DNA of 64,000 nucleotides. It comes from Halalkalicoccus tibetensis. GTDB lineage: Archaea > Halobacteriota > Halobacteria > Halobacteriales > Halalkalicoccaceae. The position numbers and the translations under genes are program-made. Below are positions 1 to 64,000 of this stretch, piece after piece (the stretch's first letter is position 1; every line of letters begins with the position of its first letter). Location: contig NZ_JBBMXV010000002.1 in NCBI RefSeq assembly GCF_037996645.1, forward strand, positions 186,001 to 250,000, in the 5' to 3' direction. Below the pieces are notes generated by a model. That model made no database searches, had not been told where the DNA came from, and saw nothing but the letters and a program-made list of their open reading frames with translations.

Positions 1-321
1 GGTGTCGAGCATACAGCCGTTTCGCATGAGCGACGACCGGGGGTAGACGAAGCCCACGTGGCCCTCGGGGATCTCGATGCGTTCGTCGTAGCGCACGACG
101 TAACCGCCGGGTTCGAGGTAGTACGACTCGGGCAGCTTCCGGTCGCGCTCCATGCTTGCGACGCGCTGGCGCTCGCCGATCTCCGTCTCGTTTCGCGTGA
201 TCCGGCCGGGTTCGAGGGGCTCGAAGATCGCATCGAGCGTGAGGTCGACCCCGTTGGGCTGGATCTGTGCTCCGGTCGTCGGCGTGACGTGTTCGCCGAC
301 GAAGGCTCCGTCGCGGTACAT
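1..321 (-). CDS. dcd: dCTP deaminase / dUTPase family, 3' part cut by window edge
   Basis: The first 107 residues of a dCTP deaminase/dUTPase-family protein are visible, read leftward from an ATG at 321-319; the C-terminus lies outside the window. The family produces dUMP precursors for dTMP synthesis and keeps uracil out of DNA, acting as a cytosolic trimer. Two family signatures are visible: QPNGVDL at residues 21-27, which forms part of the core strand, and PRSSLMRNG at residues 94-102, the nucleotide-binding serine/arginine loop. Haloarchaeal members are about 170 residues, so roughly 60 are missing. A TTTATC box about 20-25 bases upstream supports this start. Whether it deaminates dCTP, hydrolyses dUTP or does both cannot be decided from this part. 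Confidence 0.88.
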   Translation of the reverse strand, partial: MYRDGAFVGEHVTPTTGAQIQPNGVDLTLDAIFEPLEPGRITRNETEIGERQRVASMERDRKLPESYYLEPGGYVVRYDERIEIPEGHVGFVYPRSSLMRNGCMLDT

Positions 322-433
322 GCCGGGCGTTCACAGCGGGCCGATAAACCCCTGACGAACCGCCGCGGTTCGCGCAATAATTGCCCACCCGCGGGCGGTT
401 TGCAACGATTATCGGGTACACAAACACGCGGGA

Positions 434-440
434 TTTATAT
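434..440 (+). promoter_or_regulatory. TATA box of the aconitase gene
   Basis: TTTATAT lies 27-33 bases before the ATG at 467. In haloarchaea this spacing places transcription initiation at or next to the start codon, so the mRNA is probably leaderless. It also argues for the ATG at 467 rather than the in-frame ATG at 443, which falls between the box and the expected transcription start. Confidence 0.6.
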
Positions 441-466
441 CCGTGGACGGCCGACCTACGGATGAT

Positions 467-2446
467 ATGGGACAGACGCTAACGGAGAAGATCCTCGACG
501 ACCATCTCCTCGACGGCGAGCTCGAAACGGGCGAGGAGATCGGCATCGAGATCGACCAGGTCCTCACACAGGACACGACGGGGACGATGGTCTGGCTGCA
601 GTTCGAGGCGCTCGATCTGGACGAGGTCCAGACCGAGACCGCCGCCCAGTACTGTGACCACCAGACCTACCAGTTCGACTTCAAGAACACCGACGACCAC
701 CGCTTCCTGCGGTCGGCCGCCGGTACCTTCGGCGCGCACTTCTCGCGACCCGGCAACGGCATCTGCCACAACGTCCACAAGGAGAACTTCGCCGCGCCCG
801 GCAAGACGCTGCTCGGCAGCGACTCGCACACCCCGACCCCCGGCGGGCTCGGCCAGCTCGCGATCGGTGCGGGCGGGCTCGACATCGCCGTCGCGATGGG
901 CGGGGGCCCCTACTACATCGAGATGCCGGAAGTCGTCAACGTCCGCCTCGAGGGCGAGCTGCCCGAGTGGGCGACCGCGAAGGACGTCATCCTCGAGATG
1001 CTGCGCCGGCTCTCGGTGAAGGGCGGCGTCGGCAAGGTGCTCGAGTACACCGGCCCGGGCGTCGAGACGCTCTCGGCCCCCGAGCGCACGACCATCACGA
1101 ACATGGGCACGGAGCTCGGCGCGACCACCTCGATCTTCCCGACGGACGAGCGCACCGAGGAGTACCTCGAAAGCCTCGGCCGCGGCGACGAGTACGTCGA
1201 GATCGGACCCGACGAGGACGCCGAGTACGACGACGAGATCACGGTCGACCTCTCGGATCTCGAGCCGCTGATCGCCGAGCCGTCGATGCCCGACAACATC
1301 GTCCCCGTACGGGAGGTCGCGGGCACCGACGTCGACCAGGTCATCATCGGCTCCTGTACGAACGGCGGCTACGAGGACATCCTGCCGACCGCGAAGATGC
1401 TCGAGGGCCGCGAGATCGACATGAAGACCGACATGATCGTCGCGCCCGCCTCGAAGCAGGCGAGCGAGATGCTCGCCCGCGAGGGCTGGACGGCCGAGCT
1501 GATGGCCGCCGGCGTCAACTTCTCGGAGTCGACCTGTGGGCCGTGCATCGGCATCGGCCACGTCCCCGGCAGCGATTCCGTCTCGGTGCGGACGTTCAAC
1601 CGCAACTTCGAGGGTCGCTCCGGTATCGAGGACGACTCGGTCTACCTCTGCTCGCCCGAGGTCGCCACCGCGGCGGCGATCAAAGGCGAGATCGTCGACC
1701 CGCGCGACCTGGCCGACGAGCTGGACGATCTGGAGGACCCCGGCTTCGAGATGCCCGACGAGTACACCGGTTCGAAGGCCGACCTCATCAGTCCCGACGA
1801 GGCCGTCGACGACGAGCTCATCAAGGGCCCGAACATCGGCGACGTCCCGCTGAAGGACCCCCTCGACGCGCACATCGAGGGTGAGGCGCTGCTGAAGATG
1901 GAGGACAACATCACGACCGACCACATCGTGCCCGCCTCCAGCGACATCCTGATGTACCGCTCGAACATCCCGAAGATCTCGGAGTTTACCCTGAGCCGGG
2001 TCGACGACACGTTCCCCGAGCGCGCACAGGCCGCAGACGGCGGCGTGCTCGTCGCCGGCGAGAACTACGGCCAGGGTAGTTCGAGGGAGCACGCCGCGCT
2101 CTGTCCGATGTATCTGGGCATCGAGGCCGTCTTCGCGAAGAGCTTCGCGCGCATCCACAAGGCGAACCTCTTCAACTTCGGCATCGTCCCGCTCACGATC
2201 GACGACGACACCTACGACCGGATCGAGCAGGGCGACGACATCGAGATCGTCGACGACGTCGAGGAGGGGATCGCCTCCGGCCAGAACGAGTTCACCGTCC
2301 GCGTGAACGACGACTGGGAGGCGACCGCCCGCCTCGACGCCAGCGAGCGCGAACGCGAGATCGTCACCTCCGGCGGCAAGCTCTCCTACACGAAACAGCA
2401 GGCAGAGGAGGGCGGCATCGGCGGCGCGAGCCCCGCCGACGACTGA
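467..2446 (+). CDS. acnA: aconitate hydratase
   Basis: A 659-residue aconitase that interconverts citrate and isocitrate in the cytosolic TCA cycle. The three cysteines that ligate the 4Fe-4S cluster are in GSCTNGG (near residue 297) and STCGPCIG (near 355-358). The GSDSHTPTPGGLG stretch (near 125) and the SSREHAAL loop of the swivelling C-terminal domain (near 540) are also present. Length matches the compact archaeal/mitochondrial-like type of about 650-660 residues. The start at 467 fits the TATA spacing; an upstream in-frame ATG at 443 would add eight residues of untypical sequence. The protein is highly acidic, as expected for a halophile. It is divergent from the dUTPase gene and seems monocistronic. 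Confidence 0.96.
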   Translation: MGQTLTEKILDDHLLDGELETGEEIGIEIDQVLTQDTTGTMVWLQFEALDLDEVQTETAAQYCDHQTYQFDFKNTDDHRFLRSAAGTFGAHFSRPGNGICHNVHKENFAAPGKTLLGSDSHTPTPGGLGQLAIGAGGLDIAVAMGGGPYYIEMPEVVNVRLEGELPEWATAKDVILEMLRRLSVKGGVGKVLEYTGPGVETLSAPERTTITNMGTELGATTSIFPTDERTEEYLESLGRGDEYVEIGPDEDAEYDDEITVDLSDLEPLIAEPSMPDNIVPVREVAGTDVDQVIIGSCTNGGYEDILPTAKMLEGREIDMKTDMIVAPASKQASEMLAREGWTAELMAAGVNFSESTCGPCIGIGHVPGSDSVSVRTFNRNFEGRSGIEDDSVYLCSPEVATAAAIKGEIVDPRDLADELDDLEDPGFEMPDEYTGSKADLISPDEAVDDELIKGPNIGDVPLKDPLDAHIEGEALLKMEDNITTDHIVPASSDILMYRSNIPKISEFTLSRVDDTFPERAQAADGGVLVAGENYGQGSSREHAALCPMYLGIEAVFAKSFARIHKANLFNFGIVPLTIDDDTYDRIEQGDDIEIVDDVEEGIASGQNEFTVRVNDDWEATARLDASEREREIVTSGGKLSYTKQQAEEGGIGGASPADD

Positions 2447-2544
2447 TCACGAACGCGGCGATCGCGACCCGCGATTCGCCACACGACCGACTTCCGTTCT
2501 TTCGATGCTGCAGTGTTTTTGAGCGCGGAGTCCGTAGCCCGACC

Positions 2545-3045
2545 GTGAACGCGGACGCCGTCGAACTCAGAGCGGCCACGCAGGCCGACCTCCTCGCCGT
2601 CTACCGCATCGAGAAGGCCTCCTTTCCCCAGCCGTGGCCGTTCTCGGCGTTCGAGAGCTTCCTCGGCGAGCCCGCGTTCCTCGTCGCCGTCGAGGGCTCG
2701 GAGCAGGGGGGCGGCGGCCGGGTCGCCCAGACCGGGAACGAGCGGGTCGTCGGCTACCTCGTCGCCGACAGCGTTCCCAACCACGGGCACGTGATCGGCC
2801 ACGTCAAGGACCTCGCGGTCGCGCCCGACCGGCGGGGCGAGGGGATCGGGCGCCGGCTGCTCTCGGCGGGCCTGTCGATCCTCGCCCGCGAGGGCGACGC
2901 CCGGGTCAAGCTCGAGGTCCGCGAGGACAACGAGCCCGCGATCGCGCTCTATCGGGAGTTCGGCTTCGAGATCCAGCGGCGGATCCCGCGGTACTACGCC
3001 GACGGCGAGACCGCGCTCGTGATGGAGCGTTCGATCGAGGCGTAA
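2545..3045 (+). CDS. rimI: ribosomal protein S18-alanine N-acetyltransferase family (RimI-like GNAT)
   Basis: A 166-residue GNAT acetyltransferase of the RimI/Ard1 type, which in archaea acetylates protein N-termini. The fold signatures are in order: an N-terminal helix with ASFPQPWPF (near 29-37), the acetyl-CoA binding loop RRGEGIGRRLL (near 97-107), and the late ALYREFGF motif (near 133-140). The translation begins with GTG at 2545, the first start codon giving a complete domain. An acidic/glycine insert near residues 50-60 is unusual but lies in a loop. It stands alone between aconitase and a pair of haloarchaeal DUF genes. The substrate is inferred from the family only. Confidence 0.85.
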   Translation: MNADAVELRAATQADLLAVYRIEKASFPQPWPFSAFESFLGEPAFLVAVEGSEQGGGGRVAQTGNERVVGYLVADSVPNHGHVIGHVKDLAVAPDRRGEGIGRRLLSAGLSILAREGDARVKLEVREDNEPAIALYREFGFEIQRRIPRYYADGETALVMERSIEA

Positions 3046-3076
3046 GGCCGTTAGGAGCCCGAACCCTACAGGGGGT

Positions 3077-3436
3077 ATGGGCTACGCCTGTCCGGTCTGT
3101 GAGATCCCCCAGCAGGACGAGACGCATCTGGCGAACCACCTCGCGTTCAGCGCCATGCTCGGCCGGGAGGGCCACGAGGAGTGGCTCGACGAGCACGTCC
3201 CCGACTGGGAGGGGATGGGCCCCGAGGAGCTCGGCGAGCGGGCCGCGGCGTTCGCGACCGAGGAGGAGTTCGAGACGGTCTTCGAGGACACGACCGGAAA
3301 CCGTGGAGGCGCCGGGCGCTTCGAGGACGCGGTTCCGCCCCAGCGCGGCCGCCAGGCGATGGGCGGGGAGGCAAGCGAGGTCCTCGCGGAGGCCGAGGCG
3401 ATGACCCGCGAGATGTACGAATCCGAGGAGGAATAA
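3077..3436 (+). CDS. DUF5810-like haloarchaeal protein with N-terminal CxxC/H zinc motif
   Basis: A 119-residue conserved haloarchaeal protein of unknown function, recalled as DUF5810. It opens with CPVC (residues 5-8), followed by HLANHLAF (near 18-25), together a C2H2-like metal site. The rest is acidic with an EELGERAAAF helix and a C-terminal Met/Glu-rich helix. It is followed after 22 bases by the DUF5809-like gene, and the two are probably co-transcribed. The DUF number is from memory of the family's appearance and was not searched. Confidence 0.75.
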   Translation: MGYACPVCEIPQQDETHLANHLAFSAMLGREGHEEWLDEHVPDWEGMGPEELGERAAAFATEEEFETVFEDTTGNRGGAGRFEDAVPPQRGRQAMGGEASEVLAEAEAMTREMYESEEE

Positions 3437-3458
3437 GGCCCGCCGGGGAACGGGGAGT

Positions 3459-3872
3459 ATGACCGAGAGCCACGGCTGGTTCGCCCCCGAATCGCCCGAG
3501 GAGGCACGCGAGCTCTGGGAGTCGGTGGGCCCGAGCGCACAGGTCGTGACCCGCGAGGTCGCGAAGGCGATGGGGTTCGACCGCGAGGAGTACCGCGAGC
3601 GGGTCTCCGGCGAAGTGATCGAGACCGCCCGCGACGCGCTGTTCGCCTCGCTGCTCGAAGTACGGGACGACTCGCGCGAGGCGTTCGAGGAGTGGCGCGA
3701 GGGCTTCTCGGGCGAGGTCGAGGTGATGGGCAGCGAGAACGTCGATCGGGCCGTCTGGCACGCCTTCGACGGGCGGGCGATCGCGGCGACCTACCAGAAC
3801 GAGCCCGAGGCCGCGCGGGGCACCCTGCGCCGGCAGGCGTTCGGCGAGCTCTACCGCCCGCTGTTCGAGTGA
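3459..3872 (+). CDS. DUF5809-like haloarchaeal protein
   Basis: A 137-residue soluble protein of unknown function that resembles the haloarchaeal DUF5809 family (recalled, not searched). It is predicted mostly helical, with conserved-looking segments GWFAPESPEEARELWESVG at the N-terminus and AIAATYQNEPEAARGTLRR near residues 107-125. No catalytic motif, signal peptide or membrane segment is visible. It starts 22 bases after the DUF5810-like gene and uses the first ATG that gives the full N-terminal motif. Confidence 0.75.
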   Translation: MTESHGWFAPESPEEARELWESVGPSAQVVTREVAKAMGFDREEYRERVSGEVIETARDALFASLLEVRDDSREAFEEWREGFSGEVEVMGSENVDRAVWHAFDGRAIAATYQNEPEAARGTLRRQAFGELYRPLFE

Positions 3873-3915
3873 GCCGGTTCGAAACCGCTTTTCGCGAGCC
3901 GTCTCAATACTACCC

Positions 3916-4296
3916 GTGCGACGAGCGAAGCGGCTCACCCTGCTGGCGATCGGCCTCTCGATACTGGCGCTGCTCGCGCTGGGGGCGCTCCCGCAGTACC
4001 TCGGCGGCGGCGAGACCGTCGTCATGACCGCGAGCGAGATCGACGAGGACCGGCCCGCGGTCGACGCGGACGAGATCGACGAGGGGCGCTACCCCTACAT
4101 GAGCGAGGCCCTCGAGACCGGCGCGTCCGAGCCCTACGAGGACGACCGCTTCGGGGTCAAAGAATGGTTCACCCACACGCCGTACGACGAGCTGGGGGCC
4201 GTCGAGCAGCTGAACGACGAGGCCGTCGACGGCGAGGCGGCCTACGTCGAGCGAGACGGCACGCTTTATCGGGTGGAGGTCACAGACGAGGTATGA
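3916..4296 (+). CDS. membrane-anchored hypothetical protein, translationally coupled to Nudix gene
   Basis: A 126-residue protein beginning with GTG. Residues 7-26 form one hydrophobic helix after a basic RRAKR start, giving an N-in single-pass anchor or uncleaved signal. The remaining 100 residues are acidic and should lie outside the membrane. No known domain was recognised. The stop codon overlaps the ATG of the following Nudix gene (ATGA), which implies translational coupling, although the two proteins have no obvious shared role. Confidence 0.7.
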   Translation: MRRAKRLTLLAIGLSILALLALGALPQYLGGGETVVMTASEIDEDRPAVDADEIDEGRYPYMSEALETGASEPYEDDRFGVKEWFTHTPYDELGAVEQLNDEAVDGEAAYVERDGTLYRVEVTDEV

Positions 4297-4832
4297 GCGA
4301 TCCCGACGCGGACTGGGAGGTCCTCGAGTCCGTGACCGAGTACGAGACCGGCTGGTACACTGGCGGGTATGACCTGGTCGAGCAGCCCGACGGCTCGGAG
4401 AAGAAGTACTACTGGGCCGAGCTCGCGCCCGCGGCCGTCGTAGTCGCCTCGACGGGCGAGGAGGTCGTCTTCGTCGAGCAGTACCGCCCCGCGATCGGCC
4501 AGACCCACCTCGAGCTTCCTGCTGGCATCATCGAGGACGGCGAGTCCGCGACCGAGGCCGGCGCCCGGGAGCTGCGCGAGGAGACGGGCTTCGAGGCCGA
4601 CGGCGTCTCCCTGCTCCAGCGGATGTGGGTCGCGACCGGCGCAATGCGCCACGAGCGCGCGATCGTCTTCGCGGAGGGGCTCACTCCCACGGAGCAGGAA
4701 CTCGACGACAACGAGTTCCTCACGGTGCGGTCGGTTCCCGTAGAGGAGGCCCTCGAACGGGGCCGCGAGGAGCCGACCAACGACGCGACGGTCGAGGGGC
4801 TGTTGCTCGCCCGCGAGGAGGGGCTGCTCTAG
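4293..4832 (+). CDS. Nudix hydrolase (ADP-ribose pyrophosphatase-like)
   Basis: A 179-residue Nudix hydrolase. The Nudix box is intact: GIIEDGES and RELREETGFE (near 77-98) match the G-x5-E-x7-REUxEExGU pattern that binds the divalent metals. The upstream EEVVFVEQYRP segment and the PAGIIEDGE loop are typical of ADP-ribose pyrophosphatases. The reaction would be ADP-ribose to AMP plus ribose-5-phosphate, although other nucleotide sugars are possible. Start ATG 4293 overlaps the preceding stop. Confidence 0.88.
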   Translation: MSDPDADWEVLESVTEYETGWYTGGYDLVEQPDGSEKKYYWAELAPAAVVVASTGEEVVFVEQYRPAIGQTHLELPAGIIEDGESATEAGARELREETGFEADGVSLLQRMWVATGAMRHERAIVFAEGLTPTEQELDDNEFLTVRSVPVEEALERGREEPTNDATVEGLLLAREEGLL

Positions 4833-4866
4833 GGATTTATCCACGCCCGGCGACTACCGCCGGGCC

Positions 4867-5244
4867 ATGAGCGACGGAGAGATAAGCGACGACGAGATCA
4901 CGCCAGAGGAGCTCAACGCGCTGCTCGAGGAGGGCGAGGACGTGCGGATCGTCGACATCCGGTCGGCCGGCGAGTTCGACCGGGGGTCGATCCCCGGCAG
5001 CGAGAACGTCCCGTTCCAGACGCTCCCCCGGGAGGTCGAGGAGCTCGCGGGCGAGGAGCGGGTCGTCACCGTCTGTCCGAAGGGACAGGCGAGCCTGCAG
5101 GCGATGCGGATCATCGAGTCCTACGAGGGGACCGACGGCGAGGTCAGGAGCCTCGCGGGCGGGCTCGACGCCTGGAGCCGCGACTACGAGCTCGAGAAAA
5201 GCGAGGAATCGGAAACCGGGGCGGACGCCGACGCGCCGTTCTGA
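4867..5244 (+). CDS. rhodanese-like domain protein
   Basis: A 125-residue single-domain rhodanese. The expected DIRSAGEFDRGSIPGSENVP segment (near 29-48) leads to the active-site loop CPKGQAS with the catalytic cysteine near residue 69. Single-domain rhodaneses carry persulfide sulfur for transfer to acceptors such as tRNA thiolation or cofactor enzymes. A GATTTATC box about 30 bases before the ATG supports its own promoter. The last 15 residues are an acidic tail. The specific sulfur acceptor is not known. Confidence 0.88.
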   Translation: MSDGEISDDEITPEELNALLEEGEDVRIVDIRSAGEFDRGSIPGSENVPFQTLPREVEELAGEERVVTVCPKGQASLQAMRIIESYEGTDGEVRSLAGGLDAWSRDYELEKSEESETGADADAPF

Positions 5245-5271
5245 GGCGTCGGCGGGATTACGATGATCGGA

Positions 5272-5589
<318 letters not shown>

Positions 5590-5686
5590 CTATTAAACAC
5601 TGTCGGGGACCACCATCGAGGCGGTCGGAAAGCGGATCCGATCGACGGCGACGGTCGACCCCGCGGCGGGTGGACGGGCCGCCGAG

Positions 5687-5830
5687 CTACCAGGACTTAC
5701 AGGCGGGACAGACCAGCCGGTCGTCCTCGCGCCAGCGACGCCTCGTCGGTTCGCCACACCGCCCGCAGGCGACCGGGCCGGGCGACCAGCCGTAGGTCGG
5801 CCGGAGCGGTTCGGCCGCGTCCTCGTCCAT
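5687..5830 (-). CDS. 47-residue zinc-ribbon protein
   Basis: A short protein with four cysteines in two CxxC pairs (C22/C25 and C41/C44), forming one treble-clef or zinc-ribbon knuckle. It has a tryptophan-containing PTYGWSPG entry and a C-terminal CKSW. It resembles the C-terminal zinc module of longer haloarchaeal proteins (DUF7573-like, from memory), here reduced to little more than the module. The ATG at 5830 is used because upstream sequence in the same frame belongs to the divergent membrane gene. Confidence 0.65.
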   Translation of the reverse strand: MDEDAAEPLRPTYGWSPGPVACGRCGEPTRRRWREDDRLVCPACKSW

Positions 5831-5881
5831 ACGCGTGGGGAGGAACAGCACACACAAGTACCCCCCGATCGAACGGGCGGT

Positions 5882-6091
5882 ATGGTCAATCCGATCGCCG
5901 AGGTCTTCGAACTGATCGGCTACACGACGGAGGTCGCGCTCGGCGACCCGATCGCCGCGGTGCTCATCCTCATCGCCAACCTGCTCCTCGGGGGCTCGAT
6001 CCTCGTGTTCTTCGGGCTCGCCATCGGCGGGATCCTCGACACTATCCTCCCCGACCAGATCGGTCGATCGCCGCCCCCGCAAGAGCGATAG
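5882..6091 (+). CDS. small two-helix membrane protein
   Basis: A 69-residue protein with hydrophobic stretches near residues 20-35 and 38-58, probably two transmembrane helices, ending in a short basic tail. It is divergent from the 47-residue zinc-ribbon gene. Its last 50 bases overlap the 3' end of the convergent F420 oxidoreductase gene. No function is assigned; conserved haloarchaeal proteins of this size and topology are common. Confidence 0.65.
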   Translation: MVNPIAEVFELIGYTTEVALGDPIAAVLILIANLLLGGSILVFFGLAIGGILDTILPDQIGRSPPPQER

Positions 6092-7049
6092 CCCCCTCGA
6101 TGTCGGGCCCCAGCGGCGAGCCGGCGACGAAACTATCCGTGTAGTCAGTTATTTCCCCGATTCTCTCCTCGACGTCCTCGGGCGTGCCAGCGATACAGAG
6201 CGCGTCGATCATCCCCTCCGAGACCAGCGAGAACGCCTCGGAGAACTCCCCCGCACCGATGTGCTCGCCGATCCTCCCGGCCAGCTCCCGGTCGAGCCCG
6301 TGGCGATCCAACACCGGCGGGGCGGCCCCCGAGGCGATGAACGCCACGGGCGGACGGGCGGCCTCGCGGGCCGCCTCGCCGTCCTCGGCGACGCTGAGGC
6401 TCGCGAAGGCCGCGAAGTCGAACTCGCCGCGGGAGTCGGGCCGTTCGTCGAGCCCCTTCTCGACCTGGTCGGCCGCCCACGCGAAGTCGTCGGGGTGGGC
6501 GGCGTTCAGGAGGACGCCGTCGGCGTGTTTCGCGCTCATGCGGATCATGTGTGGCCCCTGCGCGCCGACGTAGACGGGGATCTCGCCGACTTCGTAGTTC
6601 AGCCCCGCGTCGACCGCCTGGAAGGTCCCCTCGTGGGTGACGCGCTCGCCGTCCCACATCTCCCGGGCGACCTTGAACGACTCCAGCACGCGTCGGAGCG
6701 GCCGGTCGCGCTCGTAGCCGAGGTTCGAGAGCGTCGAGGCGTCGCCGGCCCCGATCCCGAAGACCGCCCGGCCGTCACTGAACTCATCGAGGGTCGCGAC
6801 CCGCGAGGCCAGCGTCACGGGATGGGTTTCATAGGGGTTCGCGACGCCCGGACCCAGTCGGATGGCGTCGGTCCGGCGGGCGATCTCCGAGAGGGCGGCG
6901 AAGGGGTCGCGGTTGTTGTAGTGACAGCTCGCGAACGCCGTGTCGAAGCCCGCCGCCTCCGCGCGCGCGCCGAACTCGCCGACGCGTTCGACGGGGTGCT
7001 CGGGGGTGATCTCGATGCCCTTCGTTCCCTCGAAGCGACGCTCACTCAT
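6042..7049 (-). CDS. mer: Mer-like F420-dependent 5,10-methylenetetrahydromethanopterin reductase family
   Basis: A 335-residue member of the luciferase-like F420 oxidoreductase superfamily, most similar in appearance to Mer. Recognisable segments are GIEITPEHPVERVGEFGARAE at the N-terminus, GPGVANPYETHPVTLA (near 68-83), FGIGAGD (near 97-103) and YVGAQGPHMIRMSAKHADG (near 162-180). In methanogens Mer reduces the C1 carrier with F420H2; in haloarchaea the carrier is presumably a folate, or the enzyme has another substrate. Its first eight bases overlap the end of cofE, so the F420 consumer and an F420-tail ligase are made from one message. The chosen ATG at 7049 begins MSERRFEGTKGIE and fits the fold start. 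Confidence 0.85.
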   Translation of the reverse strand: MSERRFEGTKGIEITPEHPVERVGEFGARAEAAGFDTAFASCHYNNRDPFAALSEIARRTDAIRLGPGVANPYETHPVTLASRVATLDEFSDGRAVFGIGAGDASTLSNLGYERDRPLRRVLESFKVAREMWDGERVTHEGTFQAVDAGLNYEVGEIPVYVGAQGPHMIRMSAKHADGVLLNAAHPDDFAWAADQVEKGLDERPDSRGEFDFAAFASLSVAEDGEAAREAARPPVAFIASGAAPPVLDRHGLDRELAGRIGEHIGAGEFSEAFSLVSEGMIDALCIAGTPEDVEERIGEITDYTDSFVAGSPLGPDIEGAIALAGAAIDRSGRGG

Positions 7050-7791
7050 GACTCCACCCCCGAAGAGCCTGGCGGACGTAGTCGTCCTCGACCTCGCGGA
7101 AGTGTTCGTCGCTGCCCGCCATCCCGCCGAACTCGAAGCCCTCGACGAGGACGGCGGGCACTCCTCCATCGCCCTCGCCGGCGACGAGGTTCGCCGCGGC
7201 CGCCAGCTCGTCGATCACGTTCTCCACCGTGACCCCGAGCTCGCGGCCGTCGCGGTCGTGCTCGCCGCGCCAGTCGCGGCTCGCGGGCATGCCCGCCCAG
7301 CCGATCGCGACCCCACGCTGACCGTGGCGGAAGGGGCGCCCGCAGGTGTCGGTGACGATCACCGGCACGGAGAGGGCCTCGCTGAGGCGGGCGGCGCTCT
7401 CGGAGGGGTGTTTGGGAAGCAGGAGGAGGTCCTCGCCGCCGGTGTTCGAGCGGTCGATCCCGGCGTTCACACAGATATGGCCGAAGCGGGTCTCGGTGAG
7501 CAGGAACGGCGACTCCATGAGGAGCTCCGTGCTCTCCTCCAGGACGGCTTGGGCGAATCGGGGGTCCTTCTCCTCGCCGGTACGCTCCTCGAGACGGGCG
7601 GCGATCTCGCGGGCGCGCGGGCCGGCGGGGAACTCCTCGAGGGCGGCGAACCGCCCTTCGGCCTTCGAGAGGACGGTGCTCGCGAGACAGAGAACGGAGT
7701 CGGGCCCGGGGTCGATCCGCTCGGCGAGAAGCGAGGCAAGGTCGTCGCCGGGCCGGATCTCCGGGAGCCCGGAGACGGGTCGAAGCTGCAT
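7042..7791 (-). CDS. cofE: coenzyme F420-0:L-glutamate ligase
   Basis: A 249-residue CofE, which adds glutamates to F420-0 with GTP. Characteristic segments are the N-terminal PVSGLPEIRPGDDLASLL, the STVLSKAEGR motif (near 38-47), NAGIDRSNTGGED (near 112-124) and the DTCGRPFRHGQRGVAIGWAG loop (near 150-170). Length matches archaeal CofE. It overlaps the mer-like gene by eight bases. A second F420 enzyme, the F420H2:NADP oxidoreductase at 19756-20424, lies 12 kb away. Confidence 0.92.
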   Translation of the reverse strand: MQLRPVSGLPEIRPGDDLASLLAERIDPGPDSVLCLASTVLSKAEGRFAALEEFPAGPRAREIAARLEERTGEEKDPRFAQAVLEESTELLMESPFLLTETRFGHICVNAGIDRSNTGGEDLLLLPKHPSESAARLSEALSVPVIVTDTCGRPFRHGQRGVAIGWAGMPASRDWRGEHDRDGRELGVTVENVIDELAAAANLVAGEGDGGVPAVLVEGFEFGGMAGSDEHFREVEDDYVRQALRGWSHE

Positions 7792-7868
7792 AGCCGGTAT
7801 CGGCGTGCGCGGGTGAAAAGGCCGCCGACACCGGCGAGGATGGGGGAGGGCCGAAGCAAGGGCGGTGT

Positions 7869-9155
7869 TCAGGCGTCGAGCAGGTCCGAGACGGTGACGA
7901 CCTCGAGGTCGCGGGCCTCGATCTCGTCGAGCACCTCCGCGAAGGCCTCCTCGCTGACGTCGTCGAGGTCGCCGACGCCGTGGACCATCGTGACGACGAC
8001 CTGGTTGTAGTCGGCCGCCAGATCGAACAGCCGGGTCAGGTCCGAGGCGTCGTGGCCGTTGACCCGCGGGAGCATGTGGCCCTCAGCGGGCGGAGCAGCG
8101 CCGGGCTGGCCGCCGAAGATGAAGGAGGTCTCGTAGACCTCGCGGACGTCCTCGATCGATTCGGCGTCCATCCGGTTGTACGGCGCGAAGTAGTGGCGCG
8201 CGCCCTCCTCGTGGATCCGGTTCGCGATGTAGTTACGGGCGTTCTGGAGGTAGCGGACGCGGTCCTCGCTCGAGTCGAACCCGTCGGGCAGCGCGGTGTG
8301 TGGGTGCGCCGAGACGTCCCAGCCGGCGTCGCGCATCTCGCGACAGTGATCGAGGGTGAGCCGGTTGGGGCGGTGCAGCGAATCGGGAATGATCGCCGCG
8401 ACGCCCGGCCAGCCGCGCTCCTCGAGCATCGGCAGCGCGGTCGTATACTGGCTCTCGACGCTGTCGTCGAACGTCAGGACCACGTAGCCCTGGTCGCCGC
8501 TCTCGGTCGCGCGCATGTCGTCGACCCGGAAGCTGATCGAGCCCTCGGCACCCTGTCGAGGCTCGACCCAGATCCGCAGCTCCTGGATGTTTCCGAGGTT
8601 CGGCTCGCCGCGCTCGCCGGTCCAGCCGGCCTCGACGCGCATCCAGCCGTCGAACTCGGTGGGGATCGACCGGGCGCTAGTGAGCTGGTCGGACCGGCCG
8701 GGCGCGCGGGCCTCGAGGATCACGCGGGCGGGCAGGGGCGAGTCGACCTTCACGGCAAACGAGAGGTGCTGGCCCTCGATGTCGAGGCCGTCCTGGAAGA
8801 CGCGGAAGGCGCCGGCCTGGTCCTCCTCGTCGCTCTCGACGAGCATCGAGTGGTCGCCGACGAGTGCGTCGTCGCTCTCCTCGACGGTCGTGTGGTCGTC
8901 GTCCATCGGGTGCCAGTCGAGCTCCTCGAAGTCGTCGACCAGATCGCCTGACGCGATCGCAGGGGCGGTGACGTCCGCCTCCTCGTAGTCGTCCTCGACG
9001 TCGGTCCCGTCGTCGTTGCCGTTGTCAGTGTCGTCGCCGTCGTCGTTGTCGTCGTCGTCCCCGTTTCCGAAGTCGAGCGAGCCCGTGCAGCCTGCGAGTG
9101 CGGCCGAGCCCAGTCCGACGGTCGCCAGGAATGCTCTGCGGTGTTGCTTGGTCAT
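7869..9155 (-). CDS. Tat-exported lipoprotein polysaccharide deacetylase
   Basis: A 428-residue secreted protein. The N-terminus has a twin-arginine HRRAFL motif (6-7 are the arginines) and a lipobox LAGC with C23, so it should be folded in the cytosol, exported by Tat and lipid-anchored. A 30-residue Asp/Asn linker follows. Residues about 60-215 look like a beta-sandwich carbohydrate-binding module. The NodB deacetylase begins near 225 with VVLTFDDS, where the Asp pair is catalytic/metal-binding, and contains SAHPHT (near 282). It probably acts on surface or extracellular polysaccharide; the substrate is unknown. A CTATACATA box lies about 28-36 bases upstream. Confidence 0.86.
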   Translation of the reverse strand: MTKQHRRAFLATVGLGSAALAGCTGSLDFGNGDDDDNDDGDDTDNGNDDGTDVEDDYEEADVTAPAIASGDLVDDFEELDWHPMDDDHTTVEESDDALVGDHSMLVESDEEDQAGAFRVFQDGLDIEGQHLSFAVKVDSPLPARVILEARAPGRSDQLTSARSIPTEFDGWMRVEAGWTGERGEPNLGNIQELRIWVEPRQGAEGSISFRVDDMRATESGDQGYVVLTFDDSVESQYTTALPMLEERGWPGVAAIIPDSLHRPNRLTLDHCREMRDAGWDVSAHPHTALPDGFDSSEDRVRYLQNARNYIANRIHEEGARHYFAPYNRMDAESIEDVREVYETSFIFGGQPGAAPPAEGHMLPRVNGHDASDLTRLFDLAADYNQVVVTMVHGVGDLDDVSEEAFAEVLDEIEARDLEVVTVSDLLDA

Positions 9156-9265
9156 GTCGTCGATAGATCTGTACGGTTCAGTTATGTATAGTTAATTAGG
9201 TGTTAAACGGCCGAATTATGTCCGAGCGGGCGGGTATTGAATACGGATCGGACGCGAGTGAATCC

Positions 9266-10450
9266 ATGTCCGAGACAGTGATCCCGTTTCTCCGGGCGAA
9301 CGGGCGGGTGCTCCTGGTCCGGCGGGGGACGGCCGACGGGGAGTGGGACGTTCCAGTACGAAATGGAGAGGAGGGGTTCGAGGGGACGGCCCGGGAGCTC
9401 GCCCGCGAGTGGCTCCCCGACGGGGAAGCGACCCTCGTGCGTGCCGGCGACCCGGTGGAGGTCGACGATCGACGACTCCACCCGTTCCTGTTCGACTGCG
9501 AGCCGAACGGAGTGGGGAAGAGGGCGGACTGGGTCCACCCGACGGCGCTCCGTCACGACGGACCGCCCGGCCGCTGGCAAGCCTATAGGGCGGTCTCGCC
9601 GTCGGTCGGGAGCGTCCGCGACGATCGGACTCATGGCTCGGCGTATCTCTCGATCCGGGCGCTGGAGGTGCTTCGCGACCGGGCGGCCCAGGGGGCCGAC
9701 CCGCCGGCGCTGGTCGAGCGCGCGACCGACCTGCTGGAGGCCCGTCCGAGCATGGCGGCGCTCGGAAACCGGGTCAATCGGGCGATGTTCGAGGCCGGCG
9801 GATCGAAAGGTGCCGCCGCCCTCGAGGACGCGGCGAAGGCGGGGATCGACCGCGCGGCCGGGGCCGACCGGCGGGCCGCCGAGCGCGCCGCGGAACTGAT
9901 CGAGGGGATCGTGCTGACGCTCTCGCGCTCGGGGACGGTCCGCGGGGCGCTGTCGGCGGGCGAGCCCGACCGGATCGTGGTCCTCGAGTCGCGGCCGGAC
10001 CGCGAGGGGGCCGACGTGGCCGAGGAGCTCGCCGGGTCGCTCGACGTGACGGTCACCCTCGACGCCGCCGTCTCGCACGTCATGCCAGAGGTCGATCACG
10101 TTCTCGTGGGTGCGGACACCGTCCTCGCCGACGGGAGCGTGATCAACAAGGTCGGCACGCGGACGACCGCGGTCGTCGCCGCCCGCGAGGGGGTGCCGGT
10201 CCACGCCGTGGCCGCCGTCGACAAGGTCAGCCCGTCGGAGTCGCCGATACTGGAATCGGTCGACCGCGGGGCCCTCACGGACGACGATCGGGTGGGGGTC
10301 GACTGCCCGCTGTTCGACCGCACGCCGCCGGAACTCGTGGCCGGCGTGATCACCGAGGAGGGGGTACTGGATGCCGACGGGATCGAAGCGGCGGCGTCCG
10401 ATCACGAACGCCGCTCGCGGTGGAAAGGGTCAAACGGCTCGACGGGGTAG
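9266..10450 (+). CDS. degenerate Nudix domain fused to eIF-2B alpha-like / ribose-1,5-bisphosphate isomerase-like domain
   Basis: A two-domain protein of about 394 residues. Residues 1-130 are Nudix-like (VLLVRRG start), but the Nudix box is degenerate: RELAREWLP lacks the paired glutamates and the final glycine, so hydrolysis is doubtful. Residues 150-390 are an eIF-2B alpha/beta/delta-like domain, the fold shared with methylthioribose-1-phosphate and ribose-1,5-bisphosphate isomerases; VGADTVLADGSVINKVGT (near 284-301) is diagnostic. In haloarchaea this family can serve the pentose bisphosphate route of nucleoside breakdown. An in-frame ATG at 9218 exists, but the codons between use ATT and AGT, rare here, so 9266 is preferred. 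Confidence 0.8.
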   Translation: MSETVIPFLRANGRVLLVRRGTADGEWDVPVRNGEEGFEGTARELAREWLPDGEATLVRAGDPVEVDDRRLHPFLFDCEPNGVGKRADWVHPTALRHDGPPGRWQAYRAVSPSVGSVRDDRTHGSAYLSIRALEVLRDRAAQGADPPALVERATDLLEARPSMAALGNRVNRAMFEAGGSKGAAALEDAAKAGIDRAAGADRRAAERAAELIEGIVLTLSRSGTVRGALSAGEPDRIVVLESRPDREGADVAEELAGSLDVTVTLDAAVSHVMPEVDHVLVGADTVLADGSVINKVGTRTTAVVAAREGVPVHAVAAVDKVSPSESPILESVDRGALTDDDRVGVDCPLFDRTPPELVAGVITEEGVLDADGIEAAASDHERRSRWKGSNGSTG

Positions 10451-10563
10451 GAAAAGCGACGGCAGTGACGAGGGTTACCCCAACCGAGCCCCGTGTGACG
10501 AGGGATTCACCCGAGCCGTCACGTTCTCGCAAGCTTCAACCCCCCCGTGCGTGAGTCCCAACC

Positions 10564-11487
10564 ATGCAGATCGATCGGCTCGGCATTCACGACTCGGTGA
10601 GCGCCGTCTTCCCGCCCGAGCAGCTCCGCGACGCGCTGTCCGGGACGGGCCCGGACGTCGGGATCGTCGACGACCAAAGCGCGCGCGAGTGCGACGGGGT
10701 CGTCACGTTCGCCCACGAGGAGGAGTTCCTCGACTGTGACTGGATCCACTCGATCCAGGCGGGCTACGACCGGTTCCCGCTCGACGAGCTGGAAAATCGG
10801 GGGGTCGTCCTCACCAACAGCACCGGGATCCACGGCGACAGCGTCGGCGAGACGGTGGCGGGCTACATGCTCATGCTCGCGCGCCGGCTCGGCCAGTACG
10901 CCCGCCAGCAGGAGCGAACGGAGTGGGATCGTCCCGCGTGGGACGTGCCGTTCACCCTCGCGGGCGAGTCGGTCTGCGTGGTGGGCCTCGGCACCCTCGG
11001 ACGCGGGATCGCCGAGCGGGCGAACGCGCTGGGAATGGAGGTCACGGGAGTCCGCCGCAGCGGCGAGCCCGTCGAGGGCGTCGATCGGGTCTACGCGAGC
11101 GGTGATCTCCACGAGGCGATCGCGGGGCCGACCTTCGTCGCGCTCGCGACCCCGCTGACCGAGGAGACGCGGGGGCTGATCGGCGAGGCGGAGCTGGCGG
11201 CGATGGACGAGGGGAGCCACCTGATCAACGTCGCTCGCGGAGGCGTCGTCGATCAGGAGGCGCTCATCTCGGCGCTCGATGAGGAGGGGATCCGCGGCGC
11301 GGCGCTCGACGTCTTCGCCGAGGAACCTCTGCCGGAGGGCTCGCCGCTCTGGACGATGGAGGATGTGCTCGTCACGCCCCACGCGGCGGCCTACACGCGC
11401 GGCTACTACGAGTCGATCGCCGGGCTCGTTCAAACGAACCTCGAGCGGGTCGGGGCGGACGAGCCCTTCGAGAACCGGGTCGTCTGA
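10564..11487 (+). CDS. D-2-hydroxyacid dehydrogenase
   Basis: A 307-residue NAD(P)-dependent D-2-hydroxyacid dehydrogenase. The Rossmann motif GLGTLGRGI is near residue 141. The catalytic Arg lies in NVARGG (near 222-227), the Glu in EEPLP (near 257) and the His in TPHAAAY (near 272-278). The substrate-side segment SIQAGYDRFPL lies near residue 65. Homologues reduce 2-ketoacids of varied size. Nothing in the neighbourhood fixes the substrate; sulfolactate or lactate are only possibilities. It has its own 113-base upstream gap. Confidence 0.9.
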   Translation: MQIDRLGIHDSVSAVFPPEQLRDALSGTGPDVGIVDDQSARECDGVVTFAHEEEFLDCDWIHSIQAGYDRFPLDELENRGVVLTNSTGIHGDSVGETVAGYMLMLARRLGQYARQQERTEWDRPAWDVPFTLAGESVCVVGLGTLGRGIAERANALGMEVTGVRRSGEPVEGVDRVYASGDLHEAIAGPTFVALATPLTEETRGLIGEAELAAMDEGSHLINVARGGVVDQEALISALDEEGIRGAALDVFAEEPLPEGSPLWTMEDVLVTPHAAAYTRGYYESIAGLVQTNLERVGADEPFENRVV

Positions 11488-11490
11488 GCC

Positions 11491-11796
11491 CTACGAACCG
11501 CCCGCGAGGCCCCATTCCTCGTCGTCGAGGCGCTCCTCGGCGAGCGTCTCCTGGTCGCCGAGCACCCGCACGAGGAACCCCCCGTCGTCGCGCTCGACCT
11601 GCAGGTCGAGGGTCATCACGTCGGCGGTGAACTCCGACTCGTAGGTGGCGGGGTCGTCGACCTCCTCGGCGGTGACGCCGTGATCCTCGTAGCCGACCCA
11701 GGTCGAGGCGTCGATCGTCCCGTCCTCGTTGTAGACGTCGACGTCGAGCCCGTCGCCGGTCTCGCTCTCGGCGACCGTCAGCGTGTAGCTCTCCAT
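11491..11796 (-). CDS. conserved small acidic haloarchaeal protein
   Basis: A 101-residue acidic protein with no recognised domain. The N-terminal half alternates hydrophobic and polar residues (ESYTLTVAES, GLDVDVYNED), which suggests a beta-rich fold. There is no signal or membrane segment. A second ATG two codons upstream (11802) is possible. It lies convergent to the dehydrogenase gene (3 bases apart) and downstream of engB on the same strand. Confidence 0.65.
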   Translation of the reverse strand: MESYTLTVAESETGDGLDVDVYNEDGTIDASTWVGYEDHGVTAEEVDDPATYESEFTADVMTLDLQVERDDGGFLVRVLGDQETLAEERLDDEEWGLAGGS

Positions 11797-11853
11797 GACC
11801 ATGGGCCTTCATGACGCCGTCGTCCGGAAGTGGGTTGAGCCTGCTGTCGCAAG

Positions 11854-12474
11854 TCAGACGACGAACCCGAGAAGATCGTCGCGGTTCTGCTCGCGGAGGT
11901 GCTCGGCGAGGGCCTCCCGCAGGGGGTCGAGCTGGTCGCGTTTGGCCGAGATCGGCGCGATCGTATCGCGCCACTGCTGCCAGGGCCCCGGGAGGCCCAG
12001 GCGGTCACAGAGCGCGTCCAGCCGTTCGTCGCGGTCGTCGACCTTGTCCATCTTGTTGACCGCGACCACCGTGGGGATCCCTACCTCGCGCAGGAAGCCG
12101 AACATCTCGACGTCGTGGGGGATCTCGCCACGGGACTCGTGGCGGTCGATGATGTCGACGGCGGCCTTCCCGTCGACGACGAGCACGCCGGCGCGGATCT
12201 CCTCGCTGTGGTCCTCGATATACCGGACGATGTCGGTCTTGATCGTCTCCCGTGCGTCCTCGTCGACGCCCTCCATGAACCCGAAGCCCGGCAGGTCGGT
12301 GAAGACGAAGTCCTGGCCCGCCCAGTCGTAGTGGTTGGGCGATCGGGTCACGCCGGGCTTCTGTCCCGTGGTGAAGTCGTGGCCGGTGAACGCCCGCATC
12401 AGCGTCGACTTGCCGACGTTCGACCGGCCGACGAAGACGATCTCGCTGTCCCGGTCGGGTCGCCCCTCGAACAT
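11854..12474 (-). CDS. engB: GTP-binding protein EngB/YihA family
   Basis: A 206-residue small GTPase of the TrmE-Era-EngA-YihA superfamily, in bacteria needed for large-subunit ribosome assembly. The G1 motif GRSNVGKST (near 16-24), G3 DLPGFG (near 62) and G4 NKMD (near 139-142) are intact. The ATG at 12474 (MFEGRPDRD) begins right before the first strand; upstream codons in frame are not typical. The role in archaeal ribosome assembly is inferred from the bacterial family. Confidence 0.9.
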
Positions 12475-12575
12475 GGTTCGGGTAGCCGGCGGGGACGGGT
12501 CATCCTGTCGGTTACGCGTGCCCGGCGCATCCGACCTTCCGAGGGTTATTTGCACACGCCGGGTAAACCGGTGGT

Positions 12576-13898
12576 GTGCGCCTGGTACAAGTCACGATCC
12601 CGGCCGGCAAGCGCGAGGCCGTTCTGGGGGCGCTCGACGGGGAGGGGATCGACTACGTCGTGACCGACGAGACCAGCGGCCGCGAGTACACCGGCGTCGT
12701 CTACTTCCCGCTGCCCGACAACGCCGTCGAACCGGTGCTGGACATGCTCGAGGAACTGGGGCTCGAGGACCAGTCCTACACGGTCGTCGTCGACGCCAAC
12801 ACGGTGGTCTCCCGACAGTTCGACGACCTCGAGGAGAAGTACGCGACCGACGACACCGACGAGGAACGGATCTCCAGACAGGAGCTCCACGCCGAGGCGA
12901 GCGACATGACGCCGACGTTCCCGGTCTACGCGACGATGACGCTGATCAGCGCGGTCGTCGCGACCGCCGGGCTGTTGCTCGACTCGCCGGCGGTGGTGGT
13001 GGGATCGATGGTGATCGCGCCGCTGATCGGGCCGGCCCTGGCCGCAAGCGTCGGCACCGTCACCGACGACGACGAGCTGTTCTGGACGGGGGTCAAGTAC
13101 CAGGCGCTCGGCCTCGGGCTCGCGATCGCGGGGGCGGCGGTCTTCGCCTGGCTACTGAAGACCGCACAGATCGTCCCCCCGGGCGTCGAGCTCGCGGCGA
13201 TCGACGAGATCAGCGAGCGCTTCACGCCCGACCTCCTCCTGTTGGCGGTCGCGCTCGGGGCCGGCGTCGCCGGCGTGCTCGCGCTCTCGACGGGGATCTC
13301 GGTCGCGATCGTCGGCGTGATGATCGCCGCCGCCCTGATCCCGCCCGCCGCGGCCGCCGGGATCGCGATCGCCTGGGGGCTCGCCCTGCCGGCGATCGGC
13401 GCGACGGTGCTCGTGCTGGTCAACACCGTCTCGGTCAACCTCGCGGGGCTGGTGACGCTCTGGTACACCGGCTACCGACCGCGCCAGTGGTTCGAGACCG
13501 ACGCGGTCGAGCGCAAGCTCTTCCGTAACGTCGTCGTGTTCACGACGATCGTCCTCGTGCTGTCGGCGTTCCTCGGGGCCGTGACGGTCTCCTCGCATCA
13601 GGCCTCGACGCTCCAGCAGGGGATCGACGAGGACATCGAGACCACCCTCGAGCAGGCCGAGTACGACCACCTCACGCTGCTCGAGGTCGAGTCCGAGGTC
13701 GGCGACGAGACCGCGTACGAACAGGGCGCCATCGTCGACTTCACCCAGACGATCAGCCACGTGACGGTGACCGTCGGCTACGGAGCCGACGAGGGCGAAC
13801 GCGGAGCGCTCGCCGACGAACTCCACGAGCGGATCAACGAGCGTGCTGACGAGGAGGTATCGGTTCAGGTCCAATTCATCGAAATAGAGGAGCGATAG
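12576..13898 (+). CDS. DUF389 / TIGR00341 membrane protein, first of tandem pair
   Basis: A 440-residue membrane protein starting with GTG. Residues 1-90 form a ferredoxin-like cytosolic domain ([19 protein letters not shown]). About six transmembrane helices follow, containing the family core [18 protein letters not shown] (near 145-162) and [18 protein letters not shown] (near 248-265). A soluble C-terminal domain spans about 340-440. The family's transport or sensing function is unknown. A GGTTATTT box lies about 27 bases upstream, so the message is leaderless. The next gene is a diverged copy 50 bases downstream. Confidence 0.85.
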
Positions 13899-13948
13899 CG
13901 GCCGCTGCCGGGGGCAGTCTTTTTCGGCCCCCCTTCGTAGGGGCTGAC

Positions 13949-15208
13949 GTGCGACTTGTCCGGATCCTCGTCGACGACGACGACCGCGAGTCGGTCGTCT
14001 CCGTGTTGCAAGGCAAGGACGTCGATTACGTCGTCAGCGGCGAGAGCGCCGACGGCGATGCGGCCCTCATCGAGTTCCCCCTGCCGACCGACGCCGTCGG
14101 CGACGTGCTGGGCTCGCTCGACGAGGCGGGCTACGAGGAGACGTATACGGTGATCAGCCAGGTCGAGAGCGCCCACACGCCCAACACCGAGACGCTGATG
14201 GACCGCTATGCCGACGACTTCGACCCGCTGACGCCGCGCGAGCTCAAATCGAAGGCCAGCGACATGAGCAACGACACCTGGTCGTTCCTCGCGCTCATGC
14301 TGCTCGCGGCGTGGATCGCCACCGCCGGGCTGTTGAGCGACTCGCCGGCGATCGTCGTCGGCTCGATGGTGATCGCGCCGATCGTCGGGCCCGCGCTCAC
14401 CGCGAGCGTGGGGGCGGTGCTCGGCGACCGTGAGATGCTCGCCGCGAGCATCCGCCTACAGGCGATGGGGCTCGTGGCGGCGGTCGCCGGCGCGGCCGCG
14501 CTGGCGGGGCTCGTCCGCTGGGGGCTGTTCGCCCAGCCCGAGCTCGCGCTCGGCTCGATCGAGCTGATCGGGGTCCGGGTCTCGCCGACGCTGCTCGCGC
14601 TGATCGCCGGCACCGCGGCGGGCGCGGCCGCGGCCTTCGGGCTCACGACCAAGGGCCCGATGTCGCTGATCGGCGTGATGATCGCCGCGGCGCTGATCCC
14701 GACGGCCGCGGCGACCGGGATCGCCGTCGCGTGGGCCGACCCCCTGATCGCCGCCGGCACGCTCGTCCTGCTGGTGATCACCCTCGTGGCGATCAACCTC
14801 TCGGGCACGGCCGTCCTGTTCGCGCTCGGCTACCGGCCCGACCGCGCGCTGACGGCGGGCTCGTGGCGCTCCGTTCGGGTCGTCGTCGCGGTCGTCCTGC
14901 TGCTCTCGGTGGTGGTGCTCGCCGGCGCCGCGACCGCGAGCCAAGTGAGCCACGAACGGACGGTCCACCAAGCCGTCCACGCCGAGCTCTCCGAACACGA
15001 GGACGTCGAGGCGATCGCCGTCCGGATGGAGTACGGCGACCTCTCGCCGTTCACCGGGCCCGAGACGGTGACGGTCGAGGCGACCCACGAGGGCGAGGGC
15101 GATCCGCCGGAGGACGTCGCCGACGGGATCGAGGAGCGCCTCGGCGACAGCAGCGACCGCGAGATCGAGGTCCGCGTGCAGTTCCAGGAGTACCAGACGG
15201 CCCGATAG
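13949..15208 (+). CDS. DUF389 / TIGR00341 membrane protein, second of tandem pair
   Basis: A 419-residue paralogue of the preceding gene, also GTG-initiated, with the same order: N-terminal ferredoxin-like domain, helices carrying [18 protein letters not shown] and [18 protein letters not shown], and a C-terminal soluble domain ending in VQFQEY. The two copies align along their full length but differ widely outside the core motifs, so the duplication is old. They may form a hetero-oligomer; this is inference from adjacency only. Confidence 0.85.
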   Translation: MRLVRILVDDDDRESVVSVLQGKDVDYVVSGESADGDAALIEFPLPTDAVGDVLGSLDEAGYEETYTVISQVESAHTPNTETLMDRYADDFDPLTPRELKSKASDMSNDTWSFLALMLLAAWIATAGLLSDSPAIVVGSMVIAPIVGPALTASVGAVLGDREMLAASIRLQAMGLVAAVAGAAALAGLVRWGLFAQPELALGSIELIGVRVSPTLLALIAGTAAGAAAAFGLTTKGPMSLIGVMIAAALIPTAAATGIAVAWADPLIAAGTLVLLVITLVAINLSGTAVLFALGYRPDRALTAGSWRSVRVVVAVVLLLSVVVLAGAATASQVSHERTVHQAVHAELSEHEDVEAIAVRMEYGDLSPFTGPETVTVEATHEGEGDPPEDVADGIEERLGDSSDREIEVRVQFQEYQTAR

Positions 15209-15280
15209 CCGTTCGTATCACTTGTTCCGACAAAGCCGTTTTTGACCGTTCGGAAGAAACAGGACCGACGGGATCCCACC

Positions 15281-16006
15281 ATGCAACAGAACCCATCGGC
15301 CGACCGGAAGGAGCGAATCGCGAACACCGTCACCGAGCTCGTCCGCGAGCCGCTCAAGGAGATCGTCAAGGAGGCCATCGAGGAGTCGGACCTCGAGGCC
15401 AGCGAACCACCGACTGACGGGTCGGAGAGCGAGGAGGACGGCGAGGAGACGGCGGAAAGCGAGAGCGGCGGCAGCGGCGGGAGCTTCCTCTGGCTGGTGT
15501 TCCTGCTGGGGGTGACGACGGCGCTCGCGTACGTCGCCAACCAACCCGAGTCAGTCGAGGAGCTCGCGAACGAGGCCGTCGATACGGTCTCCGGCGGGCC
15601 CGACGCGACCGCCGAGGAGCTCGCAAGCGAGGCCGGCGAACAGACGCGCGAGGTCGCGGACTCGACCGCGGAGCGGACCGACGACGCCGCGGCGGAGGCG
15701 ACCGACCGCACGGAGCTGCTCGCCGAGACGGCGGTGGGGGTCACGAGCACGGCGGCGAACGTAGTGAAGTCGGTCGCGGACCGTACCCAGGACACCGTCG
15801 AGGAGCGTGCCGAGGACGCGGTCGGGACCGCCGAGGAGCTCGACGACCGCGTCGAGGAGACGACCGGTCGACTGGAGGAGGAAGCCGACGAGGCTGCAGA
15901 GGAGGTCGAGCACGCCGGTGAGGAGCTCGACGAGCAAGTCGACGAGGCTGCCGAGGAGCTCGAGGACGAGGTCGGAGCGGACGACGAGGACGACGAAGAG
16001 GAGTAA
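15281..16006 (+). CDS. single-pass membrane protein with long acidic LEA-like helical tail
   Basis: A 241-residue protein of three parts: a charged N-terminal helix (RKERIANTVTELVREPLKEI), a Gly/Ser linker and one transmembrane helix near residues 67-84 (FLWLVFLLGVTTALAYVA), then about 150 residues of Ala/Glu/Asp/Thr-rich amphipathic helix with heptad or 11-residue-like periodicity (AEEL, VEER, AADEV-type units). The tail resembles apolipoprotein or late-embryogenesis-abundant helices and may lie on the membrane surface or form a coiled coil. No catalytic motif is seen. It follows the DUF389 pair by 72 bases in the same direction. Confidence 0.72.
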   Translation: MQQNPSADRKERIANTVTELVREPLKEIVKEAIEESDLEASEPPTDGSESEEDGEETAESESGGSGGSFLWLVFLLGVTTALAYVANQPESVEELANEAVDTVSGGPDATAEELASEAGEQTREVADSTAERTDDAAAEATDRTELLAETAVGVTSTAANVVKSVADRTQDTVEERAEDAVGTAEELDDRVEETTGRLEEEADEAAEEVEHAGEELDEQVDEAAEELEDEVGADDEDDEEE

Positions 16007-16015
16007 CCCGCCGCG

Positions 16016-16972
16016 CTATCCTTCGAAGGGCAGTTCGGGCTCGTAGCCGACGGCCTCGATCGCGCCGTCGACGAGCTCCTCGACGCCCTCCCCTTCCTCG
16101 ACGCTCAGATAGAAGTCAGCCTCGATGTCCCGCGAGCGGTCGGCCTTGCTACAGACGGTGAGCACCGGCACGTCGAACTGCGCCTCGACCGCATCCCGGA
16201 GCGTCAGCTGGGCCTCGAGCGGGTAGCCACAGGCCGCGCTGGCGTCGACGAAGACGAGCACGCAGTCGGCCAGATGGGTCAGCGCGCTCACGGCCTGGGA
16301 CTCGATCTCGTTTCGGTCCTCCGGCGGGCGATCGAGCAGCCCGGGCGTGTCGACGAGCTGGTAGCGGATGTGGTCGCGCGTGAGGTGACCGACGCCGATC
16401 CCCTTGGTCGTGAAGGGGTAGGTCGCCGTCTCGTGGCGGGCGTTCGTCACGTGGTTGACGAACGTCGACTTGCCGACGTTGGGGTAGCCCGCGACGACGA
16501 TCGCCGGCTCGTCGGGGTCGATGTCGGGGAGGTCCCGCAGCTGGTCGCGGGCCTCGCCGATCATCAGGAGGTCGTCCTCGACCTCCTCGACAACGTTTGC
16601 GAGGCGCGCGAACGCCTGCTTGCGGTGTTTTCGTGCGAGGTCGGCGTCGCCCCGGAGCTTGCTCTGGTACTCCCGGCCGATCTCCTTGGTCTTGCGGCTC
16701 GCCCACCCCACCTCCGAGAGGCTCTGTCTGAGCTCGTCGACGTCGACCAGCGCGTCGGCCAGCTCGTAGTAAAAGGGGTCGACCAGGTCGAAGTCGGGCC
16801 AGGAGGTGACGACGTTCTCCAGGTTGTCCGAGAGGATGTTCGACGCCGTCTGGAGCATCGACTGCTGGGCCTCCGCGCCGCTTTTGGCCCGCCCCGACCG
16901 GGCCGCCCGCGAGAACGCCTTGTCGATGAGTTCCTCCGATCTCGGGGTCGTCGGGAGGTCCTCGAAAATCAT
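16016..16972 (-). CDS. NOG1 family GTPase
   Basis: A 318-residue archaeal NOG1-like GTPase. The helical NOG1 N-terminal domain covers about 1-155 (MIFEDLPTTPRSEELIDKAF start). The GTPase domain has G1 GYPNVGKST (near 166-174), G3 DTPGLL (near 212) and G4 CSKAD (near 283). The eukaryotic protein acts in 60S subunit maturation; this form lacks the long C-terminal extension, as usual for archaea. A TTTTATA box 23-29 bases upstream of the ATG gives a leaderless start. Confidence 0.9.
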   Translation of the reverse strand: MIFEDLPTTPRSEELIDKAFSRAARSGRAKSGAEAQQSMLQTASNILSDNLENVVTSWPDFDLVDPFYYELADALVDVDELRQSLSEVGWASRKTKEIGREYQSKLRGDADLARKHRKQAFARLANVVEEVEDDLLMIGEARDQLRDLPDIDPDEPAIVVAGYPNVGKSTFVNHVTNARHETATYPFTTKGIGVGHLTRDHIRYQLVDTPGLLDRPPEDRNEIESQAVSALTHLADCVLVFVDASAACGYPLEAQLTLRDAVEAQFDVPVLTVCSKADRSRDIEADFYLSVEEGEGVEELVDGAIEAVGYEPELPFEG

Positions 16973-16994
16973 ACCGCTCGATACGCCCGCGCGC

Positions 16995-17032
16995 TATAAA
17001 AGGCCGTGCTTTGGCGTCGTCGCGTTTTTATC
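16995..17032. promoter_or_regulatory. divergent promoters of NOG1 and DUF5518 genes
   Basis: TATAAAA at 16995-17001 reads TTTTATA on the minus strand, 23-29 bases from the NOG1 start. TTTTTATC at 17025-17032 lies 23-30 bases before the ATG at 17055. The two boxes therefore assign one promoter to each of the divergent genes within 82 bases. Confidence 0.6.
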
Positions 17033-17054
17033 GTTCCCGATCCAACAGAAGGGT

Positions 17055-17426
17055 ATGACGGACTGGCGCGCGGTGGGTTACGGGTTCGTGGTGACGTTTC
17101 TCGTGGGCGCGATCGGCCTCGCGATCCCGGGGCTGGGCCAGCTCACGGCGGGGCTGGTCGGCGGGTTCGTCGCCGGCTACGTCGCACGCGGCGGCCTCGC
17201 GCGCGGGTTCTGGCACGGGCTATTGGCGGGCAGTCTGGGCGGGCTCGTCGTCGGCCTGCTGCTGTGGCTCGCGATCGCGGTCGTCGGGCTCGCGGGCGGG
17301 CCCGTCGGCGGGGCGGCCGGCGCGCTCACGGGCTTCGGCGTCTTCGCCGTCGCCGCGGTGATCGCGCTGGTGATGGCCGTCGAGAGCGCGGTCGCCGGCG
17401 CGATCGGCGCGGTGCTGAACGACTAA
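17055..17426 (+). CDS. DUF5518-like small membrane protein
   Basis: A 123-residue, glycine-rich, very hydrophobic protein with about four transmembrane helices and GG/GxxxG packing motifs throughout (GLVGGFVAGYVARGG, GLAGGPVGGAAG). It resembles the haloarchaeal DUF5518 family. Function is unknown. The ATG at 17055 is set by the TATA box at 17025-17032. The gene 25 bases downstream on the same strand encodes an ASCH-like protein. Confidence 0.75.
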   Translation: MTDWRAVGYGFVVTFLVGAIGLAIPGLGQLTAGLVGGFVAGYVARGGLARGFWHGLLAGSLGGLVVGLLLWLAIAVVGLAGGPVGGAAGALTGFGVFAVAAVIALVMAVESAVAGAIGAVLND

Positions 17427-17451
17427 GGCGGGCCGGCCCCTGGAAGGAGGT

Positions 17452-17772
17452 ATGGGAGAGATCGACCCCGACGCGCTGTTGCCGAACGACCACGTGAAGA
17501 GCGCGGTGAAGGAGGGCGAGGTGACCCAGCTCAGCCGCGGCGCGACGAACCGCTACGCCGAGGAGGGCGACACCTTCGAGCTCGACGACGAGACGTTCGC
17601 GGTCGTCGACGTCGAGGAGCGGACGCTGGGCGAGCTGACCGACGAGGACGCGAGGCGCGAGGGCTCTGCGGACCTCGAGTCCTACCGCGAACGGATGGTC
17701 GCCGTCCACGGGAGCGACTTCGAGTGGGACGGGACGAGCGAGATCGTCAGCTACCGGTTCGAGCGTCGTTAG
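17452..17772 (+). CDS. ASCH/PUA-like domain protein
   Basis: A 106-residue protein whose layout fits the ASCH fold: an N-terminal LLPNDHVKSAVKEGEVTQLS segment with RG near residue 30, the EGDTFELDDETFAVVDVEE strand pair (near 38-56), and a C-terminal YRERMVAVHGSDFEWDG helix-loop. ASCH domains are related to PUA and are thought to bind RNA or modified nucleotides. Catalysis is not established. The final bases overlap the convergent hisE stop. Confidence 0.75.
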   Translation: MGEIDPDALLPNDHVKSAVKEGEVTQLSRGATNRYAEEGDTFELDDETFAVVDVEERTLGELTDEDARREGSADLESYRERMVAVHGSDFEWDGTSEIVSYRFERR

Positions 17773-18074
17773 CGCCGTTCCTCGAGCTCCGCGCGGAGGT
17801 CCTCGAGATCCATGTCCTTCATCGAGAAAAGAACTAGTAGATGGTAGACCAGGTCGGCCGACTCGGCGGCCAGCTCGTCGTTCGCGTCGTCCTTCGCGGC
17901 GAGGATCACCTCCGTGGTCTCCTCGCCGAGCTTCTCGAGGACCGCGTTCTCCCCCTTCTCGTGGGTGAACAGCGAGGCCGTGTAGGAGCCCTCCGGCAGC
18001 TCCGCCTTTCGGTCCTCGATGACGGCGAAGAGCTCGTCGACGACGTCGTCGGCGGGCTCGCCCCCGTCGTTCAC
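17769..18074 (-). CDS. hisE: phosphoribosyl-ATP diphosphatase
   Basis: A 101-residue HisE, which hydrolyses phosphoribosyl-ATP to phosphoribosyl-AMP in the second step of histidine synthesis. The all-alpha NTP-pyrophosphohydrolase fold shows GSYTASLF (near 28-35), the metal-binding EKLGEETTEVILAAK (near 47-61) and ESADLVYHLLVLF (near 70-82). It overlaps the bifunctional-nuclease-family gene by four bases (ATGA-type) and is the last gene of a pdxT - nuclease - hisE run. No other his gene is in the window. Confidence 0.92.
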   Translation of the reverse strand: MNDGGEPADDVVDELFAVIEDRKAELPEGSYTASLFTHEKGENAVLEKLGEETTEVILAAKDDANDELAAESADLVYHLLVLFSMKDMDLEDLRAELEERR

Positions 18075-18535
18075 GGCTCGTCCCCCATGAGCTCGCCGAC
18101 CTCACGGATGTCCGCGAGCTCCTCGAACTGCTCGCCGGCCTGGCGGCCCTGCTCGAACACCTCGTTCGAGAGCTCGATGGGCGCGTTGGTTCGGGCGGCC
18201 AACGCCAGCGAGTCGCTCGGGCGGGCGTCGACGGTCAGCGACTGGCGGGGTCCCTCGAGGTGGAGGTCCGCGATGTAGGTCCCCTCGCCGCTGACCTCGG
18301 TGATCTCGACGCGCTCGATGCGCCCACCGAGCTCCTCCATCACGTCGAGCAGGAGGTCGTGGGTCAGCGGGCGGCCGATGTCGTAGGCGTCCATGCCGTG
18401 GGCGATGCTGTTGGCCTCCTCGAAGCCGATGAAGATGGGGAGGACGTCCTCCTCGCCCTCCGCGGCGAGGACGACGACGGGGACCGGACCGTCGGGCGTG
18501 CCGGCGACACGCACCGAATCGATGGTGGCGTCCAT
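18071..18535 (-). CDS. bifunctional nuclease (BFN/DUF151) family protein
   Basis: A 154-residue protein of the DUF151 bifunctional nuclease family. Characteristic features are the strand-rich N-terminus with VVLAAEGEEDVLPIFIGFEEA (near 22-42), the RPLTHDLLLDVMEELGG helix (near 54-70) and the VDARPSDSLALAARTNAPI motif (near 102-120). Plant and bacterial relatives have nuclease activity; the archaeal substrate is unknown. It is sandwiched between pdxT and hisE. Confidence 0.88.
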   Translation of the reverse strand: MDATIDSVRVAGTPDGPVPVVVLAAEGEEDVLPIFIGFEEANSIAHGMDAYDIGRPLTHDLLLDVMEELGGRIERVEITEVSGEGTYIADLHLEGPRQSLTVDARPSDSLALAARTNAPIELSNEVFEQGRQAGEQFEELADIREVGELMGDEP

Positions 18536-18566
18536 ACCCGCTCGGACGGCGCGGACGCCTAAAGAC

Positions 18567-19157
18567 CTACGGTGTGACCGACGGCGACTCGAGGAGGGCG
18601 AGGCGATGGAGCCGCGGGTCGTCGGTGAGCTCGGGATGAAACGCCGTCCCCACGATCGGGCCCTGGCGGACGGCCACGGATCGATCGTCGACCGTCGCGA
18701 GCACCTCGCATCCGGCGTCGACCACCGCCGGCGCGCGGATGAAGACCGCCGGGAACGGCTCGTCGAGGCCCGCGACGTCCAGATTCGTCTCGAAGCTGTC
18801 GACCTGCCGGCCGAAGGCGTTCCGCTCGACCTCGGCGTCGAGCAGGCCGAGGGTCTCGACCCGGTCGTCACTACCCCGACCGGCCACGATCAGCCCCGCA
18901 CAGGTCGCGAGCAGGGGCTTTCCTCGCTCGACGTGCTCGCGGATCTCGGGAGCGATCCCCTCGCCGTGGACCAGCCGGGAGATCGTCGTCGACTCCCCGC
19001 CGGGCATACAGAGGAGGTCACAGTCGGGGACGACGCCCGACGAGCGGACCTCCCGGACCTCGATCCCGGTGTCGTAGGCGGCGCCCGCCCGGGCGAGCGC
19101 CTGTGCGTGTTCGGAGACGTTACCCTGGACGGCGAGGACGCCGGCGACGAGACTCAT
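18567..19157 (-). CDS. pdxT: pyridoxal 5'-phosphate synthase glutaminase subunit
   Basis: A 196-residue class I glutaminase that supplies ammonia to the PdxS synthase in PLP formation. The nucleophile Cys is in ATCAGLI (near 79), and the His/Glu pair in FHPELT (near 176). The MPGGEST oxyanion-region motif lies near residue 51. PdxS is not in the window. The ATG at 19157 is preferred to one nine codons upstream because MSLVAGVLAVQG is the conserved first strand. Confidence 0.93.
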   Translation of the reverse strand: MSLVAGVLAVQGNVSEHAQALARAGAAYDTGIEVREVRSSGVVPDCDLLCMPGGESTTISRLVHGEGIAPEIREHVERGKPLLATCAGLIVAGRGSDDRVETLGLLDAEVERNAFGRQVDSFETNLDVAGLDEPFPAVFIRAPAVVDAGCEVLATVDDRSVAVRQGPIVGTAFHPELTDDPRLHRLALLESPSVTP

Positions 19158-19195
19158 GGAGGGGAGTAGAGACGAACGACCCAAAAACCTCGCGC

Positions 19196-19360
19196 CTACA
19201 CGCCGACGGCGTTCAGGATCTGGACGAAGATGCCGAAGAGGACACAGAACACCATCACCGCCTTCGGGTCGACCGTGATCGCGTTGCGGTCCTCGGCGTC
19301 GAAGTACCGAACCAGTCCGGCGCTCGACATCAGCCCGCCGCTGTTCTGTCCGCTGCTCAT
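19196..19360 (-). CDS. preprotein translocase subunit Sec61beta (SecG)
   Basis: A 54-residue protein: a short Ser/Gly-rich cytosolic segment with GLMSSAGLVRYFDAED (residues 9-24), followed by one transmembrane helix (about 32-52) and a very short tail. This is the archaeal Sec61beta/SecG layout, the small partner of SecY/SecE in the translocon. The start is the ATG at 19360. Only 38 bases separate it from pdxT on the same strand, so read-through transcription is possible. Confidence 0.88.
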   Translation of the reverse strand: MSSGQNSGGLMSSAGLVRYFDAEDRNAITVDPKAVMVFCVLFGIFVQILNAVGV

Positions 19361-19469
19361 AATTACGAAGGCGTCGTACCGGTACCTAAACCTTTCGCTG
19401 TTCCCGCTCGGCGAGGGGCGCCGGTTAGGAAACGCTTATCCGATTCCGGTGGGTAGCCTATCGTGAACG

Positions 19470-19739
19470 ATGGCTGTAACCCTGAAAGACTTTTACGCCG
19501 ACTGGTGTGGCCCCTGCAAGACCCAGGACCCGATCCTCGAGGAGCTCGAGGAGGACTGGGAGGACCGATTCAGCGTCGAGAAGGTCAACGTCGACGAGGA
19601 CCAGGAGACCGCAAACGAGTACCAGGTCCGCTCGCTGCCGACCCTGATCGTCGAGAACGACGACGGCGTCGTCGAGCGGTTCGTCGGCGTGACCCAGCGC
19701 GACGACCTCGAGAGCGCCCTCGAGGACGCCGGCGCGTAG
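19470..19739 (+). CDS. small thioredoxin
   Basis: An 89-residue thioredoxin-fold protein with the classical active site WCGPCK at residues 12-17 and the cis-proline segment SLPTLIV (near 55-61). It is shorter than the usual 105-110 residues because the first beta-strand/helix is reduced, as in small archaeal thioredoxins. It acts as a cytosolic disulfide reductant. A CTTATCC box lies about 30 bases upstream of the ATG. Confidence 0.9.
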   Translation: MAVTLKDFYADWCGPCKTQDPILEELEEDWEDRFSVEKVNVDEDQETANEYQVRSLPTLIVENDDGVVERFVGVTQRDDLESALEDAGA

Positions 19740-19755
19740 AACGGAGAACCGACCC

Positions 19756-20424
19756 TTACTCGAAGCGGACCCCCACGTCGTGGAGGTCCGCGTTGTTCCC
19801 CGCGAGGTTGATCAGCAGCGGCGTCAGCGACTCGACCTCCGCGGCGTTCGCGATCGGGCCCGCACGGAGGGCGCGAAGCCCCTCGATCCCCTCGGCGAGC
19901 CGTTCGACGGTATCGAGCCCGTCCTCGTCGTCGCCCACGAGCAGCGTGTCCTCGGAGAGTTCACGATCGAGGTCCGCGAGCTTGCCCGCCGAGAGGCTGT
20001 GGAACGCCCCGACGATCGGGACCTCGTCGGGGGCGCTCGCGGCGACCATCGCCGTCACGCTGCCAGCCGAGGGCCGGTTGTAGTGGAGACCCGCATCGTC
20101 GCGCTGCATCCCGACGGCGGGGCTGACGAGCGTAGTAGAAGAATCGAGCCGGTCGGCGATCGACTCGACGGTGTCGCGGACGTGATAGGGCGGGACCGCG
20201 AGCACCACCACGTCGGCGCGGTCGGCGGCCATCGCGTTGTCGAACCCCTTGATCGACGCCTCGAGGTCCCGATCTTCGAGCGTTTCACGGTACTCCTCGA
20301 CCGTCGCGCGGGCCTTCTCGGGGTCGCGCGAGCCGATCAGGAGCTCGTGGTCGGTGTCGCAGGCGAAGCGCAGCGCGAGCCCCGCGCCGATGTCGCCGGT
20401 GCCGCCACAGAGTGCGATTCGCAT
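19756..20424 (-). CDS. npdG: F420H2:NADP oxidoreductase
   Basis: A 222-residue NADPH-dependent F420 reductase that moves hydride between F420 and NADP. The N-terminal dinucleotide motif is GGTGDIGAGLA (residues 7-17), with the phosphate-selective SRDPEK (near 32). VVVLAVPPYH (near 72) and GAFHSLSAGKL (near 139) are typical of the family, as is the C-terminal LTPLLINLAGNN. It complements the mer-like and cofE genes at 6-8 kb. Confidence 0.9.
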   Translation of the reverse strand: MRIALCGGTGDIGAGLALRFACDTDHELLIGSRDPEKARATVEEYRETLEDRDLEASIKGFDNAMAADRADVVVLAVPPYHVRDTVESIADRLDSSTTLVSPAVGMQRDDAGLHYNRPSAGSVTAMVAASAPDEVPIVGAFHSLSAGKLADLDRELSEDTLLVGDDEDGLDTVERLAEGIEGLRALRAGPIANAAEVESLTPLLINLAGNNADLHDVGVRFE

Positions 20425-20504
20425 ACGGGAACTGACGACGGACGCGGCCTAAAGCTTCCGAGAGTGGCAACCGAGGCGGGCGGAGCGCTCGCTTGACGGG
20501 GCGC

Positions 20505-21377
20505 TCACTCGAGCAGCACCGGCAGGTCGTTGACCGAGTCGAGCACCGCCGCCGCGCCCGCCGCCTCGTACTTCCGTCTGCCCTCCTCGCCGGTCAGCCC
20601 GCCGGTGAGGACGCCGATGCCGTGGTACTCCCGCTCGGGGTCGGCCTCCGCGGCGTTCGTCGCCGTGCGCACGTCGTCGAGCGTGTCGCCGACGAACGCG
20701 ACCGAGCCGGCCTCGAACCGCTCGGCGAGGGTCACCAGCGCCCGGGGATGGGGTTTGCCCTCCCCCCAGTCGTCCATCGTGAACCGGTGGTCGTCGGGGA
20801 CGGCGAGGCCGACCCGCGAGAGGGCGATCTCCGCCTCGGCGGCCGGCCTGCCGGTCAGGACGCCCACCGGACGCTCCGCGAGCCACTCCCTCGTGCTCGC
20901 GTTGAGCAGGACCGGCTCGCCGTGGATGAAGCCGGCGTGGTCGTCCGGAACGCCCCCCGGCGGTTCGCCCTCGAGCTCGCGGTACAGTTCCTCGCCGAGA
21001 TAGAGCCACTGGAAGACCTCCCGGAGGCGCTCGCGATCCCAGCGCCCGGCGACTCGCTCGGCGACCTCGGGCGCGAGCGCCGCCTCGACGACGGCCTCCG
21101 CGGCGTCGAGCCCGCCACCCCGCTCCGCGATCCGGTCGGTGAACCCCTCGACGGACTCGGGATAGCCCTCCTGGCGCGCGAGGACGAACAGGGCCGCCGC
21201 GTCGGTCAGCTCCCAGTCGTTGTTGAACCCGCCGGCGTCCTTGAACGCCTGGATCCCCTCCTTCTCGATGGTGGCGTCATAGACGCGCTCGACTGACTCG
21301 ACGATCGCCCGCCGGTAGGAGTCGGCGACGTCGACGAGAACCCCGTCGACGTCGAGGACGACGCAGTCTGCGTGCAT
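20505..21377 (-). CDS. HAD-superfamily hydrolase (TIGR01548-like)
   Basis: A 290-residue HAD phosphatase. Motif I is DVDGVLVD (near 9-16), with both catalytic aspartates; motif II is the threonine in VLTGRP (near 177); the lysine of motif III is in GKPHPRAL (near 209); and motif IV is FVGDTLDD (near 227-234). A large helical cap (about 20-165) is inserted after motif I. The overall layout fits the TIGR01548 subfamily, whose substrate is unknown. Confidence 0.85.
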
Positions 21378-21408
21378 ACCGACCCCTGTGGGGTCGTCGG
21401 CTATGGGG

Positions 21409-21798
21409 CTATCGCTCCGCGACGAACAGCGTCTCCCGCGGGAGGGCGCGCCGGGAGACCGGCACTTCCGGAGCGTCCCCGCCCAGCGTCGTGAACAGCA
21501 GGTCGGCGTCGACCCGGCGGGCGAGATCGCGGGTCGGGCGGTGCAGCTCCGGGGGGAGGTTCAGCGCGTAGATCGCCCCCGCCTCGTCGTAGATCGCCGG
21601 ATCGGGCTCGACGACGTCGTCGAGGACGAACAGGACGCCGTCGGGGGTTTCTCGAGGATGGACGTCGGTCGCGGTGACCCGGCGCCCCCGGTCCGCGAGC
21701 GCGCGGGCCACGTCGGTCCGCCGGCCGATCCCGACCTCGACGAGCTCGTCGTAGGCGGCGAGTTCGTCTGCGAGACCGGCGACCGTGGCGGGTTCCAT
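21409..21798 (-). CDS. UPF0146 family protein
   Basis: A 129-residue protein of the archaeal UPF0146 family, with the layout of a reduced Rossmann methyltransferase: [15 protein letters not shown] (near 21-35), TATDVHP (near 43) and [11 protein letters not shown] (near 76-86). No SAM-dependent activity has been established. The ATG at 21798 is used; the upstream in-frame ATG would overlap the divergent archaemetzincin promoter. The two genes share only 40 bases. Confidence 0.85.
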
Positions 21799-21838
21799 GG
21801 CCGTGATACTTATCATACGCTACACCATACCCCTTTTC

Positions 21839-22360
21839 ATGCATGTCGACATCGTGCCGATCGGGGAGCTCCCGGCCGCGGTCAAACGGGAGGCCTCCTC
21901 GGGGCTGCGGTCGGTCTACGAGTGTGACGTGACGGTGCACGACGAGCAGTCGATCCCCTCCGGCGCGTACGACGCGAACCGCAACCAACACCGCGCCGAG
22001 GAGTTCATCGAGCTCGCCTCCCGGATCGGCGACGGCGAGAAGAACATCGCGATCACCGCGAAGGACCTCTTCTACCGGCGGCGCAACTACGTCTTCGGGC
22101 TGGCCTACCTCGACGGCAACGGCAGCGTCATCTCCACCTACCGCCTCCAGACCTCGAGCGACGGCGGCTTCTCCGAGAGGAGCGCGAGCGAGATCTTCGG
22201 CGATAGAGTCAGAAAGGAGGTCGTCCACGAGATCGGCCACACGATGGGGCTCGAGCACTGCGACAACAACCGCTGTGTGATGAACTTCTCGCCGACCGTC
22301 CGGGAGGTCGACATCAAGGAGCAGAACCTCTGTGGGACCTGTCAGCGGTCGGTCCTCTGA
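21839..22360 (+). CDS. amzA: archaemetzincin metalloprotease
   Basis: A 173-residue archaemetzincin. The zinc-binding consensus HEIGHTMGLEHC is near 129-140, followed by CDNNRCVMNFS (near 140-150) and the CGTC pair (near 165). These four cysteines bind the second structural zinc found in this family. Most of the fold N-terminal to the active site is conserved (DIVPIGELP, AYDANRNQ, GLAYLDG). Natural substrates are unknown. It is divergent from the UPF0146 gene. Confidence 0.93.
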   Translation: MHVDIVPIGELPAAVKREASSGLRSVYECDVTVHDEQSIPSGAYDANRNQHRAEEFIELASRIGDGEKNIAITAKDLFYRRRNYVFGLAYLDGNGSVISTYRLQTSSDGGFSERSASEIFGDRVRKEVVHEIGHTMGLEHCDNNRCVMNFSPTVREVDIKEQNLCGTCQRSVL

Positions 22361-22398
22361 GGAAAGGGTTGATGGATCGTCGTCCCGAAGGCGAGAAT

Positions 22399-22764
22399 AT
22401 GGTATCCGAGGAAGTCGCGGACGAGCTGGTATCGGCGTGTCGAACCACCGTCGGCGACGAGCTGCGCAGCGTCACCTACTTCACCCCCGAGGAGTACGAC
22501 CACCTCTACCTGCGCGATGACCTCGAACGCGGCAACGACCCCGAAGCGTTCGCCGAGAACGAGCGCCAGGGCTTCTCCAGCCAGCGCACCTACGAGTGGT
22601 CGGAGCTCGGCGACTACGAGTACACCATCCGCGTCTTCGAGTTCGGCCATCTCGTCCGCGTGATCGGCGATGAGGAGGGCGTCTACGTTACGACCGGCGA
22701 CCTGACGATGGACCGCTTCGGCGAGCTCGTCGAGGCGATCCAGAGCATCCTCCGCGAGGAGTGA
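22399..22764 (+). CDS. DUF7522-like haloarchaeal protein
   Basis: A 121-residue soluble acidic protein that looks like a conserved haloarchaeal family (DUF7522, from memory). Typical segments are TVGDELRSVTYFTPEEYDHLYLR (residues 17-39, quoted in parts: TVGDELRSV, FTPEEYDHLY) and FGHLVRVIGDEEGVYVT (near 77-93). It resembles stand-alone sensor-like alpha/beta proteins. No catalytic residue can be named. It follows amzA by 38 bases in the same direction. Confidence 0.7.
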   Translation: MVSEEVADELVSACRTTVGDELRSVTYFTPEEYDHLYLRDDLERGNDPEAFAENERQGFSSQRTYEWSELGDYEYTIRVFEFGHLVRVIGDEEGVYVTTGDLTMDRFGELVEAIQSILREE

Positions 22765-22773
22765 GCACCCCCG

Positions 22774-23535
22774 TCACTGGGCCGACCAGCCGCCGTCGGC
22801 GCTCAGACACGCACCCGTGACGTAGCTGGCGGCGTCGCTCGCGAGGAAGACGACGGGCGCGGCGATCTCCTCGGGCTCGGCGAACCGCTCCAGCGGGGTG
22901 CGCGAGAGCAGCGACTCCTTCAGCTCCTCGTTCTCCATCGCCCCCTTCGTCAGCTCGGTCGCGACGTAGCCCGGCGCGACGGCGTTGACCCGCACGTCGG
23001 GCGCCCAGTCGAGCGCGGCGCTCTTGGTGAGCCCTACCAGGCCGTGTTTCGAGGCGACGTAGGGATGCTGGCGCGGCAGGCCGACCACGCCGCCGACGCT
23101 CGCGACGTTGACGACCGACTCCACCGAGCCCTCGCCCGCGACCTTCGTACAGAGGAAGGCTCCACGGAGGTTGACGTCGAGCGTCCGGTCGTAGCCGTCC
23201 ATCTCGACCGCCTCGGGTTTCCCGAGGGCGTCGTCGGGGTTGATCCCGGCGTTGTTCACGAGGACGGCGGGCGATTCCAGCTCCTCGTCGACCCGATCGA
23301 ACAGCGCGCGGACCTCGCCCTCGCTGGTGACGTCCATGGGCTGGAGAAGCGAGTCGCCGCCCCGTTCCTCGATACCCTCGACGACGGTTTCGAGCGCGTC
23401 CTCCGAACGGGCGGCGGGCACCACGTCCGCGCCCGCCTCGGCGAGCGCGAGCGCGATCGCCCGCCCAATCCCGCGGCTCGCGCCCGTGACGACGGCTACC
23501 TGCCCCGAGCAGTCGAACGCGTCGAGAACTGACAT
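22774..23535 (-). CDS. short-chain dehydrogenase/reductase (FabG-like)
   Basis: A 253-residue classical SDR. The cofactor motif TGASRGIG is near 17-24, with NNAG near 92-95. The catalytic Ser is in VASVGG (near 146), and the Tyr/Lys pair is in YVASK (near 159-163). The C-terminus ends with TGACLSADGGWSAQ, as in FabG-type 3-oxoacyl reductases. The substrate is not determined; haloarchaea have many such SDRs. Confidence 0.9.
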   Translation of the reverse strand: MSVLDAFDCSGQVAVVTGASRGIGRAIALALAEAGADVVPAARSEDALETVVEGIEERGGDSLLQPMDVTSEGEVRALFDRVDEELESPAVLVNNAGINPDDALGKPEAVEMDGYDRTLDVNLRGAFLCTKVAGEGSVESVVNVASVGGVVGLPRQHPYVASKHGLVGLTKSAALDWAPDVRVNAVAPGYVATELTKGAMENEELKESLLSRTPLERFAEPEEIAAPVVFLASDAASYVTGACLSADGGWSAQ

Positions 23536-23583
23536 ACCGGCAGGGCGGGCGCAGTGGGCTTAAATCCCGGCCCGGGTCGGCTC

Positions 23584-23787
23584 TCAGGCCGGGCCGTCGG
23601 CGTCGTCGTCCGGGTCGGCCCGTTCCGTCCCGGGTTCGTCGCCTTCGCCGGAGCTGTCGTCCCCGCCGAGTTCGTCGTCCTCGGCGGGCTCGTCGTTCTC
23701 GCCGTCGTCGGTCATCTCCCCGACCGCCGACTCGGCCTGGCGCTTGAACCGTTCGACCTCGCGGCCCGCCTTCTCGAAGAGTCCCAT
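23584..23787 (-). CDS. small protein with basic amphipathic helix and acidic tail
   Basis: A 67-residue protein: a short helix LFEKAGREVERFKRQAESAVG (read in parts; residues 3-23) followed by about 45 residues of Asp/Glu/Gly linker. The helix-plus-acidic-tail design recurs in small haloarchaeal proteins. No function is known. It lies between the SDR gene and the RLI gene, all on the minus strand. Confidence 0.55.
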   Translation of the reverse strand: MGLFEKAGREVERFKRQAESAVGEMTDDGENDEPAEDDELGGDDSSGEGDEPGTERADPDDDADGPA

Positions 23788-23891
23788 CGGTCCTTCGAGG
23801 TGGGGCGCTCGGATAAGGGTTCGGCCGTTCGGCCCGCTTCGCCGGGTGTTACGGGGGTCGTACCGGTCGCGGGACGAGCACGGCGAGGCCG

Positions 23892-25706
23892 TCAGGGCGC
23901 GTAGTAGTACTCGCCCTGTTTCTTCTGCTGGCGGTCGAGCTGGCTGCCGGGTTTGTTGATCCGCGGGCGGCCGGTGCGCTCGTCGCGGCGGAAGGTGATG
24001 TCGAGGTTCGCGAGGAACTCGTTCATCCCGTCGCGCATCCCCTGGGGCTGGCTCGCGTGGCCGTGATGGGCGGGCTCGCCCTCGAAGACCAGCAGGCGAT
24101 CGGCGAGCAGGTCCATCATGTAGATGTCGTGGTCGACGACCATGACGGTCGCGTCCTGGGTCTCGGCGTATCGCCGGATCGCCCGGGTCGCGAGCACCCG
24201 CTGTTCGACGTCCAGATGCGCGGAGGGCTCGTCGAGCAGGAACAGGTCGGCGTCCTTCGAGAGACAGGCCGCGATGGCGACGCGCTGGCGCTCCCCGCCC
24301 GAGAGGTCGTTGAGGTTCTGCTCCATGATGCGGGAGAGCTGAAGGGGGTTCGCGATCTCGGTGTTCCAGTGCGAGGAGCCGAAGTCATCAGTAATGGACG
24401 AGAGGAACACGTCGACGCGCATGGGCTGGTCGATCTCGATGTACTGGGGCTTGTAGGCGACTTCCAGATCGGTCTCGAACTCCCCGTCGTCGGGTTCGAG
24501 CTTCCCGGCGACCAGCTTCGCGAAGGTGGACTTCCCGATCCCGTTGGGCCCGACGATCCCGAGCACCTCCTCCTCGCGGATGGTGCCGCCGTCGACCGAG
24601 AGCGAGAACGCGTCCTCGCCGTAGGACTTCTCCATCTCGGGGTACTCGATCAGGGGATCGCTTCGCGAGACCGTCCGCGGGGCGTGCTGTTCGAACCCGA
24701 TCGCCTCCGGGCGGATCCGCATGTTCTCGTTGTCGAGGTAGCCCGCGAGGTACTCGTTGATCCCGTTCCTGACCGATTTGGGCGAGGTGATGACCCCGTA
24801 GGCGCCGGGCTCACCGTAGGCGACGTGGAGGTTGTCACAGAGCAGGTCCAGGATCGCGAGGTCGTGTTCGACCACGAGCATGGATCGATCGCCCTCCTCG
24901 GCGAGCTCCCGAACGATGCGGGCGACGGTGACCCGCTGGCCGATGTCCAGATAGGGTGTGATCTCGTCGAGGAAGTAGAAGTCGGCGTCGCGGGCCAGAC
25001 ACGCCGCGATCGCCACCCGTTGAAGCTCCCCGCCCGAGAGCTCGTCGATCGCCTGATCCATCACGGGGGAGATCGAGAGCCGTTCGACGAGGTCGTCGAG
25101 CGCGCCCCGCTCGTCGGTGTGTTCGAGCAGCTGTCGGGTGTTGCCGTCGAACTGCTTGGGGATCTGATCGACGTACTGGGGTTTGCGAGCGACCGAAACC
25201 TCGCCGTCGCGGACCTCGCGGATGTAGTCCTGGAGCTCGGTGCCCCGGTAGGCGTCGAGCACGGCGTCCCAGCCCGGCGGCTCCTCGTGCTGCCCGAGGT
25301 TCGGGGTGAGCTCGCCCGCGAGGATGTTCACCGCGGTCGACTTCCCGATCCCGTTGGGACCCAGGATCCCGGTGACCTGGCCCTCGATCGGGATCGGCAG
25401 GCCATAGAGCGAAAAGGCGTTCTCCCCGTAGCGGTGGACCGGCTCGTCCTGGAGCTCCTGGGGCAGGTTGATGATCTCGATCGCGTCGAACGGACACTTC
25501 TCGACGCAGATACCGCAGGTCTCGCCGAGACAGATCTCCTCGGAGATCCGGATCTGGTCGGGCCCGCCCTCTTCCGCGTCCTCGCCGCGCTGGGTGATGC
25601 ACTCCTTGCCCGTTCGGTTGGGCGGACAGTAGTTCGCACACTCGTAGCTACAGCGGTCGGGCTGACACCTGTCGAGGTCGACGACGGCGATGCTGTCGTC
25701 GGCCAT
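23892..25706 (-). CDS. ribosome recycling ATPase RLI (ABCE1)
   Basis: A 604-residue ABCE1 homologue that splits ribosomes into subunits after termination. The N-terminal iron-sulfur domain has the CxxxxC...C cysteines (CQPDRCSYECANYC region, 14-27) and CLGETCGICVEKCP (near 59-72). Each of the two ABC ATPases has a Walker A GPNGIGKST (near 118 and 386) and an LSGGE signature (two copies). A HTH/hinge region separates them. It starts one base after the stop of the membrane protein gene upstream (TGA-G-ATG), so translation is coupled. Confidence 0.97.
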   Translation of the reverse strand: MADDSIAVVDLDRCQPDRCSYECANYCPPNRTGKECITQRGEDAEEGGPDQIRISEEICLGETCGICVEKCPFDAIEIINLPQELQDEPVHRYGENAFSLYGLPIPIEGQVTGILGPNGIGKSTAVNILAGELTPNLGQHEEPPGWDAVLDAYRGTELQDYIREVRDGEVSVARKPQYVDQIPKQFDGNTRQLLEHTDERGALDDLVERLSISPVMDQAIDELSGGELQRVAIAACLARDADFYFLDEITPYLDIGQRVTVARIVRELAEEGDRSMLVVEHDLAILDLLCDNLHVAYGEPGAYGVITSPKSVRNGINEYLAGYLDNENMRIRPEAIGFEQHAPRTVSRSDPLIEYPEMEKSYGEDAFSLSVDGGTIREEEVLGIVGPNGIGKSTFAKLVAGKLEPDDGEFETDLEVAYKPQYIEIDQPMRVDVFLSSITDDFGSSHWNTEIANPLQLSRIMEQNLNDLSGGERQRVAIAACLSKDADLFLLDEPSAHLDVEQRVLATRAIRRYAETQDATVMVVDHDIYMMDLLADRLLVFEGEPAHHGHASQPQGMRDGMNEFLANLDITFRRDERTGRPRINKPGSQLDRQQKKQGEYYYAP

Positions 25707-25707
25707 C

Positions 25708-26007
25708 TCAGAACGTGACCCCGGTGGTGAGCAGGATGCCCCAAGTGACGAACCAGAGACAGAACGTCATGAAGCCGATGAACAGTTTGTCCTTCATCGA
25801 GAACTCCTCGACGATCCCCACTCCCTTGAGGAGGGGGAACTGAACGAAGACGAGCGCGGCGAGCACCACGAGGGCGATGGGGTCGGCCGCGTCGCTCGCG
25901 AGCGCGGCGGAGGCGACCCCCGCCCCGATCCCCGCGAGCGAGCAGGCCGCGGTGACCGTCACCGACCGGATGTGGGACGCGCGCTGTTCGACCGCTTCGG
26001 TTGCCAT
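25708..26007 (-). CDS. EMC6-like membrane protein
   Basis: A 99-residue membrane protein with about three hydrophobic helices (near 21-45, 47-63 and 76-97) resembling EMC6-like proteins found next to RLI in haloarchaea. EMC6 in eukaryotes is a core subunit of the ER membrane protein insertase. The ATG at 26007 is used, since MATEAVEQRASHIRSV begins the expected amphipathic helix. The stop codon is one base from the RLI start. Confidence 0.75.
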   Translation of the reverse strand: MATEAVEQRASHIRSVTVTAACSLAGIGAGVASAALASDAADPIALVVLAALVFVQFPLLKGVGIVEEFSMKDKLFIGFMTFCLWFVTWGILLTTGVTF

Positions 26008-26114
26008 ACGAAACGTTCGGCTGCCGGGGCTCAAAAGCCGTTCGTTTACGCATCCCCCATCGTCCGAAAGCCGTCCAGCGGACCGGAACCGACCGTGTGG
26101 GACGGATGCTCAAC

Positions 26115-26122
26115 CTTTATAC
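26115..26122 (+). promoter_or_regulatory. TATA box of the winged-helix regulator gene
   Basis: CTTTATAC lies 26-33 bases upstream of the ATG at 26148, giving a leaderless transcript and fixing the start of this short gene. Confidence 0.55.
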
Positions 26123-26147
26123 TCGTGGCGCGTTTCGATTCGTAGTG

Positions 26148-26426
26148 ATGACTGGAACAGACGCGGACTCCATAGAGGACCTTCCTCCGAGCGCGAAACT
26201 CGTCTTCAAGGTGCTCGAGTACAACGGGTCGCTCACCCAGAAGCAGATCGTCAACGAGTCGATGCTCTCGGCACGCACGGTGCGCTACGCGCTCGAACGC
26301 CTCCAGGAGATCGAGATCGTCGACGAGGACATCTACTTCGCCGACGCCCGACAGAACCTCTACACCCTCGACGAGCAGGCGATCGTCGCCGACGGCGGCC
26401 CCGACGAGGCCTGCTGCGCCGAGTAA
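26148..26426 (+). CDS. MarR-like winged-helix transcriptional regulator
   Basis: A 92-residue single winged-helix protein. Helices carry SAKLVFKVLEYNG (near 15-27), the QKQIVNESMLSARTVRYALERL recognition segment (near 31-52; the part SARTVRYAL is the recognition helix) and the wing YFADARQNLYTL (near 63-74). A C-terminal ACCAE cysteine pair is present. It would bind DNA as a dimer. The regulated genes are not evident. The start is fixed by the TATA box at 26115-26122. Confidence 0.8.
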   Translation: MTGTDADSIEDLPPSAKLVFKVLEYNGSLTQKQIVNESMLSARTVRYALERLQEIEIVDEDIYFADARQNLYTLDEQAIVADGGPDEACCAE

Positions 26427-26633
26427 CCGGACGACCCACCCAGGCCCACCCCGGCCCGTGAGCGGGCCGGCCGCCCGATCCGGGGCTCCCATCGCCGCTT
26501 CGTTCACGAGCCCGCTCGTTTCTGTGTCTGTCGTACTTTCCCGAGGGACCGGGTTGTATCGAGCGAAGCGCTCGTGCTCCGATCGCGCGAAAAATTCCTC
26601 GAAAAAACCGCAGCGGTCGATGATTACCGTCGA

Positions 26634-28484
26634 TCAGGCGCCGACGACGGTGATCTGTTGACTCCTGTCGATCGCCCGTTCCAGTTCCTCGGCGATGGCA
26701 CTACCCCGTGAGACCTGGATGTCGCCGCCGCGCCCGACGGTCGCGGTGAAGAGGTACTCCTCGCCGGCCTTGACCTCGACCGTCTGGCCCGCTTGGGCGT
26801 CGTCGACGTTGAGCCGGATGTGTCGCGAGGTGATGTCGGGGGTGACGATCTGGCCGCGTTCCTGGCCCGAGGAACCACCGCCGCCCGAGGGGCCCCCGGA
26901 GTTGGGGTTCTCGTCGTGGGTGCGTACGTCGATGTCGATCCCCAACCTGTTCTCGACGTCGGTGATCCGGCCGCCGCCCTTGCCGATCACGCTCGAGATG
27001 TCGTCGTCCTCGACGTAGACGACCGCCGTGTTCGAGCCCCGGAGCTCGACGTCGACGTAGCCCTGGGCGATCGAGCGGATCTCGCGCTCGATCTCCTGGC
27101 GGGCGATCCGGTCGACGCCGCCCTCGCTCTCCTCGCCGTCCTCGAGCGGGACGGTCACGACCTGGCGGTTGAACGTGTAGATCTCGTAGGCCGGCGTGCC
27201 CGTCTCGAAGTCCTCGATGACGATGACGGGCCGCGCGAGGTCCTCCTCGGTAAGCCCGGCGGGCACCTTCACCTCCGTCGTGACGTCGTAGACCGTGTGG
27301 ACCTCCCCGGCCTCGATGTACACCACCGTGTCGACGACCTGCGGGATCATTCCCAGCTCGACCCTGCCAACTAACCGCTGGAGGGCGTCGATCGCGCGGG
27401 TCGCGTGGACGACGCCGATCATGCCCACGCCCGCCAGCCGCATGTCCGCGAACACCTCGAAGTCGTCGGTCTTCCTGACCTCGTCGTAGATGGTGTAGTC
27501 GGGCCGGACCATAAGTAAGGAATCGGCGGTCTTGGCCATCGAGCCTCCCAGCTCCGTGTACTGGGTGACCTCGGGACCGACCTGCAGGTCGCGCGGTTTC
27601 TCCATGGTCTTCACCGAGTAGCCCGAGTCGTTGAGGAACTCGGCGACCGCCTGCGCGAAGGTCGACTTCCCCGCGCCGGGCGAGCCCGAGATCAGAATGC
27701 CGCGCTGGCGTTCGAGCATCCGCTCGCGCAGCTCGTCGGCCGACTCGTAGTCGTCGAGGTCGGTCTTGACCAGCGGGCGGACCGCCGTGATCTCGATCCC
27801 GTCCGCAAAGGGTGGGCGGGCGATCGCGATCCGGTAGTCGCGGAACTGGACGATCTTCATGCCCGGCTCCGAGAGCTCGATGAAGCCATCGGAGGACTGT
27901 TTGGCGCCGTTCTCGATCTCGCGGGCGATCTCCTCGAGGTCCTCCTCGGTCTGGACCTCCTCGCGAACCCGTTCGAAGCTCATCTCGCCGACGTCGCCGC
28001 GTTTGGCCATCGGCGCCACCCCGGCCTTGAGGTGGACGCTCATCGTCGTCTCGTCGAAGAACTCCTCGATCTCGAGGGTGCCGACGTCCTCGACCTCGGG
28101 CGAGATGTACTCGACGTCCAGGCCCTTGGCCTCGGCGACCTCGCTCTGGACGATGTCGCTGGTGACGAACGTCGCCTCGTGATCGGCCGCCAGATCCCGA
28201 ATGAGGGCGTCGATCTCGCCCTCGGCGGCCTGCCCCTTCTCGATCGCGTCGGGGCGCCGGCCCACGTATTCGAGTTCGATCTCGCCGGCGTCGGCGAGCT
28301 CCGCGAGCGTCTTCAGCTCCTCGAGACCGTTCCACCCGCTGTCGATGCCCTCGTTTGCCTGGTGTTCGAGCTCGCCGACGACCGCCTCGGGGACGAGCAC
28401 GGTCGCGCCGGCGAACTCACCGTCGCGGACCCGCGTGGAGACGCGCCCGTCGATGACGACGCTGGTGTCCGGGAGAATCTTCAT
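26634..28484 (-). CDS. PIN domain - PilT-like ATPase - KH domain protein
   Basis: A 616-residue three-module protein conserved in archaea. Residues 1-130 are a PIN nuclease-like domain with DTSVVIDGR (acidic D6, D12) and further aspartates/glutamates. The secretion-type (PilT/VirB11-like) ATPase is at about 190-440, with Walker A GSPGAGKST (near 265-273) and Walker B-like MVRPDYTIYDEVRK. A KH RNA-binding domain with the GKGGGRI loop lies near 505-511, then a Gly/Ser linker. RNA-linked role is suggested by KH plus PIN; the actual substrate is unknown. Converges on the winged-helix gene. Confidence 0.88.
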   Translation of the reverse strand: MKILPDTSVVIDGRVSTRVRDGEFAGATVLVPEAVVGELEHQANEGIDSGWNGLEELKTLAELADAGEIELEYVGRRPDAIEKGQAAEGEIDALIRDLAADHEATFVTSDIVQSEVAEAKGLDVEYISPEVEDVGTLEIEEFFDETTMSVHLKAGVAPMAKRGDVGEMSFERVREEVQTEEDLEEIAREIENGAKQSSDGFIELSEPGMKIVQFRDYRIAIARPPFADGIEITAVRPLVKTDLDDYESADELRERMLERQRGILISGSPGAGKSTFAQAVAEFLNDSGYSVKTMEKPRDLQVGPEVTQYTELGGSMAKTADSLLMVRPDYTIYDEVRKTDDFEVFADMRLAGVGMIGVVHATRAIDALQRLVGRVELGMIPQVVDTVVYIEAGEVHTVYDVTTEVKVPAGLTEEDLARPVIVIEDFETGTPAYEIYTFNRQVVTVPLEDGEESEGGVDRIARQEIEREIRSIAQGYVDVELRGSNTAVVYVEDDDISSVIGKGGGRITDVENRLGIDIDVRTHDENPNSGGPSGGGGSSGQERGQIVTPDITSRHIRLNVDDAQAGQTVEVKAGEEYLFTATVGRGGDIQVSRGSAIAEELERAIDRSQQITVVGA

Positions 28485-28646
28485 ACCTCCCCTAACAGCC
28501 GGACCGTTGATAAGGGTATTTCATCGAAAGAGGTCTGTGTGGTCGGTCGAGACCAGATACGAGCCAAGAAGTTATAAATCAGCAGCCAAGTATATTATCC
28601 AGAATTTATTCGTTGAATTTATATTGGCAGCGTAGTTCGGATGTGT

Positions 28647-28814
28647 ATGGATAGATCGGAGTGGTTCCTCGCAATCATCGCATATATGTTGGCGACGCTA
28701 GTTTTCACGCTTGAAGCTGATGACGTCGATATCGTCATTCTACCAGTTCTGGCAGTCCTAGTCGGCCTTCCGATATACATCGTAGTACATCTCGTGAGCG
28801 AGTATATATACTGA
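28647..28814 (+). CDS. small two-helix membrane protein
   Basis: A 55-residue open frame in an AT-rich accessory stretch. The composition is strongly membrane-like: hydrophobic helices at about residues 6-21 and 29-49, separated by an acidic EADDVD turn. An ATG two codons earlier (28641) is possible. A TTTATATTGG box about 25-30 bases upstream supports expression. Codon use is AT-rich, unlike the core genes, so it is probably acquired. No homologue is recognised. Confidence 0.5.
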   Translation: MDRSEWFLAIIAYMLATLVFTLEADDVDIVILPVLAVLVGLPIYIVVHLVSEYIY

Positions 28815-28948
28815 TCCGCCGAATAGTCGAAAATCACTCAGTAAAATGTTGCTGATGATAGGCCCGAAGTCAGCCATCTAATGGCTCAGGTCTGAGAATA
28901 CTAAACAATTCGCGGGAACGGGGGATCATTCCGTATAGATAGTCGTTC

Positions 28949-29764
28949 TTAGAGGGCTCTTTTAGGGTCAGCAGGATCCGCTATATCCCAGGCTGTTGAT
29001 GCTACACTCAAATCCACGGAAAGAGGACCCGTACCACCAGATATACTGGAAATTGATCCGAAGGAGGTAGATGCCCATGTATGCTCGTACGAACCCCAAA
29101 GCGTCCCTGGAACGTCATCGAGATTCTGTAGCTGCGCCTGTAAGGTCACGTAGGCTTGTTCAGGGAGCCGGTCAGGAAAAGGTCCTTGGCCCGCCTCTCT
29201 GAGATCGACAAGGCCAGCGAGGCCGCCCTGGCTCAGACTATCTGAGTAGAAATCCGCAGAGTGGACGTCGTAATCATCAGTAACGGAAATATACGGCTGG
29301 CCGATGATCGACCAATGGTCGTCGTTGAATCCGATCCCAACGACGTCATCGACATGGCGCGCGTTTCTGAACCGGTTGTGTGTACTGTCAAGGCTCATGT
29401 TGACAGTAAACCAGACACAGTTATTCCTGGTTGCGCTGGTGACGACAGTGCTGAGTTCGGAGTTACTCTCGGAGTACCGGCTCTGAATGCCGAAATCCGC
29501 GTCGCTCGCGGGCTCCGGTTCCGTTACCGTGGTCGTCGTCAGGTCGTACTCCAATTCCTGACCTTCGAGCAGCCGCCGAACCCTATCCGTGTCTCCTGCC
29601 TTGAAGGTCCGTCTGATCTCCGCGTTCAATTCATCGGCCGACGGAGTGTCGTTCGCTCGTTCGTCGGCGCTTGCCGTACCAACTAAACCGACGGATGCCA
29701 GTCCAACCATCGACGTGATGACCGTTCTTCTGGATGTCACGCCCCGGTTGTGGCGCGATAGCAT
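28949..29764 (-). CDS. Tat-exported hypothetical protein
   Basis: A 271-residue protein with an N-terminal twin-arginine signal: SRRTV at residues 11-15, a hydrophobic core and an ASA cleavage site near residue 33. The mature part begins with an acidic helix pair (ADELNAEIRRTF, VRRLLEG) and then looks beta-rich with many Ser/Thr/Asn. It has one cysteine (CVWFTV, near 112) and no known domain. Lower GC than its neighbours indicates an acquired accessory gene. It may be a secreted adhesin-like or immune-type factor; nothing in the sequence decides. Confidence 0.75.
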   Translation of the reverse strand: MLSRHNRGVTSRRTVITSMVGLASVGLVGTASADERANDTPSADELNAEIRRTFKAGDTDRVRRLLEGQELEYDLTTTTVTEPEPASDADFGIQSRYSESNSELSTVVTSATRNNCVWFTVNMSLDSTHNRFRNARHVDDVVGIGFNDDHWSIIGQPYISVTDDYDVHSADFYSDSLSQGGLAGLVDLREAGQGPFPDRLPEQAYVTLQAQLQNLDDVPGTLWGSYEHTWASTSFGSISSISGGTGPLSVDLSVASTAWDIADPADPKRAL

Positions 29765-29817
29765 AAGAACCCTCCATCAGTCGATAAGTATGGTGTGTTG
29801 GGATCGGGGTTCTGGCC

Positions 29818-30111
29818 TCAGGGCCGCCGGAACGTGTAGCTCACTCCCTCGCCCTCGGCGGTGATCGTCCCCTCGCCGTGGTCGAACGTCAGCGTCTCGG
29901 CCTCGCCGTCGAGCTCGTGCAGCGGCATCGCGCCCTCGACCCGGCCGTTCGCATAGACCTCGAACGTCGCGTCGCCGACCGTACAGCTCGCCACGTCGCT
30001 GTCGGTGTGGTAGGTCCCCGACTCGCAGAAGCGCTCGAGCTCGGCCGTGACCGCGTCCCAGTCGGTGGCCTCGACGGTCACGCTCCCCTCGCCCCCTTCG
30101 TCGTCGTTCAT
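29818..30111 (-). CDS. conserved small hypothetical protein
   Basis: A 97-residue acidic protein with two cysteines (FCESG, SCTVG) and a mixed alpha/beta pattern: a helix WDAVTAELERF (near 18-28), then strands ATFEVYANGRVEGAM and GVSYTFRRP at the end. It has no signal or membrane helix if the ATG at 30111 is used; in-frame ATGs at 30132 and 30156 would add a weakly hydrophobic prefix. Function unknown. Confidence 0.6.
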   Translation of the reverse strand: MNDDEGGEGSVTVEATDWDAVTAELERFCESGTYHTDSDVASCTVGDATFEVYANGRVEGAMPLHELDGEAETLTFDHGEGTITAEGEGVSYTFRRP

Positions 30112-30205
30112 ACACCCGGAGAGGGGTCCCATCGTGATAGTGGTTGGTACCGCCACGCAGGAGACGGCACCACGCTCACGGGGACGGGCGGCGTACGGAA
30201 CGACG

Positions 30206-30460
30206 ATGCTCGAACTCTACCAGGCGGAGGACTGCCCGAACTCGGCGGACGTTCGCGAGGCGCTGAGCGAGCTGGGGCTCTCGTACGTCGCGCACAACCC
30301 GCGGCTGGCCGAGGGCGAGGTGAAAAACGAGACGGCGAAGGGGGCAATGGAGGCGATCGGCGGCGAGGACCAGATCCCGTTCCTCGTCGATACGGAGTGT
30401 GGCGAGGCGCTCTACGGCAGCGACGAGATCGTCGAGCACCTGGAGGAGAACCACTCGTGA
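30206..30460 (+). CDS. glutaredoxin/GST N-terminal-like thiol protein
   Basis: An 84-residue thioredoxin-fold protein. CPNS at residues 10-13 is a monothiol version of the glutaredoxin CPxC motif, and a cis-proline-type segment QIPFLVD lies near 56-62. The C-terminal YGSDEIVEHLEE is typical of GST N-terminal or glutaredoxin families. It probably transfers reducing equivalents or binds a low-molecular-weight thiol (haloarchaea use gamma-glutamylcysteine). Its stop overlaps the GTG start of the next gene by four bases. Confidence 0.8.
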   Translation: MLELYQAEDCPNSADVREALSELGLSYVAHNPRLAEGEVKNETAKGAMEAIGGEDQIPFLVDTECGEALYGSDEIVEHLEENHS

Positions 30461-30771
30461 GCGATCCCGACCTCGACCAGGTGCGCACGGAGCTCCAGCA
30501 CGCCCGCGAGGCCGACACCGGCGAGCTGAACGAGTCCCTGAACAGCCTCACGCAGGCCCTCGACCAGCTCGACGAGGAGGGAAACGAGCCCAAGCCCGAG
30601 CACCTCGATTCGATCCACGACGAGCTCGTACGGCTCCAGGAGGGCTACGGGGAAGGGGGCTCCTCGGCCACCTCGCAGTCGGGCGACGACGAGGAGATCC
30701 GCGACCACCTCCGGCGGGCCCGCGACCACGTTCGGGCGTACCGCGAGAACGTCGACGAGCTGTCGGAGTGA
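30457..30771 (+). CDS. DUF7553-like helical protein
   Basis: A 104-residue protein starting with GTG, which overlaps the thiol-protein stop (GTGA). It consists of two long helices with the pattern READTGELNESLNSLTQ (near 15-30) and IRDHLRRARDHVRAYRENV (near 83-101), flanking a Gly/Ser loop. It resembles the haloarchaeal DUF7553 family (recalled). It probably forms a helical bundle; function is unknown. Confidence 0.7.
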   Translation: MSDPDLDQVRTELQHAREADTGELNESLNSLTQALDQLDEEGNEPKPEHLDSIHDELVRLQEGYGEGGSSATSQSGDDEEIRDHLRRARDHVRAYRENVDELSE

Positions 30772-30829
30772 TCGGGCGGCGTGCGACTGCGAAGGGGTTA
30801 TTCGGTCGGCCTGACGATGACGAAGTCAT

Positions 30830-32164
30830 ATGGGTGATCCCGACCCCACGAACGACCGAACCGAGACAGAGCGACTGGACGAGGAGTACGTCTTCGGCAC
30901 CTGGGCCTATCAGTCCGAGGTCGACCCGACGGAGGTGACCGGCGGCGAGGGCGTCCGTTTCACCGACGCCAGCGGAAACGAGTACATCGACTTCTCCGGA
31001 CAGTTGATGTGTACGAACCTCGGACACTCCGCCGAGGCCGTCAGCGAGGCGATGGCCGAGCAGGCCGAGGAGGGCGCCTACTTCGCGCCGGGCTTCGCGA
31101 CCGAGGCCCGCGCGCAGCTCGGCGAGAAGCTCGCGGAGGTCACGCCCGGCGACCTCACGAAGACCTTCTTCTCGACTAGCGGCACCGAGGCCGTCGAGGC
31201 CGCCATCAAGATCGCCCGGATGTACACGGGCAAGGACAAGATCCTCTCGCGCTACCGCTCGTATCACGGCGCGACCTACGGCTCGATCAGCGCGACGGGC
31301 GACCCCCGTCGGCTGGTCGCCGAACCCGGCGTCCCGGGGATGGTGAAGGCGCCCGACCCGTACGACTACGGCTCGACGCTCGACCCGATGGAGAGCCTCG
31401 AGTACATCGACGAGATGCTGATGCTCGAGGGCGACACCGTCGCCGCCGTGCTCGTCGAGCCGATCATCGGCTCGAACGGCGTGATCGTTCCCCCCGAGGA
31501 GTACCTGCCCCGGCTGAAGGAGATCGCCCATGACCACGGCGCGCTGCTGATCTGTGACGAGGTCATGGCCGGCTTCGGGCGCACCGGCGAGTGGTTCGGC
31601 TCGGACGTCTTCGGCGTCCAGCCCGACGTCATGGCGATGTCGAAGGGGCTCTCGGGGGCGTACGCGCCGCTGGGCGCGACGACGGTCACCCCCGAGATCG
31701 CCGAACACTTCGAGGAGAACATGTTCTGTCACGGCCACACCTACGCGGGCCACCCCGTCTCGTGTGCGGCCGGGCTCGCCGCCCTCCGAACGTACGAGGA
31801 GGAGGGGCTGATCGAGCGATCCAGCGAGGTCGGCGAGTACCTCGGCGACCGGCTCGCGGAGCTCGAGGAGGACCACCCGAGCGTCGGCGACACCCGCGGG
31901 GTGGGGCTGTTCCGCGGGATCGAGCTGACGCGGGACCCCGACGACCGGGTCCCCTTCGGCACCCGCGACGACCGGATGTCGATGGGCTCGACGGTGCTCG
32001 ACGAGGTCTCGGCGGCCGCGATGGACGAGGGGACCTACGTCGCGAACGTCATCAACACGTTCATCGTCGCGCCGCCGCTGACGATCACCGAAGGGGAGAT
32101 CGACGAGGCGGTCGCGGCGCTCGATGGCGCCCTCGAGGTCGCCGACGACGCGATGGACCGCTAA
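30830..32164 (+). CDS. class III (omega) PLP aminotransferase
   Basis: A 444-residue group III aminotransferase. The PLP phosphate region has FSTSGTEAVEAAIKIAR (near 117), the Asp pairing with the pyridine N in CDEVMAGFGRTG (near 243-254), and the Schiff-base Lys in MSKGLSG (near 269-275). The HTYAGHPVSCAA segment (near 303-314) is family-typical. It could act on beta-alanine, taurine, 4-aminobutyrate or similar omega-amino compounds. It is followed 37 bases later by an M20 deacylase-like gene. Confidence 0.87.
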   Translation: MGDPDPTNDRTETERLDEEYVFGTWAYQSEVDPTEVTGGEGVRFTDASGNEYIDFSGQLMCTNLGHSAEAVSEAMAEQAEEGAYFAPGFATEARAQLGEKLAEVTPGDLTKTFFSTSGTEAVEAAIKIARMYTGKDKILSRYRSYHGATYGSISATGDPRRLVAEPGVPGMVKAPDPYDYGSTLDPMESLEYIDEMLMLEGDTVAAVLVEPIIGSNGVIVPPEEYLPRLKEIAHDHGALLICDEVMAGFGRTGEWFGSDVFGVQPDVMAMSKGLSGAYAPLGATTVTPEIAEHFEENMFCHGHTYAGHPVSCAAGLAALRTYEEEGLIERSSEVGEYLGDRLAELEEDHPSVGDTRGVGLFRGIELTRDPDDRVPFGTRDDRMSMGSTVLDEVSAAAMDEGTYVANVINTFIVAPPLTITEGEIDEAVAALDGALEVADDAMDR

Positions 32165-32201
32165 CCGCGCCACTAAGGGGGCGGGCGCCGTCTCCCCGTC
32201 C

Positions 32202-33284
32202 ATGAGCAGCGACGTACCCGTTCTCACTCGGGAGCTCGTCTCGATCCCGAGCCACGAGGACGAGGGGAGCGCGGGCGATTTCATCGAGGCGTGGCTCCGC
32301 GAGCACGCCGACGGCGACGTGACCCGCGACGGAACGGGTAACGTTCTCGCGCGAAAGGGCGACCCGACGGGCCCGACGCTGGCGCTCGTGGGCCACCACG
32401 ACGTGGTGCCGCCGGCCGACGAGCAGGCGAAAAACGGCGAGTACCTGGTCGAGGAGCGCGGCGGCCGGCTCTACAGCCGCGGGACCGCCGACATGAAGGG
32501 GGCCGTCGCCGCGGCGATGTGTGCCTTTCGCGATGCCTCGGATCTCGACGGAGAGCTCGTCTTCGCGAGCTTCGTCGGCGAGGAGTCGGGAGGCGTGGGC
32601 GCGCGCTACGCCATCGAGAACGGCTTCGTGCCCGACTACGCGATCGTCGGCGAGGGCTCGACGAACTACTCGAAGCCCGGCGTCACGGACGTCGTCGTCG
32701 CCCACAAGGGCCGGCGGGGAAGCACGATCACCGCCCGCGGGACCGCGAGCCACGCGAGCGAGCCCGAGGCCGGAGAGAACGCGATCTACCGGGCCTGTGA
32801 GGCCGTCGACCTCGTCCGGGAGTTCGAGGCCCCCGCGGCCGAGGTGCTGGGCAACCGTCTCTCGGGATCGGTCGCCGTCACCGAGATCGGGGGCGGCTCG
32901 GCGATGAACGTGATCCCCGAGCGCTGTACGGTCACCGTTGACGAGCGCACAGTCCCCGGCGAGCGCGCACCCCTCGAACGGGTGGGCGAGTTGGAGGGGG
33001 TCGAGTGGGCCGTCGACCAGGATCTCCCGCCGATGCGCTGTTCGGACGAGGGGTTCGCCGAAGGGGTGCTCGCGGCGGCCCGCGAGGCGCAAGAGGGGTC
33101 CCCGGAGCTCGTCGCGAAGCCCCACGCGACGGACGCGGGCTGGCTCGCCGAGGCGGGGGTCGCCTGCGTGATCTGCGGGGCCTCCGAGCCCGGCGAGGCC
33201 CACACGAAAGAGGAGAGCGTCTCGATCGAGGTGCTGGAGCGGTGTTATCAGATCTACCGGGAGGCCGCGGAGCGGATCATCTGA
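32202..33284 (+). CDS. M20 family metallohydrolase (succinyl-diaminopimelate desuccinylase / acetylornithine deacetylase-like)
   Basis: A 360-residue M20 hydrolase. Metal ligands are in VGHHDVVPP (near 63-71), TADMKGA (near 95; the Asp bridges two metals) and FVGEESGG (near 124-131). A dimerisation/lid domain occupies about 170-280. It cleaves an acylated amino acid or dipeptide; whether it is ArgE-, DapE- or peptidase-like cannot be told. The ATG at 32202 gives the conserved LTRELVSIPS start. Co-directional with the upstream aminotransferase. Confidence 0.87.
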   Translation: MSSDVPVLTRELVSIPSHEDEGSAGDFIEAWLREHADGDVTRDGTGNVLARKGDPTGPTLALVGHHDVVPPADEQAKNGEYLVEERGGRLYSRGTADMKGAVAAAMCAFRDASDLDGELVFASFVGEESGGVGARYAIENGFVPDYAIVGEGSTNYSKPGVTDVVVAHKGRRGSTITARGTASHASEPEAGENAIYRACEAVDLVREFEAPAAEVLGNRLSGSVAVTEIGGGSAMNVIPERCTVTVDERTVPGERAPLERVGELEGVEWAVDQDLPPMRCSDEGFAEGVLAAAREAQEGSPELVAKPHATDAGWLAEAGVACVICGASEPGEAHTKEESVSIEVLERCYQIYREAAERII

Positions 33285-33351
33285 TCCGGGAGGGATACTG
33301 ACAACGGGATAAGGACAGGTCTTTGCGCCTCGGCCCCCAATCGGGGGTGAC

Positions 33352-35082
33352 GTGAGCCGCTCTCAGTCCCCCGGGCCGCCGAGATCACGGTCTGACACCA
33401 GCAGCAACAGCGGTAGCGACGAGGAAAGCGACTGGAAACGTCCCCAGCAGATCCTGCTGGTCGCCGGGATCGCCCTGTTCGCGATCGGCCTGATCGCGAC
33501 GCTCGGGTTCCCGTCGCTGAACTTCGGCCCGATCGGGACCGACAGCCCGGGCGACGAGGACGGCGACCCACCGGGCCTCGACGACGAGACGGCCGAGGAG
33601 GAGCCCGCGGGCGACGAGGACGCGGACGACGAGGCCGAACAGGCCGACGATAGCGAGGCGGACGCCGACGATGACGGGGTAGACCCGCCCGAGGACGCTG
33701 ACAGCGAGGAGACCACGGACGAGGATGCGGCCGACGACGATGCTGACGGGGCTGACGAGACACCGGCTGACGATGCCGACAACGACACGGCGGACGACCC
33801 CGCCCCGCCGGCGGATGACGACGGGCAGGACGCGCCCGAAGACGATGACGGCGCCACCGACACCGGGGACGACGGTGCCGACGAGCCGATCTTCGGCGGC
33901 GACGACGACGCGGACGATGCTGACGCTGACGGCGGGGCGGACGATTCGGCCCCGCCGACCGACGATGACGGACCCGACGAAACCGACGACGCGGACGCTG
34001 GCAATGGGACTACTGACGACGGCACGGACGCCGAGGACGCGAATGAGGAAGAGGAAGGCACCACGGGCGAGGATGCCCCAACTGACCCCGACGAAGTGGA
34101 CAACGGCGCCGATGACGCGGACAATGGTGCAGATGATGCGGACGACATCGGTGCCGGCGAGGACGGCGATAACGGGGACGATGCCAACGACACGAACGGT
34201 GACGACGAACCCGCAGGGGACACTAACGGCGACGATCCGCCGGTTGACGATACCGGCGAGGACCAACCGACCGAAAACGACGATGAGGACGCTCCTGCTA
34301 ATGGAGCAGGAGATGACGGCACCGACGAAGGCGAGCAGGACACGACTGACGATGGCGCTGCCGACGCCGATAATGAGAACGAACAGGACGCCGGTGGAGG
34401 CGACCAGGACGCTGACAACGGGGCTGGTTCGGGAAATGACGACGGCTCCGATGGCGACGACGAGGCTGGCGATGCGGACGGCGATGGCGACGTAGAGGAG
34501 ACCGACGGGGCTGACGACGAGGGCGAATCTGACGAGGACGCTACCGACGACGAGGACCCAGTCGAGGAGGACGATTCGGGAAATGAGGATGGCGACGAGA
34601 CCGACAGCCAGGACGACGAGGACGGGATACTCCCAGGCTTCGGTGACGGGGATGGGGACGACGAGGCCGCTGCTGACGACGAAGACGGCAGCGACGAGGA
34701 CGAGGCTGGTTCGGGAAATGACGACGGCTCCGAGGGCGATGACGCCAACGGAGCAGAGGACGGAACCGACGAGGCGAGCGGGGCTGACGATGACGGTGGA
34801 GCGGACGACGAGGACGAATCGGGAAATGACGACGGCGGCGTGAGCGACGGCGACGCTGACGCCGGGGATGACGACGATGCGAACGAGGAGTCACCCGCGG
34901 AAGACGATGAAGGCGATGGCGCCGAGGAACAGGACGCTCCTGACGGGGAGAACGAGCAGAACACCGACGACGCGGACGACGAGACCGGGACGGACGACGG
35001 AGAGGACGATGCGGCCGACAGCGAGGACGAAGACGAGGAGACGAACGGGGACGCCGACGGCGTGCTCGGCCTCCTGAACTGA
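33352..35082 (+). CDS. single-pass membrane protein with about 510-residue Asp/Glu-rich disordered tail
   Basis: A 576-residue protein beginning with GTG. Residues 1-31 are Ser/Arg-rich, 32-53 form one transmembrane helix (LLVAGIALFAIGLIATLG), and about 60-570 are almost entirely Asp, Glu, Gly, Ala, Asn and Thr. Short units such as GSGNDDGS, SGNDDG, TDDGADE and EPIFGGDDD recur, and the end is DGVLGLLN. It should be extracellular and intrinsically disordered, with a very large negative charge. It may act as an ion-binding or surface-layer-associated brush. No catalytic domain is present. Opposite-strand serine-rich open frame is a composition artefact. Confidence 0.85.
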   Translation: MSRSQSPGPPRSRSDTSSNSGSDEESDWKRPQQILLVAGIALFAIGLIATLGFPSLNFGPIGTDSPGDEDGDPPGLDDETAEEEPAGDEDADDEAEQADDSEADADDDGVDPPEDADSEETTDEDAADDDADGADETPADDADNDTADDPAPPADDDGQDAPEDDDGATDTGDDGADEPIFGGDDDADDADADGGADDSAPPTDDDGPDETDDADAGNGTTDDGTDAEDANEEEEGTTGEDAPTDPDEVDNGADDADNGADDADDIGAGEDGDNGDDANDTNGDDEPAGDTNGDDPPVDDTGEDQPTENDDEDAPANGAGDDGTDEGEQDTTDDGAADADNENEQDAGGGDQDADNGAGSGNDDGSDGDDEAGDADGDGDVEETDGADDEGESDEDATDDEDPVEEDDSGNEDGDETDSQDDEDGILPGFGDGDGDDEAAADDEDGSDEDEAGSGNDDGSEGDDANGAEDGTDEASGADDDGGADDEDESGNDDGGVSDGDADAGDDDDANEESPAEDDEGDGAEEQDAPDGENEQNTDDADDETGTDDGEDDAADSEDEDEETNGDADGVLGLLN

Positions 35083-35133
35083 CCCGCTCGCCGCGACCAC
35101 CGAGTTCTTGGTCGCGGGTTTCGAACCGAAGGT

Positions 35134-36639
35134 ATGGCACAGTCCACCACCCAATCGGACACCTACGAACAGTTCCTCGGGAAGGTACGGCGCATCGAGA
35201 ACCTCGGGGCGGGCGCGAGCGTCCTGCAGTGGGACCAGGAGGTCAAGATGCCCGACGACGGGATCGAGGCCCGCTCCCAGCAGCTTTCGACCCTCTCGGC
35301 GGTGATCCACGAGGAGTTCACCGACGAGGAGATGGGCGAGTATCTCGACGAGCTCGACGCCGCCGACCTCGACGCCGAGCAGGAGGCGGTCGTCCGCGAG
35401 ATCCGCCGCCAGTACGAGCGGAAGACCCGCGTCCCGACCGAGCTCGTCGAGGAGATCTCCCGGACGACCTCCGAGGCGCTGCCCGAGTGGAAGGAGGCGA
35501 AAGCCGAGGACGACTTCTCGATCTTCGCGCCGATCCTCGGGGAGCTGATCGAGCTTAAAAAGGAGTACGCCCACCATATCGACCCCGACGCGGATCCCTA
35601 CGCGGTGCTGTTCGCCGACTACGAGCCGTACATCGAGCTCGAGAAAGCCGAGGAGATGCTGGCGCGGCTGCGCGAGGAGCTCGTCCCCCTGATCGATTCG
35701 GTCGCGGACTCCGAGGCGGAGCTCGCGACCGACGCCTTCTCGGGCGAGTTCGACCCCGAGACCCAGGAGGAGCTGGCCCGCGACGCGCTCGACACCCTCG
35801 GATACGACTGGGACCGGGGCCGCCTCGACACCGCGCCCCACCCGTTCTCGACGGGCAACCAGTTCGACGCGCGCGTGACGACCCGCTTCGACGAGACGGA
35901 TCTCCTCGGGGGGCTGACCAGCACGATCCACGAGTTCGGCCACGCCACCTATACCTTAGGACTGCCCGACGAACACTACGCCACCCCGCTTGGCGACTCA
36001 CGCGATCTGACGGTTCACGAGTCCCAATCCCGGCTCTGGGAGAACCATGTCGGTCGGTCACGGGCGTTCTGGGAGCAGTTCCTCCCGCGGGTCGAGAAGC
36101 GGTTCCCGCAGGTCGACGCGAGCGTCGAGGAGGCCTACGAGGCCGCGAATCAGGTGTACGATGACAACCTCATTCGCGTGGAGGCGGACGAGCTGACCTA
36201 CCACATGCACATCGTCCTCCGGTTCGAGATCGAGCGCGAGCTGATCGAGGGCGAGCTCTCGGTCGAGGAGGTGCCCGAGGCCTGGAACGACCGGATAGAG
36301 GAGTATCTCGGCGTCCGCCCGGAGACCGATTCCGAGGGATGCTTGCAGGACATCCACTGGAGCCACGGCTCCTTCGGCTACTTCCCGACCTACTCGCTGG
36401 GCAGCGTGCTGGCCGCCCAGCTGTACGCGAGCGCCGAGGAGGAGATCGACGACCTCGAGGGACGGATCCGCGAGGGCGAGTTCGACCCGCTTCGCGACTG
36501 GCTCGTCGAGACCGTCCATCGCCACGGCAGCCGGTACACCACCCCCGAGCTGATCGAGGAGGCCACCGGCGAGGCCTTCACGGCCGACTACTTCCTCGAG
36601 TACGTGACCGAGAAGTACGGCGAACTCTACGACCTCTGA
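35134..36639 (+). CDS. carboxypeptidase M32 family
   Basis: A 501-residue M32 (Taq-type) metallocarboxypeptidase. The zinc site HEFGHA (near 267-272) is followed by HESQSRLWEN (near 294-303), where Glu is the third ligand. DIHWSHGSFGYFPTYSLG (near 408-425) is the family's C-terminal signature. Acts in the cytosol to remove C-terminal residues. Full length, no signal peptide. It stands alone after the acidic protein gene with a 51-base gap. Confidence 0.95.
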   Translation: MAQSTTQSDTYEQFLGKVRRIENLGAGASVLQWDQEVKMPDDGIEARSQQLSTLSAVIHEEFTDEEMGEYLDELDAADLDAEQEAVVREIRRQYERKTRVPTELVEEISRTTSEALPEWKEAKAEDDFSIFAPILGELIELKKEYAHHIDPDADPYAVLFADYEPYIELEKAEEMLARLREELVPLIDSVADSEAELATDAFSGEFDPETQEELARDALDTLGYDWDRGRLDTAPHPFSTGNQFDARVTTRFDETDLLGGLTSTIHEFGHATYTLGLPDEHYATPLGDSRDLTVHESQSRLWENHVGRSRAFWEQFLPRVEKRFPQVDASVEEAYEAANQVYDDNLIRVEADELTYHMHIVLRFEIERELIEGELSVEEVPEAWNDRIEEYLGVRPETDSEGCLQDIHWSHGSFGYFPTYSLGSVLAAQLYASAEEEIDDLEGRIREGEFDPLRDWLVETVHRHGSRYTTPELIEEATGEAFTADYFLEYVTEKYGELYDL

Positions 36640-36695
36640 AGCCGGCCGCGACTGCCGGCCCCGGAGTTAACCGTCCGGATCGGTGATATGGGTTC

Positions 36696-36905
36696 ATGCC
36701 CGACATCGGCAGCCCGTTCGGCGTCGACCTCGCGACCACGATCTTCGGTGCGGGGCTCTCGCTTCTGGTCTCGGCGGCCGTCATGGAGTACGGCTACCGC
36801 CTCCCCGACTACACCAGCACCGAGCTACTGGGGGCCGCCGGAATCGGCCTCGTCGCCTTCGGCGCCCTCATGGGGCTCGTGCTCGTGATACGGGGACTAC
36901 GCTGA
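36696..36905 (+). CDS. small two-helix membrane protein
   Basis: A 69-residue protein with hydrophobic helices at about residues 10-28 and 44-66 and a YRLPDYTSTE linker. It ends with a basic RGLR tail. It overlaps the end of the convergent hydrolase gene by nine bases. Function unknown; typical of short conserved haloarchaeal membrane proteins. Confidence 0.65.
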   Translation: MPDIGSPFGVDLATTIFGAGLSLLVSAAVMEYGYRLPDYTSTELLGAAGIGLVAFGALMGLVLVIRGLR

Positions 36906-37553
36906 GCGGAGCCGCTCGCGCAGCCACTCCTCGACGTCGGCGACCTCCTCGGGATGGGTGCCGTGGCCCACGGGGTAGACCTCGTGGGTCACGTCGGCGC
37001 CGGCCTCCGAGAGCAGCTCGGCGGCCCGTTGGGCTCGCTCGGCCGGGATGATCTGGTCGGCCTCGCCCGCCCCGACGAACACCGGTTTGCCGCCCGCCGC
37101 CTCCACTCGGTCCTCGTGTGAGGCGGCGAGATAGCCGTTCAGCGCGACGACCCACGCGTAGCGCTCGGGCCGTTCACAGAGCGCCGCGAGGCTCGTGATC
37201 GCCCCCTGGCTGAAGCCCAGCAGCCCGACCCGCTCGGGGTCGATCGCGTACTCGCCGATCGCCCACTCGACGAACTCGTGGACGAGATCGAGGCTCCGGC
37301 GGAACTCCTCGGCGTGGGGCTCGCTTGCGTGGAGCCCGCCCGCCGAGAGGTCGAGCTCGTACCACGTATACCCGCCCTGCAGGCGGTCGGGCGCCCGGAC
37401 GCTGAGGACGTGCAGCTCGTCGGGGAGCCGTTCGGCCAGCGGCAGGAGGTCGCGCTCGTTCGTCCCGCGACCGTGGATCAGGACGAGGGCGGGTGTCGGG
37501 CCGTCGCCCGCTTCCGGCTCCCTGCTCACGTGTTCCAGCGGAGAATCGGTCAT
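36897..37553 (-). CDS. alpha/beta hydrolase (phospholipase/carboxylesterase family)
   Basis: A 218-residue serine hydrolase of the YpfH/carboxylesterase type. The oxyanion-loop motif LIHGRGTNERD is near 24-34. The nucleophile Ser is in GFSQGA (near 118-123), the Asp in GAGEADQIIP (near 171-176) and the His in VGHGTHP (near 201-207). It hydrolyses carboxyl esters or lysophospholipids; the natural substrate is not known. A TTTATATC box upstream overlaps the region divergent to the zinc-finger gene. Confidence 0.87.
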   Translation of the reverse strand: MTDSPLEHVSREPEAGDGPTPALVLIHGRGTNERDLLPLAERLPDELHVLSVRAPDRLQGGYTWYELDLSAGGLHASEPHAEEFRRSLDLVHEFVEWAIGEYAIDPERVGLLGFSQGAITSLAALCERPERYAWVVALNGYLAASHEDRVEAAGGKPVFVGAGEADQIIPAERAQRAAELLSEAGADVTHEVYPVGHGTHPEEVADVEEWLRERLRSA

Positions 37554-37632
37554 ACCCCTCCTACGGGCGCCCGATATAAATCCCCTGTCCGACCCGAAGC
37601 GTTATGTGATACCATGTCATAATGGGTCGTGT

Positions 37633-37809
37633 ATGGCTACCGCACCCGACCAAGACGAGATGTTCGACCAGTTCCTGTCCCAGCGGGGACACGAGACGGG
37701 ACCTGCGGGGTGGGAGACCGACTACAACAAGAAGCAGTGTCCCGACTGCGGGGGGCTTCACGACCAGGAGGCCTCGGGCTGTACGGTCTGTGGGTGGGAG
37801 CCGCGGTAG
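37633..37809 (+). CDS. HVO_0416-like small zinc-finger protein
   Basis: A 58-residue protein with CPDCGG (C36, C39) and CTVCGW (C50, C53) pairs, forming a zinc-ribbon knuckle. The N-terminal DEMFDQFLSQRGHETG helix and the WETDYNKKQ linker match the haloarchaeal HVO_0416 family as I remember it. Function unknown. The ATG at 37633 is chosen because it begins MATAPDQDEMF. The next gene is another small zinc-knuckle protein 50 bases downstream. Confidence 0.8.
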   Translation: MATAPDQDEMFDQFLSQRGHETGPAGWETDYNKKQCPDCGGLHDQEASGCTVCGWEPR

Positions 37810-37825
37810 GGTCCGCGAACGGAAC

Positions 37826-37834
37826 GATTTATTG
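37826..37834 (+). promoter_or_regulatory. TATA box of the DUF7563-like gene
   Basis: GATTTATTG ends 26 bases before the ATG at 37860, which indicates a separate leaderless transcript for the second zinc-knuckle gene rather than read-through from the first only. Confidence 0.5.
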
Positions 37835-37859
37835 TCCGTGCTGCGTGAGAACGCACCAA

Positions 37860-38018
37860 ATGCCGGAGTGCCAGAACTGTGGCTCGTTCGTGACCGAGGC
37901 GTACGTCCGGGTGTTCACGCCGGCGGACGTCGACGCACCGCGCGTCTGTCCGGACTGCGAGGACCTGATCCGCGACGGCGCAGAGATACGAAAGGCCCGT
38001 TCCTCGCGGGGCGGATAG
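37860..38018 (+). CDS. DUF7563-like small zinc-knuckle protein
   Basis: A 52-residue protein with CQNCGSFVT at residues 4-12 and CPDCED at about 30-35, four cysteines for one zinc. The middle EAYVRVFTPADVDAPRV joins the knuckles, and the end is basic. It matches the layout of the haloarchaeal DUF7563 family (recalled). Its role, possibly nucleic-acid or protein binding, is not known. It lies immediately upstream of a UvrD-like helicase. Confidence 0.8.
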   Translation: MPECQNCGSFVTEAYVRVFTPADVDAPRVCPDCEDLIRDGAEIRKARSSRGG

Positions 38019-38067
38019 CGGCCCGAACCCACGGGGCTTATCAGGTATTGGCTCGTGACTACGTGCA

Positions 38068-39906
38068 ATGGCTGACACACAGGTCACCCGGCTGTTCGGT
38101 GGGCCCGGCAGCGGGAAGACGACGGCGCTCCTCGATCGCGTCGAGGAGATCCTCGAGGACGACTCGGTCGCCGTCAACGACGTGCTGGTCGTCTCGTACA
38201 CCCGCGCCGCCGCCGCCGAGATCCGCGAGCGGCTGGCCGAGCGCCTCGACATCTCGCCGCGGAGCCTGCAGGGCAACGTCTGTACGATGCACGCGAAGGC
38301 CTACGAGCTGCTCGACCTCTCGCGGGGCGACGTCGTGGGCGAGAAGCAGAAAAAGGAGTTCTGCGAGTCCTACGGGCTCGAGTTCGAGGACGAGTACAGC
38401 GGCGCCGGGCGCCGGACCGCCCGCTCGACGACGCTCGGCAACAAGATCATCGCCACCAGCCAGTGGCTCCAGCGCACCCACAGGGAGGTCGCCGACTGGT
38501 ACGACGTCCCCTTCCAGTGGGACGACGAGGAGGTCCGCCTGCCGCCGGAGATCGACGAGAACTCGATGTCGGGCAACAAGTACACCCCGACGTGGCCCAG
38601 CGACGACGATCGGGTCGACATCCCCGAGGCGATCCGCGCCTGGCGCTCGTACAAGGGCGAGGAGGGCGTCATCGGCTTCGCGGACATGCTCGAACGCGTC
38701 CAGCAGCGCTCGCTCGTGCCGAACGTCGACTACCTGGTGATCGACGAGTTCCAGGACATCACCACGCTGCAGTACGGCGTCTACGAGGAGTGGAAACCCC
38801 ACATGAAGGGCGTGCTGATCGCCGGCGACGACGACCAGGTCGTTTACGCCTGGCAGGGGGCGGACCCCGCGCTCCTGCTCGACGCCGAGGTCGACGACGA
38901 CAACGTCCTGCCGAACTCCTACCGGCTGCCCTCCCGGATCCTCGACGTCGTCAACCGGGAGGTCCGACACATCGAAAAACGCCAGGAGAAGGACCTCAAC
39001 CCCCGCAAGGAGGGCGGCACCGTCGAGGCCGTCGAGAGCCCCTCGATGCTCGATCTGGTCCGGAACGTCCGCGCGACGGTCGCCGAGACCCCCGAGGAGA
39101 CGGTGATGGTGCTGTTCCGCGCGCGCTACCAGATGTTCCAGTTCATCGACGAGTACATCTCCGAGGGGATGCCCTTCCGGGTGCTCACCGACCAGCGGAT
39201 GTGGACCGACCGGCTCCAGCAGTTCATCTCGGCGGTCGAGAAGATCGAGGACGAGGAGGCGATCAGCGGACTCGAGGCTCGCCGGCTCGCGGACATGCTC
39301 GCTGACTCGGCCTTCAGCTCAAACGACCGCGACGACCTCTTCGACGAGATCGACGAGCGCCAGGAGGCCGCGGGCGTCGACGACGTGAGCGAGATCACGA
39401 TCGATCCCGAGACGATCCGTGAACACGCCCCGTTCGTCCCCGATCCCGTCTCGGCGGCCGACATGTCCCGGAAGATCACGAGCTTCCAGCGAAAGAGCAT
39501 GAAGGCGTACTTCGCGACGGGCACCTACGAGGGCGCGGACCCCGAACGGGTTCGGATCGGGACGATCCACTCCGCGAAGGGTCGCGAAGCCGACCACGTC
39601 TTCGTCGCGACCGACCTCACCGAGAAGGTCGTCGAGCAGATGGCCGCGACGATCGAGCAGGAGGAGGTCCCCCTCGAGGAGGAGTTCACCCGGACCACCA
39701 GCCCCGTGCCGATGCTCACCGACAACGAACGCCGCGTGTTCTACGTCGGGATGAGCCGGGCCCGCGAGCGGCTCGTCATGATGGAGAACCTCGTCAACGG
39801 CGCGCCGACGCTGCCGCTCGACGTACTGCTCTGCAACGAGCCCCGCGATGAGCCCATCGAGGAGCTGATCGCGGAGGCCGACGCCCCCGAGGCCGAAGTC
39901 CACTAG
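38068..39906 (+). CDS. UvrD/REP-family superfamily 1 DNA helicase
   Basis: A 612-residue SF1A helicase. Motif I GPGSGKTT (12-19), Ia SYTRAAAAEIRERL (near 49-62), II DEFQDI (near 228-233), III GDDDQVVYAW (near 255-264), IV YRLPSR (near 283), V HSAKGREADHV (near 490-500) and VI YVGMSRARERL (near 550-560) are all visible in order. It unwinds DNA 3' to 5' in repair or replication restart. Rep/PcrA-like 2B insertion is reduced, so it is shorter than bacterial UvrD (about 720). Stop is immediately before the next ATG (TAG-ATG). Confidence 0.92.
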   Translation: MADTQVTRLFGGPGSGKTTALLDRVEEILEDDSVAVNDVLVVSYTRAAAAEIRERLAERLDISPRSLQGNVCTMHAKAYELLDLSRGDVVGEKQKKEFCESYGLEFEDEYSGAGRRTARSTTLGNKIIATSQWLQRTHREVADWYDVPFQWDDEEVRLPPEIDENSMSGNKYTPTWPSDDDRVDIPEAIRAWRSYKGEEGVIGFADMLERVQQRSLVPNVDYLVIDEFQDITTLQYGVYEEWKPHMKGVLIAGDDDQVVYAWQGADPALLLDAEVDDDNVLPNSYRLPSRILDVVNREVRHIEKRQEKDLNPRKEGGTVEAVESPSMLDLVRNVRATVAETPEETVMVLFRARYQMFQFIDEYISEGMPFRVLTDQRMWTDRLQQFISAVEKIEDEEAISGLEARRLADMLADSAFSSNDRDDLFDEIDERQEAAGVDDVSEITIDPETIREHAPFVPDPVSAADMSRKITSFQRKSMKAYFATGTYEGADPERVRIGTIHSAKGREADHVFVATDLTEKVVEQMAATIEQEEVPLEEEFTRTTSPVPMLTDNERRVFYVGMSRARERLVMMENLVNGAPTLPLDVLLCNEPRDEPIEELIAEADAPEAEVH

Positions 39907-41019
39907 ATGGAGTTCTCGGCGCTCGAGACGGAACTCGATTCCAGGGGGGCCGACGCCTTCGTCCACGTCGGCGACCGCTTCGACGACGACCTCGGATATC
40001 TCACCCGGTTTTCGGGCCCCGACCGCGACTACGCGTTCGTCTACGACGGCGAGGCGGTCCTGTGTGCACCCCGACTGTTCGAGGAGCAGGCCGAGCAGGA
40101 GTTCTCCGGAACCGTCGTGAGCGCGGCCGAACAGGAGGCGACGGCGGCGGGCGAGCGCGCCGCGGAGCTCGTCTCAGGGACCGTTCTGGTTCCTCAAGGG
40201 ATCCCCCATGACGCGGCGGTCTGGCTCGAACGCGCCGGCTGCGAGCTCGAATCGACCGACGTCGTCTCCCGGATGCGGGTCCGAAAAACCGAGGCGGAGA
40301 TCGATCGACTCCGGACGGTACAGGAGGCCGCTCAGGTCGGGATGGCCCGCGCGGAGACCGTGCTGGCCGCCGCGGGGGCCGAGGGCGATTCGCTGACGTG
40401 GGACGGCGGGGCACTGACGACCGAGCGCCTGCGGCGTGAAGCGAACGCCGCGATGGCCCGCGAGGGCGTGGATCCGGCCGGCAACACCGTGATCGGCGCG
40501 GGCGAGACGTGTGCGGATCTCCATTTCACCGGCGACCTACCGATCGAACGCGGCGAGACCGTCCTGCTCGACCTCTCGCCGCGCGGTCCCGAGGGGTACT
40601 ACGGCGACCTCTCGCGCACGTTCGTCGTCGATTCGGAGGGGGGCTGGGAGCGCCGGGCCTATATCGCCGCCGAGCGCGCCCAGGACGCCGCCTTCGAGGC
40701 GCTCTCGGAGGGCGCCGGAACGGTCGCGAGCACGGTCCACGAGGAGACCGCCGCCGAAGTCGGGGCCTACGGCTTCCGGCCCGACGGCTCGCCGGGCTTC
40801 ATCCATAGTACCGGCCACGGCGTCGGCATGAGCCTCCACGAGGCGCCGTCGCTGCGGGCCGACGACGAGCTCGAAGCGGGGACGGTCCTGACGATCGAAC
40901 CGGGCGTCTACGATCCCGACGAGGGGGGAGTTCGCATCGAGGACCTCGTGGTCGTCCGCGAGGAGGGCTTCGAGAACCTCACCGACTACCCCCGGTCGCT
41001 CGTTCCGCGGAAGCGGTAG
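39907..41019 (+). CDS. M24 family Xaa-Pro peptidase
   Basis: A 370-residue pita-bread-fold aminopeptidase (creatinase N-terminal domain about 1-125, catalytic domain 130-365). The metal ligands are the aspartates in LLDLSPR (near 220) and GDLSRTF (near 232), His in STGHGVGMSLHE (near 302), and two glutamates in IEPGVYDPDEGGVRIED (near 332 and 345). It releases N-terminal residues before proline. It directly abuts the helicase stop codon with no spacer. Confidence 0.92.
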   Translation: MEFSALETELDSRGADAFVHVGDRFDDDLGYLTRFSGPDRDYAFVYDGEAVLCAPRLFEEQAEQEFSGTVVSAAEQEATAAGERAAELVSGTVLVPQGIPHDAAVWLERAGCELESTDVVSRMRVRKTEAEIDRLRTVQEAAQVGMARAETVLAAAGAEGDSLTWDGGALTTERLRREANAAMAREGVDPAGNTVIGAGETCADLHFTGDLPIERGETVLLDLSPRGPEGYYGDLSRTFVVDSEGGWERRAYIAAERAQDAAFEALSEGAGTVASTVHEETAAEVGAYGFRPDGSPGFIHSTGHGVGMSLHEAPSLRADDELEAGTVLTIEPGVYDPDEGGVRIEDLVVVREEGFENLTDYPRSLVPRKR

Positions 41020-41048
41020 CCGTACTCCTTTCTCGGTCCGTCGTCCCC

Positions 41049-41279
41049 TCAGTCCCCACGGCGAAAGGGCAACAGCCCGCGGATCCAGTCCCGGGGGCCG
41101 CCGACACGGCGCATGACGTACTCCGGCAGGAACAGCATCGCGGCGGCCAGGAACAGGAAGGTCGCCCCGAAGACCGTTCGGCCCGCGACGAGGAACTCGA
41201 ACCCGATCAGCCCCAGCGGGATGGCGAAGACCAGCCCCGACCCCATCTGGATCATGGTCAGGATTCCGGGGAGCTTCAT
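41049..41279 (-). CDS. small two-helix membrane protein
   Basis: A 76-residue protein with hydrophobic helices at about residues 5-28 and 31-53, followed by a basic RRVGGPRDWIRG segment. Start ATG 41279, with a GTTTTACC box about 25-32 bases upstream on the minus strand. No function is assigned. It converges with the M24 peptidase gene (29 bases). Confidence 0.7.
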   Translation of the reverse strand: MKLPGILTMIQMGSGLVFAIPLGLIGFEFLVAGRTVFGATFLFLAAAMLFLPEYVMRRVGGPRDWIRGLLPFRRGD

Positions 41280-41621
41280 GCGCCGGGTAGCGCGCCGAAC
41301 GGTAAAACCCCGCCGGTGCCCGCATCGAAGAATTATACTCATCATAAAACCCGCTTGCAGAGTAAGGCACCATAGGTACCTCGTAGTCGAATATATACTT
41401 ATCCGACTCAGACGGAAACATATCAGGGGTCTTCTATCTCGTCCTTTGAAAACCGAGTAGGGACTCCTGGACCGCTCTGAAGTCATGGGCTGAACATGAG
41501 AGACCACAGATCGGATCACACCACGGACCGGAGCACAGCGGGATCGAGCGAACGGGCCGCCTGGGGCCGTTCGGCGGGCGACGACTCCCACCGGAACCGA
41601 CCGGGAGGACGGTGATCGCGC
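41280..41621. other. gene-poor AT-rich leader region of the comA operon
   Basis: This 342-base stretch has the -30 element of the minus-strand membrane gene, then an AT-rich segment with GAATATATACTTATCC near 41388-41403, a plausible TATA box for the comA operon. If the message begins about 27 bases later it has a leader of some 200 bases. This is unusual in haloarchaea and could hold regulation or the small frame at 41496-41615. I see no clear hairpin terminator or riboswitch. Confidence 0.45.
41496..41615 (+). CDS. possible 39-residue leader ORF
   Basis: A short ATG-started frame encoding a His/Arg/Asp/Ser-rich peptide of 39 residues that ends six bases before the GTG of comA. Codons are GC-biased as in real genes of this genome, but the peptide has no domain and the length is within chance. 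It could be a translated leader or an untranslated leader segment. Confidence 0.2.
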   Translation: MRDHRSDHTTDRSTAGSSERAAWGRSAGDDSHRNRPGGR

Positions 41622-42437
41622 GTGCTCGACTTCCTCGACACACCCGACCGATCGGCGAAGCCCCGCGAGGAGGGGATCACCCACGCGCTCGACGACGGCG
41701 TCGGGGTTGACGAGGTACGCGACCGCCTCGAGGTATGTGAGGAGTTCGTCGACATCGTGAAGCTGGGCTGGGGGACCGGCTACGTCGCCGACCGCCTCGA
41801 GGAGAAGATCGCCCTCTACCAGCGCCGCGACATCCCGGTCTACTTCGGCGGGACGTTGTTCGAGGTGACGATCCGCCAGGGCCGCTTCGACGCGATGGTC
41901 GAGGAGCTCTCGGAGCTCGGCGTCGAGCACGTCGAGGTCTCGACCGGCGTGATCGACCTCGAACACGAGGAGAAATGCGGCTACGTCGACCGGCTCTCCG
42001 AGGAGTTCACCGTGCTCTCGGAGGTCGGCCGGAAGGACGCCGACGAGGAGCTCACGCTCGAGGAGTGGGGCGGGCGCGCCGAGCGCGAGCGCGAGGCGGG
42101 CGCCTGGAAGGTCATCATGGAGGGCCGTGCCGGCGGCGACACCGGCGTCTACGGCGACGACGGCGACGTCAAGGCCGGCCTGATCGAGCACACCGCCGAG
42201 CGGCTCGGCGCCGACTCGATCGTCTTCGAGGCGCCCCAGACGGAACAGCAGGCCTGGTTCGTCGAGCGGTTCGGACCCGAGGTCAACCTCGGGAACGTCC
42301 GCCTGGACGACGTGATCCCCCTGGAGACGCTCAGGCGGGGGCTGCGCGGCGACACCGTCGAGACGTTCCACCCCGAGACCGGGGTCGACAGAACCGAGGC
42401 GACGACCGAACTCGCGGGGATCGAAACCGATGATTGA
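41622..42437 (+). CDS. comA: phosphosulfolactate synthase
   Basis: A 271-residue (2R)-phospho-3-sulfolactate synthase, which joins sulfite to phosphoenolpyruvate. This is the first step of coenzyme M synthesis in methanogens. The TIM-barrel protein shows KLGWGTG (near 47-53), VYFGGTLFEVT (near 73-83), VEVSTGVIDL (near 104-113), WKVIMEGRAGGDTGVYG (near 161-177) and VIFEAPQ-type (IVFEAP near 200). The N-terminal REEGITHALDDG is also family-typical. Starts at GTG 41622. Its end overlaps the VOC gene by eight bases. Its product in a haloarchaeon may be coenzyme M, sulfolactate or a relative. Confidence 0.9.
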   Translation: MLDFLDTPDRSAKPREEGITHALDDGVGVDEVRDRLEVCEEFVDIVKLGWGTGYVADRLEEKIALYQRRDIPVYFGGTLFEVTIRQGRFDAMVEELSELGVEHVEVSTGVIDLEHEEKCGYVDRLSEEFTVLSEVGRKDADEELTLEEWGGRAEREREAGAWKVIMEGRAGGDTGVYGDDGDVKAGLIEHTAERLGADSIVFEAPQTEQQAWFVERFGPEVNLGNVRLDDVIPLETLRRGLRGDTVETFHPETGVDRTEATTELAGIETDD

Positions 42438-42834
42438 GAACGACCACATCTTCCACCTGGCGATCCCGTCGCACGACCTCGAACGAGCCGAATCGTTCTA
42501 CATCGACGGGCTGAACGCTGAAACGGGCCGCAAGTACGACGACCGGCTGACGATGGACTTCTACGGCGACCAGATCGTCTGCCACAAGACGAGCGAGGAG
42601 GAGATCGACGACGACGTGACGATGTACCCGCGCCACTTCGGCGTGACCGTCACCGACGAGTCGGACTTCGAGGCGATCCTGGACAACGCCCGGACCCACG
42701 ACCTGCCGTTCTTCCAGGAGCCGATGATCCGCTTCGAGGGCGAGACCGACGAACACCGGACGTTCTTCCTCCAGGACCCCTCGAACAACCTGCTCGAGTT
42801 CAAGTGGTACAACGACCCGAGCCAGATGTACTGA
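42430..42834 (+). CDS. VOC (glyoxalase/dioxygenase fold) protein within the comA-comB operon
   Basis: A 134-residue vicinal-oxygen-chelate protein with paired beta-alpha-beta modules. The first module contains HIFHLAIPSHDLERAESFY (near 6-24), and the second contains HFGVTVTDESDFEAIL (near 58-73). The metal-ligand positions of this fold are plausibly H9 (FHLAIPS), H58 (RHFGVTV) and E123 in LEFKWYNDP. Such proteins act as isomerases, lyases or dioxygenases. Overlaps comA by eight bases and ends at TGATG of comB, so it is translated with both. Substrate unknown; context suggests a sulfonate intermediate. Confidence 0.85.
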   Translation: MIENDHIFHLAIPSHDLERAESFYIDGLNAETGRKYDDRLTMDFYGDQIVCHKTSEEEIDDDVTMYPRHFGVTVTDESDFEAILDNARTHDLPFFQEPMIRFEGETDEHRTFFLQDPSNNLLEFKWYNDPSQMY

Positions 42835-43535
42835 TGGAGGTCGAACGCTGCCCGCTTCCCGACGTCGAGTCGACCGTCGGGCCAGAGGACGCCGTCGTCG
42901 TCGTCGACGCGCTGCGCGCGAGCGCGACCGTCGCGACGCTGCTCGCGTGTGGCGCGAGCGGGGTGCGGCCGGTCGCGGACGGCAACGCGGCCGACGAGCC
43001 GCTCACGGCCGGCGAGCACCACGGCGAGCGCGTCGAGGGGTTCGACTTCGGCAACTCGCCGCTCGCGATCCGCGAGCGAAGCGAGGAGGTCGCGGGCCGC
43101 GACGTCGCGGTCCAGACGACGAACGGGACCAAGTGCGTGAACCGGGTCGACGGCGCGGGCCACGTGTTCATGGGCTCGACGGTCAACGAGTCGGCGCTGG
43201 CGCGGGCGGCCGTCGACCGGCTCCCCGAGGACACGCGAGTGTGGGTCGTCCCCGCCCGCCGGCGCGGCGAGTACGCCCCCGAGGACGACTACGCCGCGGC
43301 CCGGATCGAGCGCCGGTTCGCCGAGGAGCTCGGCCGCGAACCGCCCGAACTCGGCTTCGAGGCGGACCCCGAGGAGCTGTTCCTCGGGTCAGACACCGGC
43401 GAGTTCCTGATCGGGAAGGGGAGCCGGGACGACGTGGAACACTGTGCGAAACCGGACGTCTGCGGGGCGGTGCCGATGCTGCGCGACGGACTGTTCGTGG
43501 ACGCGACGCGATCGACGGAGACGATACAGCCATGA
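42834..43535 (+). CDS. comB: 2-phosphosulfolactate phosphatase
   Basis: A 233-residue ComB, which removes phosphate from 2-phosphosulfolactate to give sulfolactate, the second step of coenzyme M synthesis. Family signatures are VVVVDALRASATVATLLACGA (near 22-42; read as VDALRASAT plus LLACGA), FDFGNSP (near 69-75), TTNGTK (near 95-100) and the Asp-rich loop PEDDYAAARIERRF. Its ATG lies within the TGATG of the VOC stop. Its own TGA is in ATGA with a 26-codon frame. Confidence 0.9.
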   Translation: MEVERCPLPDVESTVGPEDAVVVVDALRASATVATLLACGASGVRPVADGNAADEPLTAGEHHGERVEGFDFGNSPLAIRERSEEVAGRDVAVQTTNGTKCVNRVDGAGHVFMGSTVNESALARAAVDRLPEDTRVWVVPARRRGEYAPEDDYAAARIERRFAEELGREPPELGFEADPEELFLGSDTGEFLIGKGSRDDVEHCAKPDVCGAVPMLRDGLFVDATRSTETIQP

Positions 43536-43612
43536 CCGACCGAAACGACACCACGACGGCGACGCATCGTTACCCGACCGACCGCACGGACCGCCCGGGG
43601 GCCGAACGATGA
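43532..43612 (+). CDS. 26-codon bridging ORF after comB
   Basis: A frame of 26 codons, rich in Thr, Asp and Arg, starts at ATG 43532 overlapping the comB stop (ATGA) and ends at TGA 43610-43612, overlapping the ATG of the next small gene (ATGA). Double overlap at both ends is what a translationally coupled tiny gene, or a ribosome-relay spacer, would show. Peptide too short for homology reasoning; could be chance. Confidence 0.3.
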   Translation: MTDRNDTTTATHRYPTDRTDRPGAER

Positions 43613-43767
43613 CCGAGGTCACCGGGGCGGAGGCCGACGACGCCGACCCGGAGCCCGAGGGCAAGAGCGAGGACGAGGACGGCGACTACCTCGACGACAT
43701 CGACGACGGGTCGGGCTGCACCGAGATCTGGGAGCAGCTCTCGGAGCGCCGCGAGAACGACGACTAG
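43609..43767 (+). CDS. small acidic haloarchaeal protein (DUF7556-like)
   Basis: A 52-residue very acidic protein with a conserved-looking C-terminal half YLDDIDDGSGCTEIWEQLSERR (parts: YLDDIDDGSGC, TEIWEQLSE), resembling a small haloarchaeal family (DUF7556, recalled). One cysteine is followed by an amphipathic helix. It is separated by 44 bases from riboflavin synthase and overlapped upstream by the 26-codon frame. Function unknown. Confidence 0.6.
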   Translation: MTEVTGAEADDADPEPEGKSEDEDGDYLDDIDDGSGCTEIWEQLSERRENDD

Positions 43768-43811
43768 GCGCGAGCCGGAACCCGTTTGCCGACCGAGCGG
43801 GTAGGCCCGGT

Positions 43812-44399
43812 ATGTTCACCGGGATCGTCGAGGCGACCGGCGAGGTCCTCGCGAGGACCGAGACCGACGACGGGCTCCGACTGCGGCTCGCCTGCCCGTT
43901 CGCGGGCGAGCTCGATGGCGGCCAGAGCGTGAGCGTCAACGGCGCCTGCCTGACCGTCGAGGAGCACAGTCAGGAGTGGTTCTCCGTCTTCCTCGCGAGC
44001 GAGACCGTCTCGCGGACCTACCTAGGCGAGCTCCGGGAGGACGAGCGGGTGAACCTCGAACGCGCGATGGCCGCCGACGGCCGGTTCGACGGCCACGTCG
44101 TCCAGGGTCACGTCGACGGCGTCGGCGAGGTCCGGGAGGTCGAGGAGGTCGGCGAGGACTGGCGCTTCGTTTTTTCGCTGCCCGACGACCTCACGAACTA
44201 CGTCGTCGAGAAGGGCTCCATCACCGTGGACGGCATCAGCCTCACCGTCGCGGACCTCTCGGAGGGGGAGTTCTCGGTCGCGATCATCCCGACGACCTAC
44301 GAGGAGACGACGCTGTCGGGAAAGGCGGTCGGCGACCCCGTTCACCTCGAAGCGGACGTGATCGCCAAATACGTCGAGCGGGTTAGCGCTCCGTATTGA
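43812..44399 (+). CDS. ribE: riboflavin synthase
   Basis: A 195-residue riboflavin synthase alpha-type with two lumazine-binding repeats. It begins with the MFTGIVE signature and the first SVNGACLTVE loop (near 37-46). The second repeat has GHVDGVGEV (near 98-106) and TVDGISLTVAD (near 138-148). It dismutates two 6,7-dimethyl-8-ribityllumazines to riboflavin. It may share the transcript of comA-VOC-comB, though a flavin link to that operon is not shown. Confidence 0.94.
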   Translation: MFTGIVEATGEVLARTETDDGLRLRLACPFAGELDGGQSVSVNGACLTVEEHSQEWFSVFLASETVSRTYLGELREDERVNLERAMAADGRFDGHVVQGHVDGVGEVREVEEVGEDWRFVFSLPDDLTNYVVEKGSITVDGISLTVADLSEGEFSVAIIPTTYEETTLSGKAVGDPVHLEADVIAKYVERVSAPY

Positions 44400-44468
44400 G
44401 TCGAGAGAGGATCGTACGTTCCCTTTTCGGCCACTACATTGAAGAAGCGAGTCGAATAGATTCCATAC

Positions 44469-44666
44469 ATGGACCGGGAAACGAAATGGGGGATCGGGTT
44501 CGTCGTCATCGGGCTCGGGGCGCTAATACTACTGAGTCTCGACGAATCGTTGCTCTCGCCGCCCGGCAGCGATGCCGTGAACCCCCGCCGGACGGACCGG
44601 ATCGGGGTCCTCGGTGCGCTTGCACTCACCGAACTGGGTGCGTATACGCTGGTGAGCAGTGACTGA
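44469..44666 (+). CDS. small two-helix membrane protein
   Basis: A 65-residue protein with hydrophobic helices at about residues 8-24 and 45-63 and a PPGSDAVNPRRTDR linker. It starts at ATG 44469 with MDRETKWGIG. It follows ribE after 69 bases. No function recognised. A stem in the linker DNA is not seen. Confidence 0.6.
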   Translation: MDRETKWGIGFVVIGLGALILLSLDESLLSPPGSDAVNPRRTDRIGVLGALALTELGAYTLVSSD

Positions 44667-44743
44667 CCGGTCTCTTCCTTCGAATCCCCGGACCGCGTCG
44701 CGACTCCGCAAGCCGCTCACGGCGGTCGTGAGGGCGGCCAGCG

Positions 44744-45793
44744 TCAGGGATCGAACTCCGTGAGCTCGGGCGTCAGGTCGCCCTCGTCCCCCCTGACCCC
44801 GGCCGCGTCGTAGGCCCGGCGGTAGCCCGCGAGCTTCCGGTAGAGGAAGTACGCGACGATCGCGTCGTAGACGACGATGAAGCCGATCAGCGCGACGGCG
44901 GGCGTGATCCAGGTCGCCGCGCCGACGAGCGCGCCGGGGACGACCCCCGAGAGGGTGTTGTACAGCGCGTGGAAGACGGCGGCGATCAACAACCCCTTGA
45001 CCACGATCGGACCGGCGTGTTCGCGGTTGAACTTCGCGAGACCCAGATAGAAGCCCGCGATCGCCGAGTAGAGCACGTGACCCGGCCCCGCGAGCGCGCG
45101 GACGGCGGCGGTGTCACCCGCCGCGCCGATCACTTCGGTGCCCGCGACGCCGGCTTCGAGCCCTTGAGTGATGTACAGCGCGTTCTCGATGGTCGCGAAG
45201 CCCAGCCCGGCGGCGGCGCCGTAGACCGCCCCGTCGATGACGGCGTCGAAGCGGACGTCGCGGTAGGCGTAGAGCCGTATCGCGAGCAGCTTGACGGTCT
45301 CCTCGACGGGGCCGACCACGAGGAAGAAAAAGAGCGAGAGCGCGACGAAGGTCGCGACCTCCGTGGCTCCGGGGGCGACCGCCTCGGTGACGGCGACGAT
45401 CGCGCCGAACGGGAGCATCCCGATGGAGTTGATCACCGCGGCGAACATCGCGAAGAGGATCGAGAGCAGGAACGTCGCGACGAGCAGCGACAGGGGCTCC
45501 CCGGTGGTGATGTCGATATACCAGACGTAGGCCGCGATGGCGAAGGCGGGCACCACCGAGAGGAGCACGAGCACCCCGACGAAGGGGTCGGCGACCGCCC
45601 CGAGCCCCCCGAGGACGAGCTGTGCGAGCAGGAAGAGCGCGGCGAGCAGGACGATCAACGCCTTCGCGCCCGCGACGCCGGCGCGATAGAGCCACGCCGA
45701 GAAGGCATCGACCGCCGACCGCTTCTCCCAGGTCGCGATGTCGTAGAGGTCCCGCGAGTCGCGCGACTCGCGGTCGACCGGATCTCGCTGCAT
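44744..45793 (-). CDS. PrsW family intramembrane metalloprotease
   Basis: A 349-residue integral membrane protease of the PrsW (M82/CPBP-like) family, with about eight or nine helices. Active-site motifs are GPVEETVKLL (EExxK, near 164-173), the ATIENALY motif (near 198-205), GHVLYS (near 234-239) and FHALYN (near 276-281), with Glu and His residues that should bind zinc. Bacterial PrsW cleaves anti-sigma factors; the archaeal target is unknown. A cytosolic N-terminus of about 40 residues precedes the first helix. Confidence 0.87.
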   Translation of the reverse strand: MQRDPVDRESRDSRDLYDIATWEKRSAVDAFSAWLYRAGVAGAKALIVLLAALFLLAQLVLGGLGAVADPFVGVLVLLSVVPAFAIAAYVWYIDITTGEPLSLLVATFLLSILFAMFAAVINSIGMLPFGAIVAVTEAVAPGATEVATFVALSLFFFLVVGPVEETVKLLAIRLYAYRDVRFDAVIDGAVYGAAAGLGFATIENALYITQGLEAGVAGTEVIGAAGDTAAVRALAGPGHVLYSAIAGFYLGLAKFNREHAGPIVVKGLLIAAVFHALYNTLSGVVPGALVGAATWITPAVALIGFIVVYDAIVAYFLYRKLAGYRRAYDAAGVRGDEGDLTPELTEFDP

Positions 45794-45911
45794 ACCACCC
45801 CTATAGGGCCGCCCCCTCTAATCCTTTGGACCCGGCTGACGGCCGATCCGAGGGTGGAGCGGCGATCGACGACTAGTCAGACTCAACAGACCCGAAGCCC
45901 AAGCCCCGCGC

Positions 45912-46286
45912 ATGCACTTCGACCAGCGGACCCAGCAGGCGCTTCGCGAGGCCGGGCTCGACCAGGACGCGATCATCGAGACCTCCGACCGCGTCGCCGA
46001 GCTCGTCGACGAGGACGCCGCCCAGTTGGAGGCGTTCTTCGACGAGCACGACATCGTCTACTCCGACATGGACCTCGCGCACGGCCGCGAGGAGTTCCCC
46101 GAGCACGCCGTCGAGTTCTGTGACCTGTTCACCCACGGCGCCGACATCCGGGGGTATCTGCGTTTCGACACCTGGGGCGTTCCCGTCGAGGGCGGGCGGG
46201 TGCTCGGCGAGGAGCTCGTCGAGCTCTCGCTGGGCCCGACCGTCGATTCCCGCGTGAAGTTCGCCGCCTCGCGCGACGCCCTATGA
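45912..46286 (+). CDS. conserved haloarchaeal protein coupled to FAU-1
   Basis: A 124-residue soluble protein of a conserved haloarchaeal family without known function. Segments include VYSDMDLAHGREEFPEHAVE (near 49-68; parts SDMDLAH and EFPEHAVE) and GYLRFDTWGVPVEGG (near 80-94). Probably alpha/beta. Its TGA overlaps the ATG of the FAU-1 gene (ATGA), implying coupled translation with an RNA-binding protein. Confidence 0.75.
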   Translation: MHFDQRTQQALREAGLDQDAIIETSDRVAELVDEDAAQLEAFFDEHDIVYSDMDLAHGREEFPEHAVEFCDLFTHGADIRGYLRFDTWGVPVEGGRVLGEELVELSLGPTVDSRVKFAASRDAL

Positions 46287-47635
46287 GGGTCGCGATCCGG
46301 GGGATCTACACGACGGCGCTCACCCGGCTGTTCGCGGAGGCGGGCCACGAGGTCGTCCAGGCGACCGACCCGATCCGCGAGCGATTCGACCCCGAGTTCG
46401 GGGACGGCCCCGCCGACCTCTCCTGTACGACGAGCCGCGACCGCCAGGGCGTCTCGCTGTCGGGCGACCCGGACGCGGTCGCGGAGGCGAACGAACTGCT
46501 CGGGGTCGGGCGGGACACCTTCCGGTTGGACGACCCGACCCCGCTCGGCTCGGTCCACGAGGGTCGCGTCGAGGGGACGCGCAGCGGCGGGGCGGTCGTC
46601 TCGCTGTCGGAGGGCAGGGGCTACCTGCCGTTCGACGACGCCGACGGCTACGTCGACGAGGGCGATTCCCTCCGGGTGCAGGTCGCCGAACCCGCCGCCC
46701 CCTGGAGCGACGACGATCCACGGCTCTCGACGGCGATCCGCGCGCGAACCCCCGGCGGGCTGGCGGCGCTGCGCGAGGGCGGGTCGGGGATCGACGCGCC
46801 CGACGAGGAGACGGCGGGGCTGGTCGACCTCCTCTCGGTCGAGACCCCCGAGGAGTGGGGGGTCTCGCTGGGCAGGCGGGCGCGTGAGGCGAGCCTCGCG
46901 GACCTCGAAGCGGGCCTCTCGCGGGCGGCGGAGCTCGCCGAGGAGTTCGAGGGAGGCGACACTGTCGAACCCTACGCGACCGCGTGGTGCTGGTTCGGCC
47001 GCGAGAGCCGGTTCTCGCTCGATGCCGAGCGCCGCGCGGTCACGACGACGATGGCGGGCCACCACCGGATCAAGGCCGGCTCGAGCCGCGCGAGCGACGC
47101 GGTGGACTTCGCGGAGGCGCTCTGCGAGCCCAAGGAGTTCCCGTTCGAGGCCGTCGCGGGCCAGTTCGGGCCCGAGGAGGGCGACGCGCTCGCGATCGAG
47201 CACGGCAAGCCCTCCGGGAAGGTGATCACGCTGGGCCGGGGCGAGGTGATCGAGTACGACCCCGAGGGCTCGATCACCCTGCGCCGCGAGATGACCGCGG
47301 GCGGGAGCTACGACGCGCTGGGAACCCCCCGCGAGTCGGGCGACGTCGCGATCACCACGCTGAAGGAGGGGCGCTGGTGGTATCCGACGGTCTATCGGGA
47401 CGACGAAGGGGCAACGAAGGGCACGTACGTCAACGTCTGTACGCCCGTCGAGCTGTTCCCCGAAAGCGCCCGGTACGTCGACCTCTATGTCGACGTGATC
47501 AAGGGGAGAGACGGGACCGTCGAACGGGTCGACGGCGAGGAACTGAGCGAGGCGGTCGCTGCCGGGCTCGTGAGCGAGGAGCTCGCGGGAAAGGCCCGGA
47601 GCGTCGCGGCGGCGATCGAGCGCGCGCTGGGGTAG
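46283..47635 (+). CDS. FAU-1-like RNA-binding protein / putative ribonuclease
   Basis: A 450-residue FAU-1 family protein. Residues about 82-135 form an S1-like strand set with GSVHEGRVEGTRSGGAVVSL, and the C-terminal half (about 250-430) is the DUF402/YgaC-like domain with AGHHRIKAGS (near 258), a KGTYVNVCTPVE (near 377) and a YVDLYVDVIKGRDGTVE (near 396) metal-coordinating segment. In thermophilic archaea FAU-1 binds AU-rich RNA and has RNase E/G-like action. Start overlaps the upstream stop by four bases. Confidence 0.88.
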   Translation: MRVAIRGIYTTALTRLFAEAGHEVVQATDPIRERFDPEFGDGPADLSCTTSRDRQGVSLSGDPDAVAEANELLGVGRDTFRLDDPTPLGSVHEGRVEGTRSGGAVVSLSEGRGYLPFDDADGYVDEGDSLRVQVAEPAAPWSDDDPRLSTAIRARTPGGLAALREGGSGIDAPDEETAGLVDLLSVETPEEWGVSLGRRAREASLADLEAGLSRAAELAEEFEGGDTVEPYATAWCWFGRESRFSLDAERRAVTTTMAGHHRIKAGSSRASDAVDFAEALCEPKEFPFEAVAGQFGPEEGDALAIEHGKPSGKVITLGRGEVIEYDPEGSITLRREMTAGGSYDALGTPRESGDVAITTLKEGRWWYPTVYRDDEGATKGTYVNVCTPVELFPESARYVDLYVDVIKGRDGTVERVDGEELSEAVAAGLVSEELAGKARSVAAAIERALG

Positions 47636-47645
47636 ATCCGAACGA

Positions 47646-48041
47646 TCAGGCGTCGGGGACGTCCGCGTCGGGGTCGTCCTCGACGTCGCGCTTCATCGAC
47701 TCGCGGCGGGATTTGGCGTCCCTTCCCGTCGCCTCGAGCAGGAAGCTGTTCTTGGCGTCGACCGCGTCGGCGGCGGCGTCGGCGTTGCCCTCGGCGATGA
47801 CCTCCTCGGCGGGGCGTTCCTCGAAGTGGACGCCGAGCTTGTCCTTCTTGCCGCTGTAGACGACCGTGCCGGCGACGATCCGCTCGAAGACCGGGTTGTC
47901 CGGCTCGTCGACCACATAGAGGTCGCTGCCGTTGTGTTCCTCGGTGTCGGTGATCGGGCCGAAGTACTCCTCGATGGTCCCCTCCATGTCGGGAATCCGC
48001 TCCTCGAGGTGCTCGCCGCGTCGCATCTTGTACTCGCGCAT
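47646..48041 (-). CDS. DUF5611 family protein
   Basis: A 131-residue acidic protein that matches the haloarchaeal DUF5611 family as remembered. Its N-terminus is MREYKMRRGEHLEERIPDM, followed by DLYVVDEPDNPVFERIVAGTVVYSGKKDKLGVHFEERP in parts (strand-rich, near 41-78; segments VVDEPDN and VYSGKKDKL). The C-terminus is an acidic tail. Function unknown. It converges on the FAU-1 gene with 10 bases between. Confidence 0.8.
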   Translation of the reverse strand: MREYKMRRGEHLEERIPDMEGTIEEYFGPITDTEEHNGSDLYVVDEPDNPVFERIVAGTVVYSGKKDKLGVHFEERPAEEVIAEGNADAAADAVDAKNSFLLEATGRDAKSRRESMKRDVEDDPDADVPDA

Positions 48042-48080
48042 TGGGACCCGTTCGACAGCGCCGGATTTACGGGTTTCGTC

Positions 48081-49013
48081 TCAGCGCTCGCCCTCGGCGA
48101 GGTAGCCCTTGTGACACTCCGGGCAGATGTCGCCCGCCCGCAGCGAGTCGCGCGCCTCGAGCCCCCGGGTCCCGCAGTTCGGACAGTACAGCGCCGCCGT
48201 GGCTTCGGACCCGGTCGGCCGGTCCGGCGCGGAGCTCGGGCCCGCGCTGACGAAGGTGGACTCCCCGTCGCCGGCGTCCTCCCCCTTCATGATCTCCGCG
48301 CCCTGGTTGGCCTGCGGGGTGAGCCCGCCGCCGAACTCGAGGTCCGTCCTGCCGTCGGGGGCCTCCGCGTCGAACCCCTCGTCCTCGCCCTCGACGCTCG
48401 GCCAGCCGGCCGAGGGCTCCTCGTGATCGCCCACGTCGGGCCACGCCCCCGGCTCGCGGTCCTCGCCTCCCTCGTCGTCCATGACCTCCGCGTCCTCGCT
48501 TGCGGGGTCGGGGTTGGTCCCGATCCCGGCTCCGCTCCCGTCGCGGGCCTCATGCTGGTGGTCGGCGGTCGAGGGAGCGTTCGTCGCCCGGGGGCGGGTG
48601 TCCTCGTCGGACCGGGTCCGACCGTCGTCGCCGGACGGGACCCACCCGTCCCCGTTCGACGGGGCCCGAGCGTTCCCACTCGACGTGGTTCGAACGTCTT
48701 CGGTCGAGCGGGCCCGGATCCCCGGCTCGCCCTCCCCGGAGCCGACGTTGGATCGGGGCTCGATCCCCGGGCCCGAGTCCCCGGGGGCGGCCGGTTCGGT
48801 CCCGGAGCGTGGCGGTCCGGGGGTGGTTTCGGTGGTCGCTCCCGAGAGCTGGGTGACCTCGGTGTTCTCGCTGATCGTCCGCGTCGCCCCACAGCGCGTA
48901 CAACGCTCGAGTTCGACGACGCTGATGACGACCTCGTTGCCCCGTTCCTCGCGGTCGCGCTCGATCTCGCTTTCCCCGTACTCGTGGCCGAGGAGCGAAC
49001 AGCGAAGGCTCAT
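48081..49013 (-). CDS. DUF7093-like zinc-finger protein with long disordered linker
   Basis: A 310-residue protein with a zinc knuckle at each end and a low-complexity centre. N-terminal CxxC sites are CSLLGH (C5) and CTRCGA (near 38-43), and the C-terminal zinc ribbon has CPNCGTRG (near 275-280) and CPECHKG (near 296-302). The 200-residue linker is Ser/Gly/Pro/Glu/Asp-rich with few hydrophobic residues. It resembles DUF7093-type haloarchaeal proteins. Roles in RNA or protein contact are possible but unproven. Confidence 0.75.
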   Translation of the reverse strand: MSLRCSLLGHEYGESEIERDREERGNEVVISVVELERCTRCGATRTISENTEVTQLSGATTETTPGPPRSGTEPAAPGDSGPGIEPRSNVGSGEGEPGIRARSTEDVRTTSSGNARAPSNGDGWVPSGDDGRTRSDEDTRPRATNAPSTADHQHEARDGSGAGIGTNPDPASEDAEVMDDEGGEDREPGAWPDVGDHEEPSAGWPSVEGEDEGFDAEAPDGRTDLEFGGGLTPQANQGAEIMKGEDAGDGESTFVSAGPSSAPDRPTGSEATAALYCPNCGTRGLEARDSLRAGDICPECHKGYLAEGER

Positions 49014-49097
49014 GGCAGTACCCTACCGTGACAACGCTAAAAGGGTACTGCTCCCGTCGACGACGGCCGCTTGTCGGGTCGGATCGGGTCGCCCCAC

Positions 49098-49106
49098 AGT
49101 ATAAAG
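49098..49106 (+). promoter_or_regulatory. TATA box of the DUF6432-like gene
   Basis: AGTATAAAG lies 24-32 bases before the ATG at 49130, consistent with a leaderless transcript. Confidence 0.55.
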
Positions 49107-49129
49107 CCCTGCCCGACGGATGAGGGGGT

Positions 49130-49423
49130 ATGGGGGCAACGCGGGCGTACCGGGGCCGCACGGACGACGAGACCGCCGTCCTCGACGCGCTGATCGAGCG
49201 ACCCGACCAGGGGATGACGGTCCTCGAGCTGCGCACCCGCGCCGACGTGACCATTGACGAGCTCGAGACCGCGCTCGGGGCGCTGAGCGACGACGGCCTG
49301 ATCGACGTCGAGAAGAACGGCGACCGGACCGTGATCAAGCCAGACGACTCGGTCGTTCCCGACCCCGACGAGGGGACGGAGCCGTCGATCGTCGACCGGG
49401 TCCGCGACAGGCTGCCGTTCTAA
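49130..49423 (+). CDS. DUF6432-like winged-helix protein
   Basis: A 97-residue protein with a predicted winged helix-turn-helix: DETAVLDALIERPDQGMTVLELR (near 12-34; parts DETAVLDAL and GMTVLEL), the recognition helix IDELETALGALSDDG (near 42-56) and the wing IDVEKNGDRTVIKP. An IVDRVRDRLPF helix ends it. It resembles the haloarchaeal DUF6432 family (recalled). It may be a transcription factor; targets unknown. Set 55 bases before the YgfZ/GcvT-like gene. Confidence 0.78.
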   Translation: MGATRAYRGRTDDETAVLDALIERPDQGMTVLELRTRADVTIDELETALGALSDDGLIDVEKNGDRTVIKPDDSVVPDPDEGTEPSIVDRVRDRLPF

Positions 49424-49478
49424 GCGGCACGCTTTACCGGCGCGATACCCGACGCCTAGATATGACACGGAGGTGCCG

Positions 49479-50558
49479 ATGAGCGTTCTCGAGTCGTTTC
49501 ACGCGAACCACGGCGCGACGTTCGAGGAGCGTGCCGGTCGCCGGCTCCCGCGCCACTACGGCCGACCCGAACGGACCCACAAGGCCGTCAGGAACGGCGT
49601 CGGCGTCATCGAGACGGCCTACGACGTCCTCGTCGTCACCGGCGACGACCGGGTGGAGTACGTCGACAACGTCCTCTCGAACCGCGTCCCGGACGAGGAC
49701 GGCGAGGGCTGCTACGCGCTGCTCTGTGACCCGCAGGGCCGGATCGAGCTCGACTGCTACGTCTACAACGCCGGCGAGCGACTGCTGCTGTTCGCCCCGC
49801 CGGGCCACGGCGCCGGCCTGGCCGAGGAGTGGCGCGAGAAGGTGTTCATCCAGGACGTCGGGATCGAGGTCGCCACCGACGACCTCGCGGTCCTGGGGGT
49901 CCACGGCTCGAAGGCCACCGAGAAGGTCGCGAGCGTGCTGAACAAGATCGGCGTCCCGGAGGGCGAGCTGGTCTTCGACCGGGGGACGATCCACGACGTC
50001 GGCGTGACCGTCATCGCGACGGACGACCCGACCGGCGAGGACGGCTACGAGATCGTCTGTGGCATCGATGAGGCCGAGACGGTGCTCGATACGCTGATCA
50101 ACTACGGTACCGGCGCAGTCCCGTTCGGCACCCAGGTGTGGGGTTCGCTGACGCTGGAGGCCGGCACCCCGCTGTTCGACAGCGAGCTCGAGGGCCGGAT
50201 CCCGAACGTCCTCGGGCTCGGGAACGCCGTCGACTTCGAGAAGGGCTGTTTCGTCGGCCAGGAGGTGATCAGCCGCGTCGAAAACAGAGGGGAACCCAGC
50301 CAGCGCCTCGTCGGCCTCCGGTGCGAGGCGCTCCCCGAGGCGGGCGCGGCGGTCCGCGATGACGGGGATGGCGTCGGCGAGGTGACGCGCGCGATCGGGA
50401 GCCCCTCGCTCGACGAACCGATCGCGCTCGCGGTCGTGGAGTTCGGGCTCGAACACGAGGAACTGACCGTCGGCGAGGGGATCGACGCCCGGGTGGCGGA
50501 GCTACCGTTCGTCGAGGGCAGCGGGCGCTCGGCGCGGGTGCCGGCATACGGCGAGTGA
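49479..50558 (+). CDS. YgfZ/GcvT-like folate-binding protein
   Basis: A 359-residue protein of the GcvT/YgfZ superfamily. The hallmark KGCFVGQEVISR is near residues 263-274, and PLFDSELEGRIPN (near 230-242) is typical of GcvT-like folate pockets. YgfZ proteins help repair or assemble iron-sulfur enzymes using tetrahydrofolate, whereas GcvT is the glycine-cleavage aminomethyltransferase; the KGCxxGQE motif favours the YgfZ side or a mixed archaeal type. The ATG at 49479 is preferred over an in-frame GTG two codons earlier. Confidence 0.85.
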   Translation: MSVLESFHANHGATFEERAGRRLPRHYGRPERTHKAVRNGVGVIETAYDVLVVTGDDRVEYVDNVLSNRVPDEDGEGCYALLCDPQGRIELDCYVYNAGERLLLFAPPGHGAGLAEEWREKVFIQDVGIEVATDDLAVLGVHGSKATEKVASVLNKIGVPEGELVFDRGTIHDVGVTVIATDDPTGEDGYEIVCGIDEAETVLDTLINYGTGAVPFGTQVWGSLTLEAGTPLFDSELEGRIPNVLGLGNAVDFEKGCFVGQEVISRVENRGEPSQRLVGLRCEALPEAGAAVRDDGDGVGEVTRAIGSPSLDEPIALAVVEFGLEHEELTVGEGIDARVAELPFVEGSGRSARVPAYGE

Positions 50559-50602
50559 GGTGCGTACGAAGGGTTTTACACCGGGCCGCCATCGTCGGGC
50601 CC

Positions 50603-51109
50603 ATGTCCGACGACCGGATCGTCAACGAACGCGACGTGGAGTGGGACGAGGAGTCCCACGGGTCCTCGTTTCTGACCCGGCGCAAGCGCCTCGGGACGGC
50701 TGCCGGCGGCGAGGAACTCGGCTGTAGCCTCTACGAGCTCCCGGCCGGGAAGCGGCCGTTCCCCTATCACTACCACACCGCAAACGAGGAGGCGATCTAC
50801 GTGCTCTCGGGCGAGGGGACCCTCCGAACGCCAGAGGGTCACGATGCTATCGGGCCGGGCGACTACGTCGCGCTCCCCGCCGGCGAGGAGCACGCCCGTC
50901 AGGTGATCAACGACGGCGACGAGCCGCTTCGCTACCTCTGTCTCTCGACGATGCGCGCACCCGAGATCACCGTCTACCCCGACTCCGGGAAGATCGGCGC
51001 GTTCGCCGGACGGGCGCCCGGGCCGGACGTCGATCGGGCGCTCCAGGCATACCTCCCGATGGACGCCGCGACCGATTACTGGGACGGGGAGGAGGAAGGA
51101 CGCGACTGA
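50603..51109 (+). CDS. cupin domain protein
   Basis: A 168-residue single-cupin protein. Motif 1 is PYHYHTANEEAIYVLSGEGT (near 55-74) with His-x-His-x(4)-Glu metal ligands. Motif 2 is PAGEEHARQV (near 95-104) with the third His. It could be a sugar-isomerase-like or dioxygenase-like enzyme or a small-molecule sensor. A GTTTTACA box is about 25-30 bases upstream of the ATG. Neighbours give no substrate hint. Confidence 0.87.
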   Translation: MSDDRIVNERDVEWDEESHGSSFLTRRKRLGTAAGGEELGCSLYELPAGKRPFPYHYHTANEEAIYVLSGEGTLRTPEGHDAIGPGDYVALPAGEEHARQVINDGDEPLRYLCLSTMRAPEITVYPDSGKIGAFAGRAPGPDVDRALQAYLPMDAATDYWDGEEEGRD

Positions 51110-51158
51110 CGCACTATGCCGGAGGTAGGCTGAAGGGGATCGGCGTCGACACCCCGGC

Positions 51159-51548
51159 ATGGACCCTGACGCCGACTTCGAACGGCTCGCCGAACGGATC
51201 CGAACGCACTCGACCGAGGCGTCGGGATCGAACACCGGCCGGGTGACGATCCACGACCTCGAGGACGTGAGCTACGAGTCGCTGCGCGAACTGCTCGACG
51301 CGCTCGACGAGGAGAACGTCGATCCGGGGGCATGCGTCTTCTATCTCTCGTCCGACAACGCCGAGAGAGCCCTCGAGGGATTGGACGCGGACGACGTCGA
51401 CGCCCTCGCTGACCGCCTCGGCCGGGAGGTCCGCGTCGAGGGGTCGATGCCCGACGACACGGTCCTGTTTCTCGACCCCGACGCGATCGAGGACGGGGAG
51501 GTTGTCGACCCGGGTGCGGTCGCCTGTGGCACCGTCGGCGACGGCTAG
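51159..51548 (+). CDS. conserved haloarchaeal protein, unknown function
   Basis: A 129-residue acidic protein with an alpha/beta pattern: FERLAERIRTHST (near 7-19), RVTIHDLEDVSYESLRELLDAL (near 28-49; segments VTIHDLED and LRELLDAL), ACVFYLSSDNAERALEGL (near 57-74) and VRVEGSMPDDTVLFLDPDAI (near 91-110). No motif, signal or membrane segment. Its end overlaps the convergent reductase stop by four bases. Confidence 0.65.
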   Translation: MDPDADFERLAERIRTHSTEASGSNTGRVTIHDLEDVSYESLRELLDALDEENVDPGACVFYLSSDNAERALEGLDADDVDALADRLGREVRVEGSMPDDTVLFLDPDAIEDGEVVDPGAVACGTVGDG

Positions 51549-52630
51549 GACCGCGAGAACAGCGCCTTCAGCTGCGCGCGCGAGAACAGCGAGCTCGGGC
51601 GGTCCATGTGGACGCCGATCTCCCCCGAGAGCGCTCCCAGCCCCGCCTTCTGGACCGGCTCCGGAAGCGAGTACGCTCTCCGAATCCAGCCGCCCATCCC
51701 GATCTCGCGTGCGAGATCGTCGCGCCATGCCTTCTCGTAGGCTTTGAGACTCGTGGGGTCCTCGGGATCGATCCGCTCGGCGGCGTGGTCGGCGGCGGTC
51801 ATGCCGTAGAGGATGCCGCCGCCGGTGAACGGCTTGGTCTGGGCGGCCGCGTCCCCGATCAGGAATCCCCGGTCGCTGGTGACGCGGGCGGGCGGGCCGA
51901 TGGGGATCATCCCCGAACAGACGTTCCCCGCCTCGGCGCCGTACCCCTCAGTGAACTCCTCGAACAGCCCTCGTACTTCGCGCCCGGGCGGGGCGCCGAG
52001 GCCGTACTCGACGCCGGCCTCGCCCCGGGGGATCCGCCACGCGAAGAAGCGGGGGACGGTGAGGTGGACGTCGACGCGGTCGCCGTGGTCGGGCTCGTCG
52101 GTGAAGCCGAGCACGCCATGGAGCAGCTCGTCGGGCTCGTCGATGCCCAGATCGCGGCGAGTACGAGAAACGGGGCCGTCGCAGCCGGCGACCATCCGCG
52201 CGCGGAACTGCGCGCTGCCCTCGGGCGTGCTCGCCGAGACCAGGACGTGTTCGTCGTCCTCGCTGACCTCGGTGACGGTGTGGTTCTCCCGGAGGTCCGC
52301 GCCCGCATCGCGGGCGAGCTCGGCGAGGTGTTTGTCAAGCCCGACCCGATCGATCACGTTCGAGATCGGCTCGTCGGTGTAGAACGGGTACTCCTCGCTG
52401 CCGGGACCGTCGAGGTGAAAGCGCGCGCCCGTGATCTCGTTCTGGAGGAGCTCCTCGCGGGCGCTCTCATCCGTGTACTCCCAGAGGTCGGTGCTGACGT
52501 GGCCCGAACAGGCCAGTGGCTCGCCCACGGTTCCCCCCTCGAGCGCGAGCACGTCGTAGCCCTCCTCGGCGGCACGGCGGGCGAAACGCGAGCCGGCGGG
52601 GCCGGCCCCGACCACGACGAAGTCGTACAT
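51545..52630 (-). CDS. geranylgeranyl reductase family FAD-dependent oxidoreductase
   Basis: A 361-residue FAD-dependent geranylgeranyl reductase. The Rossmann FAD motif is VVGAGPAGSRFA (near 6-17), and the FAD-binding GDAAAQTKPFTGGGILYG segment is near 268-285, as in enzymes that saturate archaeal diether lipid chains. A cysteine-containing LACSGHVS (near 39-46) is typical of archaeal GGR. The role is probably saturation of isoprenoid lipid chains or menaquinone side chains. Haloarchaea usually carry several paralogues, so the specific substrate is uncertain. Confidence 0.9.
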   Translation of the reverse strand: MYDFVVVGAGPAGSRFARRAAEEGYDVLALEGGTVGEPLACSGHVSTDLWEYTDESAREELLQNEITGARFHLDGPGSEEYPFYTDEPISNVIDRVGLDKHLAELARDAGADLRENHTVTEVSEDDEHVLVSASTPEGSAQFRARMVAGCDGPVSRTRRDLGIDEPDELLHGVLGFTDEPDHGDRVDVHLTVPRFFAWRIPRGEAGVEYGLGAPPGREVRGLFEEFTEGYGAEAGNVCSGMIPIGPPARVTSDRGFLIGDAAAQTKPFTGGGILYGMTAADHAAERIDPEDPTSLKAYEKAWRDDLAREIGMGGWIRRAYSLPEPVQKAGLGALSGEIGVHMDRPSSLFSRAQLKALFSRS

Positions 52631-52707
52631 TACCGGGTGCTACTGGGGCGGCGAGTAAATACCTCGTGGTCCCCGTCGCTTTGAGTCCCGAGCCCGTAGG
52701 ATCGACG

Positions 52708-53310
52708 ATGACCGATCGCGCCGCGGACCCCTCGACCGTCGATCGCCTCCGGACGGCGCTCTCCGACCTCGGCGAGCGGGCCCTCGAAGCGCTCCCCGGC
52801 GGGGAACGCAGCTATCCGACGCCGCCGCGCTCGATCGTCGACGGCGAGGACCGCGAGGTCGAGCTGCGCGCGTACGACGAGGGGGCGTTCGAACCGTTGG
52901 TGGCGATGTACGTCGACTTCGACCCCGAGCAGCGCGCCCAGGGGACACCGCCGGTCGGCGAGGGGAACGTCCGCGAGTGGCTCGCGGGCACCCTGCTGGA
53001 GGGGCCGTCGGTGGTCGCGTGGGCCGAGGGCGACGGGAGCGAGGAGCGCGCGGTCGGCCACGTCGCGTTCGTCCCCGACGACACCGGGAAACACGAGCTC
53101 GCGATCTTCGTCCATCCGGAGTACCAGCGCGCGGGGATCGGCGACGCACTCATGGAGACGGGCTTCGGCCACGCCCGCGAACGGGGCGTCACGCAGGTCT
53201 GGCTCACCGTCGAGCCCTGGAAGCGGGGGATCGGGAAGTTCTACAGCGACCACGGCTTCGACACGGTCAACGCCTACGGCCACGCCCACCGGATGTCACG
53301 GTACCTCTGA
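52708..53310 (+). CDS. GNAT family N-acetyltransferase
   Basis: A 200-residue acetyltransferase with an N-terminal extension of about 50 residues before the GNAT domain (VELRAYDEGAFEPLVAMY near 51-68). The CoA-binding loop is YQRAGIGDALMETG (near 139-152), followed by VTQVWLTVEPWKRGIGKFY (near 159-177; parts VWLTVEPW, GIGKFY). Substrate unknown. It is divergent from the geranylgeranyl reductase gene. Confidence 0.85.
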   Translation: MTDRAADPSTVDRLRTALSDLGERALEALPGGERSYPTPPRSIVDGEDREVELRAYDEGAFEPLVAMYVDFDPEQRAQGTPPVGEGNVREWLAGTLLEGPSVVAWAEGDGSEERAVGHVAFVPDDTGKHELAIFVHPEYQRAGIGDALMETGFGHARERGVTQVWLTVEPWKRGIGKFYSDHGFDTVNAYGHAHRMSRYL

Positions 53311-53714
53311 TTGGGCGCTCGCGGGACTGGCCTCGCTTCGCTCGGCGGGACCACGACACATTCAGAGATCGTGATCGGTGAGGTACGCCTACATCATGGA
53401 TCGCCCGTTGAATCCTCGATAGTGAGGATGCTATCATCTCACCGCGTAGATATGTATACTTGATAATTCATACCCGTGAATACAAACGTTTGTACCACCG
53501 GAAATAGCACCATTGTCCGGGAAACGATCACCGTCCAAATGATACTTCTACTTACTGGTATATAAATGCATGATATACTCTAATGAAAAAGATATAAATA
53601 TAATCATATTAAAAATGGGATCGGAATGAGAGATAGACCAAATTCGGGCGGAAATATCGGATGTCGGACATTCGTACAGACGATGATATCGAACTAATTC
53701 CCTAATACTGATCT
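53311..53714. other. AT-rich gene-free region with two dyad sites
   Basis: A 404-base low-GC gap between the GNAT gene and a membrane protein gene. It contains the perfect 14-base palindrome TACAAACGTTTGTA at 53481-53494 and, just before it, ATTCA-N6-TGAAT at 53466-53481. Several TATA-like strings occur (TATAAATG near 53560, TATAAATATAATC near 53592). No frame of useful length or RNA structure is evident. It marks the left edge of the disturbed region. Confidence 0.55.
53481..53494. repeat. 14-base perfect palindrome, possible operator
   Basis: TACAAACGTTTGTA is self-complementary over all 14 bases and is flanked on the left by ATTCATACCCGTGAAT, itself a dyad with a six-base centre. They lie in the AT-rich gap about 220 bases upstream of the membrane protein gene at 53715. 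A dimeric regulator could bind; nothing beyond symmetry supports this. Confidence 0.4.
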
Positions 53715-54137
53715 ATGGTTCAGTCCACTTCCATTGTGACCGACCTACTCATCGGCATCGACCGGACGGTGACAGTTCGCATGACCTTGGGTGCGGTCGC
53801 GCTCTGTCCAGTACTCGTCGTACTCTGGGTACTCGTCACCGTCGGTATGGATGAGCCACGGAGCATGTACGATATAGGAGCAGGGCTCGTAGTCGTTCTC
53901 GTCGCGCTAGTGTCGGTCATGAACGGGTATCTCGGCGGCGGGCTGGTCGCAAGCGTTGCTCTCGGTATTTCGCCGCCGATCGCGTTCGGAATCACCGCCC
54001 GGATCGCTGACTGGCTCTACAATACGCAAGGCGACTCGCCGTTGTGGGCACTGGTCGTCGGATTCATCGTCATCGTAGGGACAATCGCCGTCGCTAGCTT
54101 TGCTGTCGGTGCGATAGCGCGCTGGCTGGTCAGCTGA
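53715..54137 (+). CDS. four-helix membrane protein (intact copy of tandem pair)
   Basis: A 140-residue protein with hydrophobic helices at about 22-44, 52-68, 70-88 and 108-138. Conserved points shared with the next copy include DLLIGIDRTVTVR (near 10-22), MNGYLGGGLVASVAL (near 67-81), ISPPIAFGI and NTQGDSPLWALV (near 104-115). Function unknown. The GC content is lower than the chromosomal average. A second, damaged copy begins 31 bases downstream. Confidence 0.6.
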   Translation: MVQSTSIVTDLLIGIDRTVTVRMTLGAVALCPVLVVLWVLVTVGMDEPRSMYDIGAGLVVVLVALVSVMNGYLGGGLVASVALGISPPIAFGITARIADWLYNTQGDSPLWALVVGFIVIVGTIAVASFAVGAIARWLVS

Positions 54138-54167
54138 CTCCAATCTCAGTACATAACCCAACACGCA

Positions 54168-54591
54168 ATGGCCGATTTCGAATCCATCACAGTTGACCTA
54201 CTCGTCGGCTCCGACCGAACCATAACGATTCGCGTAATCTACGGCGCGATCGCGCTCTGCCCGCTAACCGTCATTTACTTGGCGCTCGCCAGTTTCGTCA
54301 CGGACGCATCATGGGGAAATCGTGCCGCTGTTCCTCGTCGCCTTCGTTGCGCTAGCTTCGGCACTGAACGGATATCTGGGCGGCGGGCTGGCCGCTAGTG
54401 TTGCTCTCGACATCTCGCCGCCGATCGGTTTCGGAATCCTCGGCCTGATCGGGGAGTGGTTCTATAATACGCAGGGCGACTCCCCGCTGTGGGCACTAGT
54501 CGCCGTTTTCATCGTCTCCGTCGGAGCGGTTGCCGTCGCCGCGTTCGTGGTCGGGGCGGCGGCGCGGTGGGCAGTCGGATACGTCGGATAA
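54168..54591 (+). pseudogene. frameshifted second copy of the four-helix membrane protein
   Basis: The second copy begins at ATG 54168 with DLLVGSDRTITIRVIYGAIALCPL, parallel to the first gene's start, and stays in frame to about 54308 (SFVTDAS). The match resumes one frame later, from about 54310, with VAFVALASALNGYLGGGLAASVAL and NTQGDSPLWALV to 54591. The best explanation is a small deletion (two bases plus one codon, by alignment to copy one) near 54305-54312. A GTG at 54322 could start the second part alone. A sequencing error would also fit. Confidence 0.6.
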
Positions 54592-54614
54592 CTGAAGGTC
54601 GGGGCGAACGCCGA

Positions 54615-54719
54615 TCAGTCGTCGCCGACCGCTTTCGGTGGTTTTCGCTGGGCCCGTGATCCCTCGATATCGACGGCTGGAAGCAGGTCTCGGAGGTAGC
54701 GATCCGTATACAAGGCGTC
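54615..54719 (-). pseudogene. detached degenerate copy of the uvrA 3' end
   Basis: Read leftward, this stretch encodes DALYTDRYLRDLLPAVDIEG and then a further 14 residues to a TGA. This parallels the last 37 residues of the intact UvrA (DASHTGRYLRDLLPAVDIEG...). By hand about 46 of 59 aligned bases of the core match, so the copy is old or came from another lineage. Nothing upstream of DALYTD resembles UvrA. It is 558 bases from the intact uvrA stop. Confidence 0.75.
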
Positions 54720-54739
54720 GGGCCCGCATCCGTGAGGGC

Positions 54740-55060
54740 TCACTCGGTCGCGAAGACGTTCTCGTCGAGATATAGACCATTGACCCAGCACTCGTACGCA
54801 AACCACGCGAAGAACAGCGCGGTCAGCGGCATGACGACGGTCGAGAGGGTGACCGGATCGTCGCTGCCGTCGATGATGGACGAGAGCTCGTTGACGACCC
54901 AGCCGAGCGTGAACACCCCCGTTCCGAGGGCGATCCCGTCGCTCCACGAGGTCGTCGTCACGCCGAGCGAGATCCGATCGCGGACGCTACCGACGAGCCA
55001 CGAGAGAGCGGCGAAAACGTAACATGCGAGTACGATGGCCGATACCGGGTCCGTCGGCAC
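54740..55060 (-). CDS. small membrane protein inserted between uvrA 3' ends
   Basis: A 106-residue protein with about three hydrophobic segments (residues 7-25, 38-58, 72-95), with a SLGVTTTSWSDGIALG (near 31-46) and FAYECWVNGLYLDENVF (near 84-100) pattern. No family is recognised. It starts at ATG 55060, in the same direction as uvrA, and sits exactly between the intact uvrA terminus and the detached uvrA fragment. Confidence 0.6.
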   Translation of the reverse strand: MPTDPVSAIVLACYVFAALSWLVGSVRDRISLGVTTTSWSDGIALGTGVFTLGWVVNELSSIIDGSDDPVTLSTVVMPLTALFFAWFAYECWVNGLYLDENVFATE

Positions 55061-55172
55061 CCCGTTGACGCCGACGAGAACGACGATACCGAGCGCGATC
55101 AGGATGCCACCGCCGGCTATCCCTTGTCGGAAGGCGTTAAATCGTGAAATCGTTGGGAGTCTCGAACACTAC

Positions 55173-58127
<2,955 letters not shown>

Positions 58128-58207
58128 TGGAAGACAGGTAGGCGCGCGAGGGGGGAATACCCATCGGTTTCAACGGCAAGCAGTGTGAGAGGTCCTCATA
58201 CCGCGGG

Positions 58208-58887
58208 CTATACGAGCCCGGCGACGAACGCCAGCCCCATCAGTATCAACACGGTCGCCGTCACCGTCGAGAGATAGGGTACGTAGCGCTCGACGGTCTC
58301 CCGGTGGGTCTCGTAGCCCGCGATGAGCAGGAGGGTCGGCGCGAGGATCGCGCCGATCACCGCCAGCGAGTAGACGAGCATGAGCTCCAGGCAGTAGGCC
58401 GTCCCGGCACAGATGGCGATGATCTGGATCGGCTCCTCGTGGGCGAACCCGAGCACGAGCGCGACCAGCCCGATGTTCCAGAGGGTACGACCCTCGGTGT
58501 CCGCGAACCCGTGGTCCGCGTGCTCGTGGTCAGGGTGTTGGTCCGCGTCGTGCTCGACGCCGTCGTGGCCCGCGTCGTCGCCGTGGGCGTGGCCGCCGAA
58601 GTACTCGTAGAGCCCGAGCGCGATCAGGACGAGCCCGGCGACCGTCGTGAGCCAGCCCGAGTCGGCGAGGTCGGCGAACGAATCGAGCCAGAAGAACGCA
58701 CCCACGAGCGCGATCGAGCTGAAGAGGTGGCCGATCCCGAGGATCAGCCCCGCGGCGACGCCGTAGAGCCAGCGGTTTCGCTGTTCGAGGGCGTAGGCGG
58801 CGGCGATGGGCCAGCCGTGATCCGGCAACACGCCGTGGAGGACCCCAGCCCGACGACGGCGGCGACGAGACCCGAGACCTCCTGCAT
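58208..58887 (-). pseudogene. NicO/HupE-like nickel transporter with apparent one-base frameshift
   Basis: Reading from ATG 58887, the N-terminal MQEVSGLVAAVVGLG stays in frame, then the sequence only makes sense one frame over as VLHGVLPDHGWPIAAAYALEQ, the hallmark of transporters in this superfamily. A base seems lost in the G run read at 58846-58843. Downstream the frame is intact to 58208: about six helices, a His-rich loop GGHAHGDDAGHD and HEHADHG (near 95-125), and FAHEEPIQI. The His loop and the divergent nikR indicate nickel or cobalt transport. Unless the missing base is a sequencing error, the gene is inactive or starts at internal ATG 58831. Confidence 0.6.
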
Positions 58888-58941
58888 GGTCGGTGGTCGG
58901 ACCGGGACGGGTAAACGGGTTGTTATGTCCGAAACGGCCGA

Positions 58942-58954
58942 GCCGTAGTACGGC
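58942..58954. promoter_or_regulatory. palindrome between nikR and the transporter, candidate operator
   Basis: GCCGTA-G-TACGGC is an exact 6-1-6 dyad lying in the 101-base gap between the transporter start (58887) and nikR (58989). A GTTTACCC box for the transporter lies next to it (58911-58918). A NikR tetramer would need a symmetric site; this is the only clear one in the gap. It does not match the E. coli consensus half-sites. Confidence 0.4.
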
Positions 58955-58988
58955 AACACGCTTCCTTCATCCCGGCGAAGACAGCGAC

Positions 58989-59384
58989 ATGCGAACGAGT
59001 CTGAACGTCCCGGAGGAGGTCCTCGAGGAGTTCGACCGGACGTGGCAAGCCGAGGGGCTCGGCTCCCGGTCGCGGGCGATCCGCGAGGCGATGGCCGAGT
59101 ACGTCGAGTCCCACACGGAACTGGAGGGAATGGAGGGGACCGTCGCCGCCGCGGTCGTCTTCGACTACGAACACACCGCCGTGATCGAGGCGCTCCACGA
59201 CGTCCAACACGAGTACCAGGACGTCATCGGCTCGACGAGCCACACCCACCAGGGCGACTGGTGTCTGGAAACGCTGTTCTGTCGGGGCGACGTCGCCGAC
59301 GTTCGCGAGCTGGTCTACCGGCTGAAGGACTTCGACCACGTCCGCCGGGTCAACGTGATGCTGATCGAAGTGGACGAGGAGTGA
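58989..59384 (+). CDS. nikR: nickel-responsive regulator NikR
   Basis: A 131-residue NikR. The ribbon-helix-helix domain covers about 1-50, with LNVPEEVLEEFD and SRSRAIREAMAEYVESH. The ACT-like metal domain has SHTHQGDWCLETLF (near 79-92), which provides the His and Cys nickel ligands. A further His site lies in EHTAVIEALHDVQHEY (near 59-74). It should bind nickel and repress uptake. The ATG at 58989 gives the canonical MRTSLNVPEE start. It is divergent from the NicO-like gene. Confidence 0.93.
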   Translation: MRTSLNVPEEVLEEFDRTWQAEGLGSRSRAIREAMAEYVESHTELEGMEGTVAAAVVFDYEHTAVIEALHDVQHEYQDVIGSTSHTHQGDWCLETLFCRGDVADVRELVYRLKDFDHVRRVNVMLIEVDEE

Positions 59385-59757
59385 AAGGGCTGATTCCAAC
59401 GAAGTAGTGAATTATCGCTTGAATCAGTTCAACGGTGATAAGGATCACTAAAGATCAATTGATGTCAAAAATCCCTCAGATCGTCTTGACTGGGCCCGAA
59501 AACGCTCAGTAAAGGTGTGAACACTGCCAGTCACAGATGATGGCTGAAAAGTTGTGCAAGATAGAGCGCGCAAATGTAGTATGAGGTAATGGCCAGTCAT
59601 TGAGGGGAGACGAGCACTCGGTACAGCGGAAGGATTATATAGAATAGTCTTATTGTCTGAAAGCAGAGGCTGAAGGATGACCGTTTCCACCCTCTTCTAA
59701 GTCGTCGCGTTCCCGCTTTGGGACCGCGAGAATCGTCTTTGTAACTATTAGAGCGGT
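59385..59757. other. low-GC gene-free region
   Basis: A 373-base AT-richer stretch between nikR and pepF. It includes a short coding-like tail (DRLDWARKRSVKV-type reading near 59475-59515, ending in TGA) that could be the end of a lost gene, and a GATTATATAG box near 59633. Nothing else has coding character, and no repeat pair is apparent. It appears to be the left flank of an acquired island. Confidence 0.45.
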
Positions 59758-59799
59758 GTGTCTGATTTCATCGCTCTCAGCGCCAAGCATCAGCAATAC

Positions 59800-61611
59800 A
59801 TGAGTCAACTACCGACACGATCAGATATCGACGACCAATACAAGTGGAACCTCTCAGTCATCTTCAAATCTGTCGAAGATTGGGAGAGCGAATTGACCGC
59901 AGTTCACAACCGACTGGAAGATCTGCGTGAATATGAGAGCCACATCGCAGAAGATGATGAAACGTTATTACGCGCTCTTCAGTTGTTCGAGGAGATACTC
60001 CGCCGCACGCAACGGCTTCGACTGTACGCCCAATTAAAGCGCAACGAGGACACCGAGAACAGTGCCCATCAAGAACGACTCCACAAGTCAAATCGGTTAG
60101 ACCAGGATGTGACAAAAATTACCAACATGGTGCGGCGCGAAATACAGGCCGCAGGCCGCGAGACGATAATGCAAGCGGTTGAGAGGACAGAGAAGTTGGG
60201 TGTGTACAAGCATCTCCTTAGTGACTTTCTTCGGATGGGAAAGCACGCACGGTCCTCAGAAGTTGAAGACCTGCTGGCAGATTTTACCGAAGTCATCGAA
60301 TCGCCAACACGTGTCTACTCATCGCTCACAAACAACGACATCAAGCCACAGTCTGTGGAAATGCCCGAAGGAGAACAGGTTGAGGTAACAGGAGTCAATC
60401 TCGGTAAACATCTCCGCCACCGAGACCGCGCGTTTCGTCGCCGTGCCTACCAGTCGGTGCATGAAGAACACGCCGATGTAAAACACACTATTGCGACAGC
60501 ATACGCAGATAAAGTGAAAGCACAGGTGGCCCTCGCAGACGCTCGAAACTACGACTCAGTGCGGGAGATGGCGTTCAATAAACCAAGCTATCCCGAAACC
60601 GGACTGCACATTCACCTCCCTGGCGAGGTTCACGATGCCCTGACAGCCGCAATCCGTGACTCGCTTAACCCACTGCATCAATACTACGAGCGGCGAAAGG
60701 CCATCCTGGAACTCGACGAACTCAAAGCGTGGGACTTGGGTGTTCCACTTGCCGACGCGAACGAGCCGTCTGTGTCATATGAGGATGCGCGAGACCACAT
60801 CCTCACCGCCGTCGAACCACTGGGGGAGTCGTACAAAAATCGGCTCGAAGAGTTCTTTGCGTCCCAACGTATCGATGTCTATGAGACGCAAAACAAGCAG
60901 AATATCCTCGCGTACGGGCCGTGGGCTTATGACACCGGGTCATACCTCCTGTTGAATTATCAGGACGACGTACGTTCGATGTCAATCCTCGCCCACGAAC
61001 TTGGCCACGCGATGCATGCTGAGTACCTACGAGAGGACCAGTCGCCTGTGTATGCGACAGGGGCACGCCCTATCGAGGAAGTCCCGAGTTACGTCCACGA
61101 ACTCTTGCTCGTATATCACCTGCTCAATGTGGACAACTATGCTCTCCGCCAGTATGCGCGTGACCGCTTGCTCGATGTGTGTCAGGGTATATACGGCTCA
61201 ACGCTGCACTCGCTGTTCACGCATGAGACGTATCAGGTCGTCGAGGATGGGGAGGACCTCACGCTCGACCGCATCGAAGAAATATATGCCGACCTCCTGA
61301 CCGAGTTCCGTGCTCCGATGGAGATCGATACGTGGGCGAAGCGAGGATGGCTCGTCGGCAGTCACGGACGACTCCCTTACCATTTCTACCAGTACGCTCT
61401 GGGAATAGCTGGCGCACTACGCACCGTAGAACAGCTTCTTAACGGTACCGTTACACCGGGCGAGTACCACGACTTCTTGCGAGCAGGGGGAACGATACGC
61501 TCTGTCGAGGCCTTCGAAACGCTTGGTCTCGACATCCGGTCCCGAGAACCGTTCGAACGTGCCTGCTCAACAGTGAAGGAACACGTTAGAGAACTGGACG
61601 CTACTGAGTAG
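59800..61611 (+). CDS. pepF: oligoendopeptidase F-like M3 metallopeptidase
   Basis: A 603-residue M3-family metallopeptidase. The zinc site HELGHAMHAEYLR (near 406-418; HExxH) is followed by a downstream Glu in EEVPSYVHELLL (near 432-443), which serves as the third ligand. The long helical N-terminal region (about 1-200) and the DTWAKRGWLVGSHGRLPYHFYQYALG stretch (in parts near 513-540) are typical of PepF. It cleaves oligopeptides. A GTG at 59758 could extend it by 14 residues. Codon use is AT-richer than in core genes, so it was probably acquired. No signal peptide. Confidence 0.88.
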   Translation: MSQLPTRSDIDDQYKWNLSVIFKSVEDWESELTAVHNRLEDLREYESHIAEDDETLLRALQLFEEILRRTQRLRLYAQLKRNEDTENSAHQERLHKSNRLDQDVTKITNMVRREIQAAGRETIMQAVERTEKLGVYKHLLSDFLRMGKHARSSEVEDLLADFTEVIESPTRVYSSLTNNDIKPQSVEMPEGEQVEVTGVNLGKHLRHRDRAFRRRAYQSVHEEHADVKHTIATAYADKVKAQVALADARNYDSVREMAFNKPSYPETGLHIHLPGEVHDALTAAIRDSLNPLHQYYERRKAILELDELKAWDLGVPLADANEPSVSYEDARDHILTAVEPLGESYKNRLEEFFASQRIDVYETQNKQNILAYGPWAYDTGSYLLLNYQDDVRSMSILAHELGHAMHAEYLREDQSPVYATGARPIEEVPSYVHELLLVYHLLNVDNYALRQYARDRLLDVCQGIYGSTLHSLFTHETYQVVEDGEDLTLDRIEEIYADLLTEFRAPMEIDTWAKRGWLVGSHGRLPYHFYQYALGIAGALRTVEQLLNGTVTPGEYHDFLRAGGTIRSVEAFETLGLDIRSREPFERACSTVKEHVRELDATE

Positions 61612-61783
61612 TACCAGCAACCAGTTTTGTGATCCCTTCGTTTAATACCGATATGGACGAGTATTATCCGATGCGCGGTCCTAGATATCCAAACAAGTTA
61701 CACCATACAATGTCCGAAAGATAGTATCTCAACAGGACTCCGTATTCCAATTTATTGGTATAACAAGATCAGACTTATTATCT

Positions 61784-63105
61784 TTGAGTGTATTGCTGAA
61801 CGGTACACAAGTGTCTGGTACCGAAGGATCGGAGAATTCGAAGAATGAGGACCATATTAATTTTTCTGAGACTGTCTACATCGACGGTCCTGTCGAAGTC
61901 TTCTTTCAGGGTCCATTGCCATACTTTACCGAGCCGCAGATCGAGCATATTGCTCCGCTGTTGAAATTCTCTGGCGATATTCCGGACGACCGGGCCGAGT
62001 GGCATCACAACTACACACCTATCGAATCATGGATGTTGGCGCACATCTACCGCGAGATTAACGGGTGGTCAATTAAACGAACTGCGGATCGGTTCGCTGG
62101 AGAGCGCGATCTCCCGCAGATGCTCGGTTTCTTCGACGAAGGACCAGTCAAGGGCGATCCCGGTGACCCGCCAAGCTACACGCAGTTGCGGGACATGTGG
62201 GAAGAGAACTTCACCGCGCGCCACCGTGGAGCGGTGAAGGTTGTTGCCGAGCGACTGGTCGAGTACTGCCGGAACAACGGAATTTCCCGCGCCTGAAGAC
62301 GTATTCAGGCTGGATAAAGATGTAGAAGTCGAAGATCCACACGAAGATCACCCGACCGTTCGGGAGCTGACGATCAACAAGACGGCGGACGTGTGGGAGC
62401 ACATCCGACCGCTCGTTCTCAAACACTGGTATCTGAAACGCCATCACAACTGGCAGATCCCCGAGCACCAGTTCTTCGACGCGCACGCCGCTCTCGGCGC
62501 GGATAGCGACGATGTCTATCCCGAGTCCGCCCTCGGGAACTACTAAGCGAAAGGCGTCATCGAGGACGCGCACCACCCTTCGACCCACCGCCGCGAACTA
62601 TCGAAGCTAACCGTCGAAGAAATCCGAGAGCTGCACCGAGCGGTAGTGAGAGACCTGATAGCAGAGGCACGGCGTGAGGGTGAACTCGTGGGGAAGATGA
62701 CGCTCGCTATCGACGAGACGAAGGGCCACCCGTGGACGGGCGAGATCGAGCGCGACGAGGACGGTAACAACATCGATCCGTGGCGTCTCGGCTACGCGAA
62801 CGACAACGACACGCGGACACAGTATTACTACAAGTGGGCGGCAATTCAGGTCGTTGGCTTCGACATCCCCATCGTCCTCGATGCACTCCCCGTCAAGCGC
62901 AGAATGACGAAAGGCGAGATCGTGGACGATCTCCTCTCGTCCGCCACCGAGCTGCTCGATGAGGTTGAACTCGTCCTGATGGATGGTGGCTTCGATTCCG
63001 AGGCCTCGAAGAACAACGTTGAGAAGAACGGGGCGCTGTACGTCAATCGGAAGAGCCGAGACAAGGACGATAAGCGCCGAATGCGAGAGATGTGGGTGGA
63101 ATCAA
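61784..63105 (+). mobile_element. decayed DDE transposase / IS remnant
   Basis: The remains of one transposase in three readable blocks. Block one (61784-62285) has YTPIESWMLAHIYREINGWS and helix-rich DNA-binding segments. An extra T in the run at 62283-62285 shifts the frame; block two continues to a TAA at 62544-62546; block three runs from 62547 to about 63105 without a start. The catalytic Asp residues are in LAIDETKGHPW and LVLMDGGFDSE; the third acidic residue is missing because the gene is truncated where the RIO2 gene's 3' end begins. Terminal inverted repeats were not found. The family was not determined. Confidence 0.75.
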
Positions 63106-63134
63106 AAAGGGGATTATATATCGCCGTATGGGGT

Positions 63135-64000
63135 TCATTCGAGGTCGGCGAGCCGTTCGAACGAACCGTCGCGAACGGCGGCCACGAGTTCGTTCTCGTC
63201 GATCTCGGGAACCTGGCCGGGGTATTTGCGCTCGAAGTAGCCGAAGAGGTTCCGGACGTCACGCGCGAGGAACTCCTCGGCGTTCTCGTGGTCGGCGGGG
63301 ACGGCCTGTGGCCAGTCGAAGACCGTGATCCCGTCCTCGGCGACGAAGACGTTGTACTGGCTCATGTCGGCGTGGACGTAGCCCATCTCGTAGGCCGTCG
63401 TCAGCTCCCGGAGGATCATGTCGAGGATCGGGCGGACCTGTTCGGTCTCGAGTTTCGTCCGCGAGAGCTCGACCCCGTCGATCCGCTCCATGATCAGCGC
63501 GTGGCGGTTCTGATCCTCCGGACGCGGGACCGAGACGTCGGGATAGAGCGCCTCGAGGGCATCGTACTCGCGTTCGGCGGCCTTTCGTGCGGTGTAGAAC
63601 CACGAGAGGTGCTCCTTCTCGGAGGTGTAATCGCGCTCGCGGCGGACCTCCCGGAAGTTCGTATAGCCCTCCCGGTGGAACTTCAGGGCCATCGGCCGGT
63701 AGGACTGGACCTCGAAGACGTCGCTCTCCTTGCCGACCCCGAGGGGGACGCCGAACCCCTCGATGGTGTCGCGCTCCGCGAACGTCCGCAGCGCGAGCGC
63801 GTCGTAGCCGTCCATCCGCAGGCGGATCCCCTCGTACTGGATCGTCTTTCGTTCGACCAGCCCCCGATCGAGACAGCGCTCCAGTCGGAAATCGACCTCC
63901 TCGGGGGTGAGCCGGGAGAACTGCGGGAGCTTCCCGCGGTTCACCCACTCGCTGAAACGCATGCCGTGTTCGACGCCCGAGAGCAGGTGGAAGTCCTCGG
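63135..64000 (-). CDS. rio2: RIO2-type serine/threonine kinase, 5' end beyond window
   Basis: At least 288 residues of a RIO2 kinase read leftward from beyond the right edge. The start lies outside: codons to the window edge continue in frame (EDFHLLSGVEHGM), and the RIO2 family begins with a winged-helix domain that matches this. Visible are FSEWVNRGKLPQFSRLTPEEV (winged helix), LGVGKESDVFEV (ATP loop), ALKFHREG (Lys), the MERIDGVEL hinge, the HADMSQYNVF catalytic loop and TVFDWPQAV (metal Asp). RIO2 helps release factors from the small ribosomal subunit. Confidence 0.93.
   Translation of the reverse strand, partial: EDFHLLSGVEHGMRFSEWVNRGKLPQFSRLTPEEVDFRLERCLDRGLVERKTIQYEGIRLRMDGYDALALRTFAERDTIEGFGVPLGVGKESDVFEVQSYRPMALKFHREGYTNFREVRRERDYTSEKEHLSWFYTARKAAEREYDALEALYPDVSVPRPEDQNRHALIMERIDGVELSRTKLETEQVRPILDMILRELTTAYEMGYVHADMSQYNVFVAEDGITVFDWPQAVPADHENAEEFLARDVRNLFGYFERKYPGQVPEIDENELVAAVRDGSFERLADLE

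Follow-up and report, generated by a model that had tools for sequence, protein, structure and literature searches.

A VOC-fold gene paired with comA in bacteria and three haloarchaea points to a sulfonate-biosynthesis branch outside the known coenzyme M route

In the window, by which we mean the whole 64,000-nucleotide stretch of DNA that was analysed, a gene for a VOC-fold protein lies between homologues of comA and comB. We consider it probable that the three genes form a compact sulfonate-biosynthesis operon in which the VOC protein is a dedicated metalloenzyme, diverting a ComA/ComB intermediate away from coenzyme M, with the sulfonated acid probably being handled as a CoA thioester. The gene for this putative metalloenzyme is almost always found with comA, often overlapping it, in at least seven bacterial phyla and three haloarchaea. 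This pairing hints at a so far undescribed way of making sulfonates, one that would not reach coenzyme M by the known route. Sulfonates make up a large pool of organic sulfur for which few biosynthetic routes are known, and the label “phosphosulfolactate synthase, coenzyme M biosynthesis” misleads when it is given to genes of haloarchaea and of many bacteria. The pairing with comA also offers a direct, testable assignment for 3RRI, a structure solved in 2011.

The operon and its predicted enzymes

The coordinates and Pfam families of the three genes confirmed the comA–VOC–comB unit that the first-pass annotation had described. The features are as follows:

41622..42437, + strand: comA, (2R)-phospho-3-sulfolactate synthase, 271 aa, GTG start, Pfam PF02679
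42430..42834, + strand: gene for the VOC-fold protein, 134 aa, ATG start, Pfam PF00903
42834..43535, + strand: comB, 2-phosphosulfolactate phosphatase, 233 aa, ATG start within TGATG, Pfam PF04029
43609..43767, + strand: small ORF, 52 aa, tail motif LDDIDDGSGCTEIWEQLSERR

The two overlaps reported earlier are borne out by the ORF coordinates: comA and the VOC gene share 8 bases (42430-42437), and the VOC gene meets comB at TGATG, where one base is common to both. Such overlaps point to coupling of the genes and not to coupled amounts, and the “linked stoichiometry” drawn from them was not retained. The tail that forms a separate 52-aa ORF in the window (43609-43767), with the pattern LDDIxDGSGCTEIWExLSExR, is the C-terminus of ComA in G255 and the C-terminus of ComB in G358, these being the two other haloarchaeal genomes with the VOC gene. 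A further copy lies elsewhere in the window's genome; beyond the window, the tail sites are L005:2239-2337, L170:6570-6644 and L172:1501-1596. The tail ORF is therefore probably not specific to the operon, and its standing as an operon part is doubtful.

ComA of the window matched Pfam PF02679 with E=2e-83 and 280 bits (cut-off 25.2) and scored 237 bits, below the cut-off of 280, against the NCBIfam methanogen equivalog TIGR03849. It aligned over its whole length to 1QWG (M. jannaschii ComA) and 1U83 (B. subtilis YitD) with E~5e-51. Loss of the active-site residues would have spoken against the first-pass assignment, and the alignment showed that the canonical residues common to both structures are kept (KxGWGT, GGTLFE, EVGxK, EGR and LETLRxGLRxDT). 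ComB matched PF04029 with E=4e-41 and 141 bits (cut-off 26.4), fell below the strict NCBIfam equivalog cut-off, and matched 2YYV with E=1e-21; its motifs DALRA, GEHHGE..GFDFGNSP and TTNGT follow the family pattern D.LRA / GE..G..GFD.GNSP / TTNGT. Judged by family membership and these retained residues, ComA would combine sulfite with phosphoenolpyruvate into (R)-phosphosulfolactate, from which ComB would remove the phosphate to leave (R)-sulfolactate.

The VOC protein matched PF00903 (Glyoxalase/VOC) with E=8e-11 and 3RRI with E=3e-40 at 50% identity, whereas none of the curated NCBIfam families matched it above cut-off and the curated Fos families did not match it at all. Across 82 members of the family, H9, H52, H69, H109, E123, R34, R39, R101 and K125 are invariant in the alignment. 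H9, H69 and E123 are the candidate metal site; motif and strand order would place them at positions usual for VOC metal ligands. The AF2 model of the protein (pLDDT 95) comprises two beta-alpha-beta-beta-beta modules in the order expected for the VOC superfamily. The structural comparison proposed in the first-pass annotation was run with this model: Foldseek returned 3RRI as the closest structure (TM 0.93) and, far below it, mostly uncharacterised VOC proteins together with the fosfomycin-resistance metalloenzymes FosA, FosB and FosX, which are the closest folds with known function (TM 0.61-0.73; 14-23% identity). Among other members of the family, no more than 13 of 82 matched Fos models, and those matches were weak (E about 1e-3); matches to models of methylmalonyl-CoA epimerase and glyoxalase were weak too. 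In the pathway, and on the strength of its gene association, this putative metalloenzyme would act on the ComA/ComB intermediate or a close derivative, away from coenzyme M.

Association of the VOC gene with comA

We scanned 84,980 genomes with VOC queries alone (those of the window, G255 and 3RRI), obtained 153 confirmed loci and analysed the best 80, which are the closest by VOC similarity and several of which are MAG contigs. In 60 of these 80 loci the VOC gene is immediately preceded by a comA homologue on the same strand; in L038, comA is about 1.75 kb upstream of the VOC gene with comB in between. The pair occurs in Bacillota, Actinomycetota, Acidobacteriota, Pseudomonadota, Planctomycetota, Campylobacterota and Bacteroidota, and comA overlaps the VOC gene by 8, 4 or 1 bases in 35 of 63 pairs (haloarchaea included; starts assigned automatically). 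This adjacency recurs although comA played no part in finding the loci, which makes the VOC gene more than a chance neighbour. Conservation of the pair in relatives, on which the first-pass proposal depended, thus holds for 60 of 80 bacterial loci and all three haloarchaeal carriers, and the suggestion that the VOC protein is a pathway member is plausible. The pairing is mainly bacterial. We found no paper in the open-access literature that pairs ComA with a VOC or glyoxalase protein, or sulfolactate with a VOC fold.

A local comA is lacking in 19 of the 80 loci, 15 of which have comA elsewhere in the genome; these include all twelve genomes of a Sulfobacillus-like set without comA at the VOC locus. 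In four VOC-bearing assemblies, some of them drafts or MAGs, comA was not found (G304, G305, G306 and G307). We also observed that the VOC gene adjoins a D-2-hydroxyacid dehydrogenase gene in ten Sulfobacillus-like loci (L046, L049, L056, L059, L063, L066, L074, L095, L100 and L101), four of which also have an MFS transporter; their comA copies lie elsewhere in the genome.

Other genes recur beside the bacterial VOC gene. Counted on the same strand within 6 kb of the 80 VOC genes, by simple ORF calling and similarity to few representatives, 41 loci have an AMP-dependent ligase of the acyl-CoA-synthetase type and 35 have a membrane acyltransferase-3; a histidine phosphatase (12), a D-2-hydroxyacid dehydrogenase (10) and comB (9) are less frequent. 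Two Actinomycetes MAGs encode ligase and ComA as a single fused ORF (L085:3165-5786 and L105:5432-8008), whose end the VOC gene overlaps by 8 bases, and a Nitrosomonadales MAG (L096) has the order comA–VOC–comB, as in the window. These neighbours suggest that the dephosphorylation step may be served by two unrelated phosphatases, and that in many bacteria the product would be activated, either to an acyl adenylate or to a CoA thioester, before being moved to an acceptor.

Among 391 sampled haloarchaeal genomes, only three carry the VOC gene, namely the window's genome, G255 and G358, which rules out the operon as a common haloarchaeal trait. The order comA–VOC–comB is kept in all three carriers. 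The 8-base overlap of the window recurs in G358 (comA ends at 5264, the VOC ATG is at 5257), and by ORF coordinates the TGATG between the VOC gene and comB is identical in all three. In the trees, the three haloarchaeal VOC-linked ComA proteins form one clade (support 97/86), as do the three VOC proteins (100/100). None of five genus-mates of the window's organism has the VOC gene. This patchy spread suggests transfer between lineages, and the operon fits an import into haloarchaea from bacteria; the trees name no bacterial donor.

The families of the two flanking enzymes are more widespread. ComB-family genes occur in 75 of the 391 haloarchaeal genomes; ComB alone is therefore not diagnostic, and we rejected it as a marker of the system. 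ComA-family genes were found in 43 of 292 sampled haloarchaeal genomes, and the VOC-linked type in only two of these 43, the window's genome and G255. A divergent ComA-like family (L147-L160, L162 and L164-L166) has about 30% identity to ComA of the window. Its 26 placed haloarchaeal sequences form a single clade on a very long branch, an aligned example (L152, 6911-7744) has lost most canonical ComA residues, and a MmgE/PrpD gene stands alongside in 17 of 19 fetched haloarchaeal loci. On these grounds we rejected the other haloarchaeal ComA matches as parts of the same system. The divergent family is probably annotated as phosphosulfolactate synthase and probably makes something else.

Genomic context of the product

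Later genes of coenzyme M synthesis were sought in the window's genome, which is 97% complete, following a suggestion of the first-pass annotation that we carried out for ComC and ComE. There was no match to ComC (Ldh_2, PF02615) in the whole genome, while the M. jannaschii positive control was detected, and the best genome-wide match to ComE (TIGR03846) reached 42 bits against a cut-off of 221.5. Because ComC is absent and no ComE rises above cut-off, coenzyme M is unlikely to be made by the methanogen route, and we rejected coenzyme M synthesis as the function of the operon. That the operon might serve coenzyme M by some other downstream route is suggested by ComA and ComB standing at the head of the coenzyme M pathway, as its first and second enzymes; given the same two negative searches in a nearly complete genome, we regard this as highly improbable. 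No enzyme that uses methyl-CoM is known in haloarchaea.

A different set of genes accompanies the VOC operon in haloarchaea. SauS, the acylating sulfoacetaldehyde dehydrogenase, exceeds the cut-off of 600 bits in 7 of 391 haloarchaeal genomes, among them all three VOC carriers (666 bits in the window's genome, 653 in G358 and 647 in G255). The hypergeometric chance of this coincidence is about 3.5e-6 (35 of 9.9 million triples), a figure that ignores kinship: G255 and G358 belong to the same family, so the carriers are not three independent events. A set of SauS, class III CoA-transferase and TctCBA is present in all three carriers. In G358 and G255 the TctCBA transporter and the SauS-matching aldehyde dehydrogenase lie beside the operon, and in G358 a gap of about 170 bp separates comB from the start of TctC, which has the same orientation. 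The window's genome carries the operon on contig C2 and the SauS cluster on contig C4:

L183:8888-14771 (contig C4), - strand: cluster of CoA-transferase III, SauS, TctA/B and TctC in the window's genome

The set of CoA-transferase, SauS and TctA also occurs in G197 and G241, both without the VOC gene. Depending on the bacterium, CoA-acylating sulfoacetaldehyde dehydrogenases serve the conversion of sulfoacetate to sulfoacetaldehyde or the reverse (PMC12890257), and Roseovarius and Chromohalobacter are known to have TTT transporters for sulfolactate (PMC5812351). Simple desulfonation by SauS and Xsc was rejected, as Xsc exceeds its cut-off of 676 bits only in G358 among the three carriers; the best match in the window's genome is 276 bits. 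As a separate observation, SauS adjoins an Xsc-like gene scoring 671-672 of 676 bits in G343 and G029 (L187, L188, L204 and L205), which are without the VOC operon, and this pair looks like a catabolic sulfoacetate cluster.

From the bacterial ligase and acyltransferase beside the comA–VOC pair, and from SauS, the class III CoA-transferase and TctCBA in haloarchaea, we infer that the later fate of the product is probably a sulfonated carboxylic acid carried as a CoA thioester. The genome without ComC and without ComE above cut-off suggests that this product is not coenzyme M made by the methanogen route.

Possible roles of the VOC protein and comparison with known systems

Two finer versions of the preferred explanation differ in the chemistry assigned to the VOC step. 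The protein may be a redox-neutral C3 enzyme comparable to Fos enzymes, glyoxalases and epimerases, with phosphosulfolactate, sulfolactate or sulfolactyl-CoA as its substrate; it would then be an epimerase, an isomerase, a hydrolase or an enzyme that adds a thiol. We hold this version only tentatively. It is consistent with FosA, FosB and FosX being the nearest characterised folds and binding a C3 phosphonate at the metal, and with the weak matches of the family to Fos, methylmalonyl-CoA epimerase and glyoxalase models. The invariant R34, R39, R101 and K125 would suit a polyanionic substrate, and the order comA–VOC–comB would suit a step before dephosphorylation. However, the likeness is only at the level of fold, at 15-23% identity, and epimerisation needs a CoA thioester, whereas no ligase lies beside the haloarchaeal operon. 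Rather unlikely, in our estimate, is an O2-dependent metal enzyme that replaces ComC and ComDE and oxidatively converts sulfolactate (or sulfopyruvate) to a C2 sulfonate; this product, either sulfoacetaldehyde or sulfoacetate, would then pass to SauS and the CoA-transferase. The absence of ComC and of ComE above cut-off, the presence of SauS in all three haloarchaeal carriers and the possible 2-His-1-Glu triad H9/H69/E123 agree with such an enzyme; HPPD and extradiol dioxygenases use this triad in the VOC fold. So does the physiology of the named carriers: Alicyclobacillus, Sulfobacillus, Pseudonocardia, Nocardia, Methyloprofundus, Sulfurimonas and the haloarchaea are aerobic or microaerophilic, whereas ComA is also present in anaerobic methanogens. 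Against it, the VOC protein has no kinship in sequence or structure to alpha-keto-acid oxygenases beyond the common fold, and its closest characterised folds are the Fos enzymes. A broader proposal would make ComA, ComB and a VOC metal oxygenase a second, aerobic exit from sulfolactate, a short path that starts with PEP and sulfite, does without ComC/ComDE and yields a C2 sulfonate or its CoA thioester. In bacteria of several phyla the ligase and acyltransferase would attach the activated sulfonate to an extracellular molecule, while haloarchaea would have acquired the core and joined it to SauS, CoA-transferase and TctCBA. This proposal we consider speculative and decidedly unlikely.

The true rivals to the preferred explanation are the coenzyme M reading weighed above and an operon that ends in sulfolactate, as an osmolyte, a spore or storage compound or a sulfite sink, with the VOC protein as an accessory, a ComA partner or a regulator. 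In B. subtilis, spores accumulate sulfolactate to about 5% of their dry weight by the yitCD pathway, with the VOC gene unmentioned (PMC517825). Overlapping genes often mark physical partners, and SauS and Xsc would release sulfite in G358. Yet an accessory would have no need of catalytic residues, and all the putative ones are invariant across the 82 members; in ten loci the VOC gene lies away from comA and adjoins the 2-hydroxyacid dehydrogenase gene. We judge that an accessory role is improbable.

Compared with known systems, the preferred pathway shares its ComA and ComB homologues, with their conserved residues, with the methanogen coenzyme M route (ComA, ComB, ComC and ComDE). It differs from that route by the inserted VOC gene that overlaps comA and by having neither ComC nor a ComE above cut-off. 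Coenzyme M synthesis in bacteria (Xanthobacter xcbB1C1D1E1; Mycolicibacterium) also begins with a ComA homologue (PMC8727900); it continues with enzymes of the aspartase/fumarase superfamily, of which none was seen here, and the VOC gene is unmentioned. The yitCD system of B. subtilis has a ComA/ComB pair as in the window, ends in sulfolactate and has no VOC gene described; in the tree, YitD is placed beside the VOC-linked ComA of Evansella. The host of the window is not known to sporulate, unlike B. subtilis. With the catabolism of sulfoacetate and sulfolactate (SauS, SlcHFG), the three haloarchaeal carriers share a TTT transporter and a SauS that scores above the equivalog cut-off. They depart from it in that Xsc is missing in the window's genome and G255, a CoA-transferase stands in place of the sulfoacetate ligase, and ComA is an anabolic enzyme.

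Among VOC proteins, FosA, FosB and FosX have the same fold, show a metal triad pattern like the putative one here and act on a small anionic C3 substrate, but they differ by their 14-23% identity and by the lack of a curated Fos match above cut-off. 3RRI, a VOC protein of A. acidocaldarius from structural genomics, belongs to the same family as the VOC protein of the window and is that family's one solved structure, still uncharacterised. The presence of comA in Alicyclobacillus has been noted in the literature (PMC10562698), and other Alicyclobacillus loci in our survey have comA directly upstream of the VOC gene. The link of the 3RRI family to comA is new information.
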